In this document: piece by piece, positions 1 through 64,000 of the stretch
Numbering within the stretch: position 1 is the first letter of the stretch
Layout of the letters: the number at the start of each line of letters is the position of its first letter
Source of the DNA: Arenibacter nanhaiticus
GTDB taxonomy: Bacteria; Bacteroidota; Bacteroidia; Flavobacteriales; Flavobacteriaceae
NCBI RefSeq assembly: GCF_900141935.1
Contig: NZ_FQYX01000016.1
Span: 1-64,000, forward strand
DNA: 64,000 bases
Reading direction: 5' to 3'
The notes under the pieces: generated by a model
The model's input: the letters and a program-made list of their open reading frames with translations, nothing else
Database searches by the model: none
What the model was told of the DNA's origin: nothing
Position numbers and translations under genes: made by a program

Positions 1-581
1 ATGGCTTGTCTATTGTTTTTTAAAGGAATTCATGAATGCTCCGCATTTCATCAATGGAAAAAATGAACAGAATTAGTATTTAGGACAGAACTGATATATA
101 ACAGGTTAAGTCATATGATAGTAAATCCAGTGAACAATTAGCAACAAACAATTTGAATATCTGAGAATGAGTTGCTTTTAAAATTAGGTTATGTGTACGT
201 CCCTGATATTGGTTGACCACTAAAAAATTCAAACTATCCAATTTACCTTAAAATTTAATAAACCGGAATCCCCCGTTCTGTATGCACCAATGCATTCGTG
301 GCAGGACAAGGGAGAAACAAACAGATGTCGGTACCTTTAAGGATGTTTTACTAAACAATAAAAGAGTAAAAAAATAATTCCCCCGAATCCTTTCCGTGCA
401 TTCCACTACTAGTTTCATTAATCAATTGCTACATTATACCATTTTCAAACTCCACCATGAACTTCCCTGATTAGCGTTGAGCGTTTTTAGACATTAATTT
501 GATAATTAAAGACAAGGAGTTTTTCTTTTCTCCTTTCTCTGTTTCTGATAATTGATTATTGCCAATTGCTAATTGAGTGCC
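1..581. other. Non-coding left flank, nothing recognised
   Basis: No convincing reading frame, RNA gene or mobile element is visible here. Frame 1 is open from the window edge to a stop at base 66 (about 21 codons); it could be the last codons of an upstream gene, but its composition is not recognisable. A few short open stretches around 250-380 end quickly and carry no known motif, so a decayed gene is possible but not shown. The region is A/T rich. Confidence 0.4.
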
Positions 582-661
582 GCGTTAGGGATCGTAGCGA
601 CATCCCCGCAGCAAAGCAAGGGATACAGCGGAGAGCCCGCCCGACGAAGGAGGGAACGCCC
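582..661 (+). repeat. Dispersed ~80 bp intergenic repeat, copy 1
   Basis: A GC-richer block inside A/T-rich intergenic DNA. It begins GCGTTAGGGAT, contains ATCCC and GGGAT modules and a GCCCGCCCGACG core, and ends GGAGGGAACGCCC. Its ends form a short inverted repeat (GCGTT/AACGC). Two more imperfect copies occur at 29369-29448 (inverted) and 45839-45919 (same orientation), all between genes. It behaves like a REP-type element. Function is unknown; no transposase is linked to it. Confidence 0.8.
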
Positions 662-777
662 AAAGCATAAAACCATTTATAAGGTATATGAACATGATAC
701 TTCCTAACAACTATACCCGTAGCGCAGCAGCTTTGGAAACAAAACAATGAGCCCTACAAAAAATCTTTTCAATACCG

Positions 778-785
778 TATATTTG
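778..785 (+). promoter_or_regulatory. Putative -7 promoter box for the arsenosugar-type operon
   Basis: TATATTTG matches the Bacteroidota sigma-ABfr -7 consensus TAnnTTTG exactly and lies 18 bases before the ATG at 804, which would give a very short leader. No TTG -33 element is seen at the usual 17-23 base spacing, so this is a partial match. Confidence 0.4.
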
Positions 786-803
786 TGTATAAAGTTGCCC
801 TAA

Positions 804-1295
804 ATGAGATTTTCACTTCATATCCTTGCCTGTTTTCTTTGTATTTATAGTACTTACGGACAAAGGAGTATTGAGAAAACGCTGGAAAAACTCAATACTA
901 ATAGCGTTCCTTATATACAGGCCGAAACCCTGAACACTAGCCATGATTTAGTGCTTTTAGACGCAAGAACACTAGCGGAATATCAAGTAAGCCACCTTAA
1001 AGATGCCCTTTGGGTAGGCCGGCAAAAAAATCGGTTAAAAGAAATCCTTCTTCAAATTACGGATAAAAACACCCCTATTGTGGTGTATTGCTCTATAGGC
1101 GTACGTTCCGAAAGAATAGGCGAAAAGCTTATTGCAAAAGGCTACTCGAAGGTCTACAATTTGTACGGCGGTATTTTTCTATGGAAAAATTCAGGTTTTA
1201 CCGTGTATGACCCACAGGGCCAAAAAACCAATAAAGTACATGCTTATAACAAGTATTGGGGTTCCTTCTTGACCAATGCAGATAAAATATACTAA
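804..1295 (+). CDS. Secreted rhodanese-like sulfurtransferase
   Basis: 163 residues with an N-terminal signal peptide (hydrophobic residues about 4-18), so probably periplasmic. The rest is one rhodanese domain: LLDARTLAEY (about 51-60) is the usual first motif, and the active-site loop is C96-SIGV-R101 (CX4R form, catalytic Cys present), followed by the KVYNLYGGIFLW stretch. Rhodaneses transfer sulfane sulfur or act as redox/thiol proteins; the substrate here is unknown. It is the first gene of a same-strand run leading into arsenosugar-type genes, with 20 bases to the next start. A role in arsenic handling, for example thiol transfer, is inference from position only. Confidence 0.85.
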   Translation: MRFSLHILACFLCIYSTYGQRSIEKTLEKLNTNSVPYIQAETLNTSHDLVLLDARTLAEYQVSHLKDALWVGRQKNRLKEILLQITDKNTPIVVYCSIGVRSERIGEKLIAKGYSKVYNLYGGIFLWKNSGFTVYDPQGQKTNKVHAYNKYWGSFLTNADKIY

Positions 1296-1315
1296 GATAA
1301 AATTGCCCCTTAACA

Positions 1316-1927
1316 ATGACAAACAATAAAAAGCTGCTCTTGATTTTTACCCGAAATCCGGAGTTAGGAAAATGCAAAACAAGATTGGCGGCCACCATAG
1401 GCGACAAGCCGGCACTGGCTATTTATACGTTTTTACTACGCCATACTCAAAACATTACAGCTCCTTTAAAGGCTGCCAAAGCGGTATATTATTCCGAAGG
1501 CATTTGGGAAAACGATCTTTGGGACCCGGCTATTTATAAAAAGAGACTGCAGGAAGGTGAAGACTTGGGACAACGTATGAGCAATGCTTTTAAGGAAGGT
1601 TTTGCTCAGGGTTATAAAAAAATCATTATTATTGGGAGTGATATGTACGATTTAAGTACCGATAATCTGGCCCATGCCTTTGAGACCTTGGACAAGGACG
1701 ATTTTGTAGTTGGCCCGGCCATAGACGGTGGGTACTACCTATTGGGAATGACCCGTTATGCGCCATCTCTTTTTGAGAACAAGGAATGGGGAACCTCATC
1801 GGTTTTAAAAGACACATTGGAGGATATTAAAGGGGAGCGCATTGCTTTATTGCCTCCCAAGAACGACATTGATTATTACGAGGACCTTAAGGGCATTGAC
1901 GCTTTTGATCCTTTTTTAAAGAAATAA
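1316..1927 (+). CDS. TIGR04282-family (DUF2064) arsenosugar-associated transferase
   Basis: 203 residues, cytoplasmic. The start IFTRNPELGKCKTRLA resembles a nucleotidyl/glycosyltransferase A-fold loop, IIIIGSDMYDL carries the acidic metal-binding site, and GPAIDGGYYLLG is the hallmark DGGYYLLG motif of the DUF2064 group. TIGR04282 proteins occur almost only beside arsenosugar genes and are assumed to transfer a sugar or nucleotidyl group; the exact reaction is not established. It sits 6 bases before the phosphorylase gene, so the two are surely co-transcribed. The family call is firm; the biochemical role is inferred from the family's association. Confidence 0.88.
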   Translation: MTNNKKLLLIFTRNPELGKCKTRLAATIGDKPALAIYTFLLRHTQNITAPLKAAKAVYYSEGIWENDLWDPAIYKKRLQEGEDLGQRMSNAFKEGFAQGYKKIIIIGSDMYDLSTDNLAHAFETLDKDDFVVGPAIDGGYYLLGMTRYAPSLFENKEWGTSSVLKDTLEDIKGERIALLPPKNDIDYYEDLKGIDAFDPFLKK

Positions 1928-1933
1928 TATTAT

Positions 1934-2749
1934 ATGCTAGAAAAACAATTAAAAGAATCTAAAGAGTACTTAATAGGCAAAGGATTTGACGCCCCCGAAA
2001 TAGGCGTTGTTTTAGGTACAGGTTTGGGCAAGCTTGCCGATGAAATAGAAAATCCCATAGAGGCCCATTACAACCATATTCCATTTTTCCCATTGGCCAC
2101 GGTAGAATTTCACTCCGGCAAATTGATATACGGGACCTATGAAGGCAAAAAAATAGTGGTGATGCACGGTCGTTTTCATTTTTATGAAGGCTACGATTTA
2201 CAAGATGTCACCTACCCCATTAGGGTAATGCATCAATTGGGGATAAAAAAACTCTTTATTTCCAATGCTTCCGGCGCTATTAACCTCAACTTTAAAAAAG
2301 GCGAGCTCATGCTGATCGAAGACCATATTAATTTACAGGGAGGCTCTCCCTTGGCCTTTAAAAATGTCGCCAAACACGGTAGTCGCTTTACAGATATGTG
2401 CGACCCCTATGATGTATCGATGCGCAAACGCTTGATTGAAATTGCGGAAAAAGAAAACATCACCCTGCAAAAAGGCGTATACGTTTCGGTTGTTGGCCCT
2501 CAATTGGAAACCAAGGCCGAATACAGAATGTTAAAAATTATTGGTGCCGATGCCGTAGGAATGAGCACCGTACCAGAAGTTATCGTGGCAAACCACCTGC
2601 AATTGCCAGTAGTGGCCATTTCCGTACTAACGGACGAATGTGATCCCGACAATTTAAAACCTGTTAATATTTCGGAAATTATTCAGATCGCGGAAAGTAC
2701 CGAGCCAAAAATGATTACCTTATTTAGGGAACTTATAAGAACCCTTTAA
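1934..2749 (+). CDS. punA: Purine-nucleoside phosphorylase (PNP class I, PunA type)
   Basis: 271 residues, the normal size of trimeric PNP. It has the N-terminal phosphate loop GVVLGTGLGKLAD, then HGRFHFYEGYDLQDVTYPIR, the ISNASGAIN stretch, and the late VGMSTVPEVIVA segment that contributes to the purine/ribose site. It converts purine nucleosides plus phosphate to base plus ribose-1-phosphate. Its place between TIGR04282 and ArsM suggests it may salvage or process the adenosyl moiety released during SAM-dependent arsenosugar formation; that link is inference. A general purine-salvage role is equally possible, although the gene is embedded in the operon. Confidence 0.93.
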   Translation: MLEKQLKESKEYLIGKGFDAPEIGVVLGTGLGKLADEIENPIEAHYNHIPFFPLATVEFHSGKLIYGTYEGKKIVVMHGRFHFYEGYDLQDVTYPIRVMHQLGIKKLFISNASGAINLNFKKGELMLIEDHINLQGGSPLAFKNVAKHGSRFTDMCDPYDVSMRKRLIEIAEKENITLQKGVYVSVVGPQLETKAEYRMLKIIGADAVGMSTVPEVIVANHLQLPVVAISVLTDECDPDNLKPVNISEIIQIAESTEPKMITLFRELIRTL

Positions 2750-2822
2750 AATTCACCAATCCCGAAAGGGGAACAGGCTGATTTTCGCATTCCGAAATAT
2801 CAATCTTAAAACAACAGACATT

Positions 2823-3788
2823 ATGAGCTATTTAGACGCTACCAATGATTTATATAGAGAAGCTGCCCTGACCCCAGATGTTGGGCTTTGCTGTACCACC
2901 AATCCTATTTGGCAGTTTCCTGGACTATCGATTCCAAAAATAATGCAAGAGATGAACTACGGCTGCGGCAGTACGGTCTCTGCCCAGGACCTGGTTAACA
3001 ACCCTAAGGTATTGTATGTAGGTGTCGGTGGAGGTATGGAACTATTACAGTTCTCCTATTTTTCTAGGCAAAAAGGAGGTGTTACCGGAGTAGATGTGGT
3101 TGACGAAATGCTAGAAGCCTCGAAAAAGAACTTTAAAATCGCCGAGCAAGAAAACGATTGGTTTAAGAGCGAGTACATAAACCTTGTGAAAGGCGACGCC
3201 CTTAATCTTCCTATTCCCGATGGCAGTATAGACGTGGCTGCACAGAATTGTCTGTTTAATATTTTTAAGGCCGAAGACCTTAAGAAAGCCGTAGCGGAAA
3301 TGTACCGGGTATTAAAACCCCATGGCCGCTTGGTGATGAGCGACCCTACTTGCGAGCAGCCCATGAACGAGACCTTAAGGAACGATGATCGGCTAAGGGC
3401 TTTGTGCCTAAGCGGCAGTATTCCTATTAAGGACTATATTAAAGTGCTGACCGATGCCGGTTTTGGCACTATTGAAGTACGGGCAAGAAAATCGTACCGG
3501 GTTTTATCTCCCAACCATTATCCAACAGACGAATTAATCTTTATAGAATCTATAGAAATTGCCGCCATTAAGGATCCAATGCCAAAGGACGGGCCTTGTA
3601 TTTTTACCGGAAAAACGGCCATTTATTACGGAGACGAAGAATACTTTGACGATAAAAACGGCCATGTATTAATGCAAAACCAACCTTTGGCGGTTTGCGA
3701 CAAAACAGCATCGGCTCTACAAGGGTCGAATAGCCAGATCCATATTAGCGATAGCACTTGGCACTATAATGGTGGCGGATGCTGCTAA
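2823..3788 (+). CDS. arsM: Arsenosugar-type arsenite S-adenosylmethyltransferase (ArsM-like)
   Basis: 321 residues. An N-terminal cysteine block (C23-C24 in GLCCTTNP, C48 in NYGCGST) precedes a Rossmann methyltransferase domain with SAM motif I around VLYVGVGGG (63-71) and an acidic motif VTGVDVVD. Further cysteines lie at 143, 177, 195, 259 and 292, and the chain ends GGGCC. The family methylates As(III) bound through cysteine thiolates. The CC and GCG block plus a long C-terminal extension match the arsenosugar-linked branch rather than classical ArsM. It is flanked by TIGR04282, PNP and TIGR04283 genes. Substrate specificity is inferred from family and context. Confidence 0.88.
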   Translation: MSYLDATNDLYREAALTPDVGLCCTTNPIWQFPGLSIPKIMQEMNYGCGSTVSAQDLVNNPKVLYVGVGGGMELLQFSYFSRQKGGVTGVDVVDEMLEASKKNFKIAEQENDWFKSEYINLVKGDALNLPIPDGSIDVAAQNCLFNIFKAEDLKKAVAEMYRVLKPHGRLVMSDPTCEQPMNETLRNDDRLRALCLSGSIPIKDYIKVLTDAGFGTIEVRARKSYRVLSPNHYPTDELIFIESIEIAAIKDPMPKDGPCIFTGKTAIYYGDEEYFDDKNGHVLMQNQPLAVCDKTASALQGSNSQIHISDSTWHYNGGGCC

Positions 3789-3803
3789 GGTAGTTTTGCG
3801 ATC

Positions 3804-3822
3804 TAAGGATTAAAAATCCTTA
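3804..3822 (+). other. Intercistronic hairpin after arsM
   Basis: A perfect 8-base inverted repeat (TAAGGATT / AATCCTTA) with a 3-base loop lies 16 bases after the arsM stop and 35 bases before the DUF547 start. There is no clear T-run, so it may act as a processing or stability element, or as a weak terminator. Confidence 0.45.
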
Positions 3823-3856
3823 CATACTACTATAGGGTAAGATAATTTGAGATCCC

Positions 3857-4609
3857 ATGCAACGAATAACAGCAGTATTAGTATTTATTTTTTTCGTTAG
3901 TGCCACCCCACATCCTATAAGTTATGGGAAGCTGCCTGATGAAAGGCTTGAACAACAAGTACCGCTCGATCATTCTGCATGGGATCTTTTGCTTAAAAAA
4001 CATGTCGATGCGGCGGGCAATGTAGCCTATAAGCAATTTGCTGCCGATTCCCTTGCCCTAGCGCAATATTTGTCTTTTCTGACCAAGAACGCCCCCCTGG
4101 AAAGCTGGACAAAACAGGAAAAGCTCGCCTATTACATCAATTTGTACAATGCGGCAACGGTAAAGCTAATATTGGACCATTACCCTCTTAAAAGTATCAA
4201 GGACCTCAAAAGCCCTTGGGGCCACAAAATCGTACCCCTGGGAAAGGACACAATATCCTTGGGCCATTTGGAACACCGAATCTTGCGGAAGATGGACGAT
4301 CCTAGAATACACTTTGCCATTAATTGCGCCTCTTACTCCTGCCCCAAATTACTGAACGAAGCTTTTATTTCTTCCACCATAGATACCCAATTGGACAAGG
4401 CCGCCCGGGGTTTCATCAACGACCCCTCAAGGAACCAACTTTCCGGCCCAGAGGTATCCCTGTCACAAATTTTTAAATGGTACAAAAAAGATTTCACCAA
4501 AAATGGTAGCTTAACAGCCTATATCAACCGCTACAGTACCAAGGTATTATCTTCGGATACAAAAATTAGTTATCTTAAATACAATTGGGCCTTAAATGAA
4601 AAACAATAA
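3857..4609 (+). CDS. DUF547 domain protein, secreted
   Basis: 250 residues with an N-terminal signal peptide (MQRITAVLVFIFFVSATP). The mature part is a DUF547 domain: AYYINLYNAATVKLIL and HFAINCASYSCPKL are its two characteristic blocks, the latter with the conserved Cys pair. The enzymatic role of DUF547 is not established; a papain-like fold has been suggested for relatives. Copies of this domain regularly sit in flavobacterial arsenosugar clusters. The 3' end overlaps the next gene by 14 bases, indicating translational coupling with the TIGR04283 glycosyltransferase. Confidence 0.85.
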   Translation: MQRITAVLVFIFFVSATPHPISYGKLPDERLEQQVPLDHSAWDLLLKKHVDAAGNVAYKQFAADSLALAQYLSFLTKNAPLESWTKQEKLAYYINLYNAATVKLILDHYPLKSIKDLKSPWGHKIVPLGKDTISLGHLEHRILRKMDDPRIHFAINCASYSCPKLLNEAFISSTIDTQLDKAARGFINDPSRNQLSGPEVSLSQIFKWYKKDFTKNGSLTAYINRYSTKVLSSDTKISYLKYNWALNEKQ

Positions 4610-5303
4610 CCAAAAAACCATCAGTATTATTATCCCTGTTTTAAACGAGGAAAAGCACCTAAGAACATTAATCGATTATTTAAAGGCCAATAGCAATAAA
4701 GCAAACATCGAAGAGATCATGGTCATCGACGGCGGAAGTGAAGACCAGAGCGCATCCATTGCCATGGAATTGGGCGTTCGTTTATTAAAGTCCGAAAAAG
4801 GCAGGGCCAAACAAATGAATCATGGTGCAAAACACGCTTTGGGAGACATCCTTTATTTTTTACATGTCGATACTTTTCCGCCAAACAACTTTGATCAGCA
4901 CATTCTAAAAGAAGTAGACCAAGGCTATGAAACAGGTTGTTTTAGGATGGTTTTTGACAGCCGACATTGGTTTCTGCGTTTTTTCGCCTTCCTTTCTCGG
5001 TTGAACCTTAAAATTTGTCGCGGGGGAGATCAATCCCTTTATATCACCAAAGCGTTATTTCAAAGCGCCAAAGGATATAATGAGCAGTATATAATTTATG
5101 AAGACAGTGAATTTATTGGTCGATTATACCAAATGACGGCCTTTAAGGTAATGCCACAAAACGTCACCACCTCGGCCCGTAAATACCGCCAAATAGGGTT
5201 ATTGAGATTGCAGTATCATTTTGGGGTCATCCATCTAAAAAATATGTTTGGGGCAGGTCCGGATAAATTATACGATTACTACCGACGAAAAATCGTTTCT
5301 TAG
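4596..5303 (+). CDS. TIGR04283-family arsenosugar biosynthesis glycosyltransferase (GT2)
   Basis: 235 residues, GT-A fold. SIIIPVLNEEKHL near the start is the GT2 nucleotide-sugar entry motif, MVIDGGSEDQS follows, and LHVDTFPP (about 89-96) carries the metal-binding DxD-like site. RGGDQSLYI is the downstream acceptor-side block seen in this subfamily. No signal or membrane segment, so cytosolic. TIGR04283 members are found with arsenosugar genes and presumably add a sugar to the arsenosugar or its lipid form; the donor is unknown. Overlaps the DUF547 gene by 14 bases. Last gene of the rightward operon. Confidence 0.88.
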   Translation: MKNNNQKTISIIIPVLNEEKHLRTLIDYLKANSNKANIEEIMVIDGGSEDQSASIAMELGVRLLKSEKGRAKQMNHGAKHALGDILYFLHVDTFPPNNFDQHILKEVDQGYETGCFRMVFDSRHWFLRFFAFLSRLNLKICRGGDQSLYITKALFQSAKGYNEQYIIYEDSEFIGRLYQMTAFKVMPQNVTTSARKYRQIGLLRLQYHFGVIHLKNMFGAGPDKLYDYYRRKIVS

Positions 5304-5440
5304 CGGATAGCTTCACACCCCAACAGCACTCCTTCCGATATCCGTTTGGGCGTTGGCTGTCTATTATCTGAGGGGCAAAATTTGTTGCTGGCCTCTTTAC
5401 CAGCCGGCACTCATTTCTCCACTGCCCTTTTGGCCATACC

Positions 5441-6445
5441 TCATCGATAGGCTTTATAATATTCTTGTATCAGTTTTTCCGCAGGTTTGTTCTGAGGGGT
5501 AAAGCGGTTGTCCGTAGGCCCGCCTACCCTATCATGGGCGATAAACCACTTCCAAACAAATCCGCCCGCAAACCAATCTTCTTGCCAGAATTCCTGAAAA
5601 ACAGCAGTGATCGCATTTACCTGGCCCTCTAGGTTTATCGCTGCTTCCTTATATTCGGTATGCCATGGTTTATCGGCAGCATAATCGGTACTCCTATATC
5701 CATATTCCGTAAAAAGCACTTGCCTATCGGTAGTTTTGGCCAGGGTTTCAATTTGTTTCTTATGGGGTTGCCATTGTTTTCGCAAGCTAATTACATCGGG
5801 TGTTTTGGCCTCAGACAAGGGAAAATAAGCATCGATCCCTATAAAATCTAGGGACTCCCAGAACGGTGTTTCGGAATATTCGTTCCAATTGGCCGCATAG
5901 GTCAATTTTCCTTTATACCTTTTTCTAATTTCTTTTATCAGGCTTTCCCAATACTGCGGCCTATTCTGCACAAATAATTGCAATTCGGTACCGATACAGA
6001 ATATTTCCGTATCGGTCATTTCTGCCAACTCCGCATTCCTCAAGATGAATTTGGAATAGGATGCTTCTAAGGCCTTCCAATCGGCCTCGGTTTTCATTGT
6101 TAAGCCACCCGTGAACTGCCCCCTAGAGATCCACAGTTGTGGTTTTAACATCACCCGAACCCCATTTTTATGGAGCATGTTTATATACTGTCCTGCGCCT
6201 TTTATGGTTTCCCCATACCATTGTCTTTCGGTGTCGAAAATAATATCGGGCGACTCTTTATCCCTTATAAAACCAAAGGGCATTACCGCTGCAAAATTGG
6301 CATAAACCTTTAGTATTGGCTTAATATGCTCTGAACGCACTTCTTCACGGGCCGCTACAAAACTAAGGCCGTTTATTTTTTCCTTAGCCTTGTTGGAGCA
6401 ACCCAGCAGGCATAAGCAAAGTAAAAGTATTCCCAGACTGCGCAT
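5441..6445 (-). CDS. GH113-like glycoside hydrolase lipoprotein
   Basis: 334 residues. A lipoprotein signal ends at C16 (LLGC lipobox), placing it in an envelope membrane. The remainder is a single TIM barrel with the layout of family GH113 (Man113A-like beta-mannanases): E154 in FCIGTELQ is the likely acid/base and E247 in VLFTEYGYRS the likely nucleophile, with FIGIDAYFPL between them. Substrate is predicted as beta-mannan or a related glycan, but the family is small, so this is only moderately sure. It stands alone on the minus strand between two rightward operons and is not visibly part of a polysaccharide locus. Confidence 0.75.
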   Translation of the reverse strand: MRSLGILLLCLCLLGCSNKAKEKINGLSFVAAREEVRSEHIKPILKVYANFAAVMPFGFIRDKESPDIIFDTERQWYGETIKGAGQYINMLHKNGVRVMLKPQLWISRGQFTGGLTMKTEADWKALEASYSKFILRNAELAEMTDTEIFCIGTELQLFVQNRPQYWESLIKEIRKRYKGKLTYAANWNEYSETPFWESLDFIGIDAYFPLSEAKTPDVISLRKQWQPHKKQIETLAKTTDRQVLFTEYGYRSTDYAADKPWHTEYKEAAINLEGQVNAITAVFQEFWQEDWFAGGFVWKWFIAHDRVGGPTDNRFTPQNKPAEKLIQEYYKAYR

Positions 6446-6646
6446 TTTTATATTTAATTTAGTTCCTACAACAGTTCTTTAACTTTATATTCCCAAAAAG
6501 TAAAACGACAGCAGGTATATTTGACCTATACGTCGATATCTTTTTAATAGCCGACATCATAAGATTGTTTTATTGTCCCTAAATTACGGTTTAAAATTAA
6601 GTTTCTAACTTTATTAGCGACACATACACTAGAAGTTTATATACCT

Positions 6647-7993
6647 ATGGAACATATTGTTATTATTGGTAACGGTATTGCAGGAATTACTGCGGCGCGA
6701 CATATCCGAAAACGGTCCGATAAAAAAATTACGGTGATCTCTTCGGAATCCGAACATTTTTTTTCTCGTACGGCATTAATGTACGTGTATATGGGACATA
6801 TGAAGTTTGATCATCTAAAGCCTTATGAAGATTGGTTTTGGAAAAAAAATAGGATCGAACTCATCAACAATCTGGTAGTTCGCGTAGAGGTTGCCAACAA
6901 TACCATACACCTTCAGGATTCCCAAGAAATCCCTTATGACAAATTAATCGTCGCTACTGGCTCTAAGACCAGTAAATACGGTTGGCCAGGACAGGATTTG
7001 CCGGGCGTACAAGGCCTATATTCCAAGCAAGACCTAGAATCCATGGAAGCCATAGCCCCCAACAAGGAAATCTGCAAGAGGGCCGTTATTGTCGGAGGAG
7101 GCCTAATAGGGATTGAAATGGCCGAAATGCTGCGTTCTAGGGATATTCCGGTTACTTTTTTAGTTCGGGAAGACAGCTATTGGAGCAATGTACTGCCCCA
7201 GGGAGAATCGCAAATGATAAACGAGCATATTTTAGAACATCATATAGACTTACGGCTGAGCACCAACCTTGAGGCCATACTCCCTGATGAATTGGGCAGA
7301 GTAAAAGCTGTCGCCACAGATAAGGGGGAAACCATTGCCTGCAATTTTGTGGGCCTTGCCCCGGGGGTTACCCCTAACATAGATTTCCTAAAAGATTCTG
7401 GTATAACCCTAGGCAAAGGAGTTAAGGTCAACCAATATCTCGAGACCAATATTCCCAATATTTATGCCATAGGGGATTGTGCAGAACAGCACCGAGCCAT
7501 TGGCCACCGAAGAGCTGTAGAAGCCGTTTGGTATACCGGCAGAATGATGGGCGAGGTAGTTGCACAGACCATTTGCGGTAATAAGATACCGTACAATCCG
7601 GGGCATTGGTTTAATTCTGCCAAATTTCTCGACATAGAATACCAAACCTATGGTTGGGTACATGGCAATAAAGGGAAGCCAGCAGAGGAGGCTCATTTTC
7701 ATTGGAGGCATGAGAAGGAAAAGATTTGTATCACCATAGCCTTCCATAAGGACAGCAAACAATTTTTAGGGATCAATACCTTTGGCATCCGAATGAGACA
7801 CGATGTTATAGATCGTTGGCTGACCGAGAAACGAGCTATTGACCACATCCTTACCCACCTAAAAGACGCCAACTTTGACCCAGAATTTTATAAGTCATAC
7901 GAAAAGGCCATCATTGCCTCCTACAATAAGGAGTTTAACACCTCGATTCGTCCAAAAAAGAAAAGCTGGAAACGCATTTTTAGCAACGCATAA
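6647..7993 (+). CDS. NAD(P)/FAD-dependent pyridine nucleotide-disulfide family oxidoreductase
   Basis: 448 residues. An FAD-binding Rossmann motif opens the protein (VIIGNGIAGITAA, 5-17) and a second, NAD(P)H-binding GxGxxG lies at VIVGGGLIGIEMAE (about 148-161). LIVATGS and NIYAIGDCAE are the ATG and GD blocks of the family. No redox-active CxxC pair is seen, so it resembles ferredoxin/rubredoxin reductase-like or NirB-like flavoproteins rather than thiol reductases. The C-terminal ~120 residues are a less conserved extension. The next gene is a membrane polyferredoxin, so the flavoprotein probably feeds electrons into it; that coupling is inference from adjacency. Confidence 0.82.
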   Translation: MEHIVIIGNGIAGITAARHIRKRSDKKITVISSESEHFFSRTALMYVYMGHMKFDHLKPYEDWFWKKNRIELINNLVVRVEVANNTIHLQDSQEIPYDKLIVATGSKTSKYGWPGQDLPGVQGLYSKQDLESMEAIAPNKEICKRAVIVGGGLIGIEMAEMLRSRDIPVTFLVREDSYWSNVLPQGESQMINEHILEHHIDLRLSTNLEAILPDELGRVKAVATDKGETIACNFVGLAPGVTPNIDFLKDSGITLGKGVKVNQYLETNIPNIYAIGDCAEQHRAIGHRRAVEAVWYTGRMMGEVVAQTICGNKIPYNPGHWFNSAKFLDIEYQTYGWVHGNKGKPAEEAHFHWRHEKEKICITIAFHKDSKQFLGINTFGIRMRHDVIDRWLTEKRAIDHILTHLKDANFDPEFYKSYEKAIIASYNKEFNTSIRPKKKSWKRIFSNA

Positions 7994-8117
7994 AAGACTA
8001 TCATGAAATGAGCATGAGCGAAAACTTACCGCAAAGACACATTCAACTATGCGAATTACATCCTTGTACTGAGCGCAGCCGAAGTATGTTCGTTAAAAAA
8101 ACAACACATATCTAAAA

Positions 8118-9698
8118 ATGAAAACGATACAAAACATAGGTCTCTTCATATTTTTACTTGGCCTTACCATATTCTCCCTCTTGCCTTTTGTTGGTTCCTT
8201 TGAACTTTCCAAAACCACTTTGGATACCATCGTCCAAGAAAAAAACATAAAAAGCGAGGAATTTTTAGAAAACCTTCACACTGGGGTGGTCGGAAAGGAA
8301 TTTTCTGGTTTGCTCTCCTTATCGCCCAAAATCGCCACAAACTTAGCGCAGGCAAATGCTCATCACCGCAAAAACAAGGAGTACAATAAAGTAATTTATA
8401 CCAGTGCACACGACATGACGGCGCTTATCGCCAAAAAATCTGCCAAAGGTTTTATCGTCGAAAACAAGGGGCTCTTGTGGTGGCTTACCTTTGGTTTAGG
8501 CATTATCGGGGCCTTATTATTTATACTGCCAAATGTGATCCTACTGGGGAAAAAAGGCATCAAAAACAATGGTATCTATCTCCAAAACGCCACCAATAGA
8601 GGCTGGATTGCCTGGATGGTATTTGTTTTCTTGGTTACCTTTTATCTAGTGTTGTACTTCCGTCCAGAATTTGCCGTAAATTGGACCTTCTTGGTCGACC
8701 CAATCAGCAATTCCTTAAGCGGCAATGAAGCTGGCCATTGGTTTGTTTATGGTTTTATGTATTGTACGGTGATGACGGTCATGGCCGTCCGAATGTATAT
8801 TAAGTACCGACATAATGCGTACCAGATGTTACGGACCACATCCGTACTGTTTTTTCAAATTGTATTTGCCTTCCTTATCCCCGAAATAATGGTACGGCTA
8901 CAAATGCCCTACTATGATTTTAAAAACATCTTTCCCTTAGATTATGATTTCTTTTTTCAATGGAATTTAAAATCGTTGATCAGCAGCGGTGGCATAGGAT
9001 TGTTTATTTTGGGTTGGGGTATAGCCCTAACCTTGATCGTTGTCCCTGTTATGGTCTATTTTTTTGGCAAGCGCTGGTATTGTTCTTGGGTCTGTGGTTG
9101 TGGCGGACTGGCCGAAACATTGGGAGACCCTTACCGTCAACATTCCAGTAAATCCTTATTTTCATGGCGAGTAGAGCGCTGGTTGGTACATTTAGTTTTG
9201 GTTTTTGTGGTAGGAATGACCTTAATGACCCTATACAGTTTCTTTACTGGCAGCGGCACTGTTTTGGGTATAAGGACCCAAAGTGTACAGAATGTGTACG
9301 GTCTGGCTATTGGCGCTATTTTTGCCGGGGTCATCGGCACGGGATTTTATCCCATTTTTGGAAACCGCGTATGGTGCCGATTTGGATGTCCTCTGGCAGC
9401 CTATTTAGGATTTGTACAACGTTTTAAATCGCGTTTTAGAATTACCACCAATGGAGGACAGTGTATCTCCTGTGGCAATTGCTCTACTTATTGCGAGCAG
9501 GGAATAGACGTTCGTGCCTATGCACAAAAAGGAGAAAACATCATAAGATCGAGCTGTGTGGGCTGTGGTATTTGTGCTGCTGTTTGTCCCCGTGGTGTCC
9601 TAAAATTGGAAAACGGCCCTGAAAAAGGAAGAATAAATCCGACCGAAATACTCTTGGGGAATGACGTAGACTTAATGGATCTTTTAAACAAAAAATAG
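8118..9698 (+). CDS. Membrane-bound polyferredoxin (NapH/NosR/CcoG-like 4Fe-4S protein)
   Basis: 526 residues. A first TM helix (about 7-25), a ~90 residue extracytoplasmic region, then several more TM helices. Two CxxxC(P/G) motifs at helix boundaries (WYCSWVCGCGG and VWCRFGCPLAA) are typical of the NapH/NosR membrane core. Two ferredoxin-type clusters follow near the C terminus: CISCGNCSTYCEQG (Glu where Pro is usual) and CVGCGICAAVCPRG. Such proteins carry electrons across or along the membrane. With the preceding flavoprotein it forms a likely two-gene redox module; the terminal acceptor is unknown. The 124-base gap between the genes holds a GAGCGCAGCCGAAG motif but no terminator. Confidence 0.85.
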   Translation: MKTIQNIGLFIFLLGLTIFSLLPFVGSFELSKTTLDTIVQEKNIKSEEFLENLHTGVVGKEFSGLLSLSPKIATNLAQANAHHRKNKEYNKVIYTSAHDMTALIAKKSAKGFIVENKGLLWWLTFGLGIIGALLFILPNVILLGKKGIKNNGIYLQNATNRGWIAWMVFVFLVTFYLVLYFRPEFAVNWTFLVDPISNSLSGNEAGHWFVYGFMYCTVMTVMAVRMYIKYRHNAYQMLRTTSVLFFQIVFAFLIPEIMVRLQMPYYDFKNIFPLDYDFFFQWNLKSLISSGGIGLFILGWGIALTLIVVPVMVYFFGKRWYCSWVCGCGGLAETLGDPYRQHSSKSLFSWRVERWLVHLVLVFVVGMTLMTLYSFFTGSGTVLGIRTQSVQNVYGLAIGAIFAGVIGTGFYPIFGNRVWCRFGCPLAAYLGFVQRFKSRFRITTNGGQCISCGNCSTYCEQGIDVRAYAQKGENIIRSSCVGCGICAAVCPRGVLKLENGPEKGRINPTEILLGNDVDLMDLLNKK

Positions 9699-9812
9699 GC
9701 GGTTAAGGCGCTATAAATTTATATATATCAGGCAAGGATTTAGCCTTGTTAAAAAAGATAGGATTTTCTGTAGAACTTTTATCAAAAAAGTATCTATCGA
9801 ACAAACAATTTA

Positions 9813-9820
9813 TACCTTTG
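9813..9820 (+). promoter_or_regulatory. Putative -7 promoter box for the glycosyltransferase module
   Basis: TACCTTTG, a perfect TAnnTTTG, lies 31 bases before the ATG at 9852. No TTG is present at the expected -33 distance. A very similar TTTGCCGC context recurs at 57050. Confidence 0.45.
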
Positions 9821-9851
9821 CCGCATGAAAAACAACAATCCCCTAACTTAA

Positions 9852-10541
9852 ATGACGGATATTAGAGTCATAATTCCGGCATATAATGAATCAGATTCCA
9901 TTGCCAAGGTAATTAAGGATATTCCCGATTTTGTTACCGAAATAATTGTAGTCAACAATAATTCTACCGATAACACCGCAATCAATGCCAAAGGAGCAGG
10001 CGCGACGGTACTTACAGAACAAAAAAGAGGGTATGGCCATGCCTGTTTATGCGGCATGAACTACATATCGGAACAGTCCAGTTCTCCCGATATTATTGTA
10101 TTTATGGACGGAGATTATTCTGATTACCCAGAAGAACTTTCCAAGCTTATAGCCCCAATTCTAAAAAACGACATCGATTTTGTCATCGGCGCAAGAACCA
10201 AAGAATTACGGGAAGCAGGCTCCATGACCCCACAGCAGGTATTTGGCAACGCCTTAGCTACCACCCTAATGAAATGGATGTTCAACGCCACCTACACCGA
10301 CCTAGGGCCTTTTAGGGCCATTAAATACCAAAAACTCTTGGCTTTAAACATGGAAGACAAGACCTATGGGTGGACGGTAGAAATGCAGTTAAAAGCGTTG
10401 AGGAATAAATTTACATACACCGAAGTACCAGTACGTTACAAAAAAAGAATTGGCGTTTCAAAAGTATCAGGAACCATAAAAGGAACTATATTTGCAGGCG
10501 CAAAAATCCTAAGTTGGATATTTAAATACAGCATAAAATAA
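9852..10541 (+). CDS. GT2 glycosyltransferase, dolichyl-phosphate-mannose-synthase-like
   Basis: 229 residues. RVIIPAYNESDSI opens the GT2 domain, VVNNNSTDNT binds the nucleotide, and VFMDGDYSDYPEEL is the DxD region. Downstream TDLGPFRAI and YGWTVEMQLKAL are the blocks shared with DPM1-like polyprenyl-phosphate glycosyltransferases. There are no C-terminal membrane helices. It would load a sugar onto polyprenyl phosphate to supply lipid-linked donors. The GT87-like gene two positions downstream is of the class that uses such donors, which fits a pathway. Only 2 bases separate it from the next gene. Confidence 0.82.
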   Translation: MTDIRVIIPAYNESDSIAKVIKDIPDFVTEIIVVNNNSTDNTAINAKGAGATVLTEQKRGYGHACLCGMNYISEQSSSPDIIVFMDGDYSDYPEELSKLIAPILKNDIDFVIGARTKELREAGSMTPQQVFGNALATTLMKWMFNATYTDLGPFRAIKYQKLLALNMEDKTYGWTVEMQLKALRNKFTYTEVPVRYKKRIGVSKVSGTIKGTIFAGAKILSWIFKYSIK

Positions 10542-10543
10542 AA

Positions 10544-12028
10544 ATGGCACTAACAATTACTTATATCATTATTACTATTTATAGCATTTCTTTAATGCTG
10601 ATCTTTTTTTACAGCCTAGCTCAGTTAAACCTTTTGGTTAACTATTTGGGCAACAAAAGAAAAAATCTAGAGGCTCCCAAATACAATCTTCTAGACCCTA
10701 AAGAGATTCCTTATGTCACCATTCAACTTCCTATATTCAACGAAGAGTATGTTGTTGAACGCTTATTGGAAAATATTGCAAAAATAGAATACCCTTCCAA
10801 TAAATTGGAAATCCAGGTATTGGACGATTCTACGGACGATTCGGTTTTAGATACCGCCAAACGTATTGAAGCCTTACAAGCTACCGGATTGGATATTACC
10901 CACATAAGAAGGACCAATAGACAAGGATACAAGGCCGGAGCCTTAAAAGAAGGCTTAAAAATTGCAAAGGGCGATTTCATAGCGATTTTTGATGCCGATT
11001 TTTTACCCGATGGAGATTGGCTAAAGAAAACCGTTGTTTATTTTAAAGATCAAGAGATAGGAGTGGTACAGACCCGTTGGGGGCATATCAACAGGGACTA
11101 CTCTACCCTGACCCGTATCCAAGCTTTTGCCTTGGACGCACATTTTACCTTGGAACAGGTAGGAAGAAATGCAAAAGGTCATTTTATAAACTTTAATGGT
11201 ACCGCAGGTATCTGGAGAAAGGAATGTATTTTGGATGCCGGAAACTGGGAGGGCGATACCCTTACGGAGGATTTAGACCTTAGTTACCGAGCACAATTAA
11301 AGAATTGGAAATTTAAATATTTAGAAGACGTAGAAACTCCAGCTGAACTTCCTGTTGTGATCAGTGCTGCGCGTTCTCAACAGTTCCGATGGAATAAAGG
11401 TGGGGCCGAGAACTTCAGAAAAACAGTGTGGAAGGTTATTACCTCTAAGAACATCTCCTTTAAGACCAAGTTCCACGGGGTAATGCACTTGCTTAACAGC
11501 TCTATGTTCCTTTGTGTTTTTATAGTAGCGGTCTTAAGCATTCCGATGCTTTATATTAAGAATATTTTTGGTCACTTGGCATGGATTTTTGAAGCCACCA
11601 GTTTCTTTATCGTAAGTACCGTGATCCTATTTGTATGTTATTGGTTTACTTATAAGAGCATACAGGGAAGTAGCTTTGAGAAATTCATAGATTACATAAA
11701 GCTGTTCTTTACCTTTTTCTCCGTAGCCCTCGGATTTTCATTGCACAACTCCATGGCCGTTATCGAAGGCCACATGGGCAAACGCAGTGAGTTTGTAAGA
11801 ACCCCTAAATTCAACATCAATAATTTAACCGATACTTGGAAGGGCAACAAATACTTGGCAAAAAAACTTTCGCCAAACATGATTTTAGAGGCCGCATTAA
11901 TGATTTATTTCCTATTTGGAATGTATAGTGCCATCCCCTTGAACGACTTTGGACTTTTTCCGTTCCACTTTATGTTATTCCTAGGATTTGGTTTTGTATT
12001 TTTCAAATCGCTTACTTCAAAAGCCTAA
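10544..12028 (+). CDS. Cellulose-synthase-like membrane GT2
   Basis: 494 residues. One N-terminal TM helix (about 5-27), a cytosolic GT2 domain, and four or so C-terminal TM helices (from about 318 on). Processive-GT signature residues are all present: DDSTDD (94-99), DAD at 150-152, TED at 241-243 and QQFRW at 279-283. This D,D,D,Q(Q/R)xRW pattern is that of CESA/CSLA proteins; the length and topology resemble plant CSLA-type glucomannan synthases more than BcsA, and no PilZ domain is visible. It probably makes or extends a beta-linked polysaccharide or glycolipid at the inner membrane. Polymer identity is not predictable from sequence alone. Confidence 0.83.
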   Translation: MALTITYIIITIYSISLMLIFFYSLAQLNLLVNYLGNKRKNLEAPKYNLLDPKEIPYVTIQLPIFNEEYVVERLLENIAKIEYPSNKLEIQVLDDSTDDSVLDTAKRIEALQATGLDITHIRRTNRQGYKAGALKEGLKIAKGDFIAIFDADFLPDGDWLKKTVVYFKDQEIGVVQTRWGHINRDYSTLTRIQAFALDAHFTLEQVGRNAKGHFINFNGTAGIWRKECILDAGNWEGDTLTEDLDLSYRAQLKNWKFKYLEDVETPAELPVVISAARSQQFRWNKGGAENFRKTVWKVITSKNISFKTKFHGVMHLLNSSMFLCVFIVAVLSIPMLYIKNIFGHLAWIFEATSFFIVSTVILFVCYWFTYKSIQGSSFEKFIDYIKLFFTFFSVALGFSLHNSMAVIEGHMGKRSEFVRTPKFNINNLTDTWKGNKYLAKKLSPNMILEAALMIYFLFGMYSAIPLNDFGLFPFHFMLFLGFGFVFFKSLTSKA

Positions 12029-12108
12029 ACTTGGCATTGTAAGTACAAGAAAACAATGACTCTCCCGCTCCGTTATAAGCAAGGGCAGGAGAAGTGGGAT
12101 TCCTAATA

Positions 12109-12168
12109 AAAAAAGATTTAAATTTGACCGAGCTGCACACAAGACTCGGTTGATTTTAAATCTTTTTT
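12109..12168. terminator. Strong bidirectional-type terminator hairpin abutting the next start codon
   Basis: Outer arms 12109-12122 and 12155-12168 form a perfect 14-base A/T-rich stem (AAAAAAGATTTAAA / TTTAAATCTTTTTT). An inner CCGAG/CTCGG stem (12128-12132, 12145-12149) closes a 12-base loop. The A-tract and T-tract make it a good intrinsic terminator on both strands. The last T is the base immediately before the ATG at 12169, so in a read-through transcript the whole initiation region of the next gene would be paired. Confidence 0.8.
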
Positions 12169-13530
12169 ATGTTTCATAAAATCATCACTTATTGGAACCT
12201 TCATAAATTTCCAATCCTATTGGCCCTTGTTAGTGTCCTTTTCTACACTAGTTTTGCCTACGATTTGGAGCGGAAGGATTTTACTAGGCTGATTACCCTA
12301 TTCGCAGGATTATTTTTTTTCTGCTACAAACTCATACAGTTCGAAAAGTGGAACTTTAGGTTCCTAGTGATTACCGGGATTATTTTTAGGCTTATTTTTC
12401 TCGGGGCCACACCCAATCTGTCACAGGACTTCTTTAGGTTTATCTGGGACGGCAACCTTATTGTCCAAGGACTAAACCCATATTTACATCTGCCCATAAA
12501 TCTTATCGCTCAAGAAGACTTTAGCTTAAACAATGCCCAACAATTAGTAGTAGGCATGGGCGAACTCAGTGCTTCCAATTATAGCAACTACCCTCCGTTA
12601 AACCAGTTAATTTTTGCCATTTCTTCCTTATTATCAGGAAAAAGCGTTGCCGGCTCCCTACTAATCATGCGGGTTTTTATAATTCTTGCAGAAATAGGGA
12701 TTCTTTATTTTGGCCGATTATTGCTCCTTAAACTGAACAAACCCGTCCATCTTATTTTCTGGTATTTCTTAAATCCCTTGATTATCATAGAATTAACCGG
12801 AAACCTTCATTTTGAAGGAGTAATGTTGTTCTTTTTTATATGGTCCATCTATCTTTTGCACACCAAAAAATGGAAGATAGCTGCTCCGGTTTACGCCATG
12901 TCCATCGCGGTAAAATTGGTGCCTTTAATATTCCTGCCCCTTTTTATAAAACACTTGGGACTAAAGAAAAGCCTGATTTTTTACAGCCTTGTAGCCGGAG
13001 TATCCGTTTTGTTTTTCTTTCCTTTCTTCAGTGTACAATTTTTAGAGAACTACTCTCAGACTATAGGACTATGGTTTTCAAATTTTGAGTTTAATGCCGG
13101 GCTGTACAATCTTGTGAAACACATAGCCGTTTCTTTTGGCGCCAAGCCTTGGGAACTTATCAAGGTATATGGAAAAATAACGCCCCCTATCGTTATCATC
13201 ACGGTAGGCCTATTCACCTTTTTGGCCGATAATAAAAAGACCCCCACCCTCCTCACCTCCATGGTATGGATCTTAAGTGTTTATTACCTATTAGCCACAA
13301 CCGTACACCCATGGTATATTGTGTTCTTAGCACTAACTTGCTTATTTACAGATATTAAACACCCCGTTATCTGGTCATTTTTTGTGTTTTTAAGCTATTG
13401 GACCTACTCGAATCCCGATTATAAGGAGCATAAGATAATCTTAATCGTTGAGTATATAGCAATTTATGGTTTTATGATTTATGAAATTATTAAAGCATAT
13501 AACAAAAAGGCAATATTTCGTAAAATTTAA
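12169..13530 (+). CDS. GT87-like polyprenyl-phosphate mannosyltransferase, membrane protein
   Basis: 453 residues with about ten hydrophobic TM segments throughout. The loop after the third helix contains SQDFFRFIWDGNLIVQGLNPYL, typical of GT-C/GT87 (DUF2029-like) transferases where acidic residues in the first loop are catalytic; SNYSNYPPLNQLIFA is another family block. These enzymes use polyprenyl-phosphate sugars on the outer face of the membrane, which matches the DPM-like gene at 9852. The ATG start directly follows a terminator-like hairpin and has no Shine-Dalgarno sequence, but no other start fits the first helix. A truly independent promoter was not found. Confidence 0.78.
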   Translation: MFHKIITYWNLHKFPILLALVSVLFYTSFAYDLERKDFTRLITLFAGLFFFCYKLIQFEKWNFRFLVITGIIFRLIFLGATPNLSQDFFRFIWDGNLIVQGLNPYLHLPINLIAQEDFSLNNAQQLVVGMGELSASNYSNYPPLNQLIFAISSLLSGKSVAGSLLIMRVFIILAEIGILYFGRLLLLKLNKPVHLIFWYFLNPLIIIELTGNLHFEGVMLFFFIWSIYLLHTKKWKIAAPVYAMSIAVKLVPLIFLPLFIKHLGLKKSLIFYSLVAGVSVLFFFPFFSVQFLENYSQTIGLWFSNFEFNAGLYNLVKHIAVSFGAKPWELIKVYGKITPPIVIITVGLFTFLADNKKTPTLLTSMVWILSVYYLLATTVHPWYIVFLALTCLFTDIKHPVIWSFFVFLSYWTYSNPDYKEHKIILIVEYIAIYGFMIYEIIKAYNKKAIFRKI

Positions 13531-13543
13531 TTCATTCTTCTTC

Positions 13544-13569
13544 TTGGTGCAATATTATTTGTACTTTTG
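13544..13569 (+). promoter_or_regulatory. Putative promoter of the arginine/proline operon
   Basis: A perfect -7 box TACTTTTG (13562-13569, TAnnTTTG form) with TTG at 13544-13546. The 15-base spacing is slightly under the usual 17-23. Transcription would begin near 13576, just upstream of the leader ORF at 13578, leaving a ~175-base leader before the first structural gene. Confidence 0.5.
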
Positions 13570-13577
13570 GTTTAACA

Positions 13578-13661
13578 ATGAATAACAACAAGCACATATT
13601 TAATTTTAAGGGGGTTACTAACCTTACTTATTCATTTACGCCTACACGTCGCCGCCCGTAA
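13578..13661 (+). CDS. Arginine-rich leader peptide of the arg operon
   Basis: A 27-codon ORF that begins MNNNKHIF and ends SFTPTRRRP followed by TAA. Three consecutive Arg codons (CGT CGC CGC) lie next to the stop, in the untranslated leader of an arginine operon and just after a promoter-like sequence. That is the classic design of an attenuation or ribosome-stalling leader peptide. The last Arg codon and the stop are inside a small hairpin with a GTAA tetraloop (13653-13666), and a second inverted repeat follows at 13679-13700. No T-run terminator is obvious, so the output may be translational or Rho-linked. The ORF and its context are seen; regulation is inference. Confidence 0.6.
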   Translation: MNNNKHIFNFKGVTNLTYSFTPTRRRP

Positions 13662-13700
13662 GGGTGCAATTCTTTCATGGAAATAGGTGTGTCCATTTCC
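13653..13700 (+). promoter_or_regulatory. Leader RNA hairpins downstream of the Arg codons
   Basis: Two stems: CGCCC-GTAA-GGGTG (13653-13666, GNRA-type loop, one G-T pair, overlapping the final Arg codon and stop) and GGAAAT/ATTTCC (13679-13684 with 13695-13700, 10-base loop). A ribosome stalled on the Arg codons would cover the first stem. Neither is followed by a convincing T-tract. Confidence 0.4.
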
Positions 13701-13751
13701 CCTCTCGAAAAACCAACAAATAATTTTAATTTTAATTTAAAGCAACATTCA

Positions 13752-14381
13752 ATGAAGATTGTAATTGCTAACGAGTCGCATTTTAAATATGCCGAAGTCA
13801 TTTGTGATACCATTGCAGAATCTGCAAGAGTAAGGGGTACTGGTATTGCTAAAAGGACTCCCGAATATGTACAAAAAAGGTTGCAAAACGGCAATGCTGT
13901 TATTGCCCTTGATGGCGATAAATTTGCCGGTTTCTGCTATATAGAAGTTTGGGGACACGAAAAATTTGTTGCTAATTCCGGACTTATTGTTCATCCAGAC
14001 TACAGAAATCAAGGTCTGGCGAAAATGATTAAAAAGGAAATTTTTGAACTCTCGAGAAAAAAATTCCCCAATGCCAAAATTTTTGGAATTACCACTGGTT
14101 TAGCGGTAATGAAAATGAATTATGAATTGGGTTATAAACCGGTAACATTTTCAGAGCTTACCAATGACCCCGAGTTTTGGAAAGGCTGTCAAACTTGTAA
14201 AAACTTTGATATCCTTACCAGAACCGAACAAAAAATGTGCCTGTGTACCGGCATGCTTTACGATCCGAGTTTGAACACAAAGGAGAAAGAAAAGGAAAAA
14301 GAAAAGGTAAATTCCAAAACCTTTACAAGATTGAAAAGTATTAAGGAATCTCTTTTCTTGAAAAAAAAAACAACCTCTTGA
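13752..14381 (+). CDS. GNAT acyltransferase of the arg operon, candidate N-acylglutamate synthase
   Basis: 209 residues from the ATG at 13752. An upstream in-frame ATG at 13677 would add 25 residues, but these lie in the regulatory leader and the GNAT fold begins MKIVIANESHF. LIVHPDYRNQGLAKMIKKE is the acetyl-CoA pyrophosphate-binding motif A (Q/RxxGxA). Unusually, the C-terminal part has a cysteine-rich stretch (GCQTCKNF...KMCLCTG) and then a KEKEKEKEK charged repeat. It is the first structural gene of an operon with every other arginine step, and no classical argA or argJ is present. It is therefore the best candidate for making N-acetyl- or N-succinyl-glutamate. The GNAT call is firm; the reaction is inference. 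Confidence 0.75.
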   Translation: MKIVIANESHFKYAEVICDTIAESARVRGTGIAKRTPEYVQKRLQNGNAVIALDGDKFAGFCYIEVWGHEKFVANSGLIVHPDYRNQGLAKMIKKEIFELSRKKFPNAKIFGITTGLAVMKMNYELGYKPVTFSELTNDPEFWKGCQTCKNFDILTRTEQKMCLCTGMLYDPSLNTKEKEKEKEKVNSKTFTRLKSIKESLFLKKKTTS

Positions 14382-14455
14382 AAAAATCCTCCTAATAAAG
14401 GAGCGACCTATCTTATTGAACCATATTATAAAAGAATAAAAAAGCTACAAGAAAA

Positions 14456-15646
14456 ATGAAGAAATTAGTTTTAGCCTATAGCGGTGGATTAGATACATCT
14501 TACTGTGCCAAATATTTATCTAAAGACAAAGGATTTGAAGTACATGCCGTAAGTGTAAATACCGGTGGTTTTTCTAAAGAAGAAATAGACACTATCCATC
14601 AAAAGGCTTTAGAATTGGGGGCCACTTCATATACTTCTATCGATGCCGTACAGACCTTTTATGACAAGGTAGTAAAGTACCTTATTTTCGGGAATGTTTT
14701 AAAAAATAACACCTACCCTTTATCGGTGAGTGCAGAGCGAATTGTGCAGGCCATTGAGATTGTCAATTACGCGAAAAAAGTTGGCGCAAAATATATCGCC
14801 CACGGAAGTACCGGAGCAGGAAACGACCAAGTGAGGTTCGATATGATTTTTCAGATCATTGCCCCGGAAATAGAAATTATCACTCCTATCCGTGACAATC
14901 AATTGTCAAGAGAAGTTGAAATCGCCTATTTGAAAGAAAATGGCGTAGATTATCCTTGGGAAAAAGCTAAATACTCTATCAACAGAGGGCTTTGGGGAAC
15001 ATCGGTCGGAGGTGATGAAACCCTTACTTCTCACAAATCTTTACCAGATAATGCTTACCCAAGCCAATTACAGGAAACGGAAGCCCAACAATTGAAACTT
15101 ACTTTTAACAAAGGAGAATTAATTGCCATAGATGGGGAGAACGATATCCCTGTCAACAACATTATTAAATTAGAGGCCATAGCTTCTAAATATGCCATAG
15201 GAAGAGATATCCATGTAGGGGACACTATTATCGGTATTAAGGGAAGAGTCGGTTTTGAGGCTCCTGCATCCTTGATTATCATTAAAGCACACCACCTCTT
15301 AGAAAAACACACCTTGACCAAATGGCAACAGTTCCAAAAGGAACAACAAGGAAATTTCTACGGTATGCTTTTGCACGAAGGAAATTACCTGGACGAAGTA
15401 ATGAGAAATATTGAGGCGTTCTTAACCGATACCCAAAAAAATGTTTCCGGTGATGTATATGTTACACTGCACCCATATAGATTTGAATTAAACGGTATAG
15501 ATTCATCCCACGATTTGATGAATGCCTCCTTTGGTAGTTATGGTGAAATGAACAAGGGCTGGACGGCAGATGATGCCAAAGGCTTTATAAAAATACTTTC
15601 TAACTCTGGAAAAATTTATAACCACGTAAACCAAAATCATGATTAA
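14456..15646 (+). CDS. argG: Argininosuccinate synthase
   Basis: 396 residues. The N-type ATP pyrophosphatase P-loop SGGLDTS is at 9-15, followed by HGSTGAGNDQVRFDM (citrulline/ATP site) and the aspartate-binding region around INRGLWGTSVGG. It joins citrulline and aspartate, driven by ATP. In the succinylated pathway the citrulline is released by the argE-like deacylase encoded in the same operon. It overlaps argC by 8 bases. Length is normal for the compact Bacteroidota form. Confidence 0.96.
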   Translation: MKKLVLAYSGGLDTSYCAKYLSKDKGFEVHAVSVNTGGFSKEEIDTIHQKALELGATSYTSIDAVQTFYDKVVKYLIFGNVLKNNTYPLSVSAERIVQAIEIVNYAKKVGAKYIAHGSTGAGNDQVRFDMIFQIIAPEIEIITPIRDNQLSREVEIAYLKENGVDYPWEKAKYSINRGLWGTSVGGDETLTSHKSLPDNAYPSQLQETEAQQLKLTFNKGELIAIDGENDIPVNNIIKLEAIASKYAIGRDIHVGDTIIGIKGRVGFEAPASLIIIKAHHLLEKHTLTKWQQFQKEQQGNFYGMLLHEGNYLDEVMRNIEAFLTDTQKNVSGDVYVTLHPYRFELNGIDSSHDLMNASFGSYGEMNKGWTADDAKGFIKILSNSGKIYNHVNQNHD

Positions 15647-16613
15647 AGCAGGTATCATTGGCGGATCGGGCTATACTGGTGGGGAGCTTATTAGAATCCT
15701 TTTAAACCACCCAGAAGTTACGATAGACTTTGTATATAGTACGACTAGAGCAGGGAAGCAAGTATCTGGGGCACACCCCGACTTATTGGGAGTTACCGAT
15801 CTTGTGTTCACCGGCGAAGTTAACAAGGATGTAGATGTAGTTTTCCTATGCCTTGGGCATGGGAATTCTACCAAATTTATCACTGAAAACGAATTTTCCG
15901 AAACCACTAGAATTATTGATTTAAGCAATGATTTTAGGTTAGCCGCAGATGCTGTCATAAACGACAAGACCTTTGTATACGGTTTGCCGGAACTTCGTAA
16001 AGAAGCTATTAAAAAGGCTAAGTATATTGCTAATCCTGGCTGTTTTGCCACGGCCATTCAATTGGCGTTATTGCCTTTGGCCAAGGCCAATCTGCTAAAC
16101 CAAGCGGTACATGTAAATGCCGTTACCGGAAGTACTGGCGCCGGAGTAAGCCTATCGCCTACCTCGCACTTCAGCTGGCGAAACAACAACGTTTCTTGGT
16201 ACAAACCCTTTACCCACCAGCATTTGGGAGAAATAAACGAGAGCTTACAAAGCTTACAGCCCCATACGGGCGAATTGTTTTTTCTGCCGAACAGGGGTGA
16301 TTTTACCAGAGGGATCTTAGCCACTGCCTACACCCATTTTGAAGGCAGCTTGGAAGAAGCTTATGAATTGTACAACGATTTTTACAAGGATGCCGCCTTT
16401 ACCCAAGTGACCGAAAACGAGATCAATCTAAAACAAGTAGTCAATACCAACCAATGCCATGTGCATCTGCACAAGCATAACGATACCTTGTTGATTACCT
16501 CGGCCATCGATAATTTATTAAAAGGAGCATCGGGACAGGCGGTACATAATATGAACCTGATCTTCGGATTTAAAGAAACGGAAGGCTTACAGTTGAAGGC
16601 CGGTGTTTTTTAA
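15639..16613 (+). CDS. argC: N-acyl-gamma-glutamyl-phosphate reductase
   Basis: 324 residues. The NADP-binding loop GGSGYTGGELIR sits at 8-19, and the catalytic Cys is C135 in YIANPGCFATAIQL, the PROSITE ArgC signature. It reduces the acyl-glutamyl phosphate made by ArgB to the semialdehyde. Starts 8 bases inside argG (ATGATTAA-type overlap), so translation is likely coupled. Because the downstream carbamoyltransferase looks succinyl-specific, the true substrate may be N-succinylglutamyl phosphate; this is inference. Confidence 0.95.
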   Translation: MIKAGIIGGSGYTGGELIRILLNHPEVTIDFVYSTTRAGKQVSGAHPDLLGVTDLVFTGEVNKDVDVVFLCLGHGNSTKFITENEFSETTRIIDLSNDFRLAADAVINDKTFVYGLPELRKEAIKKAKYIANPGCFATAIQLALLPLAKANLLNQAVHVNAVTGSTGAGVSLSPTSHFSWRNNNVSWYKPFTHQHLGEINESLQSLQPHTGELFFLPNRGDFTRGILATAYTHFEGSLEEAYELYNDFYKDAAFTQVTENEINLKQVVNTNQCHVHLHKHNDTLLITSAIDNLLKGASGQAVHNMNLIFGFKETEGLQLKAGVF

Positions 16614-16668
16614 AATACCCACAAACCGACCATTGAAAACCAATCATCAAAACGACTAAGAGCATCAA

Positions 16669-17472
16669 ATGAAAATAGCCATAATTGGAGCGGGAAATTT
16701 AGGACTGTCCATCGCCAAAGGAATTTTAAATTCTAATGGGGCCACGACCATGTTTTTAACCAAAAGAAATGTAGAAAGCCTACAGCCTTATGAAAAATAT
16801 GGCATGGTTACTACCACCACAAACAATAGAGAAGCCGTAGAAAAATCGGATATCCTAATTTTTGCGGTACAACCTGGGCATTTTGTAAAGATTTTGGAGG
16901 AGGTAAAGGACCTGATCACGGATAAACACGTTATTATTTCGACCATTACCGGATTTAGTATTGAAAAGATAGAATCCATTATAGGAGCGGACAATTATAT
17001 TATCCGAGCCATGCCCAATACGGCTATTTCGGTAGGAAAATCGATGACTTGTATTTGTTGCAATCAAAAAGGCACTAAAAGAGTAGATCTGGCCCTGGCC
17101 ATTTTTAACAGAATGGGGCATTCCATGCAGATTCCCGAAGACCAAATGCAGGCCGCTACGGTCATATGTGCTAGCGGGATTGCTTTCTGGATGCGATTGA
17201 TCCGTGCTACCACTCAAGGTGCCATCCAATTAGGTTTCGATGCCAAGGAAGCCCAGGAACTGGCCATGTACACCTGTAATGGGGCAGCGAGCTTGCTCAT
17301 AGAATCTGAAAGCCATCCGGAAAAGGAGATCGATAGGGTTACTACCCCTAAAGGCTGTACCATATCTGGACTAAACGAAATGGAACACCAAGGTTTAAGC
17401 TCTTCCTTAATCAGAGGGATCGTGACTTCCTTTGAAAAGATCAGTGACATTAAAAAAAACCAACCCAATTAA
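16669..17472 (+). CDS. proC: Pyrroline-5-carboxylate reductase
   Basis: 267 residues, normal size. N-terminal NAD(P) loop IGAGNLGLSIAKGI (5-18), VQPGHFVKIL and RAMPNTAISVGKSM in the middle, and near the end VTTPKGCTISGLNEME, which matches the ProC signature (T-P-x-G-x-T). It makes proline from pyrroline-5-carboxylate. Finding it inside the arginine operon links proline and arginine synthesis, which share glutamate semialdehyde chemistry. It follows argC by 55 bases. Confidence 0.94.
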   Translation: MKIAIIGAGNLGLSIAKGILNSNGATTMFLTKRNVESLQPYEKYGMVTTTTNNREAVEKSDILIFAVQPGHFVKILEEVKDLITDKHVIISTITGFSIEKIESIIGADNYIIRAMPNTAISVGKSMTCICCNQKGTKRVDLALAIFNRMGHSMQIPEDQMQAATVICASGIAFWMRLIRATTQGAIQLGFDAKEAQELAMYTCNGAASLLIESESHPEKEIDRVTTPKGCTISGLNEMEHQGLSSSLIRGIVTSFEKISDIKKNQPN

Positions 17473-17524
17473 TTTGGCAAACATTAGCCTCTAATCAATC
17501 ATAATATAAATAGCAATATTACTC

Positions 17525-18652
17525 ATGGAATTATTTGACGTTTACCCCCTATACAACGTAACTCCCGTTTCTGCCAAAGGAATTATAGTTACCGATGACA
17601 AAGGCCAGGAATATTTGGATTTTTATGGTGGTCATGCCGTTATTTCCATAGGGCATTCGCACCCTCACTATGTAAAGCGCTTAAAAGACCAATTAGACAA
17701 AATTGGCTTCTACAGCAATGCGGTACAAAACCCTATCCAAGTAGAACTGGCCCATAAATTAGGCGCACTTTCTAGCTGTGAAGACTATAATTTATTCCTG
17801 TGCAATTCTGGGGCCGAAGCCAATGAAAATGCCTTGAAACTAGCTTCTTTTAAAACAGGAAAATCTAGGGTTATTGCTTTTAAAAATGGTTTTCACGGAC
17901 GTACTTCTGCTGCAGTAGCGGCTACGGACAACGAAAAAATAAACGCCCCTTTAAACAAGCAACAGAAAGTAACGATTCTTCCCTTCGAGGACTTGGAGGC
18001 CTTTAAAGCCGAAATCGGCAAGGGCGATGTCTGTGCAGTCATCTTAGAATCGATTCAGGGCGTGGGAGGTTTAGACCAACCATCGCAGGAGTTCTATCAA
18101 AATATAGCTTCCCTATGCAAGGAACACCAGGTTATCCTTATTGCCGATGAAGTTCAATGTGGCTACGGACGAAGCGGTAAATTTTTTGCCTTTCAACATT
18201 TTGGCATCCAGCCCGATATTATCACCATTGCCAAGGGAATGGGGAACGGTTTTCCTATTGGCGGGGTACTTATTCATAAAAGCATCGAGGCTTCTTATGG
18301 TCTTTTGGGAACCACTTTTGGCGGTAACCATTTGGCATGTGCCGCAGGATTGGCAGTTTTGGAAGTCTTGGAAAAGGAAAACCTAATCGAAAATTCTGCC
18401 CGACTTTTCGAATATTTCAAAGAAAAGGCTGCTACCATACCTCAAGTAAAACGTGTCAAAGGAATGGGGCTGATGTTGGGATTAGAATTTGATTTTGAAG
18501 TTGCAGAACTGCGCAAAAAATTAATTCACAACCAATTTATATTTACCGGTGGCGCTAGCGATAAGCACGTGCTTAGAATACTACCTGCCTTAAATATTAC
18601 CAAAGAAAATTTAGACCTGTTTTTTGAAGCCCTTAAAACAGAATTGGCATAG
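17525..18652 (+). CDS. argD: Acyl-ornithine aminotransferase (class III, PLP)
   Basis: 375 residues, a compact class-III aminotransferase. LCNSGAEANENALK is the phosphate/PLP loop, D208 in ADEVQCGYGR contacts the pyridine nitrogen, and K237 in IAKGMGNGFPIGG is the Schiff-base lysine; TTFGGNHLAC follows. It interconverts N-acyl-glutamate semialdehyde and N-acyl-ornithine. Given the operon it should act on the succinyl or acetyl form; a role on free ornithine (RocD-like) is the alternative. Confidence 0.9.
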   Translation: MELFDVYPLYNVTPVSAKGIIVTDDKGQEYLDFYGGHAVISIGHSHPHYVKRLKDQLDKIGFYSNAVQNPIQVELAHKLGALSSCEDYNLFLCNSGAEANENALKLASFKTGKSRVIAFKNGFHGRTSAAVAATDNEKINAPLNKQQKVTILPFEDLEAFKAEIGKGDVCAVILESIQGVGGLDQPSQEFYQNIASLCKEHQVILIADEVQCGYGRSGKFFAFQHFGIQPDIITIAKGMGNGFPIGGVLIHKSIEASYGLLGTTFGGNHLACAAGLAVLEVLEKENLIENSARLFEYFKEKAATIPQVKRVKGMGLMLGLEFDFEVAELRKKLIHNQFIFTGGASDKHVLRILPALNITKENLDLFFEALKTELA

Positions 18653-18696
18653 GTGTATTGTTACAACAGGGGTACTGAAGGCAATACCCTTACCTT

Positions 18697-18732
18697 GGCC
18701 AATGGCTAGACTAATGGTCCCAGCCATTGGCC
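18697..18732 (+). other. Perfect 11-base inverted repeat between argD and proB
   Basis: GGCCAATGGCT (18697-18707) and AGCCATTGGCC (18722-18732) are exact reverse complements around a 14-base loop. It sits in a 191-base gap where flavobacterial operons commonly carry proA. No T-run follows, so it is more likely a processing/stability hairpin, or a scar of a lost gene, than a terminator. Confidence 0.6.
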
Positions 18733-18843
18733 TACCGTTACAGTATAATCAGTGGAAGGATTCGGTCTTGTTGCCCTAGCCTCTCCATCTTTCAGAATGC
18801 ACGGATAAAAAGATCAGAAGCCACCTAAGAAAGTAAAGGAGCC

Positions 18844-19614
18844 ATGGAAAAAATGAAGAAAAAACGCATTTTATTAAAAATAGGGTCCAACACCCTCACC
18901 AAGGAAACCAATCATATTTCTCGTGGGAAAATCGAGGATATTGGCAGACAAATAGCCCAATTAAAGGACGAGTACGAGTTTATCATTGTAAGTTCTGGTG
19001 CCATCGCTGCGGCCAAACAGTTTGTAAAACTAGAACACAACGGACAGGAAATAACCGTAAAACAAGCCTTGGCATCTATTGGTCAACCCCATTTAATGCG
19101 TATTTTTCAAGAAAATTTCAGGGAATTGGGTCTATTTACTTCACAATGTCTTTTGTCGTATTCCGATTTTGAGAAGGAAGTATCCAAGGAAAATATTTGC
19201 AATACCATCAATGTTTTGGTAGCCAATAATTTTATTCCTATTATTAATGAAAACGATACTGTGGCTACCGATGAGATACAGTTTGGGGACAATGACAAAT
19301 TGGCCGCCCTTACCGCATCGCTTTTAAAGGTCGACTTACTGATCATAGCTACCAATACGGACGGTGTGTACACCAAGGATTCCATTACCAACAAGGATCC
19401 GAAAACCATTGAGCTGGTGAGTAGTCTGAGTGATTTACAGAAAGAGGTCAGCTCGGAAAAATCTTCTCATGGTACCGGAGGTATGCAATCTAAGATAGAA
19501 GCGGCGACCATTGCTCGGAACGCCCAAATAGAAACATGGATCGTAAACGGTCTTAAAGATAATTTTATCATCAACGCTATGGGAAACCAAAGCGCTTTTA
19601 CTAAAATAATATAA
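18844..19614 (+). CDS. proB: Glutamate 5-kinase, PUA-less short form
   Basis: 256 residues covering only the amino-acid-kinase domain. RILLKIGSNTLT is the N-terminal phosphate-binding strand, VSSGAIAAAKQ the glutamate-side loop, IINENDTVATDEIQFGDNDKLAALTA the substrate and metal region, and GTGGMQSKIEAA the ATP loop. It phosphorylates glutamate in the first step of proline synthesis. E. coli ProB has an extra C-terminal PUA domain, absent here as in many Bacteroidota. The partner proA is not in the operon or the window. It lies 6 bases before argF'. ATG at 18853 is an alternative start. Confidence 0.92.
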   Translation: MEKMKKKRILLKIGSNTLTKETNHISRGKIEDIGRQIAQLKDEYEFIIVSSGAIAAAKQFVKLEHNGQEITVKQALASIGQPHLMRIFQENFRELGLFTSQCLLSYSDFEKEVSKENICNTINVLVANNFIPIINENDTVATDEIQFGDNDKLAALTASLLKVDLLIIATNTDGVYTKDSITNKDPKTIELVSSLSDLQKEVSSEKSSHGTGGMQSKIEAATIARNAQIETWIVNGLKDNFIINAMGNQSAFTKII

Positions 19615-19620
19615 GTTACA

Positions 19621-20595
19621 ATGGAACATTATTTATCCTTAAAAGATATAGATTCACTGCCCAATTGGGTGGCAGAGGCAAAATCATTAAAGGCAAATCC
19701 ACTTCACTATAAATCCCTTGGCGCCGCCAAGACCATCTGCCTTCTTTTTTTCAACAATAGCTTAAGAACCCGCCTTAGTACCCAAAAGGCCGCTATGAAT
19801 TTAGGCATGGAGGTTATTGTCATGAATTTTGGCAGCGAAGGTTGGGCATTGGAATATGGCGATGGCACCATCATGGACCAAGGTACCTCCGAACATATTA
19901 AAGAAGCGGCACAGGTAGTGGCCCAGTATTGCGATATTGTAGCCATTAGGGCTTTTGCTTCCTTAACGGACCGGGAAAAAGACGAGGCAGAAGTTGTTTT
20001 GAACGGCTTTAAAAAATACGCCGGTATCCCGGTAGTTAACATGGAAAGCTCCGTAGGCCATCCGCTACAGTCCCTAGCAGATGCTATTACACTATCCGAA
20101 CAAAACACCAAGGAAAAGCCTAAGGTTGTCCTTTCATGGGCGCCACACCCTAAGGCGCTTCCCCATGCCGTGGCAAATTCCTTTGTAGAAATGATGCATT
20201 TACAAGATGCCGAGTTTGTCATTACCCATCCCGAGGGTTATGAACTTAGCCCCGAAGTGACCAAAGGTGCCAAAATAGAGTACGACCAAGAAAAAGCCCT
20301 GGAAGGAGCCGATTTTGTGTACGTGAAGAACTGGAGCAATTATAAGGATTATGGAAAGGTGTTAAATCAAGATCCGAAATGGACCATGAACGCCAAAAAA
20401 TTGGGCAATGCCAAATTTATGCACTGTTTGCCGGTAAGGAGAAATATCGTAGTAGCCGATGAGGTGCTAGACAGTTCTCAATCGCTTGTCATAGAACAGG
20501 CCAATAACAGGACCTATGCAGCACAAATAGTGTTGAAAAAATTATTGGAAGGACTAAACAACAAGACTTCCAATACTTTGAAAACAGAGAAATAA
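19621..20595 (+). CDS. argF': N-succinylornithine carbamoyltransferase (SOTCase), by residue at specificity site
   Basis: 324 residues. FFNNSLRTRLST (43-54) is the carbamoyl-phosphate loop and FMHCLPVRRNI the late active-site block; WAPHPKALPHAV is typical of the acylornithine branch rather than classical ArgF. The residue that separates acetyl- from succinyl-ornithine enzymes (Glu92 in Xanthomonas AOTCase, Pro90 in Bacteroides fragilis SOTCase) aligns here to Ser90 in MDQGTSEHIKEA. From published work I recall that an E92S change turns AOTCase into SOTCase. The succinyl call is therefore well grounded, though it rests on an alignment made by eye. Confidence 0.85.
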   Translation: MEHYLSLKDIDSLPNWVAEAKSLKANPLHYKSLGAAKTICLLFFNNSLRTRLSTQKAAMNLGMEVIVMNFGSEGWALEYGDGTIMDQGTSEHIKEAAQVVAQYCDIVAIRAFASLTDREKDEAEVVLNGFKKYAGIPVVNMESSVGHPLQSLADAITLSEQNTKEKPKVVLSWAPHPKALPHAVANSFVEMMHLQDAEFVITHPEGYELSPEVTKGAKIEYDQEKALEGADFVYVKNWSNYKDYGKVLNQDPKWTMNAKKLGNAKFMHCLPVRRNIVVADEVLDSSQSLVIEQANNRTYAAQIVLKKLLEGLNNKTSNTLKTEK

Positions 20596-20641
20596 GAACA
20601 TATTAGTAAATACTCCTCCGGGAGCATATTAAGGCAAGGCG

Positions 20642-21421
20642 ATGAAACCAAAACTATCCATTGTAAAGATTGGCGGCAACGTAATCGAAAACGAAGCTGA
20701 ACTCCATAAATTTCTAGATTTCTTTTCGGAATTAAAAGGCGCTAAAATATTGGTGCACGGTGGCGGAAAATTAGCCACGCAAATTGCAGACCAACTAGGA
20801 ATAACTTCCCAAATGGTTGGAGGAAGAAGAATCACCGACAAGGAAAGCCTAAAGGTTATCACCATGGTGTACGGTGGTTTGGCCAACAAAAACATCGTAG
20901 CACAACTACAGGCAAAGGGCACCAATGCCATAGGCCTCAGCGGTGCCGATGGCAATACCATACAGGCTGTAAAAAGACCCGTAAAAGAAATCGACTATGG
21001 TTTTGCCGGGGATGTGGAAAAGGTGAATACCGCCGCGATTGAAAAATTGCTGAAGGCAGATTTCACCCCGGTCTTTTGTGCCATTACCCACAACAACCAA
21101 GGACAGCTTTTAAATACCAATGCCGATACCATAGCTTCGGAAATCGCCATAGGTATGAGTGGCGTATTTGAAACTACCCTTTACTACTGCTTTGAAAAGA
21201 AAGGCGTTTTATTGGATATTTCCGATGAAAACTCTGTGGTAACCCATATAGAACCGAAAAAATATCAGGAGTTATTACAAAACAACATCATTGCAGACGG
21301 CATGCTGCCAAAACTAGAAAACTGTTTTCATGCCCTTAACCAACAGGTGAACAAAGTATGTATTGGAGATATTTCCATGCTACAGCCTTCATCTACTTTA
21401 TACACTACGATTACCCTATAA
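20642..21421 (+). CDS. argB: N-acylglutamate kinase
   Basis: 259 residues, amino-acid kinase fold. SIVKIGGNVIEN (6-17) and ILVHGGGKLATQ hold the phosphate and nucleotide loops, GGRRITDKESL is the acyl-glutamate contact region, and LNTNADTIASEIAI the ATP-side block. It phosphorylates N-acyl-glutamate. It lacks the N-terminal extension that makes arginine-inhibited hexamers in other phyla, so feedback control may lie elsewhere, possibly in the leader at 13578. Only 2 bases separate its stop from the next ATG. Confidence 0.93.
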   Translation: MKPKLSIVKIGGNVIENEAELHKFLDFFSELKGAKILVHGGGKLATQIADQLGITSQMVGGRRITDKESLKVITMVYGGLANKNIVAQLQAKGTNAIGLSGADGNTIQAVKRPVKEIDYGFAGDVEKVNTAAIEKLLKADFTPVFCAITHNNQGQLLNTNADTIASEIAIGMSGVFETTLYYCFEKKGVLLDISDENSVVTHIEPKKYQELLQNNIIADGMLPKLENCFHALNQQVNKVCIGDISMLQPSSTLYTTITL

Positions 21422-21423
21422 AT

Positions 21424-22491
21424 ATGGACCAAACAATACTTACGGAAAAAGCCCTGGAATTATTAAAAAAACTCATTTCTATTCCTTCTTTTTCCTCTGA
21501 AGAAGATAAAACGGCCGATGCTATTGAACAATGGTTCAAAAGTTTCGATATCCCCTTTAAAAGAGAAAAAAATAATGTCTATGCCTTTAATAAGTATTTT
21601 GACGAAAGTAAACCGACCCTTCTTTTAAATTCGCACCACGACACCGTAAAACCCAATTCTGCCTATACCAAAGACCCTTTCCATCCACACATCGAGGACG
21701 GAAAACTCTATGGTCTGGGAAGTAATGATGCCGGAGGGTGTTTAGTGTCGCTAATAGCAACTTTTACGCATTTTTACAGTGCCAAAAACTTAAACCACAA
21801 TATTATTCTAGTTGCTTCTGCAGAAGAGGAGAGCTCTGGTCCGAACGGATTAAATAGCATGCTGCCTGTTCTTCCTAAAATTGATGTTGCCATTGTTGGG
21901 GAACCTACCCTAATGAATTTGGCCATTGCAGAAAAAGGCTTGGTTGTTTTTGAAGGCAAGGTGAGCGGAACCCCATCGCATGCAGCACATCCCAATAACA
22001 ACAACGCCATTTACAATACCATAGAGGTCTTGCAATGGTTTAAGGACTATAGATTCCCAAAGGTCTCCGAGGTTTTGGGCGAGGTAAAACTTACCGTTAC
22101 CCAGATTAATGGAGGAAGCCAGCACAATGTTGTTCCTGCACATATAGACCTGGTAATAGACGTTAGGGTCAATGACTGTTATACCAACAAGGAAATCGCC
22201 GATATATTGACCAAAGAGGCGCCTTGCGAAGTAAAACCACGCTCTTTGCGCCTAAACTCGTCTTCTATAGACAAAGCTCACCCCTTGGTACTTTCTGGTA
22301 TAAATTTAGGGCGTACCACCTACGGCTCGCCTACCCTATCGGACCAAGCTACATTAACTTGCCAATCCCTGAAATTGGGGCCTGGCGATAGTACGCGTTC
22401 TCACTCGGCAAATGAGTTTATTTATGTCGAAGAAATAAAAGAAGGCGTAGCCTTGTATATTAAAATTCTTGAAGGATTTTTACAAAAGTAA
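21424..22491 (+). CDS. argE: M20-family acylornithine/acylcitrulline deacylase (ArgE-like)
   Basis: 355 residues from the ATG at 21424; a longer frame from 21358 would run through the argB coding region and is rejected. M20 metal ligands are seen in order: HHDTVKP, GSNDAGG (bridging Asp), ASAEEESSG (catalytic Glu pair), VGEPT and, near the end, RSHSANEFI. It removes the acyl group. With a carbamoyltransferase that acts on N-acyl-ornithine, the logical substrate is N-succinyl- (or N-acetyl-) citrulline rather than acyl-ornithine. DapE-like activity is the alternative, but the operon argues for arginine. Confidence 0.87.
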   Translation: MDQTILTEKALELLKKLISIPSFSSEEDKTADAIEQWFKSFDIPFKREKNNVYAFNKYFDESKPTLLLNSHHDTVKPNSAYTKDPFHPHIEDGKLYGLGSNDAGGCLVSLIATFTHFYSAKNLNHNIILVASAEEESSGPNGLNSMLPVLPKIDVAIVGEPTLMNLAIAEKGLVVFEGKVSGTPSHAAHPNNNNAIYNTIEVLQWFKDYRFPKVSEVLGEVKLTVTQINGGSQHNVVPAHIDLVIDVRVNDCYTNKEIADILTKEAPCEVKPRSLRLNSSSIDKAHPLVLSGINLGRTTYGSPTLSDQATLTCQSLKLGPGDSTRSHSANEFIYVEEIKEGVALYIKILEGFLQK

Positions 22492-22593
22492 TTAGGCGAA
22501 AATCACTTTTCAATCAATAGTGAGCCATAAGAAATAAGAGTAATCTGTCGGTTTCGGCAGCATCCGAAACGATTAATAAAAAGTATAGAAAAC

Positions 22594-23880
22594 ATGAAAC
22601 TTTGGGATAAAGGATTTAGCACCGATAAAAAAATAGACCATTTTACCGTGGGGAACGATAGGGAGTTGGACCTGCTTTTAGCAAAATACGATGTGATTGC
22701 CTCTAAGGCACATGCCAAAATGCTTGGAAAGATAGGATTGTTGACTGCAACGGAATCTGAATCCTTGGTACAAGAATTGGACAATATAGCTGTGACCATA
22801 GCCAATGGCGATTTTACCATTGAGGATTCTTTTGAGGATATGCATTCTAAAATTGAGTATCTCCTCATTGAAAAATTGGGCGATACCGGTAAAAAAATCC
22901 ATATGGCACGTTCTCGTAACGACCAGGTTTTGGTAGCCATGCATTTATTCCTGAAAAATGAACTCTCAGAAATAAAGGAAGAAACAAAAATCCTTTTCGA
23001 TTTATTGCTTCAACTTGCCGAGACCCATAAGGAAACGCTATTACCTGGGTACACCCATTTGCAAATTGCCATGCCTTCTTCTTTCGGACTATGGTTTTCT
23101 GCCTATGCCGAAAGTTTAATAGACGATCTTTATTTTGTAGATGCCGCCTATAAGGTCGCCGATCAGAACCCTTTGGGCAGTGCTGCAGGATACGGTAGTT
23201 CTTTCCCTATAGACCGTAATTATACTACGGAGGAATTGGGCTTCCAAGCTATGAAATACAATGTTGTGGCCGCGCAAATGGGGCGTGGAAAAGTAGAAAA
23301 AGCTGCCGCCTTCGGAATGAGCAGTATCGCCGCTACCCTTTCTAAAATGTCCATGGATATCTGCTTGTATATGAGCCAGAATTTTGACTTTATCTCCTTC
23401 CCCGATGAGCTTACAACAGGTTCGAGCATAATGCCACACAAGAAAAATCCGGATGTCTTTGAATTGATCCGTGCCAAATGTAATAAGATACAGTCGGTAC
23501 CCAACCAATTGATCCTTATTACAAACAACCTGCCCAGTGGTTACCACCGAGACCTGCAATTGGTAAAAGAGGTGATCGTACCCGCTATTCAGGATTTAAA
23601 GGCATGTTTAGAGATTCTTACCTTTAGCTTAAAGGAAGTTAAGGTGAACAAAAGTATATTGAAGGACCCAAAATACGATTACCTATTTAGTGTCGATACC
23701 TTAAATGAATTGGTATTGACAGGAATGCCGTTTAGAGATGCCTATAAGAAAATGGGACAGGAAATCAATGCCGGCACCTTTCGTCCTAAGCGCGATATTA
23801 AACATACCCACGAGGGCAGCTTAGGCAATTTATGTCTGGCTGAGATCAGCAAAAAAATGGAAAAAATAATTGGGAAATAA
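22594..23880 (+). CDS. argH: Argininosuccinate lyase
   Basis: 428 residues, slightly short but full-length for Bacteroidota. KIHMARSRNDQV holds the substrate-binding block, LLPGYTHLQIAMPSS follows, and GSSIMPHKKNPD is the fumarase/aspartase superfamily signature with the catalytic Ser. It releases arginine and fumarate. Last gene of the operon, followed at 38 bases by a strong terminator. The 102-base gap from argE is the longest among the final genes but shows no separate promoter. Confidence 0.95.
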   Translation: MKLWDKGFSTDKKIDHFTVGNDRELDLLLAKYDVIASKAHAKMLGKIGLLTATESESLVQELDNIAVTIANGDFTIEDSFEDMHSKIEYLLIEKLGDTGKKIHMARSRNDQVLVAMHLFLKNELSEIKEETKILFDLLLQLAETHKETLLPGYTHLQIAMPSSFGLWFSAYAESLIDDLYFVDAAYKVADQNPLGSAAGYGSSFPIDRNYTTEELGFQAMKYNVVAAQMGRGKVEKAAAFGMSSIAATLSKMSMDICLYMSQNFDFISFPDELTTGSSIMPHKKNPDVFELIRAKCNKIQSVPNQLILITNNLPSGYHRDLQLVKEVIVPAIQDLKACLEILTFSLKEVKVNKSILKDPKYDYLFSVDTLNELVLTGMPFRDAYKKMGQEINAGTFRPKRDIKHTHEGSLGNLCLAEISKKMEKIIGK

Positions 23881-23917
23881 TCCTCAAACCATTTAAACTA
23901 GGTCAGTCGACAAAAAC

Positions 23918-23952
23918 AAAAAGCCCCCTCTTTAAAAAAGAAGGGGCTTTTT
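23918..23952 (+). terminator. Intrinsic terminator of the arg operon
   Basis: A perfect 10-base stem AAAAAGCCCC / GGGGCTTTTT, extended inward by TCTTT/AAAGA pairing, ending in a T-run. It starts 38 bases after the argH stop. Confidence 0.9.
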
Positions 23953-24080
23953 ACTTTAGAGAAGCCTGCTTAGCAGCCTTATCTTATTATACCTAAGTCA
24001 GTTAATTCCTGAACAGTAATTTGTCTATTATTAAGAGCATTTATGGCTTAGAATTATATTTAATACTCCTTAACTGCCAA

Positions 24081-24647
24081 TTAGTCCTCACTGCCCCAAG
24101 GTGCACTCGGCCTGTCCATTTCCTTGGAAAGGTCAAACTTTACGGAAAAGAATCTCTCCGAACCTATTCTTCGTAGGTTGTAAGTGAAAGAGGTATCGTC
24201 CAAAGTAATCCACCACACATTATTAGAGGCATGGGCTAGCAGGTTGGAAGTAAACTGATCTGCCGGAAAAAATTGTATTCCCGCCAGTCCTGTATTCGGA
24301 CTTAGTCCGCCGTACTGCGTTACCTCATCATCGGAACCATCCCTCTTTCTATGGTCGTGTTTTAATAAGATCAAATTATCGTCGCCCTTGGTAAGCACCC
24401 AAGTTCTAGACTTGTCCTCGCCTACAAAAAACGGTATCCTTATCTCGTTTTCCCCACAGGAACGAACGTACATGATCAATTTTTCTCCTGTAAAACCATC
24501 GCCTTCCTTGCCACCGGCAACAATCACCCCTTCATATGCTTTACCACAATGGGTGGTTAACGAATTCCAAAATTGAACAGATCCAGGCACCTCCTGCCCC
24601 ATCATTTGGAGCGGTACTGCCAATAAAATAAAAAGGAGTTTTTTCAT
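24081..24647 (-). CDS. Secreted protein of unknown function
   Basis: 188 residues. A signal peptide (MKKLLFILLAVPLQMMGQ) precedes a mature part of about 170 residues with no motif I recognise. Visible features are two Cys (HCGKAYEG and VRSCGEN), a charged KHDHRKRDGSDDE segment, and a beta-rich C-terminal half (NNVWWITLDDTSFTYNLRRI). The overall look is a small periplasmic beta-sandwich or lipocalin-like protein, but that is a guess. It has a GGAGG close to the start codon, and its 5' end faces the RluB operon terminator. Not obviously linked to its neighbours. Confidence 0.7.
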   Translation of the reverse strand: MKKLLFILLAVPLQMMGQEVPGSVQFWNSLTTHCGKAYEGVIVAGGKEGDGFTGEKLIMYVRSCGENEIRIPFFVGEDKSRTWVLTKGDDNLILLKHDHRKRDGSDDEVTQYGGLSPNTGLAGIQFFPADQFTSNLLAHASNNVWWITLDDTSFTYNLRRIGSERFFSVKFDLSKEMDRPSAPWGSED

Positions 24648-24720
24648 GCCTCCAAGATATGCAATTATTCAAGGATGGCAAGTACATTAGGCGCCCGAAG
24701 ACAACAAGCCAAGGAAAACA

Positions 24721-24757
24721 AAAATGCCCTTTAAAGAAATTCTCCAAAGGGCATTTT
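24721..24757. terminator. Bidirectional-looking terminator after the rluB operon
   Basis: A perfect 12-base stem AAAATGCCCTTT / AAAGGGCATTTT with a 13-base loop, 18 bases past the minus-strand stop at 24776. T-rich sequence continues on the minus strand. Confidence 0.85.
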
Positions 24758-24775
24758 ATATTGTGAAAAGAATAA

Positions 24776-25651
24776 TTATCTGATCATCCCAAGATTAATT
24801 ATTTCCTGCTCGGTAAGGTATCTCCAATGCCCACGTGGCAAATCTTTTTTAGTAAGTCCGGCATACACTACCCGGTCCATCTTTACGACCTCGTACTCCA
24901 ATTGTTCAAAAATTCGACGTACAATGTTATTCCTAGTACTCTTAAGCTCAATACCCACTTCTTTCTTAGAGGCATTTTCTATAAAACTAATGTCGTCTAC
25001 TCGAACGATACTTTCATCGACCATGACCCCCTCCTTGATTTTTAGAAGATCCTCTCCTCTTAAATTCTTGTTTAGTTCTACGTGAAATATTTTACGCAGA
25101 CCATTTTTTGGTGTGGTAAGTCTTTTTGTAAGTTCGCCATCATTGGTGAACAAAACTAAACCTGTGGTCAAATTGTCCATTTTTCCAACGATGGAAAGTT
25201 TAGATTTTGAAGCACTCGATATTAACGAAGCCGCTGTTCTTCTTCCTCTTTCATCCTTAGCCGAAGTCACAAAATCCTTTGGCTTGTTTAATAATACATA
25301 TTCTCTTTTCTCAGGATTCAATAAACGACCGTCAAACTTTACTACATCGGTAAGCTTTACTCTAAAACCCATTTCAGTAATAGGTTTTCCGTTAACCGTT
25401 ACATTCCCGGCAGAGATATAAATATCGGCATCCCTTCTAGAACAAACTCCAGAATTCGCCACATATCTATTTAATCTCATTGTATTAGGATCTGAAGGCC
25501 TTTTTGGCGCTTCTTTCTTTCCTATTGGGGCCTTCCCCCTCGCATTACTCTTTCCTAAAGGGGCGTTTCCCCTGGCATGGCTCTTTTTCTTGAAATTTCC
25601 TCCCTGTCTACCTGAAGCCTTTTTGTCATTATTAGATTCTGACCTACTCAT
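24776..25651 (-). CDS. rluB: 23S rRNA pseudouridine synthase, RluB/RsuA family
   Basis: 291 residues. A basic, low-complexity N-terminal tail (about 1-55, rich in K, R, G; ARGNAPLGKSNARGKAPIGK repeats) precedes an S4 RNA-binding domain (MRLNRYVANSGVCSRRDAD, 58-76) and the pseudouridine synthase domain. The catalytic Asp is D159 in IVGKMDNLTTGL, where most relatives have GRLD. It isomerises one uridine in 23S rRNA (position 2605 by analogy to E. coli RluB). The tail is common in Bacteroidota. Last gene of a leftward run that also includes isoprenoid genes, though it has its own -7 box. Confidence 0.9.
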   Translation of the reverse strand: MSRSESNNDKKASGRQGGNFKKKSHARGNAPLGKSNARGKAPIGKKEAPKRPSDPNTMRLNRYVANSGVCSRRDADIYISAGNVTVNGKPITEMGFRVKLTDVVKFDGRLLNPEKREYVLLNKPKDFVTSAKDERGRRTAASLISSASKSKLSIVGKMDNLTTGLVLFTNDGELTKRLTTPKNGLRKIFHVELNKNLRGEDLLKIKEGVMVDESIVRVDDISFIENASKKEVGIELKSTRNNIVRRIFEQLEYEVVKMDRVVYAGLTKKDLPRGHWRYLTEQEIINLGMIR

Positions 25652-25669
25652 ATGTACTTTTATTTATTG

Positions 25670-25677
25670 CAAAGGTA
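25670..25677 (-). promoter_or_regulatory. Putative -7 promoter box for rluB
   Basis: On the minus strand this reads TACCTTTG, an exact TAnnTTTG, 18 bases from the start codon at 25651. No TTG is found at -33 spacing. Confidence 0.45.
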
Positions 25678-25725
25678 GCAAAGGAAACAATATGATATTG
25701 TTATTGTGGCGTTTATTCCTAATTC

Positions 25726-26631
25726 TTAGAAAATTCTATTGAGAACCAAATCCACATCGATCAATAAAATGCTAAATACCCCTACAACAATGATCATTTT
25801 CAGAATATTATGTAACCAAACATAGTGTTTTTTAGAGTTCGATTTCCTCAATAAGATCAAAAACCCCAGTTGCAAAAACATACAAACCATAAAATACAAA
25901 TACATATATCCCACATCAAAATACCCTATTAAAAGCAAGGACGGAAGCCACGATAACGCTATTAATAGGCCTATCCCTATCTTGGAATATTTGACGCCGT
26001 ACAATATGGGGATGGTTTTATAATTCTGAGCTAGGTCTCCCGCAATATTTTCTAAATCCTTGATCATTTCCCGGGCCAATATCAATAAAAACAAAAAGGT
26101 AGCATGTACAAAAATAACCGTGTCGAAATTTTTGTAATACACAAAAACGGCAAAAAAAGGAGCAATGGCCAAGGTGGCCGAAACAAAATTGCCTAAAAAC
26201 GGAAGCTTTTTTAATTTGTGGGAATACAACCATATTCCAAAGATATAGGCAGAACAAAATACCACTGCCCTAAAGGAAACATAACTGGCCATAAAGGCCG
26301 ATAGGAAATTAAGGAGAAAATAGGTGCTTAACTTGGTATGCTGGCTCACCAACCGATCTAATTGGCTCTTTCTAGGCTTATTGATCAGATCTTTTTCGGC
26401 ATCGTAGAAATTGTTGATTATATAACCCCCAGCAATAGCCAAGGAAGTAGCTATCACTATAAACAATAAATTTAGATCAAAAACGACCCTTCTAACTGGG
26501 AGATCATGGGCCAGAATAAATATGGAGGCCAAGTATTGGGCCAATACAATAATAACAATATTATACCCCCGAACTACAGAAAACAAGCTCAGGAATTTTA
26601 ATATCAAGAGCTTGTTTTTTCTATTAAGCAT
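25726..26631 (-). CDS. UbiA-family prenyltransferase (geranylgeranylglyceryl-phosphate type)
   Basis: 301 residues, eight or nine TM helices. The first Asp-rich motif is NNFYDAEKDLINKPRK and the second is REMIKDLENIAGD, the pair that binds prenyl diphosphate through Mg. It is encoded directly downstream of mevalonate kinase with a 10-base gap, so it likely consumes isoprenoid made by the same operon. Related flavobacterial proteins are annotated as digeranylgeranylglyceryl-phosphate synthase-like; menaquinone-type or other acceptors cannot be excluded. The family call is firm; the acceptor is not. Confidence 0.83.
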   Translation of the reverse strand: MLNRKNKLLILKFLSLFSVVRGYNIVIIVLAQYLASIFILAHDLPVRRVVFDLNLLFIVIATSLAIAGGYIINNFYDAEKDLINKPRKSQLDRLVSQHTKLSTYFLLNFLSAFMASYVSFRAVVFCSAYIFGIWLYSHKLKKLPFLGNFVSATLAIAPFFAVFVYYKNFDTVIFVHATFLFLLILAREMIKDLENIAGDLAQNYKTIPILYGVKYSKIGIGLLIALSWLPSLLLIGYFDVGYMYLYFMVCMFLQLGFLILLRKSNSKKHYVWLHNILKMIIVVGVFSILLIDVDLVLNRIF

Positions 26632-26641
26632 AAAAAATTCT

Positions 26642-27580
26642 TTAGAAGTTATATACTACCTCTAACTTATACCCCTTAAGGGCCTTTTGTGCTTTTTTAA
26701 AATCTTCGGTAAAGCCTAAAATATATCCGCCGCCACCAGAGCCACAGAGTTTTAAATAGTAGTCATTAGAATCTATGCCCTGTTTCCAAAGCTTGTGAAA
26801 TTCTACGGGGATCATAGGCTTAAAATTATCCAAAACAATATTGGACAATTCTTTCAAATTGCCGAATAAAGACTTTACGTTGCCATTGATAAAGTCTTCA
26901 ACACAGGCATCGGTATGTTTAATAAACTGGTTTTTAAGCATGGCTCTAAACCCTTCGTGTTTCATTTGATCCATAAACAATTGCACCATGGGAGCAGTTT
27001 CTCCCGTACTGCCACTGTCCAATAAAAATACGGCGCCCCTGCCCTCTAAATTCTGAGATGGGATACTCGTAGATTCTATATTGTCTTTGGAGTTTATAAG
27101 GATTGGCAAGCTTAAATAACTGTTCAAAGGATCCAAGCCCGAAGAGGTCCCGTGAAAGAACGACTCCATTTTACCAAAAACAGTCTTTAGTTTAAGCAGT
27201 TTTTCGCGGGTAAGATTTTCTAAAACAGTAATCTTTTCCTTGGCGTATTTGTCATAAATAGCCGCTACCAATGCGCCACTACTACCAACGCCATACCCCT
27301 GAGGAATAGAACTGTCAAAATACATGCCATTGGCGATATCCTGGTTTAAAGCCTCTATATCAAAAGAGACCAAATCAGTATTTTCTTCCTGCATCACCGC
27401 CAAATATTCGGCATAGGCCTTTAGACTGTTATTCGAGGATTTTGCCACTTCGCTAAGCTGGGTATCAGATTTTAAGGCTCCCTTAAAGAAATTATAAGGA
27501 ATAGATAGTCCCTTAGAATCTTTAATAATCCCATATTCTCCGAACAATAATATTTTTGAGTAAAATAATGGTCCCTTCAT
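26642..27580 (-). CDS. Mevalonate kinase (GHMP kinase)
   Basis: 312 residues. SKILLFGEYGIIKDSKG is the N-terminal GHMP start, GYGVGSSGALVAAI the ATP-binding motif 2, and KLCGSGGGGYILGF the C-terminal motif 3. It phosphorylates mevalonate using ATP, in the cytosol. Between diphosphomevalonate decarboxylase and UbiA on the same strand, which supports the mevalonate assignment over galactokinase or homoserine kinase. Phosphomevalonate kinase is not in this window. Confidence 0.87.
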   Translation of the reverse strand: MKGPLFYSKILLFGEYGIIKDSKGLSIPYNFFKGALKSDTQLSEVAKSSNNSLKAYAEYLAVMQEENTDLVSFDIEALNQDIANGMYFDSSIPQGYGVGSSGALVAAIYDKYAKEKITVLENLTREKLLKLKTVFGKMESFFHGTSSGLDPLNSYLSLPILINSKDNIESTSIPSQNLEGRGAVFLLDSGSTGETAPMVQLFMDQMKHEGFRAMLKNQFIKHTDACVEDFINGNVKSLFGNLKELSNIVLDNFKPMIPVEFHKLWKQGIDSNDYYLKLCGSGGGGYILGFTEDFKKAQKALKGYKLEVVYNF

Positions 27581-27653
27581 AATTAAGTAGGCATATTAAT
27601 ACCTGGGATAATGTTTATTAATAACGTTTAAAAATCCTAGATATGATATTAAG

Positions 27654-28736
27654 TTACAGTTTTCTTGCACCATATCCTATTTTGTCGCAAATATACTGCC
27701 CGTTTTCGCAATATGCAACCAACTCATCTTTAATAAATTGAATTACTAAATCTTTTTCTTTGGCCGGATACAGCACATGCACATTTGCACCTGCATCTAA
27801 GGTAAAACAAATATGGGTGTTGGAAGCTTCCCTAAAGGACCAAATTTTATTGATAATCTCAAGAGTATTGGGTTTCATCAAAATAAAATAAGGCATGGAA
27901 GTCATCATCATGGCATGTAAGGTCAAGGCCTCACTCTCTACGATCTTTATAAATTCGGTTAAATTTCCTTCTTCAAAGACCGACTGTAATTTAAACAGGT
28001 TTTCGTGTGCCTGCGCAAAACGCCGGCTTGCAAAAGGATGATCGTGCATTAAATTATGACCTACACTACTACTCACCTGTTTTTGCCCTTTATCTACTAA
28101 AAGAATGGTATCCTGAAAATCTTTAAAAACCTCATGGACCTCATACGGATATTTAATGCCATACAGATCAGAACTTCCTTGGGTTTCTTTGTGATTGCCC
28201 CACTGTATAATATCGCCTTCGATACTTCTACAAGCACTCCCAGAACCCAGTCGAGCCAAAAAGGACGCCTTTTTATTAAAATATTCGTCCGTCATACCTG
28301 GATTCAGTTCCCTTTCCAGGTCCATTAAACATAGGGCCAAGGCCGACATGCCACTTGCCGAAGACGCTATACCACTACTATGGGGAAAAGAATTGGAGGT
28401 GCGTATAATAAAATGATAAGATTTTAAAAAGGGCAAATACCCTTCTATCCTATTTAAGAATGTCTTAATTTTTGGTTTAAAATCTTCTTTGGACTTGCCT
28501 TCGAAAAAAAGATCGAACGAAAAATCACCAGCCGCCTGTTCCAATTTGGAATAGGCCACTTCTGTGGTCGTAGCACAATGGTCCAAGGTAAAACTTATGG
28601 ATGGGTTTGCCGGAATCTGATGGTCTTTTTTCCCCCAATACTTTACCAAGGCGATATTACTGGGCGCTTTATACGAAACTACTCCCGTGGCCTTGTCATT
28701 TGTATACGCTACAGGAATAAAATCTTTTTCAGTCAT
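27654..28736 (-). CDS. mvaD: Diphosphomevalonate decarboxylase
   Basis: 360 residues, GHMP fold. SNIALVKYWGKKD with PANPSISFTLDH is the diagnostic N-terminal block of this enzyme, and FPHSSGIASSASGMSALAL carries the ATP motif with the catalytic Ser/Arg surroundings; FTLDAGANVHVLYP lies near the end. It makes isopentenyl diphosphate from mevalonate diphosphate. First gene of the leftward isoprenoid operon, with a -7 promoter box just upstream. It confirms that this organism uses the mevalonate route, as flavobacteria do. Confidence 0.93.
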   Translation of the reverse strand: MTEKDFIPVAYTNDKATGVVSYKAPSNIALVKYWGKKDHQIPANPSISFTLDHCATTTEVAYSKLEQAAGDFSFDLFFEGKSKEDFKPKIKTFLNRIEGYLPFLKSYHFIIRTSNSFPHSSGIASSASGMSALALCLMDLERELNPGMTDEYFNKKASFLARLGSGSACRSIEGDIIQWGNHKETQGSSDLYGIKYPYEVHEVFKDFQDTILLVDKGQKQVSSSVGHNLMHDHPFASRRFAQAHENLFKLQSVFEEGNLTEFIKIVESEALTLHAMMMTSMPYFILMKPNTLEIINKIWSFREASNTHICFTLDAGANVHVLYPAKEKDLVIQFIKDELVAYCENGQYICDKIGYGARKL

Positions 28737-28753
28737 AATACAAAGAATTTTTA

Positions 28754-28761
28754 CAAAGATA
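28754..28761 (-). promoter_or_regulatory. Putative -7 promoter box for mvaD operon
   Basis: TATCTTTG on the minus strand, an exact TAnnTTTG, 17 bases before the start codon at 28736. No clear TTG at -33. Confidence 0.45.
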
Positions 28762-28830
28762 GTTTTTAACCCATCTTACCATAGTCGCAGTTAAAATAAA
28801 TTGTTAAATTAGACGTCTTACAACTAAACT

Positions 28831-29304
28831 TTGAAAAAAAAAATAACCTATATCGGAATAGCAGTGGCGGTATGCCTATTGGTTGGATTTCTATCGAGTT
28901 TTGCCACGCAATCCTCTATAAACAGTTGGTATACACTACTAAAAAAACCGAGTTTTAATCCTCCAAACTGGATTTTCGCACCGGTATGGACTATCCTATA
29001 TATTATGATGGGCATTGCCGCCGGAATCGTTTGGGCCAAAGGATTTTATCATATTTGGGTAAAAACGGCCCTCTACCACTTTTGCTTCCAATTGTTGCTA
29101 AATGCCCTTTGGAGCATCACCTTTTTTGGTTTCCAAAATACTCTAGGGGCACTATTCATCATCATTGCCCTAATCGTACTGCTAGGCTTCACCATAAAGT
29201 GGTTTAGAGTCGTGAACATAACTGCTGCCTACCTATTAATCCCCTATTTTTTATGGCTTTGTTTTGCGGCCGTGCTAAATTATAAAATCTGGGAACTAAA
29301 CTAA
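28831..29304 (+). CDS. tspO: TspO/MBR-family membrane protein
   Basis: 157 residues with five TM helices, the full family fold. SSINSWYTLLKKPSFNPPNWIFAPVW is the conserved first loop (W and P rich), NALWSITFFGFQN and WFRVVNITAAYLLIPYFLWLCFAAVLNY the later family blocks. TspO proteins bind porphyrins or cholesterol-like ligands and are linked to stress and tetrapyrrole handling. The start is TTG: a TAA stop lies two codons upstream in frame and the next Met is deep in the protein. The codons after the start form a run of nine A. Divergent from mvaD. Confidence 0.9.
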   Translation: MKKKITYIGIAVAVCLLVGFLSSFATQSSINSWYTLLKKPSFNPPNWIFAPVWTILYIMMGIAAGIVWAKGFYHIWVKTALYHFCFQLLLNALWSITFFGFQNTLGALFIIIALIVLLGFTIKWFRVVNITAAYLLIPYFLWLCFAAVLNYKIWELN

Positions 29305-29368
29305 TTTTGTTAGATTTTTCCGCCATTCACTGTATTTCTGATCCCTATTTTCATTGCTAAAACAATGT

Positions 29369-29448
29369 GGGCGTTCCCTCCTACGTCGGTCGGGCTTTTG
29401 GCTATATCCCTTGCGCTGCTGCGGGGATGCCGCCGCAATCCCTAACGC
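29369..29448 (-). repeat. Dispersed ~80 bp intergenic repeat, copy 2 (inverted)
   Basis: Reverse complement of the element at 582: it starts GGGCGTTCCCTCC on the plus strand, contains the GTCGGTCGGGC and ATCCC/GGGAT modules, and ends ATCCCTAACGC. It lies between the convergent tspO and DUF1697 genes, in a 224-base gap. Confidence 0.8.
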
Positions 29449-29528
29449 ATCGTTCCTCAATAAGAGCCAATGGCCAAGAATAAAGCTACTCTTTCTGTTC
29501 TAATGCACCATCACATTTGCATCAATCC

Positions 29529-30068
29529 CTATTTCGCCAGTGCCAAGAGCCGCTCCATGGTCGTAAAATTTCTTGTGGTAGCGATTAGCTTTAGTTTCCT
29601 TTCAAAAAAATTATTGTTGCATTTGGCCCGGCCATAACCGTTATGGCATTTTAAATAGATACACTGATCGGCAATTAAAAATTGCTCATTCGGAAAACTT
29701 TCCGCTGATAGTTCTTGCGCCAATCCGGGGTTTGGCTCTGTATTTAGCAATACAAAATAGTTTTTTTTAAGCCCCGCCCCCCCTTCTTTTTCAAAAGGCC
29801 AGTTCTTGACAATTTCTGTTAGTTGCGATAGGGTTTTCACCAACACCTCAACTTCAAAACCAAAGGAACTTTCAATAGCATCCTTAATTTTCACTTCTAT
29901 GAATGCTATAGCTACTCCTTGAAATTCAAAAACTATATTTCCGCTCTGCAAATAGCTTTTTACATTCAAAAAACCCGAATCTTCCAACAGCTGCCTTAAT
30001 TTGGCCATTTTAATTTTCTTTTGTCCGCTTACATTAATCCCTCTCAAAAAGGCTACAAAAATCGGCAT
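29529..30068 (-). CDS. DUF1697 domain protein
   Basis: 179 residues from the ATG at 30068; a longer frame to 30152 would add 28 hydrophobic residues not seen in the family, whose members start like PIFVAFLRGINVSGQKKIKM, as here. YLQSGNIVFEF and the C-terminal block with NNNFFERKLKLIATTRN are the other conserved parts. The function of DUF1697 is unknown; it is a small cytosolic alpha/beta protein widespread in bacteria. It is divergent from glpK with a 103-base gap. Confidence 0.85.
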   Translation of the reverse strand: MPIFVAFLRGINVSGQKKIKMAKLRQLLEDSGFLNVKSYLQSGNIVFEFQGVAIAFIEVKIKDAIESSFGFEVEVLVKTLSQLTEIVKNWPFEKEGGAGLKKNYFVLLNTEPNPGLAQELSAESFPNEQFLIADQCIYLKCHNGYGRAKCNNNFFERKLKLIATTRNFTTMERLLALAK

Positions 30069-30171
30069 CGCAATTATATAAAAATAGTTCTCCTCCAAGA
30101 TTGCAAGAAAAATCGAAAATTGCAAGACATATTTTATTATCTTGAAGATCATTTAATTATGGTTCTCTTCT

Positions 30172-31671
30172 ATGGAAAAATACATTTTAGCCCTAGACCA
30201 AGGCACTACAAGTTCGCGTGCTGTTATTTTTGATAAAAAAGGAACTATTATTTCAACAGCCCAGAAAGAATTTACCCAATACTTCCCAAAACCGGGTTGG
30301 GTAGAACACGATCCCGTAGAAATTTGGTCTTCACAAGCAGGAATGGCGGCAGAAGCCACCTCCAAAAAAGGCATTTACGGCAGCGATATTGCTGCTATAG
30401 GTATTACCAACCAGCGGGAAACAGTCGTTGTCTGGGACAGAAAAAGTGGCAAACCGGTCTACAATGCCATTGTTTGGCAAGATAAACGTACCGCCGCCTA
30501 TTGTGAGGAATTGAAAAAACAAGGAAAATCTAAATTGATACGAGAAAAAACGGGCCTGGTGATCGACTCTTATTTTTCGGCCACCAAAGTAAAATGGATA
30601 TTAGATAATGTAGCGGGCGCCAGAGAAAAAGCCGCCGCCGGGGAGCTGATCATGGGAACCATAGACTCTTGGCTGGTATGGAACATGACCAAAGGCGAAC
30701 TCCATATTACCGATGCCACCAATGCTTCTAGAACACTGTTGTTCAATATTAATACGCTGGAATGGGACGAGGAGCTGCTTAGCCTTTTCACCATCCCCAA
30801 GACAATGTTGCCTACCGTAAAACAGTCGAGCGAAAAATACGGCTATACCAATCCCAATTTTTTTGCCACTAAAATTCCAATCGCAGGCATCGCAGGAGAC
30901 CAACAGGCGGCTCTTTTTGGGCAAATGTGTACCAAACCGGGAATGGTTAAAAACACCTATGGAACTGGCTGCTTTATGCTAATGAACATAGGAGACACCC
31001 CCATTGTATCTAAGAACAACCTACTAACTACGGTAGCTTGGCAAATTAACGGCAAAACCCAATACGCCTTCGAAGGCAGTATATTTATTGCTGGAGCCGT
31101 GGTGCAATGGCTTCGGGACAGTTTAAAAATAATAAAAAGATCTTCGGACATTGAAGCCTTGGCAGCCTCCGTCACCGATACCGATGGGGTATATTTTGTC
31201 CCCGCCTTTGCCGGATTGGGTGCCCCCTATTGGGACCAACATGCCAAAGGCAGTATTTTTGGTCTTACCCGCGGCAGTACCGATGCCCATATTGCCCGGG
31301 CGGCCATCGAGGCCATAGCCTTCCAAACCATGGATGTCCTAAAAGCCATGGAGGCCGACGCCAACCTATCGATAAAAGAGGTAAGAGTCGATGGTGGGGC
31401 CACAGTAAACGAACTTTTGATGCAATTCCAGGCCGATGTACTCAACACCGTTACCGTGCGCCCAAGGGTCACAGAAACCACTGTAATAGGAGCCGCTTAC
31501 CTCGCCGGATTAGCGGTAGGTTTTTGGGACAGCTTAGAAGACATTCAGGAAATATGGCAGACCGATGTTCGTTATACTCCGACCGAGAACAGGGCAGCTA
31601 TTGAAAAAAACATCAAAGGTTGGTACAGGGCCATAGATGCCGTACAGTATTGGTCCCGAAATAATTCTTAA
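30172..31671 (+). CDS. glpK: Glycerol kinase
   Basis: 499 residues, the normal FGGY length. [16 protein letters not shown] (6-21) is the phosphate-1 motif, [10 protein letters not shown] and [14 protein letters not shown] the substrate-side blocks, and [21 protein letters not shown] the C-terminal FGGY signature. It converts glycerol to glycerol-3-phosphate in the cytosol. glpF follows 15 bases later, so import and phosphorylation are coupled. A glpD dehydrogenase is not in the window. A GDPD lipoprotein gene 2 kb away may supply glycerophosphate-derived substrate. Confidence 0.96.
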
Positions 31672-31686
31672 ATTAAAATAATCCCT

Positions 31687-32421
31687 ATGAGTCCATTTAT
31701 TGCAGAAATCATCGGCACCTTTTTATTGCTTCTATTAGGCGGTGGTGTGGTAGCCAACGTAGTGCTTCAAAAAACCAAATCGAACGATAGCGGGTGGATG
31801 GTGATTACCACGGCATGGGGTCTGGCGGTATACATAGGGGTAGCAGTTGCTGCCCCCTATAGCGGGGCTCACCTGAATCCGGCCGTAAGCGTTGGCCTGG
31901 CCGTTGCCAACAAATTCTCATGGGCATTGGTACCTACTTATATACTAGCGCAATTTATGGGTGCCATGTTAGGCGCATTAGTCGTATGGCTTATGTACAA
32001 GGATCACTTTGAAGCCACCCCGGATAAAGAAACAAAAAGGGCCGTTTTTTGTACGGCCCCCGCAATCAGAAACCCCCTCTCCAATCTTTTCAGTGAGATT
32101 GTAGGGACCTTTGTATTGGTTTTTGTAGTACTATATTTTACCGATGCCTCTATCACGGATACCGAAACCGCCATTGGGCTTGGATCCCTAGGGGCGCTGC
32201 CCGTCGCTTTTTTAGTATGGGGAATAGGACTTTCCCTAGGAGGCACTACTGGTTATGCCATAAATCCGGCCCGGGATTTGGGCCCTAGAATCGTTCATGC
32301 TATGCTCCCCATTCGAGAAAAAGCCGATAACGATTGGCCATATGCCTGGATCCCGGTAGTAGGCCCTTTTATCGGTGGCGGCTTGGCCGCTGTATTAATG
32401 TTGGTCCTTTCTGGCCAATAA
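31687..32421 (+). CDS. glpF: Glycerol facilitator, aquaglyceroporin (MIP family)
   Basis: 244 residues, six TM helices and two half-helices. Both NPA loops are present: HLNPAVSVG (N64) and AINPARDLGPR (N193), the second with the NPARD form (D197) that marks glycerol-conducting rather than water-selective channels. It passes glycerol across the inner membrane for GlpK. It ends base-to-base with the opposite-strand HI0933-type gene, leaving no room for a terminator between them. Confidence 0.93.
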   Translation: MSPFIAEIIGTFLLLLLGGGVVANVVLQKTKSNDSGWMVITTAWGLAVYIGVAVAAPYSGAHLNPAVSVGLAVANKFSWALVPTYILAQFMGAMLGALVVWLMYKDHFEATPDKETKRAVFCTAPAIRNPLSNLFSEIVGTFVLVFVVLYFTDASITDTETAIGLGSLGALPVAFLVWGIGLSLGGTTGYAINPARDLGPRIVHAMLPIREKADNDWPYAWIPVVGPFIGGGLAAVLMLVLSGQ

Positions 32422-33711
32422 CTACCCTTTGGCAACTATGGCCTGTGCCACCAAAAATCCACCAGTCCAAGCATTCTGAAAGTTGAATCCGCCTGTAATA
32501 GCATCTATATTGATGACTTCCCCGGCAAAATAAAGGTCGTTATGAATTTTACTTTCGTAGGTTTTAAAATTGATCTCTTTTAAATCGACGCCACCGGCAG
32601 TAACGAACTCCTCTTTAAAGGTACTCTTGCCATCTACCAAGAATTCGCTACTACTTAATTGTTGCGCCAAGTTTTGCAATTGTATTTTGGTCATATCGGC
32701 CCATTTTACGGTATCGGCGATACCCACTGCCTTTACCAAACTAATCCACAACCGTTTTGGAAGATCAAAGGACTTGGTTCTTAGGACCGTTTTTTTGGCT
32801 TCAATTTCCTTTATTTCTTGCAGCTGGCTCAGTACTGCTTCTTCGTAATACTCCGGCAACCAATTGACCCGGATACGGAATTTATAGTTCAAATCATTTA
32901 ACAACTGTGCTCCCCAGGCCGAGAGGCGTAATATTCCAGGACCGCTCATCCCCCAATGGGTAATTAATAGCGGGCCTTCCGATTCTAGAGCCGATTGGTG
33001 AATTCCATATTTTTTAAGGGCTTCCTTAAATTTCCCTGTATTTACCTTTGAAGGGATCACCTGAATCCTGGCATTGGTACTAACCCCGGGGATTCCGCTT
33101 ATTCTTTCATCCTTGATATTAAAGGTAAAAAGGGAGGGTACAGGGGGTATGATCGTATGCCCCAAATTTTGAAGCATGTCCCATATTTTAGGATTGCTAC
33201 CGGTAGCGACCACTAATTTTTTGGCCAAATAGGTAGCGTGCAGGGAAGTAACGTTCCAAGAATAATCTGGATGTTCCTCATTGTTTTCTCTGCGTAAAAT
33301 TTTAACGACCGAGCTGTTTTTTAATACTTTAATCCCCAAACGCTCCGTTTCCGAAACAAAGCAATCAATAATGGTTTGTGAAGAATTGGTCGCCGGAAAC
33401 ATTCTCCCGTCTTCCTCTATGTTCAGGGCAATACCCCTACTCTCGAAAAAGGCTACCGTATCACCACTGCAATAAGAGTGAAAAGGCCCCAGAAGCTCTT
33501 TTTCTCCCCTGGGATAATTTTTTGAAAGCTCACTAGGCACAAATTCTGCATGGGTAACATTGCAACGTCCTCCCCCAGAAACTTTTACCTTGGTAAGCAC
33601 TTCCTTTCCGCGCTCCAAAATGGCTACTTTTAATTGGGGATTGGCTTCTACCATATGAATGGCAGCATAAAATCCGGCGGCCCCACCGCCTACTATCAGT
33701 ACGTCGTACAT
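32422..33711 (-). CDS. NAD(P)/FAD-dependent oxidoreductase, HI0933/YhiN family
   Basis: 429 residues. DVLIVGGGAAGFYAAIHM opens the FAD domain; KVKVSGGGRCNVTHA is the diagnostic HI0933 motif. GPLLITHWGMSGPGILRLSAW and the C-terminal FAGEVINIDAITGGFNFQNAW are also family-specific. Members bind FAD; no reaction is generally agreed. Its ATG shares one base with the stop of the GDPD gene upstream (TAATG), implying translational coupling, and its stop abuts glpF. Confidence 0.88.
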   Translation of the reverse strand: MYDVLIVGGGAAGFYAAIHMVEANPQLKVAILERGKEVLTKVKVSGGGRCNVTHAEFVPSELSKNYPRGEKELLGPFHSYCSGDTVAFFESRGIALNIEEDGRMFPATNSSQTIIDCFVSETERLGIKVLKNSSVVKILRRENNEEHPDYSWNVTSLHATYLAKKLVVATGSNPKIWDMLQNLGHTIIPPVPSLFTFNIKDERISGIPGVSTNARIQVIPSKVNTGKFKEALKKYGIHQSALESEGPLLITHWGMSGPGILRLSAWGAQLLNDLNYKFRIRVNWLPEYYEEAVLSQLQEIKEIEAKKTVLRTKSFDLPKRLWISLVKAVGIADTVKWADMTKIQLQNLAQQLSSSEFLVDGKSTFKEEFVTAGGVDLKEINFKTYESKIHNDLYFAGEVINIDAITGGFNFQNAWTGGFLVAQAIVAKG

Positions 33712-34463
33712 TAATTTATTCTTTCCGGAAAATTGGTGATAATTCCATCTACCCCCATCCCCTGCATTGATCTTATATCTTTTTTGCTATTTACTGTCCA
33801 AGGGTAGATTTTAAATCCGCCTTTTTTAATTTTCTTGACATTCTCTAGACTTAATTCTTTATAGTGCGGATTTATCGCTTCTGCTCCCAGTTCCTTTGCC
33901 ATGGGCAAGGCCTTCAATGGATCGCCTTCGACCAAAATGGCAATTCCTATTTGTTTGTTCAGCGTTCGCATTTGTTTCAATTCGTCCCATCTAAAGCTCG
34001 AAATTAAAAAATTGTCCAAAGACCAACCTTTCTCTTTAAGATAGTAATTGATTATAAAGTCGACACTGTCGGCCGTATGTGCACCTTTCAGTTCTATATT
34101 CAACCGTACTTTATGGTCTATTAAATTCAGGACCTGCTGTAAGGTAGGAATGTTATGATTCCCTCTTAATTTTAAATTTTGTAGTTCCGTCAGTTCATAA
34201 GATTCTACCTTTCCCTTTCCGTTGGTAAGTCGGTCTACCTCATCATCATGGAACACTACAATTTCGCCGCTTTTAATCTTAAAAACATCGATCTCTATCA
34301 TGTCTACCCCCATTTCCATTGCCTTCTGAATAGAAGCCAAGGAATTTTCGGTCTCATGCCCCATCGCCCCTCTATGCCCAATAACCAAAGATTTATTCAT
34401 ATTCGTACAACTTAAAGCGAGTAATAAAACAAACAAGATCCCATATGTAAGTTTTGGTTGCAT
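33711..34463 (-). CDS. Glycerophosphodiester phosphodiesterase lipoprotein
   Basis: 250 residues. A lipoprotein signal (FVLLLALSC) anchors it to the envelope. The GDPD TIM barrel follows: VIGHRGAMGHETEN is the first catalytic His block, MIEIDVFKIKSGEIVVFHDD carries the metal Glu/Asp and second His, and the end has GVDGIITNFPERI. It cleaves glycerophosphodiesters from phospholipid breakdown to glycerol-3-phosphate and an alcohol. Proximity to glpK-glpF suggests a shared glycerol theme, though it is on the other strand. Overlaps the HI0933-type gene by one base. Confidence 0.92.
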   Translation of the reverse strand: MQPKLTYGILFVLLLALSCTNMNKSLVIGHRGAMGHETENSLASIQKAMEMGVDMIEIDVFKIKSGEIVVFHDDEVDRLTNGKGKVESYELTELQNLKLRGNHNIPTLQQVLNLIDHKVRLNIELKGAHTADSVDFIINYYLKEKGWSLDNFLISSFRWDELKQMRTLNKQIGIAILVEGDPLKALPMAKELGAEAINPHYKELSLENVKKIKKGGFKIYPWTVNSKKDIRSMQGMGVDGIITNFPERIN

Positions 34464-34480
34464 AAGCCGGTATTTTAAAA

Positions 34481-36262
34481 TTATCCTAGACTATAAATCA
34501 GCGATTCCAAAGGAGCTAAGGCTACCCGTGTTTTCCCTATTCCCTGAGTTACACTAAGGGTATTTTGTTTTTCTTTGTACAGTACTTCCCGCAGTGGCCA
34601 ATCTCCATCCTGTAAGCCCCATTCCCTTACAATGTTTTCTGGAAGCTTTAAATCGAAGGCAAAACTATCATTGGCATCAAAATTAGCAATAATAATTAGT
34701 TTCTCCTTCGCTGACCATCGAACAAAAGATAACACCCTATGGTTGTAAAATTCGGTATGATCCCTGTTGTAATAATGTATGTCCTGATACGCCCCCATTA
34801 AGGCGCTGCTGTTCAGGCAAAAGTTAAGAAGATTTTTATAAAATACCCGCAGCTGCTTTTCTTTTTCGGTGAGCTGTCCCCCATCAAATTTTTTATTGTT
34901 TATCCACCTTTGATGGTTCGGCACCCCTATATAATCAAAAATAGAAGTGCGGCTTGGCGAACCGAAACCTGCATGTTCACTGCCAGGCTCTCCTACTTCC
35001 TGGCCAAAATACAGCAAAATGGGCGATGTGCTCATGGTAGCCGAAACGACCATCCCTGGTTTTGCTATGGCCGCATCGCCAAGAAATTCTGGACTTGCAA
35101 TACGCTGTTCGTCATGGTTTTCCAGAAAATGAAGCATATGATGTTCAATATCCATTAAATCTCTTTGCACTACCGGCATATGATCTGTCCATCCGTAGCC
35201 TTTCATAATATGTTTAAGGGAATCGTAAAACGTAACTTTATCGTATAAATAATCCATTTTCCCCTTAAAAATAAATTCCCTGTACAAATCCGGATGATAC
35301 ACTTCTGCCAATAAAAAAGCATCGGGTTTACGCTCTTTAATGGACGAATTCATAAAGCTCCAAAATTCTACGGGCACCATTTCGGCCATGTCGTAGCGAA
35401 ATCCATCCACCCCAAAATCAATCCAATACAAGGCAATATCCCTAAATTTCTTCCATGAATCCGGCTTTTCCTTTTCCTTCCAAAAAGCAAGGTGCCGGGA
35501 ACAGTCCTTTTGAGCGTACTCGTCTGGGAGTACCTCAAAATCTTTGGTCCCATCGGGTCTGACCCCGTAATTAATTTTTACCGTTTCGTACCAATCGTTG
35601 AAGTCGGGCTGGGATAATCGGGATCCGTTCCCAGTCCATTTGGCCGGCGTTTCATTAAAATCCCCTTTTAACTGGCCTTCCAAGGCTCCCCCTAAGGGCA
35701 AGTACCCATTGCGCCATTCGGGCAGCGAAAAAGACTCTTGTGGATTGTAGTAAAAGTTATTGTGTTTGCGATACGTAACGGTGGTATCGTCATTAGCCCC
35801 AAAATCGGACACCCCCTTAGGGTTATTGGCCCCCTCATATTTTCGGGCCACATGATTGGGAACTATATCAATAATTACTTTTAGTCCGGCAGCATGGCTC
35901 CGTTTAATTAAAGCTTTAAATTCTGCCAGCCTATTGGCCGGGTCATCGGCCAGATCGGGATTTACGTTGTAGTAATCTTTTACCGCATAGGGCGATCCTG
36001 CCCTTCCTTTTACTACCCCCGGGTGATCGTTAGATATTCCATAAGCCGAATAATCGCCAATTAGGGCATGATGCGGCACCCCGGTATACCAAATATGGGT
36101 AACTCCCAATTCTTTGATTTCTTTTAATGCCTTATCACTAAAGTCGCTAAATTTTCCCACGCCATTTTCTTCCTTGGTCCCCCATGGCTTATTCGTGGTA
36201 TTGGTATTGCCAAAGAGTCTGGTAAAGACTTGGTAAACTATTGTTTTTTGGGATTTGTTCAT
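34481..36262 (-). CDS. Cytoplasmic alpha-amylase family protein (GH13)
   Basis: 593 residues from the ATG at 36262 (MNKSQKTIVYQVFTRLF); the in-frame ATG at 36280 adds six residues unlike the family. The four GH13 regions are intact: DIVPNH, GFRYDMAEM (nucleophile Asp), LLAEVYHP (acid/base Glu) and FLENHDEQR (transition-state Asp). It has no signal peptide, so it acts on maltodextrins or similar after import. A C-terminal beta domain follows the barrel. Encoded after GH65 and pgmB in a leftward operon, it would cut imported oligosaccharides for phosphorolysis. Exact specificity is open. Confidence 0.88.
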   Translation of the reverse strand: MNKSQKTIVYQVFTRLFGNTNTTNKPWGTKEENGVGKFSDFSDKALKEIKELGVTHIWYTGVPHHALIGDYSAYGISNDHPGVVKGRAGSPYAVKDYYNVNPDLADDPANRLAEFKALIKRSHAAGLKVIIDIVPNHVARKYEGANNPKGVSDFGANDDTTVTYRKHNNFYYNPQESFSLPEWRNGYLPLGGALEGQLKGDFNETPAKWTGNGSRLSQPDFNDWYETVKINYGVRPDGTKDFEVLPDEYAQKDCSRHLAFWKEKEKPDSWKKFRDIALYWIDFGVDGFRYDMAEMVPVEFWSFMNSSIKERKPDAFLLAEVYHPDLYREFIFKGKMDYLYDKVTFYDSLKHIMKGYGWTDHMPVVQRDLMDIEHHMLHFLENHDEQRIASPEFLGDAAIAKPGMVVSATMSTSPILLYFGQEVGEPGSEHAGFGSPSRTSIFDYIGVPNHQRWINNKKFDGGQLTEKEKQLRVFYKNLLNFCLNSSALMGAYQDIHYYNRDHTEFYNHRVLSFVRWSAKEKLIIIANFDANDSFAFDLKLPENIVREWGLQDGDWPLREVLYKEKQNTLSVTQGIGKTRVALAPLESLIYSLG

Positions 36263-36282
36263 CAAAATCAGTGTTAGCATTT

Positions 36283-38601
36283 TTAGAAATCCAATAAAAC
36301 CTCCACCTTTTGGGAAGCTAGGAGCACTATTCTTTTTCCATTGACCCTAAGGGACATTTCTTCGGAACCTTTCAAGTAAAAACTGACCTTCTCCTTGGTT
36401 ACCATAAGCTCAATAATCCTATCTCTAAAGTTAACTTTAAAGGAGTAGGATTGCCATTGCGATGGAATTTTTGGACTGAAGGACAATTTATCGTCCAAGA
36501 TACGCATGCCTCCAAACCCTTCTACAATACTCATCCAGGTCCCAGCCATAGAAGTAATGTGTAAGCCTTCCTTTACCTCTTTGTTGTAATCGTCTAAATC
36601 TAACCTAGACGTCCGCAAATAAAAAGAATACGCTTGTTCCATTCTACCCAATTTAGCAGCTTGTATACTGTGGACACATGGAGAAAGGGATGATTCATGA
36701 ACGGTAAAAGGCTCGTAAAAATCGAAATGTTTTTCCAGTGCTTCCCGGGAAAAATGGTCTTCAAAAAAGTAGAACCCCTGTAAGGTATCGGCTTGTTTAA
36801 TATATGGGGATCGCAGAATCCGATCCCAACTCCATTTCTGATTAATCGGCCTATCTTTTTTAGGTAATTTATGAGCAGGAATCAGTTCCTTGTCCAAGAA
36901 GCCGTCTTGCTGCAGGTATACCCCTAAGGCTTCGTCATATGGAAAATACATTTCCTTGGCCACCTTGGACCAAGCGGTTATTTCACGGTCCGTAAGGGAA
37001 GTTTTGCCAATAATACGATGGTAATCCTCTGGATATCCGTCTTTTACCTTGTGCAATTGTTTAATGGTGTACCTAATACACCATTGGGCAATATAATTGG
37101 TGTACCAATTATTGTTTACATTATTTTCATATTCATTGGGTCCGGTTACCCCCAATATCACGTATTTATTTTTATGGGCAGAAAAAGTAGCTCTTTGCTG
37201 CCAAAACCGCGCTATCCCAATAAGCACTTCCAATCCCATTTCAGGGATATAACTATAATCGCCAGTATATCTGTAATAGTTGAATATAGCAAAGGCAATA
37301 GCGCCGTTACGATGTATTTCTTCGAAGGTAATTTCCCATTCATTGTGACATTCCTCCCCGTTCATGGTAACCATAGGATATAAGGCGGCTCCGTTAGAAA
37401 ACCCTAATTTTCCGGCATTTTCTATAGCCTTTTCCAGGTGGTTGTACCGGTATTTTAAAAGGTTTCTGGCCACTTTGTGGTCTTTTGTAGCCATATAGAA
37501 GGGAATACAGTAGGCTTCGGTATCCCAATAGGTACTCCCGCCGTATTTTTCACCAGTAAAACCCTTAGGTCCTATATTGAGTCGAGAATCTTTGCCCAAA
37601 TAGGTTTGGTTTAATTGAAAAATATTGAATCGGATCCCTTGTTGTGCCTTCAGGTCGCCTTGGATAGTAATATCGCTCATGGCCCAAATATTGGCCCAAG
37701 CCTTTTTTTGTCCTTCGAGCAGGGTGTCGAAACCAAGATGGGCAACCTTTTGTAAAACAGTTTTGGCTACCTCCCGCAAATCTGTCTGTTTCTGAGAGAC
37801 CCCAACGGTATAGCCTCCAAATTTATGAAGGGAAAAGAGATCGCCTTTCTTTAGTTCTTTCTTATAAGAATGAAGGGCAAGGGTCTCGGACAAAGTCTCT
37901 TTGGGCAAGGTTGTCTGAAGCGTACCATTATAAAAGACCATCGTTTCCATAAAGGTACAGACCTTAAAGTTGGTCTTCATGGTATGGGCTTCTATAAAAG
38001 CTTGTCGACCTTGTGAGGAAACCTGCGTAGTATTCCAAAATTTATCGTCCCAATTAGAATCCTCATTGGTTATACCACTGTCCAAATAGGGAATAAATTC
38101 AACCCAAGCCGCTGTGTTTTTGGGGCATACCTCGTACTTTATGGCACCTACCTGATCGTGTTCTAAACTTAGGAATCGGACCGATTTTACATGAAGTTGG
38201 ACCTTATTGGGCAGGGTAGCAATAAAACTCCTACTGTACCACCCTTCTTTCATATTGAGTTCCCTGCGAAAATCGGATACGGCAAGACAGGTATTAAGAT
38301 CTAAAGGCTCTCCATTCACCACCACTTTAATTCCGATCCAATTAGGGGCATTGATTACTTTGGCAAAGTACTCGGGATAACCGTTTTTCCACCAGCCTAC
38401 CTTGGTCTTATCGGGATAATATACCCCAGCGATATAACTCCCTTGAAAACTATCTCCGGAATAATCCTCTTCAAAATTAGCACGCTGGCCCATGGCACCA
38501 TTCCCAATACTAAATAAGCTTTCCGACGATTTTACCCTATCCTTTTCAAAGCCTTCTTCTACGATCGACCATTCCTTGGGCTGTATGTAATCCTGATTCA
38601 T
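36283..38601 (-). CDS. GH65 disaccharide phosphorylase, maltose-phosphorylase-like
   Basis: 772 residues, full family length with an N-terminal super-sandwich, a helical linker, an (alpha/alpha)6 barrel and a C-terminal sheet. E490 in GVTGPNEYENNVNNNWYTN corresponds to the catalytic acid of Lactobacillus maltose phosphorylase, and TMNGEECHNEWEITFEEIHR is the conserved phosphate/substrate region. It would split maltose with phosphate to glucose and beta-glucose-1-phosphate. The next upstream gene, pgmB, uses beta-G1P, which supports phosphorylase rather than hydrolase. Trehalose, kojibiose or nigerose specificity cannot be excluded from sequence. Confidence 0.87.
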   Translation of the reverse strand: MNQDYIQPKEWSIVEEGFEKDRVKSSESLFSIGNGAMGQRANFEEDYSGDSFQGSYIAGVYYPDKTKVGWWKNGYPEYFAKVINAPNWIGIKVVVNGEPLDLNTCLAVSDFRRELNMKEGWYSRSFIATLPNKVQLHVKSVRFLSLEHDQVGAIKYEVCPKNTAAWVEFIPYLDSGITNEDSNWDDKFWNTTQVSSQGRQAFIEAHTMKTNFKVCTFMETMVFYNGTLQTTLPKETLSETLALHSYKKELKKGDLFSLHKFGGYTVGVSQKQTDLREVAKTVLQKVAHLGFDTLLEGQKKAWANIWAMSDITIQGDLKAQQGIRFNIFQLNQTYLGKDSRLNIGPKGFTGEKYGGSTYWDTEAYCIPFYMATKDHKVARNLLKYRYNHLEKAIENAGKLGFSNGAALYPMVTMNGEECHNEWEITFEEIHRNGAIAFAIFNYYRYTGDYSYIPEMGLEVLIGIARFWQQRATFSAHKNKYVILGVTGPNEYENNVNNNWYTNYIAQWCIRYTIKQLHKVKDGYPEDYHRIIGKTSLTDREITAWSKVAKEMYFPYDEALGVYLQQDGFLDKELIPAHKLPKKDRPINQKWSWDRILRSPYIKQADTLQGFYFFEDHFSREALEKHFDFYEPFTVHESSLSPCVHSIQAAKLGRMEQAYSFYLRTSRLDLDDYNKEVKEGLHITSMAGTWMSIVEGFGGMRILDDKLSFSPKIPSQWQSYSFKVNFRDRIIELMVTKEKVSFYLKGSEEMSLRVNGKRIVLLASQKVEVLLDF

Positions 38602-38656
38602 TGTTATTGTATTGGTTGTTTGGCGGTTCTTGTATCCTTTATTTAAAAATAGTGTT

Positions 38657-39319
38657 TCAGGGGGTTGGTTTCATCAACTGATCCAAGAACTGTAGGGTTA
38701 TTTCCGTAAAATCATTAAAAACATAGTGCGCTTCATTCAGCACTTCCTTTTCCCCAATCCCTATACTGACCATTCCCGCAGTATTTGCAGCTTGTATTCC
38801 GGCGACGGCATCTTCAAAAACCACGCAGTGCTGTGGTGCTAGCCCCAGTTGTTTTGCGGCCTTCAAGAACACCTCCGGATCTGGCTTTGCTTTGGTCACT
38901 TGGTTGCCATCTATAATAATGTCAAAATATTCCTTTAAATGCACCTTTTCTAAAATTGGGACAGCATTTTTACTTGCCGAGCCCAATGCCAAGGGGATGT
39001 TCATTTTTTTCAGATACTCTAAAACCTTGGGTACCTCTGGTAAAATCTCTGTGGCATCCATATGGGCTATATACGCTAGGTAATCCGTGTTTTTCTCTAC
39101 CATCCAGGTATTAAACTGCTCTTCAGAGGCCGTAATGCCCCCTATCTGCAATAAGATTTCCAAACAGCGTTTACGGCTTACACCCTTAAACATTTCGTTT
39201 TGTTCCTGGGTAAATTCGAATCCTAGTTCGTTGGCCAGCTTTTTCCAAGCTAAATAATGGTACTTTGCGGTGTCGACAATAACTCCGTCCAAATCGAATA
39301 TAAAACCGCATTGTGCCAT
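38657..39319 (-). CDS. pgmB: Beta-phosphoglucomutase (HAD family)
   Basis: 220 residues. FIFDLDGVIVDTAKYH holds the nucleophile D9 and acid/base D11; GVSRKRCLEILL is the cap substrate loop; LGSASKNAVPIL carries the motif 2 Ser; TKAKPDPEVFLKAAKQLG the motif 3 Lys; and CVVFEDAVAGIQAA the motif 4 acids, all as in Lactococcus beta-PGM. It converts beta-glucose-1-phosphate to glucose-6-phosphate, the product step after GH65. It is 5 bases from lacI, in one operon. Confidence 0.94.
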   Translation of the reverse strand: MAQCGFIFDLDGVIVDTAKYHYLAWKKLANELGFEFTQEQNEMFKGVSRKRCLEILLQIGGITASEEQFNTWMVEKNTDYLAYIAHMDATEILPEVPKVLEYLKKMNIPLALGSASKNAVPILEKVHLKEYFDIIIDGNQVTKAKPDPEVFLKAAKQLGLAPQHCVVFEDAVAGIQAANTAGMVSIGIGEKEVLNEAHYVFNDFTEITLQFLDQLMKPTP

Positions 39320-39324
39320 CCTAG

Positions 39325-40344
39325 TTAATTATTGGTTGATCCTCTAGCCACTATGGTCGTATCTAAAACAGTGGTCGTATACGTTTCTTCCTCTTTTTCA
39401 CTCTCTATTTTTTCGATAAGCATTTCGGCCGCTATTGCTCCCATTTTTTCTCCGTGTTGAGAAACAGCGGTTAACCCCGGAGTAGAATATTTAGACAAAA
39501 TACCATCGGTAAAACCAATAAACGATATGTCTTTAGGAATACTTAAGCCTTTGCTTTGCACGTGACGCATACTGTGGATGGCATAGATTTCGTTGACGCA
39601 TAATACGGCATCGATCTTTTCCCTATCTAAAAATTCATTGATCGCTAATTCATCGACATCCATAAAGGGTAATTTCAGCACAAGGTTTTCCCTATAGGGC
39701 AGGTTATGGTCTAAAAGAGCTTGCTTATACCCTTTGGCTCTTTCCCTACTGACACTATAATAATCCTCTGTGGTAATCAAGGCAATTTGTTTTCTTCCAT
39801 CCTCAATGAACTTGGTCACTGCTTTGTAAGCCCCCTCCATATCATTGATCACTACCTTGTCACATTCAATCTCATCGGTAATCCTGTCAAACAAGACCAA
39901 GGGAATGCCCTGCTCGGCTACTTCCTTTAAGTGATTGTAATCGTTCTTTATTTGTGTTTCGGCAGACAAGGCCATAATAAACCCATCGATACTGCCATTG
40001 GCCAACAGTTCCATGTTGATAACCTCCTTATCGAAAGATTCATCAGACATGCATAAAATAACATTATAGCCTTTGGCATTCGCATAATTTTCTATTCCCC
40101 TAAAAACGGTGGTAAAAAAATGATGTACAATATCCGGAATGATGACCCCTATATTCTTGGTGCGTCTGTTCTTTAAACTAATGGCGATATTGTTGGGCTT
40201 ATAGTTGTATAATTTTGCAAAGGCCTGAATTTTATCCTTGGTATCCTTACTTATTTCCTCACTATTCTTTAATGCCTTGGAAACAGTAGAGATAGATACA
40301 CTAAGTTCCCTTGCTATATGCTTAAGAGTTATTTTTTGTTTCAA
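39325..40344 (-). CDS. LacI-family transcriptional regulator
   Basis: 339 residues. An N-terminal helix-turn-helix (ITLKHIARELSVSISTVSKAL) and hinge YKPNNIAISLKNRRT precede a periplasmic-binding-like sensor domain (IGVIIPDIVHHFF onward). It is the first gene of the leftward pgmB/GH65/GH13 operon and divergent from susC. A palindrome of LacI-operator form lies in the shared intergenic region (40615-40628), so it likely represses or activates both directions in response to a sugar or sugar phosphate. The inducer is unknown. Confidence 0.93.
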   Translation of the reverse strand: MKQKITLKHIARELSVSISTVSKALKNSEEISKDTKDKIQAFAKLYNYKPNNIAISLKNRRTKNIGVIIPDIVHHFFTTVFRGIENYANAKGYNVILCMSDESFDKEVINMELLANGSIDGFIMALSAETQIKNDYNHLKEVAEQGIPLVLFDRITDEIECDKVVINDMEGAYKAVTKFIEDGRKQIALITTEDYYSVSRERAKGYKQALLDHNLPYRENLVLKLPFMDVDELAINEFLDREKIDAVLCVNEIYAIHSMRHVQSKGLSIPKDISFIGFTDGILSKYSTPGLTAVSQHGEKMGAIAAEMLIEKIESEKEEETYTTTVLDTTIVARGSTNN

Positions 40345-40521
40345 AGTAGATTTCCCTGTTTAAAATAAATGAATTAAAAATAATGCTAAAAATACGAAAC
40401 AAATAACACTCCCTTCGTTTCCTCCAAAAAAAGCACAAAAAATTAAAACAAAACAAAATAGTACAATAGTTCGTCAAAATAATACACAACTTAAAATATC
40501 GTATATTTATATTATATTTAA

Positions 40522-40529
40522 TATATTTG
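40522..40529 (+). promoter_or_regulatory. Putative -7 promoter box upstream of susC
   Basis: TATATTTG, exact TAnnTTTG. It would give a leader of roughly 185 bases that contains the palindromic operator. A/T-rich background raises the chance of a coincidental match. Confidence 0.3.
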
Positions 40530-40614
40530 ACAAATAAACACTAAATTTTATCAATTTTACATGTATAATATACACTTATTAAAATATATGTAATTTTTAT
40601 AAAAGTTATTAACA

Positions 40615-40628
40615 CGAAACCGTTTTCG
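40615..40628. promoter_or_regulatory. LacI-family operator candidate
   Basis: CGAAACCGTTTTCG, a 14-base palindrome with 12 of 14 positions symmetric and the central CG typical of LacI-family operators. It lies 94 bases before susC and 271 bases before the divergent lacI start. The local regulator is the obvious ligand; binding is inferred. Confidence 0.65.
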
Positions 40629-40721
40629 AAGGGTAAAAACCCAAATAAAACGGCTGTCCGGTTTTTTTATCGCTACTTTTAAACATAATTCAACAAAAAC
40701 TCAACCTTAAAATAACCATTT

Positions 40722-43700
40722 ATGAAGAACTCAATTCTCAAAAGCTTATGGTTTCTTGGAGCATTTTTATGTTTCAGTGGCGCCTATGCTCAGACGGTTT
40801 CCGGAACGGTAACTGATGCCAGTGGCCCGATACCTGGGGTAAACATCCTGGAAAAAGGAACAACCAACGGGACACAAACAGATTTTGACGGAAACTACAC
40901 CATCAGTAACCTGGCCGATGGTGCTGTTTTGGTTTATAGTTTTATCGGTTATAAAACTCAGGAGGTTAACTATACCGGGCAAGCTACCATCAATGTATTT
41001 TTTGAAGAAGATGCCCAAGCTTTGGAGGAAGTCGTCATCATAGGGTATGGTACTACCACGGTAAAAGATGCCACGGGGTCGGTAGCCTCCGTAAGTTCGG
41101 AGGATTTCAACTCTGGGGTAATTTCATCGCCCGAACAACTTATACAGGGAAAAACGGCAGGGGTACAAATAGCCCAGGGCAGTGGAGAACCAGGTTCCGG
41201 TGTTGCCATTAGAATTCGAGGTACTTCCTCGGTAAGATCCAACAACAATCCGCTTTTTGTTGTCGACGGGGTTCCGCTTCCCAGTGGGGATTCATCCTCC
41301 GAAGGAACTAACATTGGCGTAGGAACTAGTGCGGCCCGAAACCCACTTAGCTTTTTAAATCCCAATGATATCGAAAGCATGAGTATTTTAAAAGATGCTT
41401 CTGCCACTGCTATTTACGGCTCGAGGGGTGCCAACGGAGTGGTTATAATAACAACTAAAAGCGGTAGAACGGGAGGTCAAAAAGGAATTTGGGAATTTTC
41501 CACGGATGTGAGCTTTTCCAAACCTTCCAATAGTTTCGACCTATTGAATAGAAGTGAGTACCTCAATGCGGTACAGGCTTTTGGAGGTTCTGCGACCGAT
41601 TTCGGAAATAATACGGATTGGCAATCCCTAGTGACCCGAAACTCGTCCTCAACAAACAATAACCTGGCCTACTCCCAAAATTACGGCAGTGGAAATGTAA
41701 GGGCCACCTTAAATTATGGCAACCAGTTTGGTATCGTCCCTAAATCTTCCCAAGAACGTATTACAGGACGTATTAATCTCTCGCAACGCGTTTTTGATGA
41801 CAAATTAAAGTTAAATCTACAGAGCACCCTTTCTAGAATTAACGATGAGGCGCCCCCATTAAGTGGAAGTGCAGGGTCTACAGGAGATTTGTTAGGAGCA
41901 GCCTATTCTGCCAATCCTACTTGGCCCGCCAACACTACCTTTAACCCGGGCGATAGGATTAACCCTTTAAACCTATTGGAAAACTGGCAAAGTTTAACCC
42001 ACACTGACCGTTTCTTAGTGAATTTCTCGGCAGATTATGATATCGTTCAAGATTTAAATGCCAAGGTAACCCTAGGATACGACCTTTCGGAATCGACCCG
42101 TGAAGCATCGCTATCTTCCCAATCCTTTAATGTTGGCCGTGGTGCCGGTGGTAATGGTAGAGGAGCTCTTAACGACCTTACCAATGAGAACCGTTTGGTA
42201 GAATTCACCTTAAACTACAAAAAGGAGTTTAGCAATTCTGTATTAGATGCTCTTGCAGGCTTCTCTTATCAGGATTTTAATACTAGAGGTAGAAACATAG
42301 AAGGTTGGGGATATAGCACTATTAACCTTAATCACATGTCCAGGGATTTATCGAGCGCCGCCGACATCTTAGAATCGAAGATTATAGGACCATACCAACA
42401 ATACGGTTTTGATACAGGCGAAGATTTATTTGTCAATAGGCTTTTCCCGACCACCACTACCGATTTCCTTGGCAACGCCAATATTCCCGTAAAATCTGTT
42501 TTCGCAGATACTTTTAACAATACGGACGAACTACAATCGTTTTTTACAAGGATAAATTACACCATTGCTAACAAATATTTATTTACGGCCACTGTTAGAG
42601 CCGATGGATCTTCCCGTTTTGGGACCAATAATCAATACGGATATTTTCCTTCGGCGGCTTTTGCCTGGAAAATTAACGAGGAAGATTTTATAGGGGATGC
42701 GGTTTCTACTTTAAAAGTTCGGTTGAGTTACGGTCTCACCGGAAACCAGGACGGTTTGGGCTATGGGCGTTTTGTACGAAGAGAACGTTATTCTGGCGGA
42801 AGCGTCTCCGACGGGGGGTCTATTAATGTCCCGGGGATTACTACGGTAGAATTTGCCAATCCAGATTTAAAATGGGAAGAAACAACCCAGTATACGGCAG
42901 GGATCGATTTCGGTTTTAGCAACGACCGTTTAAATGGTAGTGTAGATGTGTACCGAAAGGAGACAAGAGATCTTTTACTGAATATAGAAGCAGCACAGCC
43001 TTCTCCCCAACCGACATTTTTTCAAAATCTAGATGCCTTGGTTCTAAACGAAGGAGTAGAATTCGCTCTTAATTATGACATATTACAAGGGGACGATTTT
43101 GGCTGGAGTGCTGGTTTTAACGTTGCCTATAACAAAAACGAAATTCAGGATTTTGCCGGACAAATTGCCGCAGGAACTATTCGTGGTGCCGGTTTAACCA
43201 ATGCCTTTGCTCAGCGATTGGCCTCTGGCCAGCCCCTATTTTCCTTTTATTTGAGAGAATTTGTAGGCTTTGACGAGAACGGAAACCCGATTCATGAGGG
43301 AGGAAATGACAACCAAAAGTTTGTCGGCAAAAGTGCCCTTCCCGATGTCACCGGAGGATTTTCTACCAGTGCCAATTATAAAAATTGGTCTGCGTCCCTT
43401 TATTTCAACGGTCAATTTGGAAACTATATCTACAATAATACGGCCAACGCTTATTTCACCGCAGGTGCTATTGGAAGTGGCAATAACGTAACCAAGGATG
43501 TGGTTAGTCTTGCCGGGCAAGAAGGCAGGTTTGCAGAAGCCTCTGTATCGACAAGGTTCCTGGAAAAAGGAGATTTCGTCCGTTTACAAACAGCTTCTAT
43601 AGGCTATAACGTCCCTTTATCTGGCGAAGGATTATTTAAAACAATGAGACTAAACCTTACTGGCCAAAATCTTTTTGTGATCACCGACTATAGCGGACTA

Positions 43701-43826
43701 GATCCGGAGGTTAGTGTTGTCCCTGCAGGTAATGACCTATTAAATGGTTTGCCAATTGCCGGAATAGACTATAGTGCTTTTCCAAGGCCACGAACTTTTA
43801 CCTTAGGATTTAACGTAACTTTTTAA
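40722..43826 (+). CDS. susC: SusC/RagA-type TonB-linked outer membrane transporter
   Basis: 1034 residues. Signal peptide (to about AYAQ, 24), then a carboxypeptidase-regulatory-like domain (TVSGTVTDASGPIPGVNILEKG... to about 105), a TonB-dependent plug (LEEVVIIGYGTTTVKDATGSV; later AIYGSRGANGVVIITTKSG) and a 22-strand barrel ending in FTLGFNVTF with a terminal Phe. Together with SusD it imports oligosaccharides. The adjacent phosphorolytic enzymes suggest a maltose- or alpha-glucan-like substrate. The next gene, susD, starts 12 bases later. No SusE/F-type gene follows. Confidence 0.94.
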   Translation: MKNSILKSLWFLGAFLCFSGAYAQTVSGTVTDASGPIPGVNILEKGTTNGTQTDFDGNYTISNLADGAVLVYSFIGYKTQEVNYTGQATINVFFEEDAQALEEVVIIGYGTTTVKDATGSVASVSSEDFNSGVISSPEQLIQGKTAGVQIAQGSGEPGSGVAIRIRGTSSVRSNNNPLFVVDGVPLPSGDSSSEGTNIGVGTSAARNPLSFLNPNDIESMSILKDASATAIYGSRGANGVVIITTKSGRTGGQKGIWEFSTDVSFSKPSNSFDLLNRSEYLNAVQAFGGSATDFGNNTDWQSLVTRNSSSTNNNLAYSQNYGSGNVRATLNYGNQFGIVPKSSQERITGRINLSQRVFDDKLKLNLQSTLSRINDEAPPLSGSAGSTGDLLGAAYSANPTWPANTTFNPGDRINPLNLLENWQSLTHTDRFLVNFSADYDIVQDLNAKVTLGYDLSESTREASLSSQSFNVGRGAGGNGRGALNDLTNENRLVEFTLNYKKEFSNSVLDALAGFSYQDFNTRGRNIEGWGYSTINLNHMSRDLSSAADILESKIIGPYQQYGFDTGEDLFVNRLFPTTTTDFLGNANIPVKSVFADTFNNTDELQSFFTRINYTIANKYLFTATVRADGSSRFGTNNQYGYFPSAAFAWKINEEDFIGDAVSTLKVRLSYGLTGNQDGLGYGRFVRRERYSGGSVSDGGSINVPGITTVEFANPDLKWEETTQYTAGIDFGFSNDRLNGSVDVYRKETRDLLLNIEAAQPSPQPTFFQNLDALVLNEGVEFALNYDILQGDDFGWSAGFNVAYNKNEIQDFAGQIAAGTIRGAGLTNAFAQRLASGQPLFSFYLREFVGFDENGNPIHEGGNDNQKFVGKSALPDVTGGFSTSANYKNWSASLYFNGQFGNYIYNNTANAYFTAGAIGSGNNVTKDVVSLAGQEGRFAEASVSTRFLEKGDFVRLQTASIGYNVPLSGEGLFKTMRLNLTGQNLFVITDYSGLDPEVSVVPAGNDLLNGLPIAGIDYSAFPRPRTFTLGFNVTF

Positions 43827-43838
43827 AAAGCTCTAACT

Positions 43839-45413
43839 ATGAAATTTAATTTATATATCAAATACGGTCTTTTATCCATTGGGATACTGACAGCTTCTAT
43901 TTCTTGTACCAATCTAGAAATTGAAGCTTCCGATTCTATCGTCAGTAAAGAAAGTACTGATGGCGGATTCACCGGTTTGGCAGATCCTGCCTCTTCTTTA
44001 AGCGATCTTTACAATAAGGTTGGAGGCGATTTCCAAACACAGGAAAACATGTATGCCTTAGAACAGGTTACTACAGATGAACTTCTAATTCCGACCAGAG
44101 GAACGGATTGGGGCGACAATGGCGTTTGGCGACAACTACATACCCATACTTGGACCTCCTCGCATTTATTCATAAAAAATGCATGGAATGCCCTAAACCA
44201 AAATGTATTTAGGGCTACCGAAATTATTGAAAGTAACCCGAGTGCCCAAGTATTGGCAGAAGCTAAATTTCTAAGAGCTTTTAATATGTTCTTTGTGATG
44301 GACCTTTTTGGCTCTGTCCCTTTTAGGGAAGTAGACGAAGGACCTAGTATCAATCCTAAAGTACTAAGCAGAACCGAAGCCTATACCTTTATAGAAACGG
44401 ATTTAACGGATGCAATGGCCGATTTGGCCAATGGCAGTCCAGGTACCGCCAATACCAGCAAGGCAACCAAAGCAGCGGCGCATTTCTTAATAGCAAAGCT
44501 TTATTTAAATGCCCATATCTATAATGGAAGCGGAACTCCTGACAATGCCGATATGCAAAAAGTGATCGATGCCGTTGATGCTATTAAGGCATTGGGATTT
44601 GATATTCAAAGTGGTTATTTTCAAATCTTTGAGCCTACCGATGATTCTGAAACCATTTTACACTTAAACAGTGAGGTGGCCGCGAGAATATGGAACACGC
44701 TTCACTACAACCAAAATTCTCCCGATAATACCGGTGGAGGATGGAACGGTTTTTCTACCCTAGCCGATTTTTACGACACCTTTGTTGGGGACCCTAACAG
44801 TAACTATGTGGGCGATGGCCAAGAAGAGCGAAGAGGATTTGTACCAGATGCTACTACGGCAAACGATCAAAACTTGGGTATTGGTTACGGATTCCTAATT
44901 AACCAACAATACGATTCGGATGGAAGTGCATTAAAAAATAGACAGGGCGGGCCCCTTTCTTTTTCCAAGGAAATTGCTTCTTTGGTGGGGAACTCTGAAG
45001 AGACAGGAATGCGGGTTATAAAATACCATCCCTTTGATCCTACCGATACCGATAACCAAAACAATTCCTTTCGAAAACACCAGATCATCTATCGCTATGC
45101 CGATGCACATTTGATGAAGGCCGAGGCCATCATGCGAATGGGAGGAGATCCTACCGCCCTAGTCAATGAACTACGCGCTAAGAGAGCGGATACTCCTGCC
45201 CTACCTTCGGTAACTGAAGATATCTTACTAGAGGAAAGAGGAAGGGAACTTTATATTGAATTCTGGAGAAGAAATGATTTGGTAAGGTTTGGCAAATTTA
45301 CGGCTCCATGGTCCCTAAAAGAAGTCAGTGGCGACACTAAGGTGAACCTATTTCCGATTCCGGAAACAGCCTTATTGTCTAACCCTAACTTAATTCAGAA
45401 CGAAGGGTATTAA
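43839..45413 (+). CDS. susD: SusD/RagB-type outer membrane substrate-binding lipoprotein
   Basis: 524 residues. A lipoprotein signal ends at the Cys in LTASISC. The fold is TPR-rich: FLRAFNMFFVMDLFGSVPF and KAAAHFLIAKLYLNAHIY are the conserved SusD helical blocks, and the C-terminal part has YRYADAHLMKAEAIMRMGG and LLEERGRELYIEFWRRNDLVRFGKF. It caps the SusC pore and binds glycans at the surface. It ends the rightward operon, followed by a terminator at 45541. It is the usual partner of the preceding susC gene. Confidence 0.94.
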   Translation: MKFNLYIKYGLLSIGILTASISCTNLEIEASDSIVSKESTDGGFTGLADPASSLSDLYNKVGGDFQTQENMYALEQVTTDELLIPTRGTDWGDNGVWRQLHTHTWTSSHLFIKNAWNALNQNVFRATEIIESNPSAQVLAEAKFLRAFNMFFVMDLFGSVPFREVDEGPSINPKVLSRTEAYTFIETDLTDAMADLANGSPGTANTSKATKAAAHFLIAKLYLNAHIYNGSGTPDNADMQKVIDAVDAIKALGFDIQSGYFQIFEPTDDSETILHLNSEVAARIWNTLHYNQNSPDNTGGGWNGFSTLADFYDTFVGDPNSNYVGDGQEERRGFVPDATTANDQNLGIGYGFLINQQYDSDGSALKNRQGGPLSFSKEIASLVGNSEETGMRVIKYHPFDPTDTDNQNNSFRKHQIIYRYADAHLMKAEAIMRMGGDPTALVNELRAKRADTPALPSVTEDILLEERGRELYIEFWRRNDLVRFGKFTAPWSLKEVSGDTKVNLFPIPETALLSNPNLIQNEGY

Positions 45414-45540
45414 AAGTAGATGATTTATAACACAAAAAGGATGAAGCGACCAAGTTGAACAGGTTATTTTTTCACAAGAGTCGAAAAAGCCTTATTTACC
45501 GATACGACGGCTGATTAAAATACCTCATAAAATCCAATAA

Positions 45541-45579
45541 AAACGGGCTGCCCTAAAAAGGTAGCCCGTTTGTTTTTTT
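45541..45579 (+). terminator. Intrinsic terminator of the susCD operon
   Basis: Perfect 9-base stem AAACGGGCT / AGCCCGTTT (45541-45549, 45563-45571) with extra inner pairs, followed by TGTTTTTTT. Confidence 0.9.
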
Positions 45580-45838
45580 GATTGTTCATTAAGCATCGCC
45601 AAGCGAAATTCGACTATTCCAGATAAGGACCTATAACTTAAGATGCCAATTCCTTTATTAGAAATCCGCCTTTTTTTTAAAATAGACCTGAAAGGAAGGG
45701 TTTTAGGCCGTACCTCCACTTTCCTTGCTTCAAAACCAACACAGCATATTTTAAGAAGGACCCGACTATTGTGAAGGACCACACATAATCTGGTGACGAA
45801 TCAGCAAAACACATCCTAGTTTCAATTCCGTTTATTTT

Positions 45839-45919
45839 GCGTTAGGGACCGCGGCGGCATCCCCGAAGCAGCGCAAGGGATACAGCCAAGGGCCCGCCCG
45901 ACGGAAGGAGGGAACGCCC
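45839..45919 (+). repeat. Dispersed ~80 bp intergenic repeat, copy 3
   Basis: Same orientation as copy 1. Starts GCGTTAGGGACC, contains GCGGCATCCCCG, GGGAT and GCCCGCCCGACG modules, and ends GGAGGGAACGCCC. It lies between two terminators in the gap between the converging susD and symporter genes. The rest of this 586-base gap (45414-45999) shows no other gene. Confidence 0.8.
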
Positions 45920-45950
45920 AAATAATTCACCTGCCACCTATGCAAAACAA

Positions 45951-45980
45951 CAAAGGGTGCCTTTTGCAAGACACCCTTTG
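45951..45980 (-). terminator. Intrinsic terminator of the symporter gene
   Basis: Perfect 9-base stem CAAAGGGTG / CACCCTTTG with a 12-base loop, 20 bases past the minus-strand stop at 46000, followed on that strand by TTGTTTTG. Confidence 0.8.
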
Positions 45981-45999
45981 TTATAGGTACACAATCTTA

Positions 46000-47580
46000 T
46001 TATTGCGCAAAATAAATATAAATCCCTACTACCAACAAGCAGATGGCAATTCCGACTTGTTTTACGTACTTGTAGGGCTCTATAGAAACCTGCTTGGTAT
46101 ATTCTAGTTCAAAATCTTTTTCCCTAGGCATAAATTTCCCGATGACCAACATAATGATGATATTCAGGACAAACAGTATAGCCATCACGTGTAAAAAATG
46201 TGGGTATTCATCATACCTTGGCTTTAAAATAAACTGACTGATTATATACAGTAAAGAACCCGAGATAATTCCGATTTTAGCGGCGATTGCGGGCACTCTT
46301 TTGGTCAGGTACCCCACCACGATAATGGTCAAAATTGGTATACTGTATATTCCGTTTACTTCTTGTAAGTACGCGAACAAACTTCCGGCATTGGCGATTA
46401 ACGGCGCAATCATCATGGCTGCTATGGCCAATACAATCCCAAACATTTTCCCGTATTTCACTACTGTTTTCTCCGTAGCTTCAGGATTAATGTGTTGTTT
46501 ATAGATATCGATCCCAAATAAGGTTACCGAAGAGTTTAGCACACTATTAAACGAACTTAAAATAGCTCCGAATAAAACTGCCGCAAAAAATCCGACCAAA
46601 TATTCCGGTAAAACAGCATTGACCAAGGCAGGGTATGCCTGATCTGGAACCTCTAGCTCTCCCTTGAACAAATGGTACGCGATAATCCCGGGAAGCACCA
46701 CAATTAACGGGCCTAAAATCTTTAAAAAGGAGGCCAACAACAACCCTTTCTGACCTTCTTTAAGGTTCTTTGCTCCTAAAGCACGCTGAATAATTTGTTG
46801 GTTGGTTCCCCAGTAAAACAATTGTACCAGCATCATTCCTGTAAATATGGTTGAAAAAGGCACTGAATTTTCCGGACCTCCTATGGATACGAATTTATTC
46901 GGATTTTCATCGACCAATATATTTAGTCCATCGAAAATACTTCCATCACCGATTGCCAACAACCCGAATACCGGAATTAAAAGTCCGCCTAAAAGCAATC
47001 CTATAGCATTTATACTATCTGATACTGCCACTGCCTTCAACCCTCCAAATACCGCATATATAGAACCTATTATCCCTATTCCCCAAACACAAATGGTTAA
47101 GGCGGCCGTATCGGACACCCCGAGCATGGTGGAAACATCGAACATAGTACTAATAGCTACTGCTCCGGAATACAGAATTACAGGTAATAGCACCACCACA
47201 TAACCTGTTAAAAACAAGGCCGAGGTAATGGTTTTTGTCGAAGTATCGTAACGCTTCTCTAAAAATTGAGGAACCGTTGTAATTCCGCCCTTTAAGTATC
47301 TGGGCAATAAAAATATTGCGGTAACGACCATGGCAATAGCTGCCAAAGTTTCCCAGGCCATTACCGACAGCCCTTCGGTATAAGCCTGTCCATTTAGCCC
47401 AACTATTTGCTCTGTAGACAAATTCGTTAACAATAAAGATCCTGCAATTACCCCTGCAGTTAAACTTCTGCCACCTAAAAAATAGCCATCGGAGGAATTT
47501 TCGTCTGTTTTTCTGGTAGCTAAATAAGCTATTATGGCCACAAGGATTGTGAAGCCGGCAAAAGAAAGAATTCCCAACAT
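46000..47580 (-). CDS. Sodium/solute symporter (SSS/SLC5 family), sugar-type
   Basis: 526 residues, about 13-14 TM helices. YFLGGRSLTAGVIAGSLLLTNLSTEQIVGLNGQAY is the N-terminal SGLT-like block, and YWGTNQQIIQRALGAKN is the family signature in the middle. vSGLT-like proteins move sugars with Na+. The gene converges on susCD and lies beside the GH65 locus, so it may carry the product of SusCD across the inner membrane; that is inference. It has the best promoter match in the window. Its specificity (glucose, maltose, other) cannot be told from sequence. Confidence 0.88.
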   Translation of the reverse strand: MLGILSFAGFTILVAIIAYLATRKTDENSSDGYFLGGRSLTAGVIAGSLLLTNLSTEQIVGLNGQAYTEGLSVMAWETLAAIAMVVTAIFLLPRYLKGGITTVPQFLEKRYDTSTKTITSALFLTGYVVVLLPVILYSGAVAISTMFDVSTMLGVSDTAALTICVWGIGIIGSIYAVFGGLKAVAVSDSINAIGLLLGGLLIPVFGLLAIGDGSIFDGLNILVDENPNKFVSIGGPENSVPFSTIFTGMMLVQLFYWGTNQQIIQRALGAKNLKEGQKGLLLASFLKILGPLIVVLPGIIAYHLFKGELEVPDQAYPALVNAVLPEYLVGFFAAVLFGAILSSFNSVLNSSVTLFGIDIYKQHINPEATEKTVVKYGKMFGIVLAIAAMMIAPLIANAGSLFAYLQEVNGIYSIPILTIIVVGYLTKRVPAIAAKIGIISGSLLYIISQFILKPRYDEYPHFLHVMAILFVLNIIIMLVIGKFMPREKDFELEYTKQVSIEPYKYVKQVGIAICLLVVGIYIYFAQ

Positions 47581-47610
47581 TATATCTTAAGTTTTTTTGG
47601 TTGTAGCCGA

Positions 47611-47644
47611 TAAATATATTGGATTATTTATTAATAGAAGTCAA
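47611..47644 (-). promoter_or_regulatory. Promoter of the symporter gene
   Basis: On the minus strand TTG (47644-47642), 23 bases, then TATATTTA (47618-47611): both Bacteroidota elements at allowed spacing, with one mismatch in the -7 box. Leader of about 25 bases. Confidence 0.5.
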
Positions 47645-48105
47645 CCTATTTAATTTTCTGACAATTTCGTTTAAAATTTAACGGCATTAGCCTTAAAACA
47701 CAAGATTATCAACAGGATAATTAACATCCCTTGGTTTCCATATTCACTTTACTTTAACTATATTACACATGTCTTTGGACCGCCGTAATTATGGCAAAAA
47801 CAAAGAATTATGAAATAGCTAACACCAACCAAAACATGCCAAAAAAAGATACTTTCAAACGTACATCCAATGTGCCCATATGGGGAAAGCTCATTCGTGT
47901 AAAAACAAAATTCTGCAAGAAAACATAGCGCTTCTATACCCTACAAAGCATTAACATAACCAACACCATTTTTCATTCAAGACCGCAGTCTTCAAAAAAG
48001 TCAAGGTCCGTTGTTCCTTGCGCTAGCAACTTATTGGAAACAAACCAATAATATCACCGGCGATTTTAATATTGCGGTCACTCTAAAAAAGAAGGATCAA
48101 AAAAT
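47645..48105. other. Long upstream region of the VCBS operon
   Basis: 461 bases without a firm gene. A 45-codon ORF at 47791-47928 (MAKTKNYEI... ending KFCKKT, basic) lacks a ribosome site and is doubtful. A perfect 7-base inverted repeat TTATTGG/CCAATAA is at 48031-48051, and AAGAC/GTCTT with a 4-base loop lies about 47979-47993. No full promoter match was found. Confidence 0.4.
48031..48051. promoter_or_regulatory. Inverted repeat upstream of the VCBS operon
   Basis: TTATTGG (48031-48037) and CCAATAA (48045-48051) are exact reverse complements with a 7-base spacer, 55 bases before the ATG at 48106. Could be an operator or a leader hairpin. Confidence 0.35.
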
Positions 48106-51100
48106 ATGACAATATTTAAAGTAAAAAATATAGCAATCCTATGTACCATTGCTTTAGTAAGTTCTTGTTCCCCAAAAAAAGAAGCAGAAACGGCTCCGGA
48201 AAAAACCTTATTTTCCTTACTGCCCTCTGAAAGAACGGGAATAGACTTTATAAATGAGGTGGTTAACCAAAAAGATTTCAATATTTTTAAATACCGGAAT
48301 TTTTATAACGGTGGTGGTGTAGCCATTGGCGACATTAACAACGATGGACTTCCTGACATATATCTCACTGCCAATATGGGCCCTAACAAACTTTATTTGA
48401 ACAAGGGCAATTTAGAATTTGAGGATATCTCCGAAAAGGCCGGGGTTAGCGGTAACAAACCATGGTCTACCGGGGTGGTTATGGTCGATATTAACGGGGA
48501 CGGCCTTTTAGACCTATATGTCAGCAACGCCGGGAATATGGAAGGCAACAACCACGATAATGACCTTTACATTAATAATGGAGACCTTACTTTTACGGAA
48601 AGTGCCGAAGCCTATAACTTGGCCAAAACCGGATTTTCTACCCATGCATCTTTCTTTGATTATGACAAAGACGGCGATTTGGATGTATACATCCTAAACA
48701 ACAGCAATATTCCCGTAAGTAGTTTGGGCTATGCCGAACAACGAGACATTAGGGCTCAGGACTGGGAAGGAGTACCCAAAATTTTTAGGGGCGTTGGAGA
48801 TATGCTACTGAGAAACGACGATGGCAAGTTTGTAGATGTCAGTGAAGAAGCCGGAATTTATGGCAGTCTTATTGGTTTTGGGCTTGGTGTAATGGTGAGT
48901 GATGTCAATGGAGACCTTTACCCGGACATTTATGTATCCAATGATTTTTATGAGCGAGACTACCTATATATCAACCAGCAAGACGGCACCTTTGAGGAAG
49001 AAATAAAGGATTGGACCTCCCACCTGTGTTTATCGGCTATGGGAGTAGATATGGCCGATATTAATAACGACGGAAAAAGCGATATTTTTATTACAGATAT
49101 GTTACCCGAGGGAGACCAGCGTGTAAAATCTGTCATGGAATTTGAAGGTTATAATATATTTAAATTAAAGCAGAGCAAGGATTTTTTCCAGCAATACATT
49201 CAAAACACCTTGCAGTTGAATAATGGCAACAACAGCTTTTCCGAAGTGGCTTATTTTAGTGGCGTTGCAAAGACCGACTGGAGTTGGGCCGGACTTTTAT
49301 TTGATATGGACAATGATGGTTTACGCGATATTTATGTGACCAACGGCATTAACCATGACCTTACAGATCTAGATTTTGTAGACTTTTTTGCCAACGAAAT
49401 CATCCAAAAAATGGCGCTGACCGGGAAAAAGCAATCCATTGATTCTATTATCAATAAAATGCCTTCTGAGCCACAACCCAATTACGCTTTTAGAAACAAC
49501 GGGGACATTACCTTTAGCAATGAAACCAAAAATTGGGGACTCGAGATTCCAAGTTTCTCCAATGGCGCTGCATATGCAGATTTGGATAATGACGGAGACC
49601 TAGATCTTGTGGTAAACAACGTGAATATGCAGGCCTTTATTTTTGAAAATAACAGTGAAAAATTTAGCAAAAACAACTATATCAAGGTACAATTAAAAGG
49701 CACTGCCCCCAACACTTTTGCCATAGGAGCAACGGTTAAACTATATCATAAAAAAGAAGTTATCGTTCAAGAGCTAATTCCTTCTCGAGGGTTTCAATCG
49801 TCCATGGATTATATTATGACCATAGGTTTAGGCCAACGACAAATAATAGATTCCCTACGGGTAATTTGGCCCGATGACCAAACCCAAATACTAGATTCAC
49901 TTGGGGTGAACCAAGTACTGGTTTTACATCAACCGGAAGCCCAGGGTCTGTATAAACCCATTAAAAACACTCCTAAGGAAACTTTGCTAACCGAATTGAA
50001 TACCACTAGCCTTCTATCGCATACGGAAAACACTTATAACGATTTTGACTACGAGGGCCTCATTTCTAAAATGCTTTCCCAAGAAGGTCCGGCCTTGGCG
50101 GTCTCCGATATCAATGCCGATGGGCATGAGGATGTTTTTATTGGAGGTGGTGCTAGTGCCAGTGCGGTAATTTATAGGCATAGCGGCAAGGGAAAGTTAA
50201 CGCCCACCAAGCAGATTGCCTTGGAAAAAGATGCCGTATTTGAAGATACCGCGGCTGCCTTTTTGGATGTTGACGGGGATGGGGATATGGATTTATTGGT
50301 AGGCAGTAGTGGCAACCAGACCGGTGCCGAAAAATCGTATGGAACCCGACTGTACCTCAACAATGGGCAGGGGATGTTTACGGCTTCTTCCAACACCTTG
50401 CCAAGCGTTTACAACAACATATCTGTCATTGCCCCGTATGATTTTGACGGAGATGGCGATATGGATGTATTTATAGGTTCTAGAAGCGTAGTTGGCAACT
50501 ATGGTATAGAACCTGAACATTTATTTTTAGAAAACAAAGGTGATGGAACTTTTGTAGACGCTACGGAACGTTTGGCCTTTGACACCAAAAAAGCAGGGCT
50601 TGTTACCGATGCCATTTGGACAGATATAGATGGTGACCAGAAGAAAGACCTAGTAACTGTTTCTGAATGGGGATCGGCAACGGTGTACAGGAATACGGGA
50701 AGACGGTTGGTCCTAATGCCCACTAGCTTAGATAGTTTACCGGGCTGGTGGAATGCTATTGAAGCTGCTGACTTGGATAATGACGGGGACATAGATCTTA
50801 TTTTAGGTAATCAGGGGAGCAATGTTCCCTATGCCGCTTCAACGGAAAACCCCATGAAATTGTGGATCAACGATTTTGACGATAACGGCACCATTGAACA
50901 AATTATGTCCCAAAATTTCGATGGCAAAGATTATCCCATCCATCAGAAAAAAGAACTGACCAACCAGATCGTATCCTTAAAAAAGCAAAACTTAAAAGCT
51001 TCGGAATACGCCAAAAGGACGGTAGAAGAATTGTTTCCTCCAGAGAAAATACGGCAAACCATTGTAAAGAAGGCAAGCATCCAAGAATCGGTCATTGCCA

Positions 51101-51453
51101 TCAATGAAGGCCAGGGACAATTTGTTCTTAAAAAACTTCCCAATCGGGTTCAATTTTCTTGTGTCTGTGGAATTTACTGTACCGACATTAATAACGATGG
51201 ACATTTGGATATCATTATGGGGGGCAACAATTTTGCCTTTAAACCTCAGTATTCCCGTTTAGACGCTAACTATGGCAACATCCTTTTAGGCGATGGAAAA
51301 CTAAATTTTGAATGGCAAAATTATGATGAAAGCGGCTTTTTTATCAAGGATGAGATTAAACACCTGCAAATGTTTAAGGACAAACAAGGCAAGCGATTTA
51401 TCATTACGGCTATCAACAATAATCAACCTAAGATTTTTTCATTAAATGATTAA
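48106..51453 (+). CDS. UnbV-type VCBS/FG-GAP repeat lipoprotein, first paralogue
   Basis: 1115 residues. A lipoprotein signal (ALVSSC) is followed by many beta-propeller repeats carrying Ca-binding loops such as DINNDGLPDI, DINGDGLLDL, DYDKDGDLDV, DVDGDGDMDL and DFDGDGDMDV; about 13 such loops are visible. An ASPIC/UnbV domain lies mid-chain (FAIGATVKLYHKKEVIVQEL...RGFQSSMDYIMTIGLG). The architecture suggests two propellers around the UnbV domain. It sits at the cell surface or outer membrane; the ligand is unknown. It overlaps the second paralogue by 8 bases. Such proteins are sometimes mislabelled RNA-binding. Confidence 0.9.
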   Translation: MTIFKVKNIAILCTIALVSSCSPKKEAETAPEKTLFSLLPSERTGIDFINEVVNQKDFNIFKYRNFYNGGGVAIGDINNDGLPDIYLTANMGPNKLYLNKGNLEFEDISEKAGVSGNKPWSTGVVMVDINGDGLLDLYVSNAGNMEGNNHDNDLYINNGDLTFTESAEAYNLAKTGFSTHASFFDYDKDGDLDVYILNNSNIPVSSLGYAEQRDIRAQDWEGVPKIFRGVGDMLLRNDDGKFVDVSEEAGIYGSLIGFGLGVMVSDVNGDLYPDIYVSNDFYERDYLYINQQDGTFEEEIKDWTSHLCLSAMGVDMADINNDGKSDIFITDMLPEGDQRVKSVMEFEGYNIFKLKQSKDFFQQYIQNTLQLNNGNNSFSEVAYFSGVAKTDWSWAGLLFDMDNDGLRDIYVTNGINHDLTDLDFVDFFANEIIQKMALTGKKQSIDSIINKMPSEPQPNYAFRNNGDITFSNETKNWGLEIPSFSNGAAYADLDNDGDLDLVVNNVNMQAFIFENNSEKFSKNNYIKVQLKGTAPNTFAIGATVKLYHKKEVIVQELIPSRGFQSSMDYIMTIGLGQRQIIDSLRVIWPDDQTQILDSLGVNQVLVLHQPEAQGLYKPIKNTPKETLLTELNTTSLLSHTENTYNDFDYEGLISKMLSQEGPALAVSDINADGHEDVFIGGGASASAVIYRHSGKGKLTPTKQIALEKDAVFEDTAAAFLDVDGDGDMDLLVGSSGNQTGAEKSYGTRLYLNNGQGMFTASSNTLPSVYNNISVIAPYDFDGDGDMDVFIGSRSVVGNYGIEPEHLFLENKGDGTFVDATERLAFDTKKAGLVTDAIWTDIDGDQKKDLVTVSEWGSATVYRNTGRRLVLMPTSLDSLPGWWNAIEAADLDNDGDIDLILGNQGSNVPYAASTENPMKLWINDFDDNGTIEQIMSQNFDGKDYPIHQKKELTNQIVSLKKQNLKASEYAKRTVEELFPPEKIRQTIVKKASIQESVIAINEGQGQFVLKKLPNRVQFSCVCGIYCTDINNDGHLDIIMGGNNFAFKPQYSRLDANYGNILLGDGKLNFEWQNYDESGFFIKDEIKHLQMFKDKQGKRFIITAINNNQPKIFSLND

Positions 51454-54400
51454 ACACTTACTCTTTATATTATCTATAATGCTCCTTGGGAGCTGCGGTC
51501 AAAAGCAGGGGCGTCTTTTTAGCAATCCCGGTCCTGAAGAAACGGGTATCGATTTTCAAAATACCCTTACCCCTACCGAGGATCTTAATATTTTAGACTA
51601 CCTATATTTTTATAATGGTGGCGGAGTAGCCATAGGCGATATTAATGGCGATGGGCTACCCGACATATTTTTTTCTGGCAATCAGGTGAAAAACAAATTG
51701 TACCTCAATGAAGGGAGTTTAAAATTCGAGGATATTTCTGCCACTTCGGGCATCGAAGGCAATAGCTCTTGGAACACCGGTGCCGTCATGGGCGATGTGA
51801 ACGGGGATGGCCTTTTAGATATTTATGTATGCGCCGTAGTAGGAATCAACGGATTTTACGGACACAATGAACTTTTTATAAATAATGGCGACAATACCTT
51901 TACCGAAAGTTCGAAAAAATACGGTCTAGATTTTGAAAACTTTAGTAGTACCGCCGCTTTTATAGATTATGATTTGGATGGAGATCTGGATATCTATTTG
52001 CTGAATCATGCGGTACATACCCAGGCCTCTTTTGGCAAAGCCGATATAAGAAAAAACAGAGATCCACAAACCGGTGATAAGCTCTTGCGTAATGATAACG
52101 GCATTTTTACCGATGTAAGCGAAGAAGCAGGAATTTACGGTGGGGTAAATGGCTATGGATTAGGGATTTCGGTAGCCGATTTTAACCAGGACGGCTATCC
52201 CGACCTTTATATTGGCAACGATTTCCATGAAGACGACTACTTTTACCTGAACAATGGCGATGGCACCTTTACAGAACAATTACGCACCTATTTTGGGCAT
52301 ACGAGCAGGTTTTCTATGGGCAATGATGCCGCAGACATCAATCATGATGGTTGGCCAGACCTCCTTACCCTGGACATGCTTCCGGAAGATGAAACCGTTC
52401 TTAAATCATCGGATGGGGACGACCTTACCCAAACCCAAAATTTAAAGGTAGATCGGTATGGATACCATTATCAGTTTTCTAGAAATATGCTCTTTGTAAA
52501 CCAACAGAACAAAGCTTTTACAGAAACGGCGCTTCTCAGCGGAGTGGCTGCCACAGATTGGAGCTGGAGCGCCCTTTTGGGGGATTATGATATGGACGGA
52601 AAACAAGACATCTTTATTTCTAACGGCATTCCTAAAAGACCCAACGATCTCGATTTTATAAAGTTTGCCTCTAGCGAGCAAATCAGAACTAAAATGAACA
52701 ATACCAAGCTCGTAGACCAGCAAGCGTTTGATTTAATGCCATCGGGGAAAGTGCATAATTATATTTTTAAAGGCGAGGAAGGTTTAAAGTTTAACAACGA
52801 ATCTGGGCATTGGACCATCAAAGACTCCCTTATTTCTGGAGCAACCGCCTATGCCGATTTGGACAATGATGGCGATCTGGACCTTGTGATCAATAACATT
52901 AATAGTACGGCTAGCTTGTATGTCAACAAAACCGATGACAAGGCTAATTACCTTAAGCTAAATTTTAAGTATACGGATAAAAACAAATTCGGCATAGGGA
53001 CGAAGGCATTCTCTTATCACAAGGGAAGGCTTCAATACAAGGAGTTATATACGGTGAGAGGGTTTCAGGCATCGTCGGAGCCGATGATTCACTTTGGTTA
53101 TGGTCAAGAAAAATTCATAGATTCAATTAAGATAGTATGGCCTAATAAGACCTATCAGGTATTAAAAAAAGTAGCTACCAATCAATATCTCACCCTCTCT
53201 CCCAAAGGCACCAACGCTTTTAACTATGATTCTTTGAAGAAAGACACAAGGAACATTTTTAAAAGAACCACGGATAATTTAGGCATTAATTTTACCCATG
53301 AAGAAGACCACTATTTAGATGTGAATCGTCAAAAATTAATTCCTTATCAGATATCCGATCGGGGTCCGGCTGTCGCTATTGGGGACCTTAACAATGATGG
53401 TAAAAAAGATATTTTCTTTGGAGGTTCCAAATACATTCCATCCAGAATATTTTTGCAAAAAGACAGCACCTATGTAGAAACCGCCATTCCGTCCATTGCA
53501 AAAGACTCTATTAAAGAAGATATCAGTGCCATCATTGCCGATTTTGACAAGGACGGCCTAAACGATCTTTTTATCGGTACGGGCGGAGGCGATTTTTATG
53601 ACCAAATGCCCCCCCTAACGGATAGTTATTACCGCCAAGAGAAGGATACTTTTACAGAGATGCCCCTATCCTCCTATTTTGAAAATGCCGGTATTCTTCG
53701 GGAATATGATTTTGACGGCGATGGCGACCTGGATGTTTTTGTGGGCAACCATGCAGTGACCAATGATTTTGGAAAAATTCCAAATTCTTTTTTATTACGG
53801 AATCAAGGGGGGACTTTTTCTATGGTGCCCAATGCGGAATTGCAAGGTGCCGGGATGATTACGGATGCTGTTTGGAGCGATTTTGATGGGGACGGTATCA
53901 AGGACCTTATCCTTGTAGGGGAATGGATGTCTCCTAAATTTTTTAGGAACAACAATGGGGATTTATCAGAACATTTCACCTTGGAACAAGCTTATACCGG
54001 GCTATGGCAGAGTATTGTTCCTTTTGATATTGACCGCGACGGCACTATGGATTATCTGTTGGGCAATTGGGGTACCAATACCAAACTAAGTGCCTCTATG
54101 AAATATCCCTTAAAGATGTACTATTCAGATTTTGATAACAATGGCAGTACCGAAACTATTTTGGCCATGGCAAAAAATGGCAGCTATTATACCTTGGACG
54201 GCTTAGACGAGCTATCGTCCCAATTGGTAAGTCTCCGAAAAAAATTCACCAATTATAAGGAATTTGCAGGAAAACCAATTTCCGAAATCTTAGGGGAACC
54301 AGCCTTACAAAAAGCCACCTTATTGGAAGTAAATACCCTCGCATCTGGCTATTTAAAAAATAAAGGTGGTAAATTTACCTTTGTTCCCTTTTCCACACCC

Positions 54401-54703
54401 CTACAATTAGCTCCTATACAGGCATTTTTGGAGTATGATTTTGATGGGGACGGAAGTACAGAGGTTTTGGCCGCTGGTAATTATTTTGGGGTAAAACCAT
54501 ACCATGGTCGCTTCGATTCTTTTCCGGGAGCCTTGATTAAAGCAGAAAAGGACGTAATTTTAGGCAATAAGATAGGATTAGACCTAGAACACAAAAGCGC
54601 AAGGCACCTCAAAATTATTTATATGGGGGAAAAACCCTTTCTGCTTGTAACATATAATAATGATCGTTCCCAAGTATATGCCTTGGAAAATAATAACAAC
54701 TAA
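51446..54703 (+). CDS. UnbV-type VCBS/FG-GAP repeat lipoprotein, second paralogue
   Basis: 1085 residues with the same plan as its neighbour: lipobox MLLGSC, repeated DxDxDG loops (DINGDGLPDI, DVNGDGLLDI, DYDLDGDLDI, DLDNDGDLDL, DFDGDGDLDV, DIDRDGTMDY), and an UnbV block around FGIGTKAFSYHKGRLQYKEL...RGFQASSEPMIHFGYG. The N-terminal YNGGGVAIGDI segment is almost identical between the two, so they arose by tandem duplication. They overlap by 8 bases and the stop is 1 base before the haloperoxidase start, showing a tightly coupled trio. The function is unknown; surface substrate capture is a guess. Confidence 0.9.
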   Translation: MIKHLLFILSIMLLGSCGQKQGRLFSNPGPEETGIDFQNTLTPTEDLNILDYLYFYNGGGVAIGDINGDGLPDIFFSGNQVKNKLYLNEGSLKFEDISATSGIEGNSSWNTGAVMGDVNGDGLLDIYVCAVVGINGFYGHNELFINNGDNTFTESSKKYGLDFENFSSTAAFIDYDLDGDLDIYLLNHAVHTQASFGKADIRKNRDPQTGDKLLRNDNGIFTDVSEEAGIYGGVNGYGLGISVADFNQDGYPDLYIGNDFHEDDYFYLNNGDGTFTEQLRTYFGHTSRFSMGNDAADINHDGWPDLLTLDMLPEDETVLKSSDGDDLTQTQNLKVDRYGYHYQFSRNMLFVNQQNKAFTETALLSGVAATDWSWSALLGDYDMDGKQDIFISNGIPKRPNDLDFIKFASSEQIRTKMNNTKLVDQQAFDLMPSGKVHNYIFKGEEGLKFNNESGHWTIKDSLISGATAYADLDNDGDLDLVINNINSTASLYVNKTDDKANYLKLNFKYTDKNKFGIGTKAFSYHKGRLQYKELYTVRGFQASSEPMIHFGYGQEKFIDSIKIVWPNKTYQVLKKVATNQYLTLSPKGTNAFNYDSLKKDTRNIFKRTTDNLGINFTHEEDHYLDVNRQKLIPYQISDRGPAVAIGDLNNDGKKDIFFGGSKYIPSRIFLQKDSTYVETAIPSIAKDSIKEDISAIIADFDKDGLNDLFIGTGGGDFYDQMPPLTDSYYRQEKDTFTEMPLSSYFENAGILREYDFDGDGDLDVFVGNHAVTNDFGKIPNSFLLRNQGGTFSMVPNAELQGAGMITDAVWSDFDGDGIKDLILVGEWMSPKFFRNNNGDLSEHFTLEQAYTGLWQSIVPFDIDRDGTMDYLLGNWGTNTKLSASMKYPLKMYYSDFDNNGSTETILAMAKNGSYYTLDGLDELSSQLVSLRKKFTNYKEFAGKPISEILGEPALQKATLLEVNTLASGYLKNKGGKFTFVPFSTPLQLAPIQAFLEYDFDGDGSTEVLAAGNYFGVKPYHGRFDSFPGALIKAEKDVILGNKIGLDLEHKSARHLKIIYMGEKPFLLVTYNNDRSQVYALENNNN

Positions 54704-54704
54704 A

Positions 54705-56048
54705 ATGAAAACACTTATTCCACTATTTCTACTCGTTGCCCTTATCGTTTCTTGTAATATAAAGGAAGAACCAATTGTTATTTCCGCTGAGGAACTGCAC
54801 AAGGCTATCGATAAGGTAACCGAGGTTATGATTCACGACATATTTTCGCCCCCTGTGGCCAGTAGAATATATGCTTACCCAAATATTGCGGCTTATGAGA
54901 TCGTAGCCCTTCACCAATCAGGCTACAATTCCTTAGTGGGACAGGTAACAGATTTAACGCCTATCCCAAAACCGGACAAACCCGTCAACTACCAGATGGC
55001 AGCCTTAATTGCCCACCTCGATTTAAGCAAACACTTGATTTTCTCTGAAGACAAAATTGAAGTGTATCGAGACAGTTTATACAGTCATTGGGAGAAAAAA
55101 AACAAAGGTGACTTTCTCGATTCTAAAGAATACGGCTTACGAGTTTCCAAACATATTGCAGCATGGTTAGACAAGGACAATTACAAGCAAACCCGAACCA
55201 TGCCTAAATTTACGATAAACACGGACGATGCTTCCCGTTGGCAACCTACCCCTCCCTCTTATATGGATGGGATAGAACCGCATTGGAGCAAGATTCGTCC
55301 CTTCGTGATAGATTCTGCCAATCAATTTGTTCCTGCCCCGCCTCCTGCTTTTTCTATGGAAGAAGGATCCGATTTCTATAATGAAGTTATGGAAGTATAT
55401 CATATAAACAAGGAAATTACGGCCAAAGGAGATAGCTCTGAAGAAGTTGCCATTGCCCAATTTTGGGACTGTAACCCTTATGTTTCGGTAACCCGTGGAC
55501 ATTTGATGTTTGCTACCAAAAAGATTACCCCTGGCGCCCATTGGTTGGGAATTACAAAAATAGCCTGCCAAAAAACAGCTTCCGATTTTGACAAAACCGT
55601 ATTGGCATATACCAAAACATCCATGGCAATTGCCGATGGCTTCATCAGTTGTTGGGACGAAAAATATAGAAGCAACCTAATTCGTCCAGAAACGGTGATC
55701 AACCAATATATCGATGACAGCTGGCAACCTCTATTACAAACGCCCCCTTTTCCGGAATACACCAGTGGTCATTCCGTTGTTTCGGGTGCCGCTGCAACCG
55801 CCTTGACCAGTATTTTTGGAGACGAATTTGATTTTGATGACGACACTGAAGTGCCTTTTGGGCTCCCTATTCGCAGTTTTACCTCCTTTTACCACGCGGC
55901 TAATGAGGCAGCCATGAGTAGAATGTACGGGGGTATCCACTATAGAGCTGCCGTAGAAGTCGGGATAAAACAAGGTAAAGATCTTGGTAACTTTATTGTA
56001 AACACCTTAGAAATGAAAAAAAACGAATCTTTGGTGTCTACCCAATAA
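54705..56048 (+). CDS. Vanadium-dependent haloperoxidase / PAP2-family lipoprotein
   Basis: 447 residues from the ATG at 54705, one base after the previous stop (MKTLIPLFLLVALIVSC is a lipoprotein signal). A longer frame from 54660 has no signal and is rejected. The PAP2/haloperoxidase vanadate- or phosphate-binding residues are in order: K320 and R327-P in DEKYRSNLIRP, SGH with H356 in YTSGHSVVSG, and R406/H412 in SRMYGGIHYRAA. Relatives in marine flavobacteria are called vanadium haloperoxidase-like; a phosphatase is equally possible. The coupling to two UnbV lipoproteins suggests an envelope function. Confidence 0.85.
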   Translation: MKTLIPLFLLVALIVSCNIKEEPIVISAEELHKAIDKVTEVMIHDIFSPPVASRIYAYPNIAAYEIVALHQSGYNSLVGQVTDLTPIPKPDKPVNYQMAALIAHLDLSKHLIFSEDKIEVYRDSLYSHWEKKNKGDFLDSKEYGLRVSKHIAAWLDKDNYKQTRTMPKFTINTDDASRWQPTPPSYMDGIEPHWSKIRPFVIDSANQFVPAPPPAFSMEEGSDFYNEVMEVYHINKEITAKGDSSEEVAIAQFWDCNPYVSVTRGHLMFATKKITPGAHWLGITKIACQKTASDFDKTVLAYTKTSMAIADGFISCWDEKYRSNLIRPETVINQYIDDSWQPLLQTPPFPEYTSGHSVVSGAAATALTSIFGDEFDFDDDTEVPFGLPIRSFTSFYHAANEAAMSRMYGGIHYRAAVEVGIKQGKDLGNFIVNTLEMKKNESLVSTQ

Positions 56049-56070
56049 GCCCCCAGACCTTCTAAAAATG

Positions 56071-56078
56071 TACCTTTG
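56071..56078 (+). promoter_or_regulatory. Putative -7 promoter box
   Basis: TACCTTTG, exact TAnnTTTG, 56 bases before the GTG at 56135. No TTG at -33 spacing. Confidence 0.4.
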
Positions 56079-56134
56079 AACGCTTTGATACCTTTTCTTA
56101 TAATAGGTACGATACCAGCATAAATATTACTCAA

Positions 56135-57031
56135 GTGAAAAATAAATTAAAATTTTTTATTGTCTTCTCGCTCATTGGTTATTTGATTTGGTACTTATTT
56201 CTTAAGCCATACGACTACAAAGTAGTTTTTAAGGCCCAAACCTATCCCGGTACCATCAACCAAAGTATTAAGCTTTGGAGCAGTACCAATAACCATTCTA
56301 AGTTCTTAGAACAAGAAAGCTTTTTGGAACTAGATCAACAACTACAATTTAACGATTCCCTTCACGAATATCGATGGAAAATCACTCCTTTAACCGATTC
56401 TAGCAGTCGGGTTACTGTATGGGTCAAAGATTTAAACAACAGTCTATCTAATAGATTGAGTATTCCATTTAGCACTACTAATTTTGAAAAAAGAACTAAA
56501 AGCACCTTGGTAGACTTTAATAAAAAGCTACACGATCATATTGAAAATTTCAAGGTGAGTATTGTAGGCATCGTAGAAGACACTCCATCGACCTACACGG
56601 CTTATGTCCCCTTAGAAGGACCACAGTTTGGGAAGGCCTCGTCCATGATGAAAAACTATCCTTTTTTAAGCTCGATCCTTGTCGATCATCAGGTGAAGTT
56701 AAACGGACAGCCGTTTATAGAAATTTCCCATTGGGACAGGACCAATGACAGCATTACATACAATTTTTGTTTTCCCATTATAAAAAATGACAGCCTGCCC
56801 CAAAACAAATCCTTACATTACAAACATTTTAAGGGAGGGAAGGCCATAAAGGCTATTTATAACGGCAATTATATCACTTCGGACAGAGCCTGGTATGCCT
56901 TATTAGACTATGCTAAAAAAAACAATATTGCGGTTGATGAGAACCCCATTGAGGTTTTTTACAGCAACCCTAATTATGGAGGGAACGAATTGAATTGGAA
57001 GGCAGAAATTTATATGCCCGTAAAAAAATAA
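56135..57031 (+). CDS. Membrane-anchored SRPBCC/GyrI-like effector-binding protein
   Basis: 298 residues from a GTG start. One N-terminal TM helix (FFIVFSLIGYLIWYLFL, about 7-23) with the rest probably in the periplasm. Residues about 30-150 look like an SRPBCC-type lipid/ligand-binding segment. The C-terminal half (from about 155, VGIVEDTPSTYTAYV through HYKHFKGGKAIKAIYNGNY and NELNWKAEIYMPV) resembles the GyrI/AraC effector-binding fold. Such proteins bind small hydrophobic or cationic molecules. The partner and ligand are unknown. GTG is preferred because the anchor helix begins right after it. Confidence 0.7.
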   Translation: MKNKLKFFIVFSLIGYLIWYLFLKPYDYKVVFKAQTYPGTINQSIKLWSSTNNHSKFLEQESFLELDQQLQFNDSLHEYRWKITPLTDSSSRVTVWVKDLNNSLSNRLSIPFSTTNFEKRTKSTLVDFNKKLHDHIENFKVSIVGIVEDTPSTYTAYVPLEGPQFGKASSMMKNYPFLSSILVDHQVKLNGQPFIEISHWDRTNDSITYNFCFPIIKNDSLPQNKSLHYKHFKGGKAIKAIYNGNYITSDRAWYALLDYAKKNNIAVDENPIEVFYSNPNYGGNELNWKAEIYMPVKK

Positions 57032-57049
57032 AATACTCAAGGGTATCGC

Positions 57050-57057
57050 TAACTTTG
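57050..57057 (+). promoter_or_regulatory. Putative -7 promoter box for the 57096 lipoprotein
   Basis: TAACTTTG, exact TAnnTTTG, followed by CCGC as at 9813. It lies 38 bases before the ATG. No TTG at -33. Confidence 0.45.
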
Positions 57058-57095
57058 CCGCTTCTACCATTAGCGAATCTTAATAGCACAAAGCG

Positions 57096-57947
57096 ATGAA
57101 ATTTATCAGTTTATTTTCAGTGATTTTTTTAGTGAGCTGCTCCAATTATGGACAACTGAACTATATCGTAAAACTGCCCAAAAGTATCAAAGAAAATTCT
57201 GGAATCACCACTATTATCGATTCTACCGTGTGGTTTGTAGAAGATAGCGGCAACGACAATATCCTTTACAAGGTAAATCATAAAGGGCAGTTATTAAGAG
57301 CGTTGGTCGTAAAAAATGCAGATAACCACGATTGGGAAGATTTGGCCAAAGACGACAAACAAAATATATACATTGGCGATTTTGGCAATAATGACAATCT
57401 CAGAAAAAACTTAAGCATTTATAAAATTCCCAATCCCGAAACGGTATCGGGCAGCGAGATAGCGGCCGAAAAAATAACTTTTTATTATCCTGAGCAGAAA
57501 GATTTTCCGCCTAAAAAGGACAAATTATTATTTGATGCCGAGTCGCTTTTTTATTTCAAAGGCCATCTTTATATCATTACCAAGAACCGTTCTCATCCCT
57601 TTAACGGAGAGGCTTTCCTATACAGGGTTCCGGCCAAGAAAGGCAACTATGCGGCCGAATATTTAGATGTTTTTACCGCAAAGGTTGGGAAGAAAAAGGC
57701 CAATATAACCTCAGCAGATATCTCGCCTGATGGCAAAACATTGGTCTTGCTCAGCAATGGCTTTTTATGGGTCATCACGGACTTTCGGGACGACCAATTT
57801 TTTGAGGGTCGGGTCAAAGGCATAGACCTAGGAGTTCGCACTCAGTTAGAATCCGTTACGTTTACCGACAACCACAACTTGTTGTTGTCTGACGAACGGT
57901 CTAAAAAAACTGGCGGGAATTTATATTCCTTTTCGCTACAGCAGTAA
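57096..57947 (+). CDS. Lipoprotein with beta-propeller-like repeats, unknown function
   Basis: 283 residues. Lipobox SVIFLVSC places it in an envelope membrane. The mature protein is beta-rich with repeated blade-like strands: STVWFVEDSGNDNILYKVN, DWEDLAKDDKQNIYIGDFGNN, SADISPDGKTLVLLSNGFLWVI and NHNLLLSDERSK. The pattern resembles a single propeller of esterase-like or SdiA-regulated-like type, but I do not recognise a catalytic site. It has its own promoter box and lies between the GyrI-like protein and the divergent large lipoprotein. An inverted repeat (GGTTTT/AAAACC) at 57948-57963 may terminate it. Confidence 0.65.
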   Translation: MKFISLFSVIFLVSCSNYGQLNYIVKLPKSIKENSGITTIIDSTVWFVEDSGNDNILYKVNHKGQLLRALVVKNADNHDWEDLAKDDKQNIYIGDFGNNDNLRKNLSIYKIPNPETVSGSEIAAEKITFYYPEQKDFPPKKDKLLFDAESLFYFKGHLYIITKNRSHPFNGEAFLYRVPAKKGNYAAEYLDVFTAKVGKKKANITSADISPDGKTLVLLSNGFLWVITDFRDDQFFEGRVKGIDLGVRTQLESVTFTDNHNLLLSDERSKKTGGNLYSFSLQQ

Positions 57948-58012
57948 GGTTTTTAACAAAACCACTCCCCTTAAACGCGAATGCCAGTTTGTAGACTAGT
58001 CCTATGCTTTAC

Positions 58013-61000
58013 TTAAAATCCAAATCCGACACCAAAAGAAAACCGTGGTCCTTCTACACTATTAAATAGGGCAACCCTAGCCGTTAGCACATCGGCGCCG
58101 TTTAAAAAGAACCCGCCACCGTAGGCCGTATGCCATTGGTCCGAAGTATCATTGGCCAACCACACCCTACCGTAATCGAACCCTCCATAAACCCCTAGGT
58201 TCACTGGTAAGAGTCCGGTTTTTATTTTTCTCAGCTGATAGCGGACATCGGTATTTTGATAGTAGCTGGTTTTTCCAGAAAATCGTTGGTTTCTAAACCC
58301 TCTTAGGCCATCGGTACCACCAATACTGGCGGCCTGATAAAATTCGTAATCATCGCCAATATTAAAATGAGCCTTCCACTTGGTCGCCAATACCATCCTC
58401 CCGTCTGCCGCTAACTTATAATCGAAGGATAGACTTGGTACTATATAGGCAAAACGTCGGGTGTTGTTGTCTATACTGGTCTTATACCCTACCAATAGTT
58501 CTGTAGCCATGCCCATGGTTGGGAAAGCAGCATTGTCGTAATTCTGAAAAGAATAGACCGCATCGACTCCCAAAAAGCTATTATTACTTTCTTCGCCGTT
58601 TGCTTGGTAAAAAGTATTTACAAACCTATCCTCAGTTTCTTCTACACTTAGTCTTTCCAATGAGATACCGGTACGGAATGTTCCGCCCAATGAGCCTCTC
58701 CAAACCAAGGAGGGAGAGAAACTCAGGTTTTGAATTCTGACCCTATTGTAAGCCATTCCCAAGGCATCGTCCAAGTTTTGGGTCTCGTTGCCAATCCCAA
58801 AAAAGTTTCTGCTAAAGTTAGGACTGGTAAAACGCGAAGCTACGGCCAAGTTCCAATTCCCAATTACATTGGCAAACTCTCCTAAATAGTCCAATTCAAT
58901 ACCACTGGTTGCAAAATAGAACGATGCATTTACCGTGTGTTGTTGTGTAAAGGGATTTTTTCGAAAACCATTGAAGGTATACGTATTTCCGAATCCTATT
59001 TTAACCCCATCATCTGGGTTATACCCTATGGTAGGTATTAACTGGTTAGTGGCATTAAGGAAATTTTTAGGTTGAAAGGTGTTTACATCATAGGTATCGG
59101 TAAGTCTTATCGTTGCACCTTTGGTACTTTCAAAGGTGTTCTTTTTTGATTTATAGTCATAGACAAGAACATTCTTATTGCTTTCAATATTGTAGGTATC
59201 ATTGTTCTGACCACCGATCAACCGAACTTTAATACCACTGGTATTTTTCCCTTCGACCTCAAACACATCATCGTCATCCAAACCGTAGACCCAAATTTCT
59301 TTGGTTATCTCGCGATCATAGTTTTTTTGAAAAATAAGATCTGCTTTTTTACCGCCTTTTATCCTGTATGCCTTCACATTTACGGTCTTATTCTCCAAAA
59401 AGGCCACTTCAAAAAAATCGTCCTTATCGGTACCGGTTACCACTGCGAATTTATTTAACAAGCGATAATATTCTTCTGCTGTTTCTGGTAATTTCGCCAA
59501 ACGCGCCTGTAGTATTCTTTTTAATGCTGTTGTGTTCTCATCTCTTATTTCTGTTGGAAACGCTTCAAAGGCCTTGTCTATAACCTCTTCGCTCAGTTCT
59601 TTTTGCAGATAAGCCGCTTCATTCTGCCATTGTTCCAGGCTTGTTTCTATAGGCAGCACCATGTCTAACATAAAAGCTTTGGGCGAAGAATTAAAGCCTT
59701 TAACACTTCTGATTTCGCTTTTAAAACCCTCCATGAGTCGTAAGCCAGGAATAATGCGCGTAGCCACATTCATAAAGGGTCCATCGCCCATAATGGAAAA
59801 GACCTGATCCCTATCTCTTGGAATGGGTTTAAAGGTTACTGTTCCATTTTCTTCATCTTTAATTTCTGCCCATCGCCATTGGTCAGAATGCCTGTCCCAA
59901 TCTCCCACGGCCATATCGAACAGTCGTGCTCGCACATAGGTAGTAGCATCTACTGTATACTTTTCGTCTTTCCTTAATTTTTCGAACAATTCGTCCGTAC
60001 TCCTAACCTTATTGGCATATCCAAAACTTTTAAGTTCCCCATGGCCATCCCCCACATGCTCTTCGATCATATAGAGTTCATCGCCAAAATCGTCATTATA
60101 GCCTTTAAGGGCCGATTGCTTGGGCACATAGTACAACACGGGGTTGGTATGATACAATCCGACGGCATCGGACAACACATCTACTGTAAAGGGTGCGTAG
60201 GGATGCGACCCCGTGTAAAAGTCCAACAGCAGGCCTTCTGTATACGTATTTTCAAACTCGCCTACGATATATTGTTCCTTAAACGCCATGGACTGCAAAT
60301 ACAGTTCGGCGCTTTTCCGCAAGGCCCGCATCACGTATTCCTTTCCATTTTTATCGGCTAAACGCAAGGATTTGGATTGATGCCCGCCTCCCTTTCGCAC
60401 GGGGACCAGCCCTCCAAAAAGAGTATCTAATCGCACCGTAGGGGCCGAAACCTCGGTCCCGTAATAGGAGCGATAGCGTTCTCCCCAAATGCGCTTGTGG
60501 AATTTACTTTTATCTATTTCTGATGCGTTATAAATTGAGGCCTTGACATGTGAAGGAAAAGTGTCGGCATACTGCTGTCCACCCTCACTTTTGTTTGGCA
60601 GTAACACCTGGGAGGTATACAAGAATTTCTTTTGGCCATTATCGTCGAGCCCATAATAATTTACCCTAGAAGATCCATCGGTATACACATCCAGAATAGC
60701 ATAGCCCATTTCTCCGGACGAAAATTTACTTCCGTTAAGCAATCTCGTTGTACCCGACTTTGCTCCGGAGCCACTAACAATTTGTGGGGTATTTTCTTCG
60801 ACTATATACTGTAGGGAATGTTCATGACCTGAGGCAAATATGACCTTATCAGAATACTGAGCCAAAGTAACTATTCTATTTTTAAGGGAATTGTAGCGTT
60901 TATTCTGCAAATCTGTTGTTGATGCCCCCGTTGTTTTTCGCAATAGGTTAACCACGGAGCCTAAAACCGGAAAAGGGAATTTTCGCCCCATTGGATTTAA

Positions 61001-61726
61001 ATTTTCCTTGAACGAGAATTGTCCGCCGTGAGACCCGTAAGTAAACATGGGGTGATGCATGGCCAGGATAGTGGTTTTTCCGCTATTTTTTTTGATCAGA
61101 CTTTCCAATTCCTCAAAAAATGCTTCCCTATCCCGAATTTCACAATCATCGTTAATGGTCGGGTGCTTATCCCAATTGACCAAATACCATTCTGTATCTA
61201 TGGCAATGACAACAATCTCCTTGTTGATGTCTATTTTCTTAATAGGACATCCATTTTCGGGAAAGAATACTTCCTCGCTTTGCAGTTTTTCCTGGATATA
61301 CAATTGTTGCCGTTCCAATCCATCTAATCCATTACTGTACCAATCGTGATTTCCTGGAATAAAGATCGGTTGTCCCTTGTAATTGGCAAGGGCGCCCAAT
61401 TGGGCATCTAGGTTATTGGCTGCCTCCGAATAGGCTTGGGGAGCCTCTTTTGGATCTGGCATACCGGCCGGATAAATATTGTCTCCCAAGAAAATGGTCG
61501 TAGTGTTTTCTGAAGCGGCCCCTAATTCTTCTTTCAACAATTTCAAGACCGCATTTGGTTCCCCCATAGCAGATTTACCGGCATCCCCGATAAGAAAAAA
61601 ACGATGTACTAATTCCTTGTCATCCTGCTTCTCCGATAGTTGTTCATTAGGCCCATATTTTGATCTATAGGTAGCACAACTGGCTATAAGAAAAAAAAGA
61701 ATTAGAAGGATGGAATGATTTTTCAT
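58013..61726 (-). CDS. Metallophosphoesterase-kinase-like-outer membrane barrel fusion lipoprotein
   Basis: 1237 residues from the ATG at 61726 (MKNHSILLILFFLIASC, lipobox C17); earlier ATGs at 61735 and 61768 add residues without a clean signal. Domain 1 (about 40-390) is a calcineurin-like phosphatase: GDAG (47), GDN (81), GNHD (125-128), HH (224), GHEH (300-303). Domain 2 (about 440-760) has YVMRALRK (465), hinge-like YMIEEHV, GDWDRH (611-613) and a later DRD (638-640), like a kinase catalytic core. Domain 3 (from about 890) is a BamA/TamA-like barrel ending FSFGVGFGF. Phosphatase and barrel calls are firm; kinase is inference. Confidence 0.88.
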   Translation of the reverse strand: MKNHSILLILFFLIASCATYRSKYGPNEQLSEKQDDKELVHRFFLIGDAGKSAMGEPNAVLKLLKEELGAASENTTTIFLGDNIYPAGMPDPKEAPQAYSEAANNLDAQLGALANYKGQPIFIPGNHDWYSNGLDGLERQQLYIQEKLQSEEVFFPENGCPIKKIDINKEIVVIAIDTEWYLVNWDKHPTINDDCEIRDREAFFEELESLIKKNSGKTTILAMHHPMFTYGSHGGQFSFKENLNPMGRKFPFPVLGSVVNLLRKTTGASTTDLQNKRYNSLKNRIVTLAQYSDKVIFASGHEHSLQYIVEENTPQIVSGSGAKSGTTRLLNGSKFSSGEMGYAILDVYTDGSSRVNYYGLDDNGQKKFLYTSQVLLPNKSEGGQQYADTFPSHVKASIYNASEIDKSKFHKRIWGERYRSYYGTEVSAPTVRLDTLFGGLVPVRKGGGHQSKSLRLADKNGKEYVMRALRKSAELYLQSMAFKEQYIVGEFENTYTEGLLLDFYTGSHPYAPFTVDVLSDAVGLYHTNPVLYYVPKQSALKGYNDDFGDELYMIEEHVGDGHGELKSFGYANKVRSTDELFEKLRKDEKYTVDATTYVRARLFDMAVGDWDRHSDQWRWAEIKDEENGTVTFKPIPRDRDQVFSIMGDGPFMNVATRIIPGLRLMEGFKSEIRSVKGFNSSPKAFMLDMVLPIETSLEQWQNEAAYLQKELSEEVIDKAFEAFPTEIRDENTTALKRILQARLAKLPETAEEYYRLLNKFAVVTGTDKDDFFEVAFLENKTVNVKAYRIKGGKKADLIFQKNYDREITKEIWVYGLDDDDVFEVEGKNTSGIKVRLIGGQNNDTYNIESNKNVLVYDYKSKKNTFESTKGATIRLTDTYDVNTFQPKNFLNATNQLIPTIGYNPDDGVKIGFGNTYTFNGFRKNPFTQQHTVNASFYFATSGIELDYLGEFANVIGNWNLAVASRFTSPNFSRNFFGIGNETQNLDDALGMAYNRVRIQNLSFSPSLVWRGSLGGTFRTGISLERLSVEETEDRFVNTFYQANGEESNNSFLGVDAVYSFQNYDNAAFPTMGMATELLVGYKTSIDNNTRRFAYIVPSLSFDYKLAADGRMVLATKWKAHFNIGDDYEFYQAASIGGTDGLRGFRNQRFSGKTSYYQNTDVRYQLRKIKTGLLPVNLGVYGGFDYGRVWLANDTSDQWHTAYGGGFFLNGADVLTARVALFNSVEGPRFSFGVGFGF

Positions 61727-61762
61727 ACTTACCATTTTAGAAAAAAAAATTTGTACATTGTA

Positions 61763-61788
61763 CGACATATAATTTTTAAAATATGTCG
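61763..61788. promoter_or_regulatory. Perfect inverted repeat covering the HD-PycTM start codon
   Basis: CGACATAT (61763-61770) and ATATGTCG (61781-61788) are exact reverse complements, spacer 10 bases. The ATG at 61783 lies inside the right arm, so the transcript could mask its own start codon; as DNA it could be an operator between the two divergent genes. Confidence 0.55.
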
Positions 61789-62970
61789 GATATTCTTCAT
61801 AAAACCGAAAACTTTGTCATCGATTTATTGGCTCAGAATCTGAACCCCAAGTATGTATACCATAATTTATGGCATACAGAACAGGTGGTTAAAAGTACTA
61901 AAGAAATATTAAGTTTTTATGATTTAGGTAAAGAAGAAAACGAGCTAATAACATTGGCTGCATGGCTTCACGATACGGGGTATATAGAAGGAAGCGAAAA
62001 TCACGAAGAGAGAAGTTGTAAAATTGCCCAGGAATTTCTGAAAGAACAAGCCTATCCGACAGCCTCGATCGCTAAAATATGTAATTACATCCTTGCTACA
62101 AAAAGATATTACCAACCACAAAGTCTTCCTGAAAAAATTATACGCGATGCCGATTGCGCTCATTTTTCAAAGCCTAATTTCCAAGAAATATCCGAGCTAT
62201 TGCGCAAAGAACTGATAGCTATTGAGGATAAGGAAATAACCCCTAAAAAATGGCGGGAACAAAACATAAAAATGTTGGCATTGGAACATGAGTACAATAC
62301 AGACTATGCCATTGAAAACTGGAAAGGCGAAAAGAATAAAAATTTACAAAAATTAAAGAAAGATAAAAAGACCGAAAAAAATATAGCCAAAAAAGAACGG
62401 TTAAAGGCAAAATACAAAAGCGATGGTCCGGACCGAGGCATACAAACCTTGTATAGGGTAACCCTAAGAAACCATATCACCTTGAGTAATATCGCCGATA
62501 CCAAGGCCAACATATTATTATCTGTCAACGCGATTATTATCTCTTTGGTCCTTGCCAATTTAATTCCCAAATTGGATAATCCCCACAATTATTATTTGGT
62601 ATACCCTACGGCCATATTTGTGACCTTTAGCGTTATTTCTATGGTATTGGCCATTGTTGCCACAAGACCCAACGTTACCCAAGGAAAATTTACCAAAGAA
62701 GATGTTGCGCAACGAAAGGTAAATTTATTGTTTTTTGGCAATTTCCATAAAATGAGCCTGCCCGATTTTGAATGGGCCATCAACGAATTGGTCAAAGACA
62801 AGGAATATATTTACTCCTCCCTTACAAAAGACCTGTATTTCTTGGGGTTAGTTCTCGACAGGAAATATAAAATTCTACGCCTGACCTATTTGATCTTTAT
62901 GATAGGCATGATTTTATCTGTGATTGCCTTTGGCATTTCCTTTAAGTATTATGGCTCTTTGCGCGTTTGA
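61783..62970 (+). CDS. HD-domain phosphohydrolase fused to Pycsar-effector-type (PycTM/DUF5706) membrane domain
   Basis: 395 residues. Residues about 1-175 form an HD phosphohydrolase: H27 and H31 (YHNLWH), H63-D64 (AWLHDTGY) and D122/D124 (IRDADCAHF). A lysine-rich linker (about 183-212) leads to the PycTM-type domain: TLYRVTLRNHITLSNIADTK, then TM helices at about 246-262, 271-293 and 367-387, with FFGNFHKMSLPDFEW before the last. PycTM proteins are membrane effectors triggered by cyclic pyrimidine nucleotides in Pycsar defence. No cyclase gene is seen nearby, so this standalone fusion may be a housekeeping or self-contained version. Domains are firm; the role is inference. Confidence 0.82.
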   Translation: MSDILHKTENFVIDLLAQNLNPKYVYHNLWHTEQVVKSTKEILSFYDLGKEENELITLAAWLHDTGYIEGSENHEERSCKIAQEFLKEQAYPTASIAKICNYILATKRYYQPQSLPEKIIRDADCAHFSKPNFQEISELLRKELIAIEDKEITPKKWREQNIKMLALEHEYNTDYAIENWKGEKNKNLQKLKKDKKTEKNIAKKERLKAKYKSDGPDRGIQTLYRVTLRNHITLSNIADTKANILLSVNAIIISLVLANLIPKLDNPHNYYLVYPTAIFVTFSVISMVLAIVATRPNVTQGKFTKEDVAQRKVNLLFFGNFHKMSLPDFEWAINELVKDKEYIYSSLTKDLYFLGLVLDRKYKILRLTYLIFMIGMILSVIAFGISFKYYGSLRV

Positions 62971-63007
62971 TAAAAAGGTATCGATAGGGCAAAAAATGGA
63001 ACGTATT

Positions 63008-64000
63008 TCAGACCTCCATCAGGTCGGCATAATCATAGGTTTTTGAGGTATTGCCTTTTTTTCCATATAATATTTCTACCCTGATGGCTTTTAATCCAGA
63101 AACACCTTGGAGGCCCTCTAGTTCTAGGAGTTCTATTTGATCGCCAAAATACCCCTTAGATTTTAAAAATTTGATATACCGTAGGTATTCTACTTCTTCT
63201 TGCTTTTGTGAGTACACAATAGATAGTTTTCCAGGAACCGTCAATCGTTCATTGGTGCCTTTAATAAAAGACTTGTCTATACGTTTTTTTATCACTTCAT
63301 AACGGGCATTATAGGTACCATCAACATCAAAGCGTTTTTCGTCCATTCTAAACCGTATCGACAAGGAAGTATTATATACCAATAAAAGAGATGCTACATC
63401 TAATTGTACGGGAAGTTTTGGTTTTAACTGATAAAAGGTATTTTCCATCTCGCACATCACCTGTAATTGCCATAACCTTAAGTTATTTAAATGCATGGTA
63501 TGGTACTCCCTATCGGTAACCATAGAATCTCCTATAAACAAGTTATGTTCTATACCATCGGTCTTGTATCTTTCAAAATAATGCGGAAACATATTCTGTG
63601 CCTGGTCCTGGTGTTTGTCGAGGACATGAGCCAACTTTTTATTGATCTGTGAGACACTTTCGTCATAGTTTCGCCTATGGTCATAATAGGTAGCAGTATT
63701 TGGATCTATATTGGCCCTATACTGCACTATCAACTGTTCTAGAGCGGGGGATGCATCCTCCAAATGCTCTAAAACCGGGTGTATTTCGGTATTGATAAAA
63801 TCATAAATTGTTTGTTCGCTACTGGTGTATAGGGACTCCTTTATTTCTTCTAAATAATTGTTTACCTGAAATATCAGTTCTTCATAAACGGGCAGTTTAT
63901 TTAAGACCCAAGCGGCGGTCAAAACCTTATGTATTTCTGATAACTGAATCGTCAAATCGCGTTGGATGGCAAGATTCCGAGATTCGGAAGAGTCCTTAAT
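63008..64000 (-). CDS. C-terminal part of a large protein running off the right edge
   Basis: The frame is open to the window edge with no start before it; translation from 64000 reads IKDSSESRNLAIQ... and continues to a stop at 63008, giving at least 330 residues. A TTG near 63955 is not a real start. It is mostly alpha-helical and charged (VYEELIFQVNNYLEEIKESLY, YDHRRNYDESVSQINKKLAHVL), with a beta-rich tail. No motif I can name; it resembles the C-terminal half of long flavobacterial GAF-containing proteins, but only weakly. It converges on the HD-PycTM gene with a 37-base gap. Confidence 0.75.
   Translation of the reverse strand: MKDSSESRNLAIQRDLTIQLSEIHKVLTAAWVLNKLPVYEELIFQVNNYLEEIKESLYTSSEQTIYDFINTEIHPVLEHLEDASPALEQLIVQYRANIDPNTATYYDHRRNYDESVSQINKKLAHVLDKHQDQAQNMFPHYFERYKTDGIEHNLFIGDSMVTDREYHTMHLNNLRLWQLQVMCEMENTFYQLKPKLPVQLDVASLLLVYNTSLSIRFRMDEKRFDVDGTYNARYEVIKKRIDKSFIKGTNERLTVPGKLSIVYSQKQEEVEYLRYIKFLKSKGYFGDQIELLELEGLQGVSGLKAIRVEILYGKKGNTSKTYDYADLMEV

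Follow-up and report, generated by a model that had tools for sequence, protein, structure and literature searches.

A conserved arginine-codon leader RNA ahead of the arginine/proline operon in many Flavobacteriaceae is probably read by the ribosome

Ahead of their arginine and proline synthesis operon, Arenibacter nanhaiticus and many other Flavobacteriaceae carry a short open reading frame (ORF) with conserved tandem arginine codons, followed by two covarying RNA hairpins at a fixed spacing from each other, the first of which takes in the end of the ORF. We think it probable that this leader is an arginine sensor that is read by the ribosome and controls entry into the operon, through a ribosome stall, a first hairpin (A) that the stall would block, a pause or termination event behind it and an accessory second hairpin (B). 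In many bacteria, arginine-dependent control of arg genes is the task of ArgR, which resembles the proposed sensor in what it achieves but is a DNA-binding protein, and we found no match to it (PF01316) in 149 genomes of the family, that of A. nanhaiticus included; nine of 14 control genomes, one of them a Bacteroides, were positive (eight over the cut-off).

The window, by which we mean the whole stretch of 64,000 nucleotides of A. nanhaiticus DNA that was analysed, contains the leader and the operon at the positions given in Table 1. An initial annotation of this DNA had described a 27-codon ORF ending TRRRP-stop, with three arginine codons beside hairpins, just downstream of a promoter-like sequence and ahead of the arginine operon. 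The ORF is exactly as described, and its terminal codons are ACA CGT CGC CGC CCG TAA, with the third arginine codon, the proline codon and the stop codon inside hairpin A. The promoter-like sequence proved to be the box TACTTTTG, which we take to be of the Bacteroidota -7 promoter type (consensus TAnnTTTG). Among 135 loci from outside the genus (sample described below), 31 have an exact box -132 to -115 from the hairpin B tip and 20 have one at -262 to -240, with one locus having both; few boxes lie elsewhere, and the majority of loci have no exact box. This clustering just 5' of the leader, in a minority of loci, would be compatible with transcription through the leader. A further hairpin, C, is predicted from the fold of the window's leader, with weak to moderate support from folding against shuffles (mean z -0.84 in 111 loci and -1.79 in 41 tandem-class loci).

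Table 1. Leader and operon features in the window
Feature	Position	Strand	Basis
Presumed -7-type promoter box, TACTTTTG (TAnnTTTG)	13562..13569	+	sequence
Leader peptide ORF, MNNNKHIFNFKGVTNLTYSFTPTRRRP, 27 codons from ATG at 13578, ending TPTRRRP-stop	13578..13661	+	sequence
Hairpin C, within ORF, 5' of Arg codons	13607..13630	+	predicted fold of window leader
Tandem Arg codons CGT CGC CGC, third opening 5' arm of hairpin A	13647..13655	+	
Hairpin A, CGCCC-GUAA-GGGUG, TAA in loop	13653..13666	+	covariation
U-rich 12-nt linker, last base U before first G of B	13667..13678	+	alignment
Hairpin B, GGAAAT-a-GG-TGTGT-CC-ATTTCC: stem 13679-13684/13695-13700, bulged A 13685, tip GG-UGUGU-CC 13686-13694	13679..13700	+	
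Spacer, G-poor, A/T-rich, up to GNAT start	13701..13751	+	composition and folding vs shuffles
GNAT acetyltransferase, first gene of operon	13752..14381	+	Pfam PF00583; NCBIfam matches far below cut-off
argG	14456..15646	+	TIGR00032 above cut-off
argC	15639..16613	+	TIGR01850 above cut-off
proC	16669..17472	+	TIGR00112 above cut-off
argD-like transaminase	17525..18652	+	TIGR00707 best match, below its cut-off
proB	18844..19614	+	TIGR01027 above cut-off
N-acetylornithine carbamoyltransferase-like	19621..20595	+	NF003384 best match, 279 bits vs cut-off 288
argB	20642..21421	+	TIGR00761 above cut-off
argE/dapE-family deacylase (ORF as listed; real start possibly further in)	21358..22491	+	TIGR01910 best match, below cut-off
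argH	22594..23880	+	TIGR00838 above cut-off

Family profiles identified ten genes behind the leader, from the GNAT acetyltransferase to argH, which bears out its position ahead of an arginine operon; the names argD, carbamoyltransferase and argE are best NCBIfam matches under their cut-offs. Although proB and proC are present, no proA was assigned in the scan of the ten operon ORFs (13752-23880). The most likely start of the GNAT gene is 13752 and not 13677, because an MKIVIA-type N terminus is common to its relatives; we rejected the ATG at 13677, which lies in hairpin B, as the beginning of an N-terminal extension, since neither the frames nor the starts are conserved. Residues 1-174 of the GNAT protein are 100% identical to those in Arenibacter sp. 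6A1, and past the approximately 173 residues common to relatives the protein has a Lys/Glu-rich tail (KEKEKEKEK.., window 14285-14381).

We searched for the leader RNA in other genomes with a covariance model (R1) of the ORF end and the hairpins, made from nine seed rows, two of which had one base deleted as an alignment device. Among 299 Flavobacteriaceae genomes, 174 matched at E <= 0.01, each with a single match except one (G126) with two, and 196 of the same draw had the GNAT gene (E <= 1e-30). The model matched in 172 of the 196 GNAT-positive genomes versus two of the 103 GNAT-negative ones, leaving the gene alone in 24. This figure of 24 overestimates the losses, because two of the eight such loci inspected (L149 and L155) carry the hairpin tip and score in a laxer model search. 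In a search of 60 genomes, the genome of A. nanhaiticus included, the GNAT gene was found in 38, and all 30 loci returned had both the hairpin tip and a model match. Across the phylum, 15 of 395 genomes matched under strict filters (the split of the 395 into family and non-family genomes is not given), and all 15 were Flavobacteriaceae. Among the best 80 of 538 matching named genome records, which are close relatives, the element was at the same place in all 80. No model of Rfam 15 matched the window above its gathering score; in 13450-13800, the only two matches were far below theirs, both to animal lncRNA models.

The leader appears to be tied to the operon rather than to this particular GNAT gene, because in two genomes, G124 and G192 (loci L166 and L167), a different GNAT-like ORF lies between it and argG. 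By the Pfam GNAT profile, one of these first ORFs scores above the cut-off and the other is weak (13.6 versus 20.7 bits). It was in these two relatives that we followed the operon to argG; elsewhere, the neighbour check covered the adjoining GNAT gene.

For the analysis of the peptide and the hairpins, 140 further family loci, mostly picked for their model match, were added to the first 30, giving a biased sample of 170. With the 17 loci of the window's own genus excluded, 142 tip-bearing loci remained, of which seven lacked the alignment anchor (CGNCGN followed by C or A and then C) and several of these seven have a single arginine codon (PRP-stop, TRP-stop). In the 135 loci left, which were aligned on an anchor that itself demands two CGN codons, the ten codons 5' of the RNA structure hold an average of 2.20 arginines in frame; the two alternative frames average 0.54 and 0.29. 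In-frame arginine exceeded that in both other frames in 111 of the 135, was tied in 17 and lower in seven; the p-values printed for this enrichment are too strong, because the loci are related. In 99% of the 135 loci, no stop codon interrupts the reading frame over more than 20 codons upstream, whereas the two alternative frames stay open that far in 30% and 33%. Conservation of the arginine run in relatives, which the initial annotation had proposed as the check on its reading, was thus found both in the genome search and in the peptide.

The ORF ends in RRP-stop in 116 of the 135 loci, in RRPL.. in nine and in other RRP or RRT forms in ten. In 117, the stop codon falls nine bases past the first base of the anchored arginine pair, and hence in the loop of hairpin A. 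The terminal proline can be replaced, as in RRT, while the arginines are kept; since RRPL, RRT and other ends exist, we discarded the idea of a terminal Pro-stop arrest signal as dispensable. An in-frame ATG was found in 115 of the 152 anchored loci (own genus included) and in none of the other 37, which may use other start codons; the commonest length is 27 codons, in 40 loci (own genus included). Upstream of the hairpin, 88% of the arginine codons are CGT or CGC (297 codons from many species), whereas these codons account for 26% of the 595 arginine codons in the window's 42 long ORFs, which represent one species; part of the CGY excess may come from a general C/T bias of the stretch. The bias is of interest because the sensitivity of an attenuator has been argued to depend on the synonymous codon used (accessible part of PMC1183508).

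The evidence for structure in the leader RNA rests on covariation, for which we used 100 of the 170 loci, hand-chosen for spread and aligned with the model, in an alignment that leans towards the model's structure. In this set, 97.2% of the pair cells hold standard pairs, 117 cells are changed on both sides and eight of the 13 pairs show such changes. None of 500 shuffled controls reached any of five covariation measures, the signal was lost when the partner was slid by one to three columns, and RNAalifold recovered 12 of the 13 pairs. In hairpin A, A-U replaces C-G at one pair in five of the 100 loci and G-C replaces G-U in 13; in 18 loci, the outermost bases do not pair. In hairpin B, all six lower-stem pairs are changed on both sides in some loci, as is one of the two tip pairs (A-U in three loci, U-A in one). 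Folding energies against shuffles were lower for A across the family (mean z approximately -1.7) than for the B stretch (only -0.68 and -0.20), and the window's entire leader, folded alone, was no more stable than its shuffles (z +0.48), a whole-leader measure that is uninformative. The linker from A to B is 11-13 nt long in 88 of the 100 loci and T-rich in its 3' half; in 65, it ends in T and stem B opens with G. Such spacing is the geometry of hairpin-stabilized RNA polymerase pauses, for example that of the his leader, and by this analogy the linker resembles a pause site.

The tip of hairpin B, AGG-UGNGU-CC with the loop consensus UGNGU, is near-invariant across the family. Its exact string, GGTGNGTCC, occurs in 159 of the 170 fetched loci, and the model found near variants in five more (L104, L125, L136, L140 and L156). 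The tip is absent from six, which are the rest of the eight inspected loci with the GNAT gene and no model match: L112 and L163 have look-alikes, L100 has a degenerate stretch, no leader element could be discerned by inspection in L109, and L141 and L142, by eye, have the GNAT gene and no A/B element but carry other Arg-rich ORFs instead (RRRRCRE-stop and RRRIRE-stop). We considered the tip as a mimic of a Shine-Dalgarno sequence (AGGUGA), which is unlikely, since GA in place of GG in L104, L136 and L140 breaks the match; matching changes keep both tip pairs in L136 and L140, and L104 retains one of the two. We also rejected the tip as an element common to other operons: the pattern RGGTGAGTCC occurs nine times in the A. 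nanhaiticus genome, compared with two for a control pattern, and all nine occurrences are in coding sequence by eye.

The initial annotation had called this arrangement the textbook layout of ribosome-mediated attenuation, with no clear T-run. The lack of a T-run stands: there is none 3' of hairpin B in the window, and a loose T-rich criterion picked out 14 of 159 loci at this place. The same criterion picked out 56 of 100 loci 3' of hairpin A, and a terminator scan listed the window's hairpin A as terminator-like; because most of the U's there do not adjoin the stem, A would be a poor intrinsic terminator. The textbook layout was not borne out. We looked for a mutually exclusive antiterminator by ten pairings in 152 loci with 20 shuffles each, setting the A and B arms and the linker against approximately 70 nt upstream or 57 nt downstream (helices beyond this reach are invisible to the search), and obtained mean z values of -0.41 to +0.20. 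One outlier (z -0.84), in which the 5' arm of A pairs with the B tip, is what two fixed sequences without covariation would be expected to give, and in loci in which A is CGCAC/GUGCG the B tip is unchanged. In the same genome, a his leader (MKNKNTHHHHFHTGDQAR; L268 2222-2278, minus strand, contig C28 of G000) and a trp leader (MKNRISNTWWWTNLRQTS; L269 1287-1343, plus strand, contig C46 of G000) are each followed, by eye, by a GC-containing hairpin and a T-run, before hisG and trpE, respectively; because these two seem textbook, the arginine leader is the odd one out.

In the model that we favour, the ribosome would translate the short leader ORF and, when charged arginine tRNA is scarce, would stall on the tandem CGY codons. 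As these codons sit in or just before the 5' arm of A, the stalled ribosome would block hairpin A, and RNA polymerase would continue into the operon. When arginine is ample, the ribosome would complete the ORF and leave at the stop codon, usually in the loop of A; hairpin A would then be free to fold behind the polymerase, approximately 12 nt upstream of the start of B. The stall, the direction of control (on in starvation) and A as the switch are what we propose. More tentatively, the folded A might bring about a pause or premature termination at the linker, whether by weak intrinsic termination or perhaps with Rho or another factor, and B might be an accessory element, its UGNGU tip being read by some putative factor. 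With the stalled ribosome itself as the antiterminator, no alternative helix is required, which agrees with the finding of none. The model leaves the near-invariance of the B tip unexplained.

The same leader could instead feed a Rho-linked control, which we regard as possible but rather unlikely: the stretch over the arginine codons would be a Rho-loading site, hidden by a starved ribosome and open after its exit, and A and B would shape only access or pausing. In 91 single-leader loci, C does exceed G over the arginine codons, with pyrimidines mostly at 59-71% from approximately -36 to +5; most loci have no T-run after B, and a Salmonella leader with two arginine codons acts partly through Rho (accessible part of PMC6386406). 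The C richness is, however, confounded by the arginine and proline codons, and it is patchy in the 44 tandem-class loci (for example, C-G of -0.07 at -18); here, too, the conserved B tip is left without an explanation. A translational mechanism, also raised in the initial annotation, would have the hairpins hide the GNAT start, or work by reinitiation, until a ribosome on the leader relieves them. The distance from the B tip to the GNAT start is rather constant, 57-72 nt in 132 of 145 loci, which would favour such a mechanism, but the sequence separating B from that start has little G and is less structured than shuffles, and no consistent pairing with it was found, so that the hairpins are unlikely to hide the start. 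Moreover, the 90 nt from the leader stop to the GNAT start in the window exceed the distance peaks of 10-16 nt for leader genes thought to act by reinitiation (accessible part of PMC4833913). We consider translational attenuation improbable.

Two further readings would take translation of the ORF out of the account. The nine near-invariant tip bases and the bulged A resemble an RNA that is recognized by something, and the leader might on this ground be a riboswitch-like RNA that binds a ligand or a protein, with the ORF incidental. This seems quite improbable given the enrichment of in-frame arginine outside the structure, the frame kept open for more than 20 codons and the arginines retained where the terminal proline varies to RRT. 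That the ORF is a chance frame inside a conserved non-coding stretch draws on the fact that hairpin A partly forces the conservation of RRP; frame-specific arginine enrichment outside that hairpin, the open frame and the codon choice speak so strongly against it that we give it hardly any weight.

Some loci appear to carry a second unit. Of the 170 fetched loci, an automatic flag marked 69 (some falsely, such as L020, L048 and L049), and at least 43, chosen from these by eye, have a second arginine leader upstream (M..KNKIR..RRR) of approximately 23 codons, starting near -238 from the B tip, as with MKTLKNKIRCTIPGLPVRSRRRF in L125. This is the architecture that goes with the boxes at -262 to -240; for the composition profile, four loci were added to the 43. 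Other examples, at approximately -240 to -125 from the B tip, are L093, L099, L107 and L151. A T-run near -130 follows this upstream leader, and on inspection its strand ACGTAATTTTA..TTTTTT is complementary to the leader's own KNKIR codons; RNAalifold did not recover the long helix from an alignment of the upstream leaders. The upstream unit may act as an attenuator of the T-run type, placed in tandem before A/B. We also looked by eye at eight loci from elsewhere in the order, outside the family. Arginine-containing short ORFs stand before the gene in six, L182 and L185 (RRRPVRV-stop), L187 (FFRRPLWVLN-stop), L180, L184 and L186, all of which lack GGTGNGTCC, and none was seen in L181 and L183. 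These outgroup leaders have different hairpins, for example AATGRTTACGTAYCATT after RRRPVRV-stop, and the arginine leader may predate the A/B element.

In its general plan, the leader resembles the trp and his attenuators: a short ORF before the biosynthetic operon of an amino acid, tandem codons for that same amino acid, a box just upstream and hairpins near the codons. It differs from them in that no exclusive antiterminator pairing was detected and that mostly no T-run follows the last hairpin, and also in its stop codon, usually in a hairpin loop, and its second hairpin with a near-invariant tip. The nearest functional relative, going by the accessible part of PMC6386406, is orf34 in the speF leader of Salmonella, in which two consecutive arginine codons sense arginine; its authors found no Rho-independent terminator, and a hairpin lies 3' of the ORF stop. 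Unlike the leader described here, orf34 controls ornithine decarboxylase and not arginine synthesis, its transcript starts 516 nt upstream, it works through Rho, hiding of a ribosome site and RNase G, and it encodes another peptide in another phylum. Within the family, 'strong clues' of leader peptide attenuation at amino acid operons have been reported for Flavobacterium psychrophilum, with no arginine leader named in the accessible part of that report (PMC9723704). Among RNA motifs, the accessible part of Weinberg 2010 (PMC2864571) lists the GUCCY-hairpin and Bacteroid-trp motifs in Bacteroidetes, the former without an Rfam number in its table; compared by name only, the GUCCY-hairpin shares GUCC with hairpin B, but 98% of 145 loci have A or G as the next base in B, whereas the name suggests a pyrimidine. 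Among the matches listed in the open literature (closed papers and supplements being outside its scope), we found no case, whether from Bacteroidota or from other bacteria, in which an Arg-codon attenuator precedes an operon for arginine biosynthesis, and the accessible parts of PMC2965389, PMC8632094 and PMC2864571 hold nothing on one.

Taken together, these observations also allow a bolder reading, which we offer as speculative and on the doubtful side: the leader would represent a novel type of attenuator that does without an antiterminator, in which sense and stop codons lie in one hairpin blocked by the ribosome, and the UGNGU hairpin would be the docking site of a factor that decides whether RNA polymerase halts or proceeds, the whole standing in for ArgR in much of the Flavobacteriaceae and being doubled in many genera by the upstream arginine leader. 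The near-invariant B tip, for its part, points to a putative binding partner. If the ribosome-read sensor that we favour is correct, it would add a well-bounded RNA family, for which no Rfam match was found in the window, and a clean test case for a ribosome that acts directly as an antiterminator, and it would show a way in which much of the Flavobacteriaceae may control arginine synthesis without ArgR.
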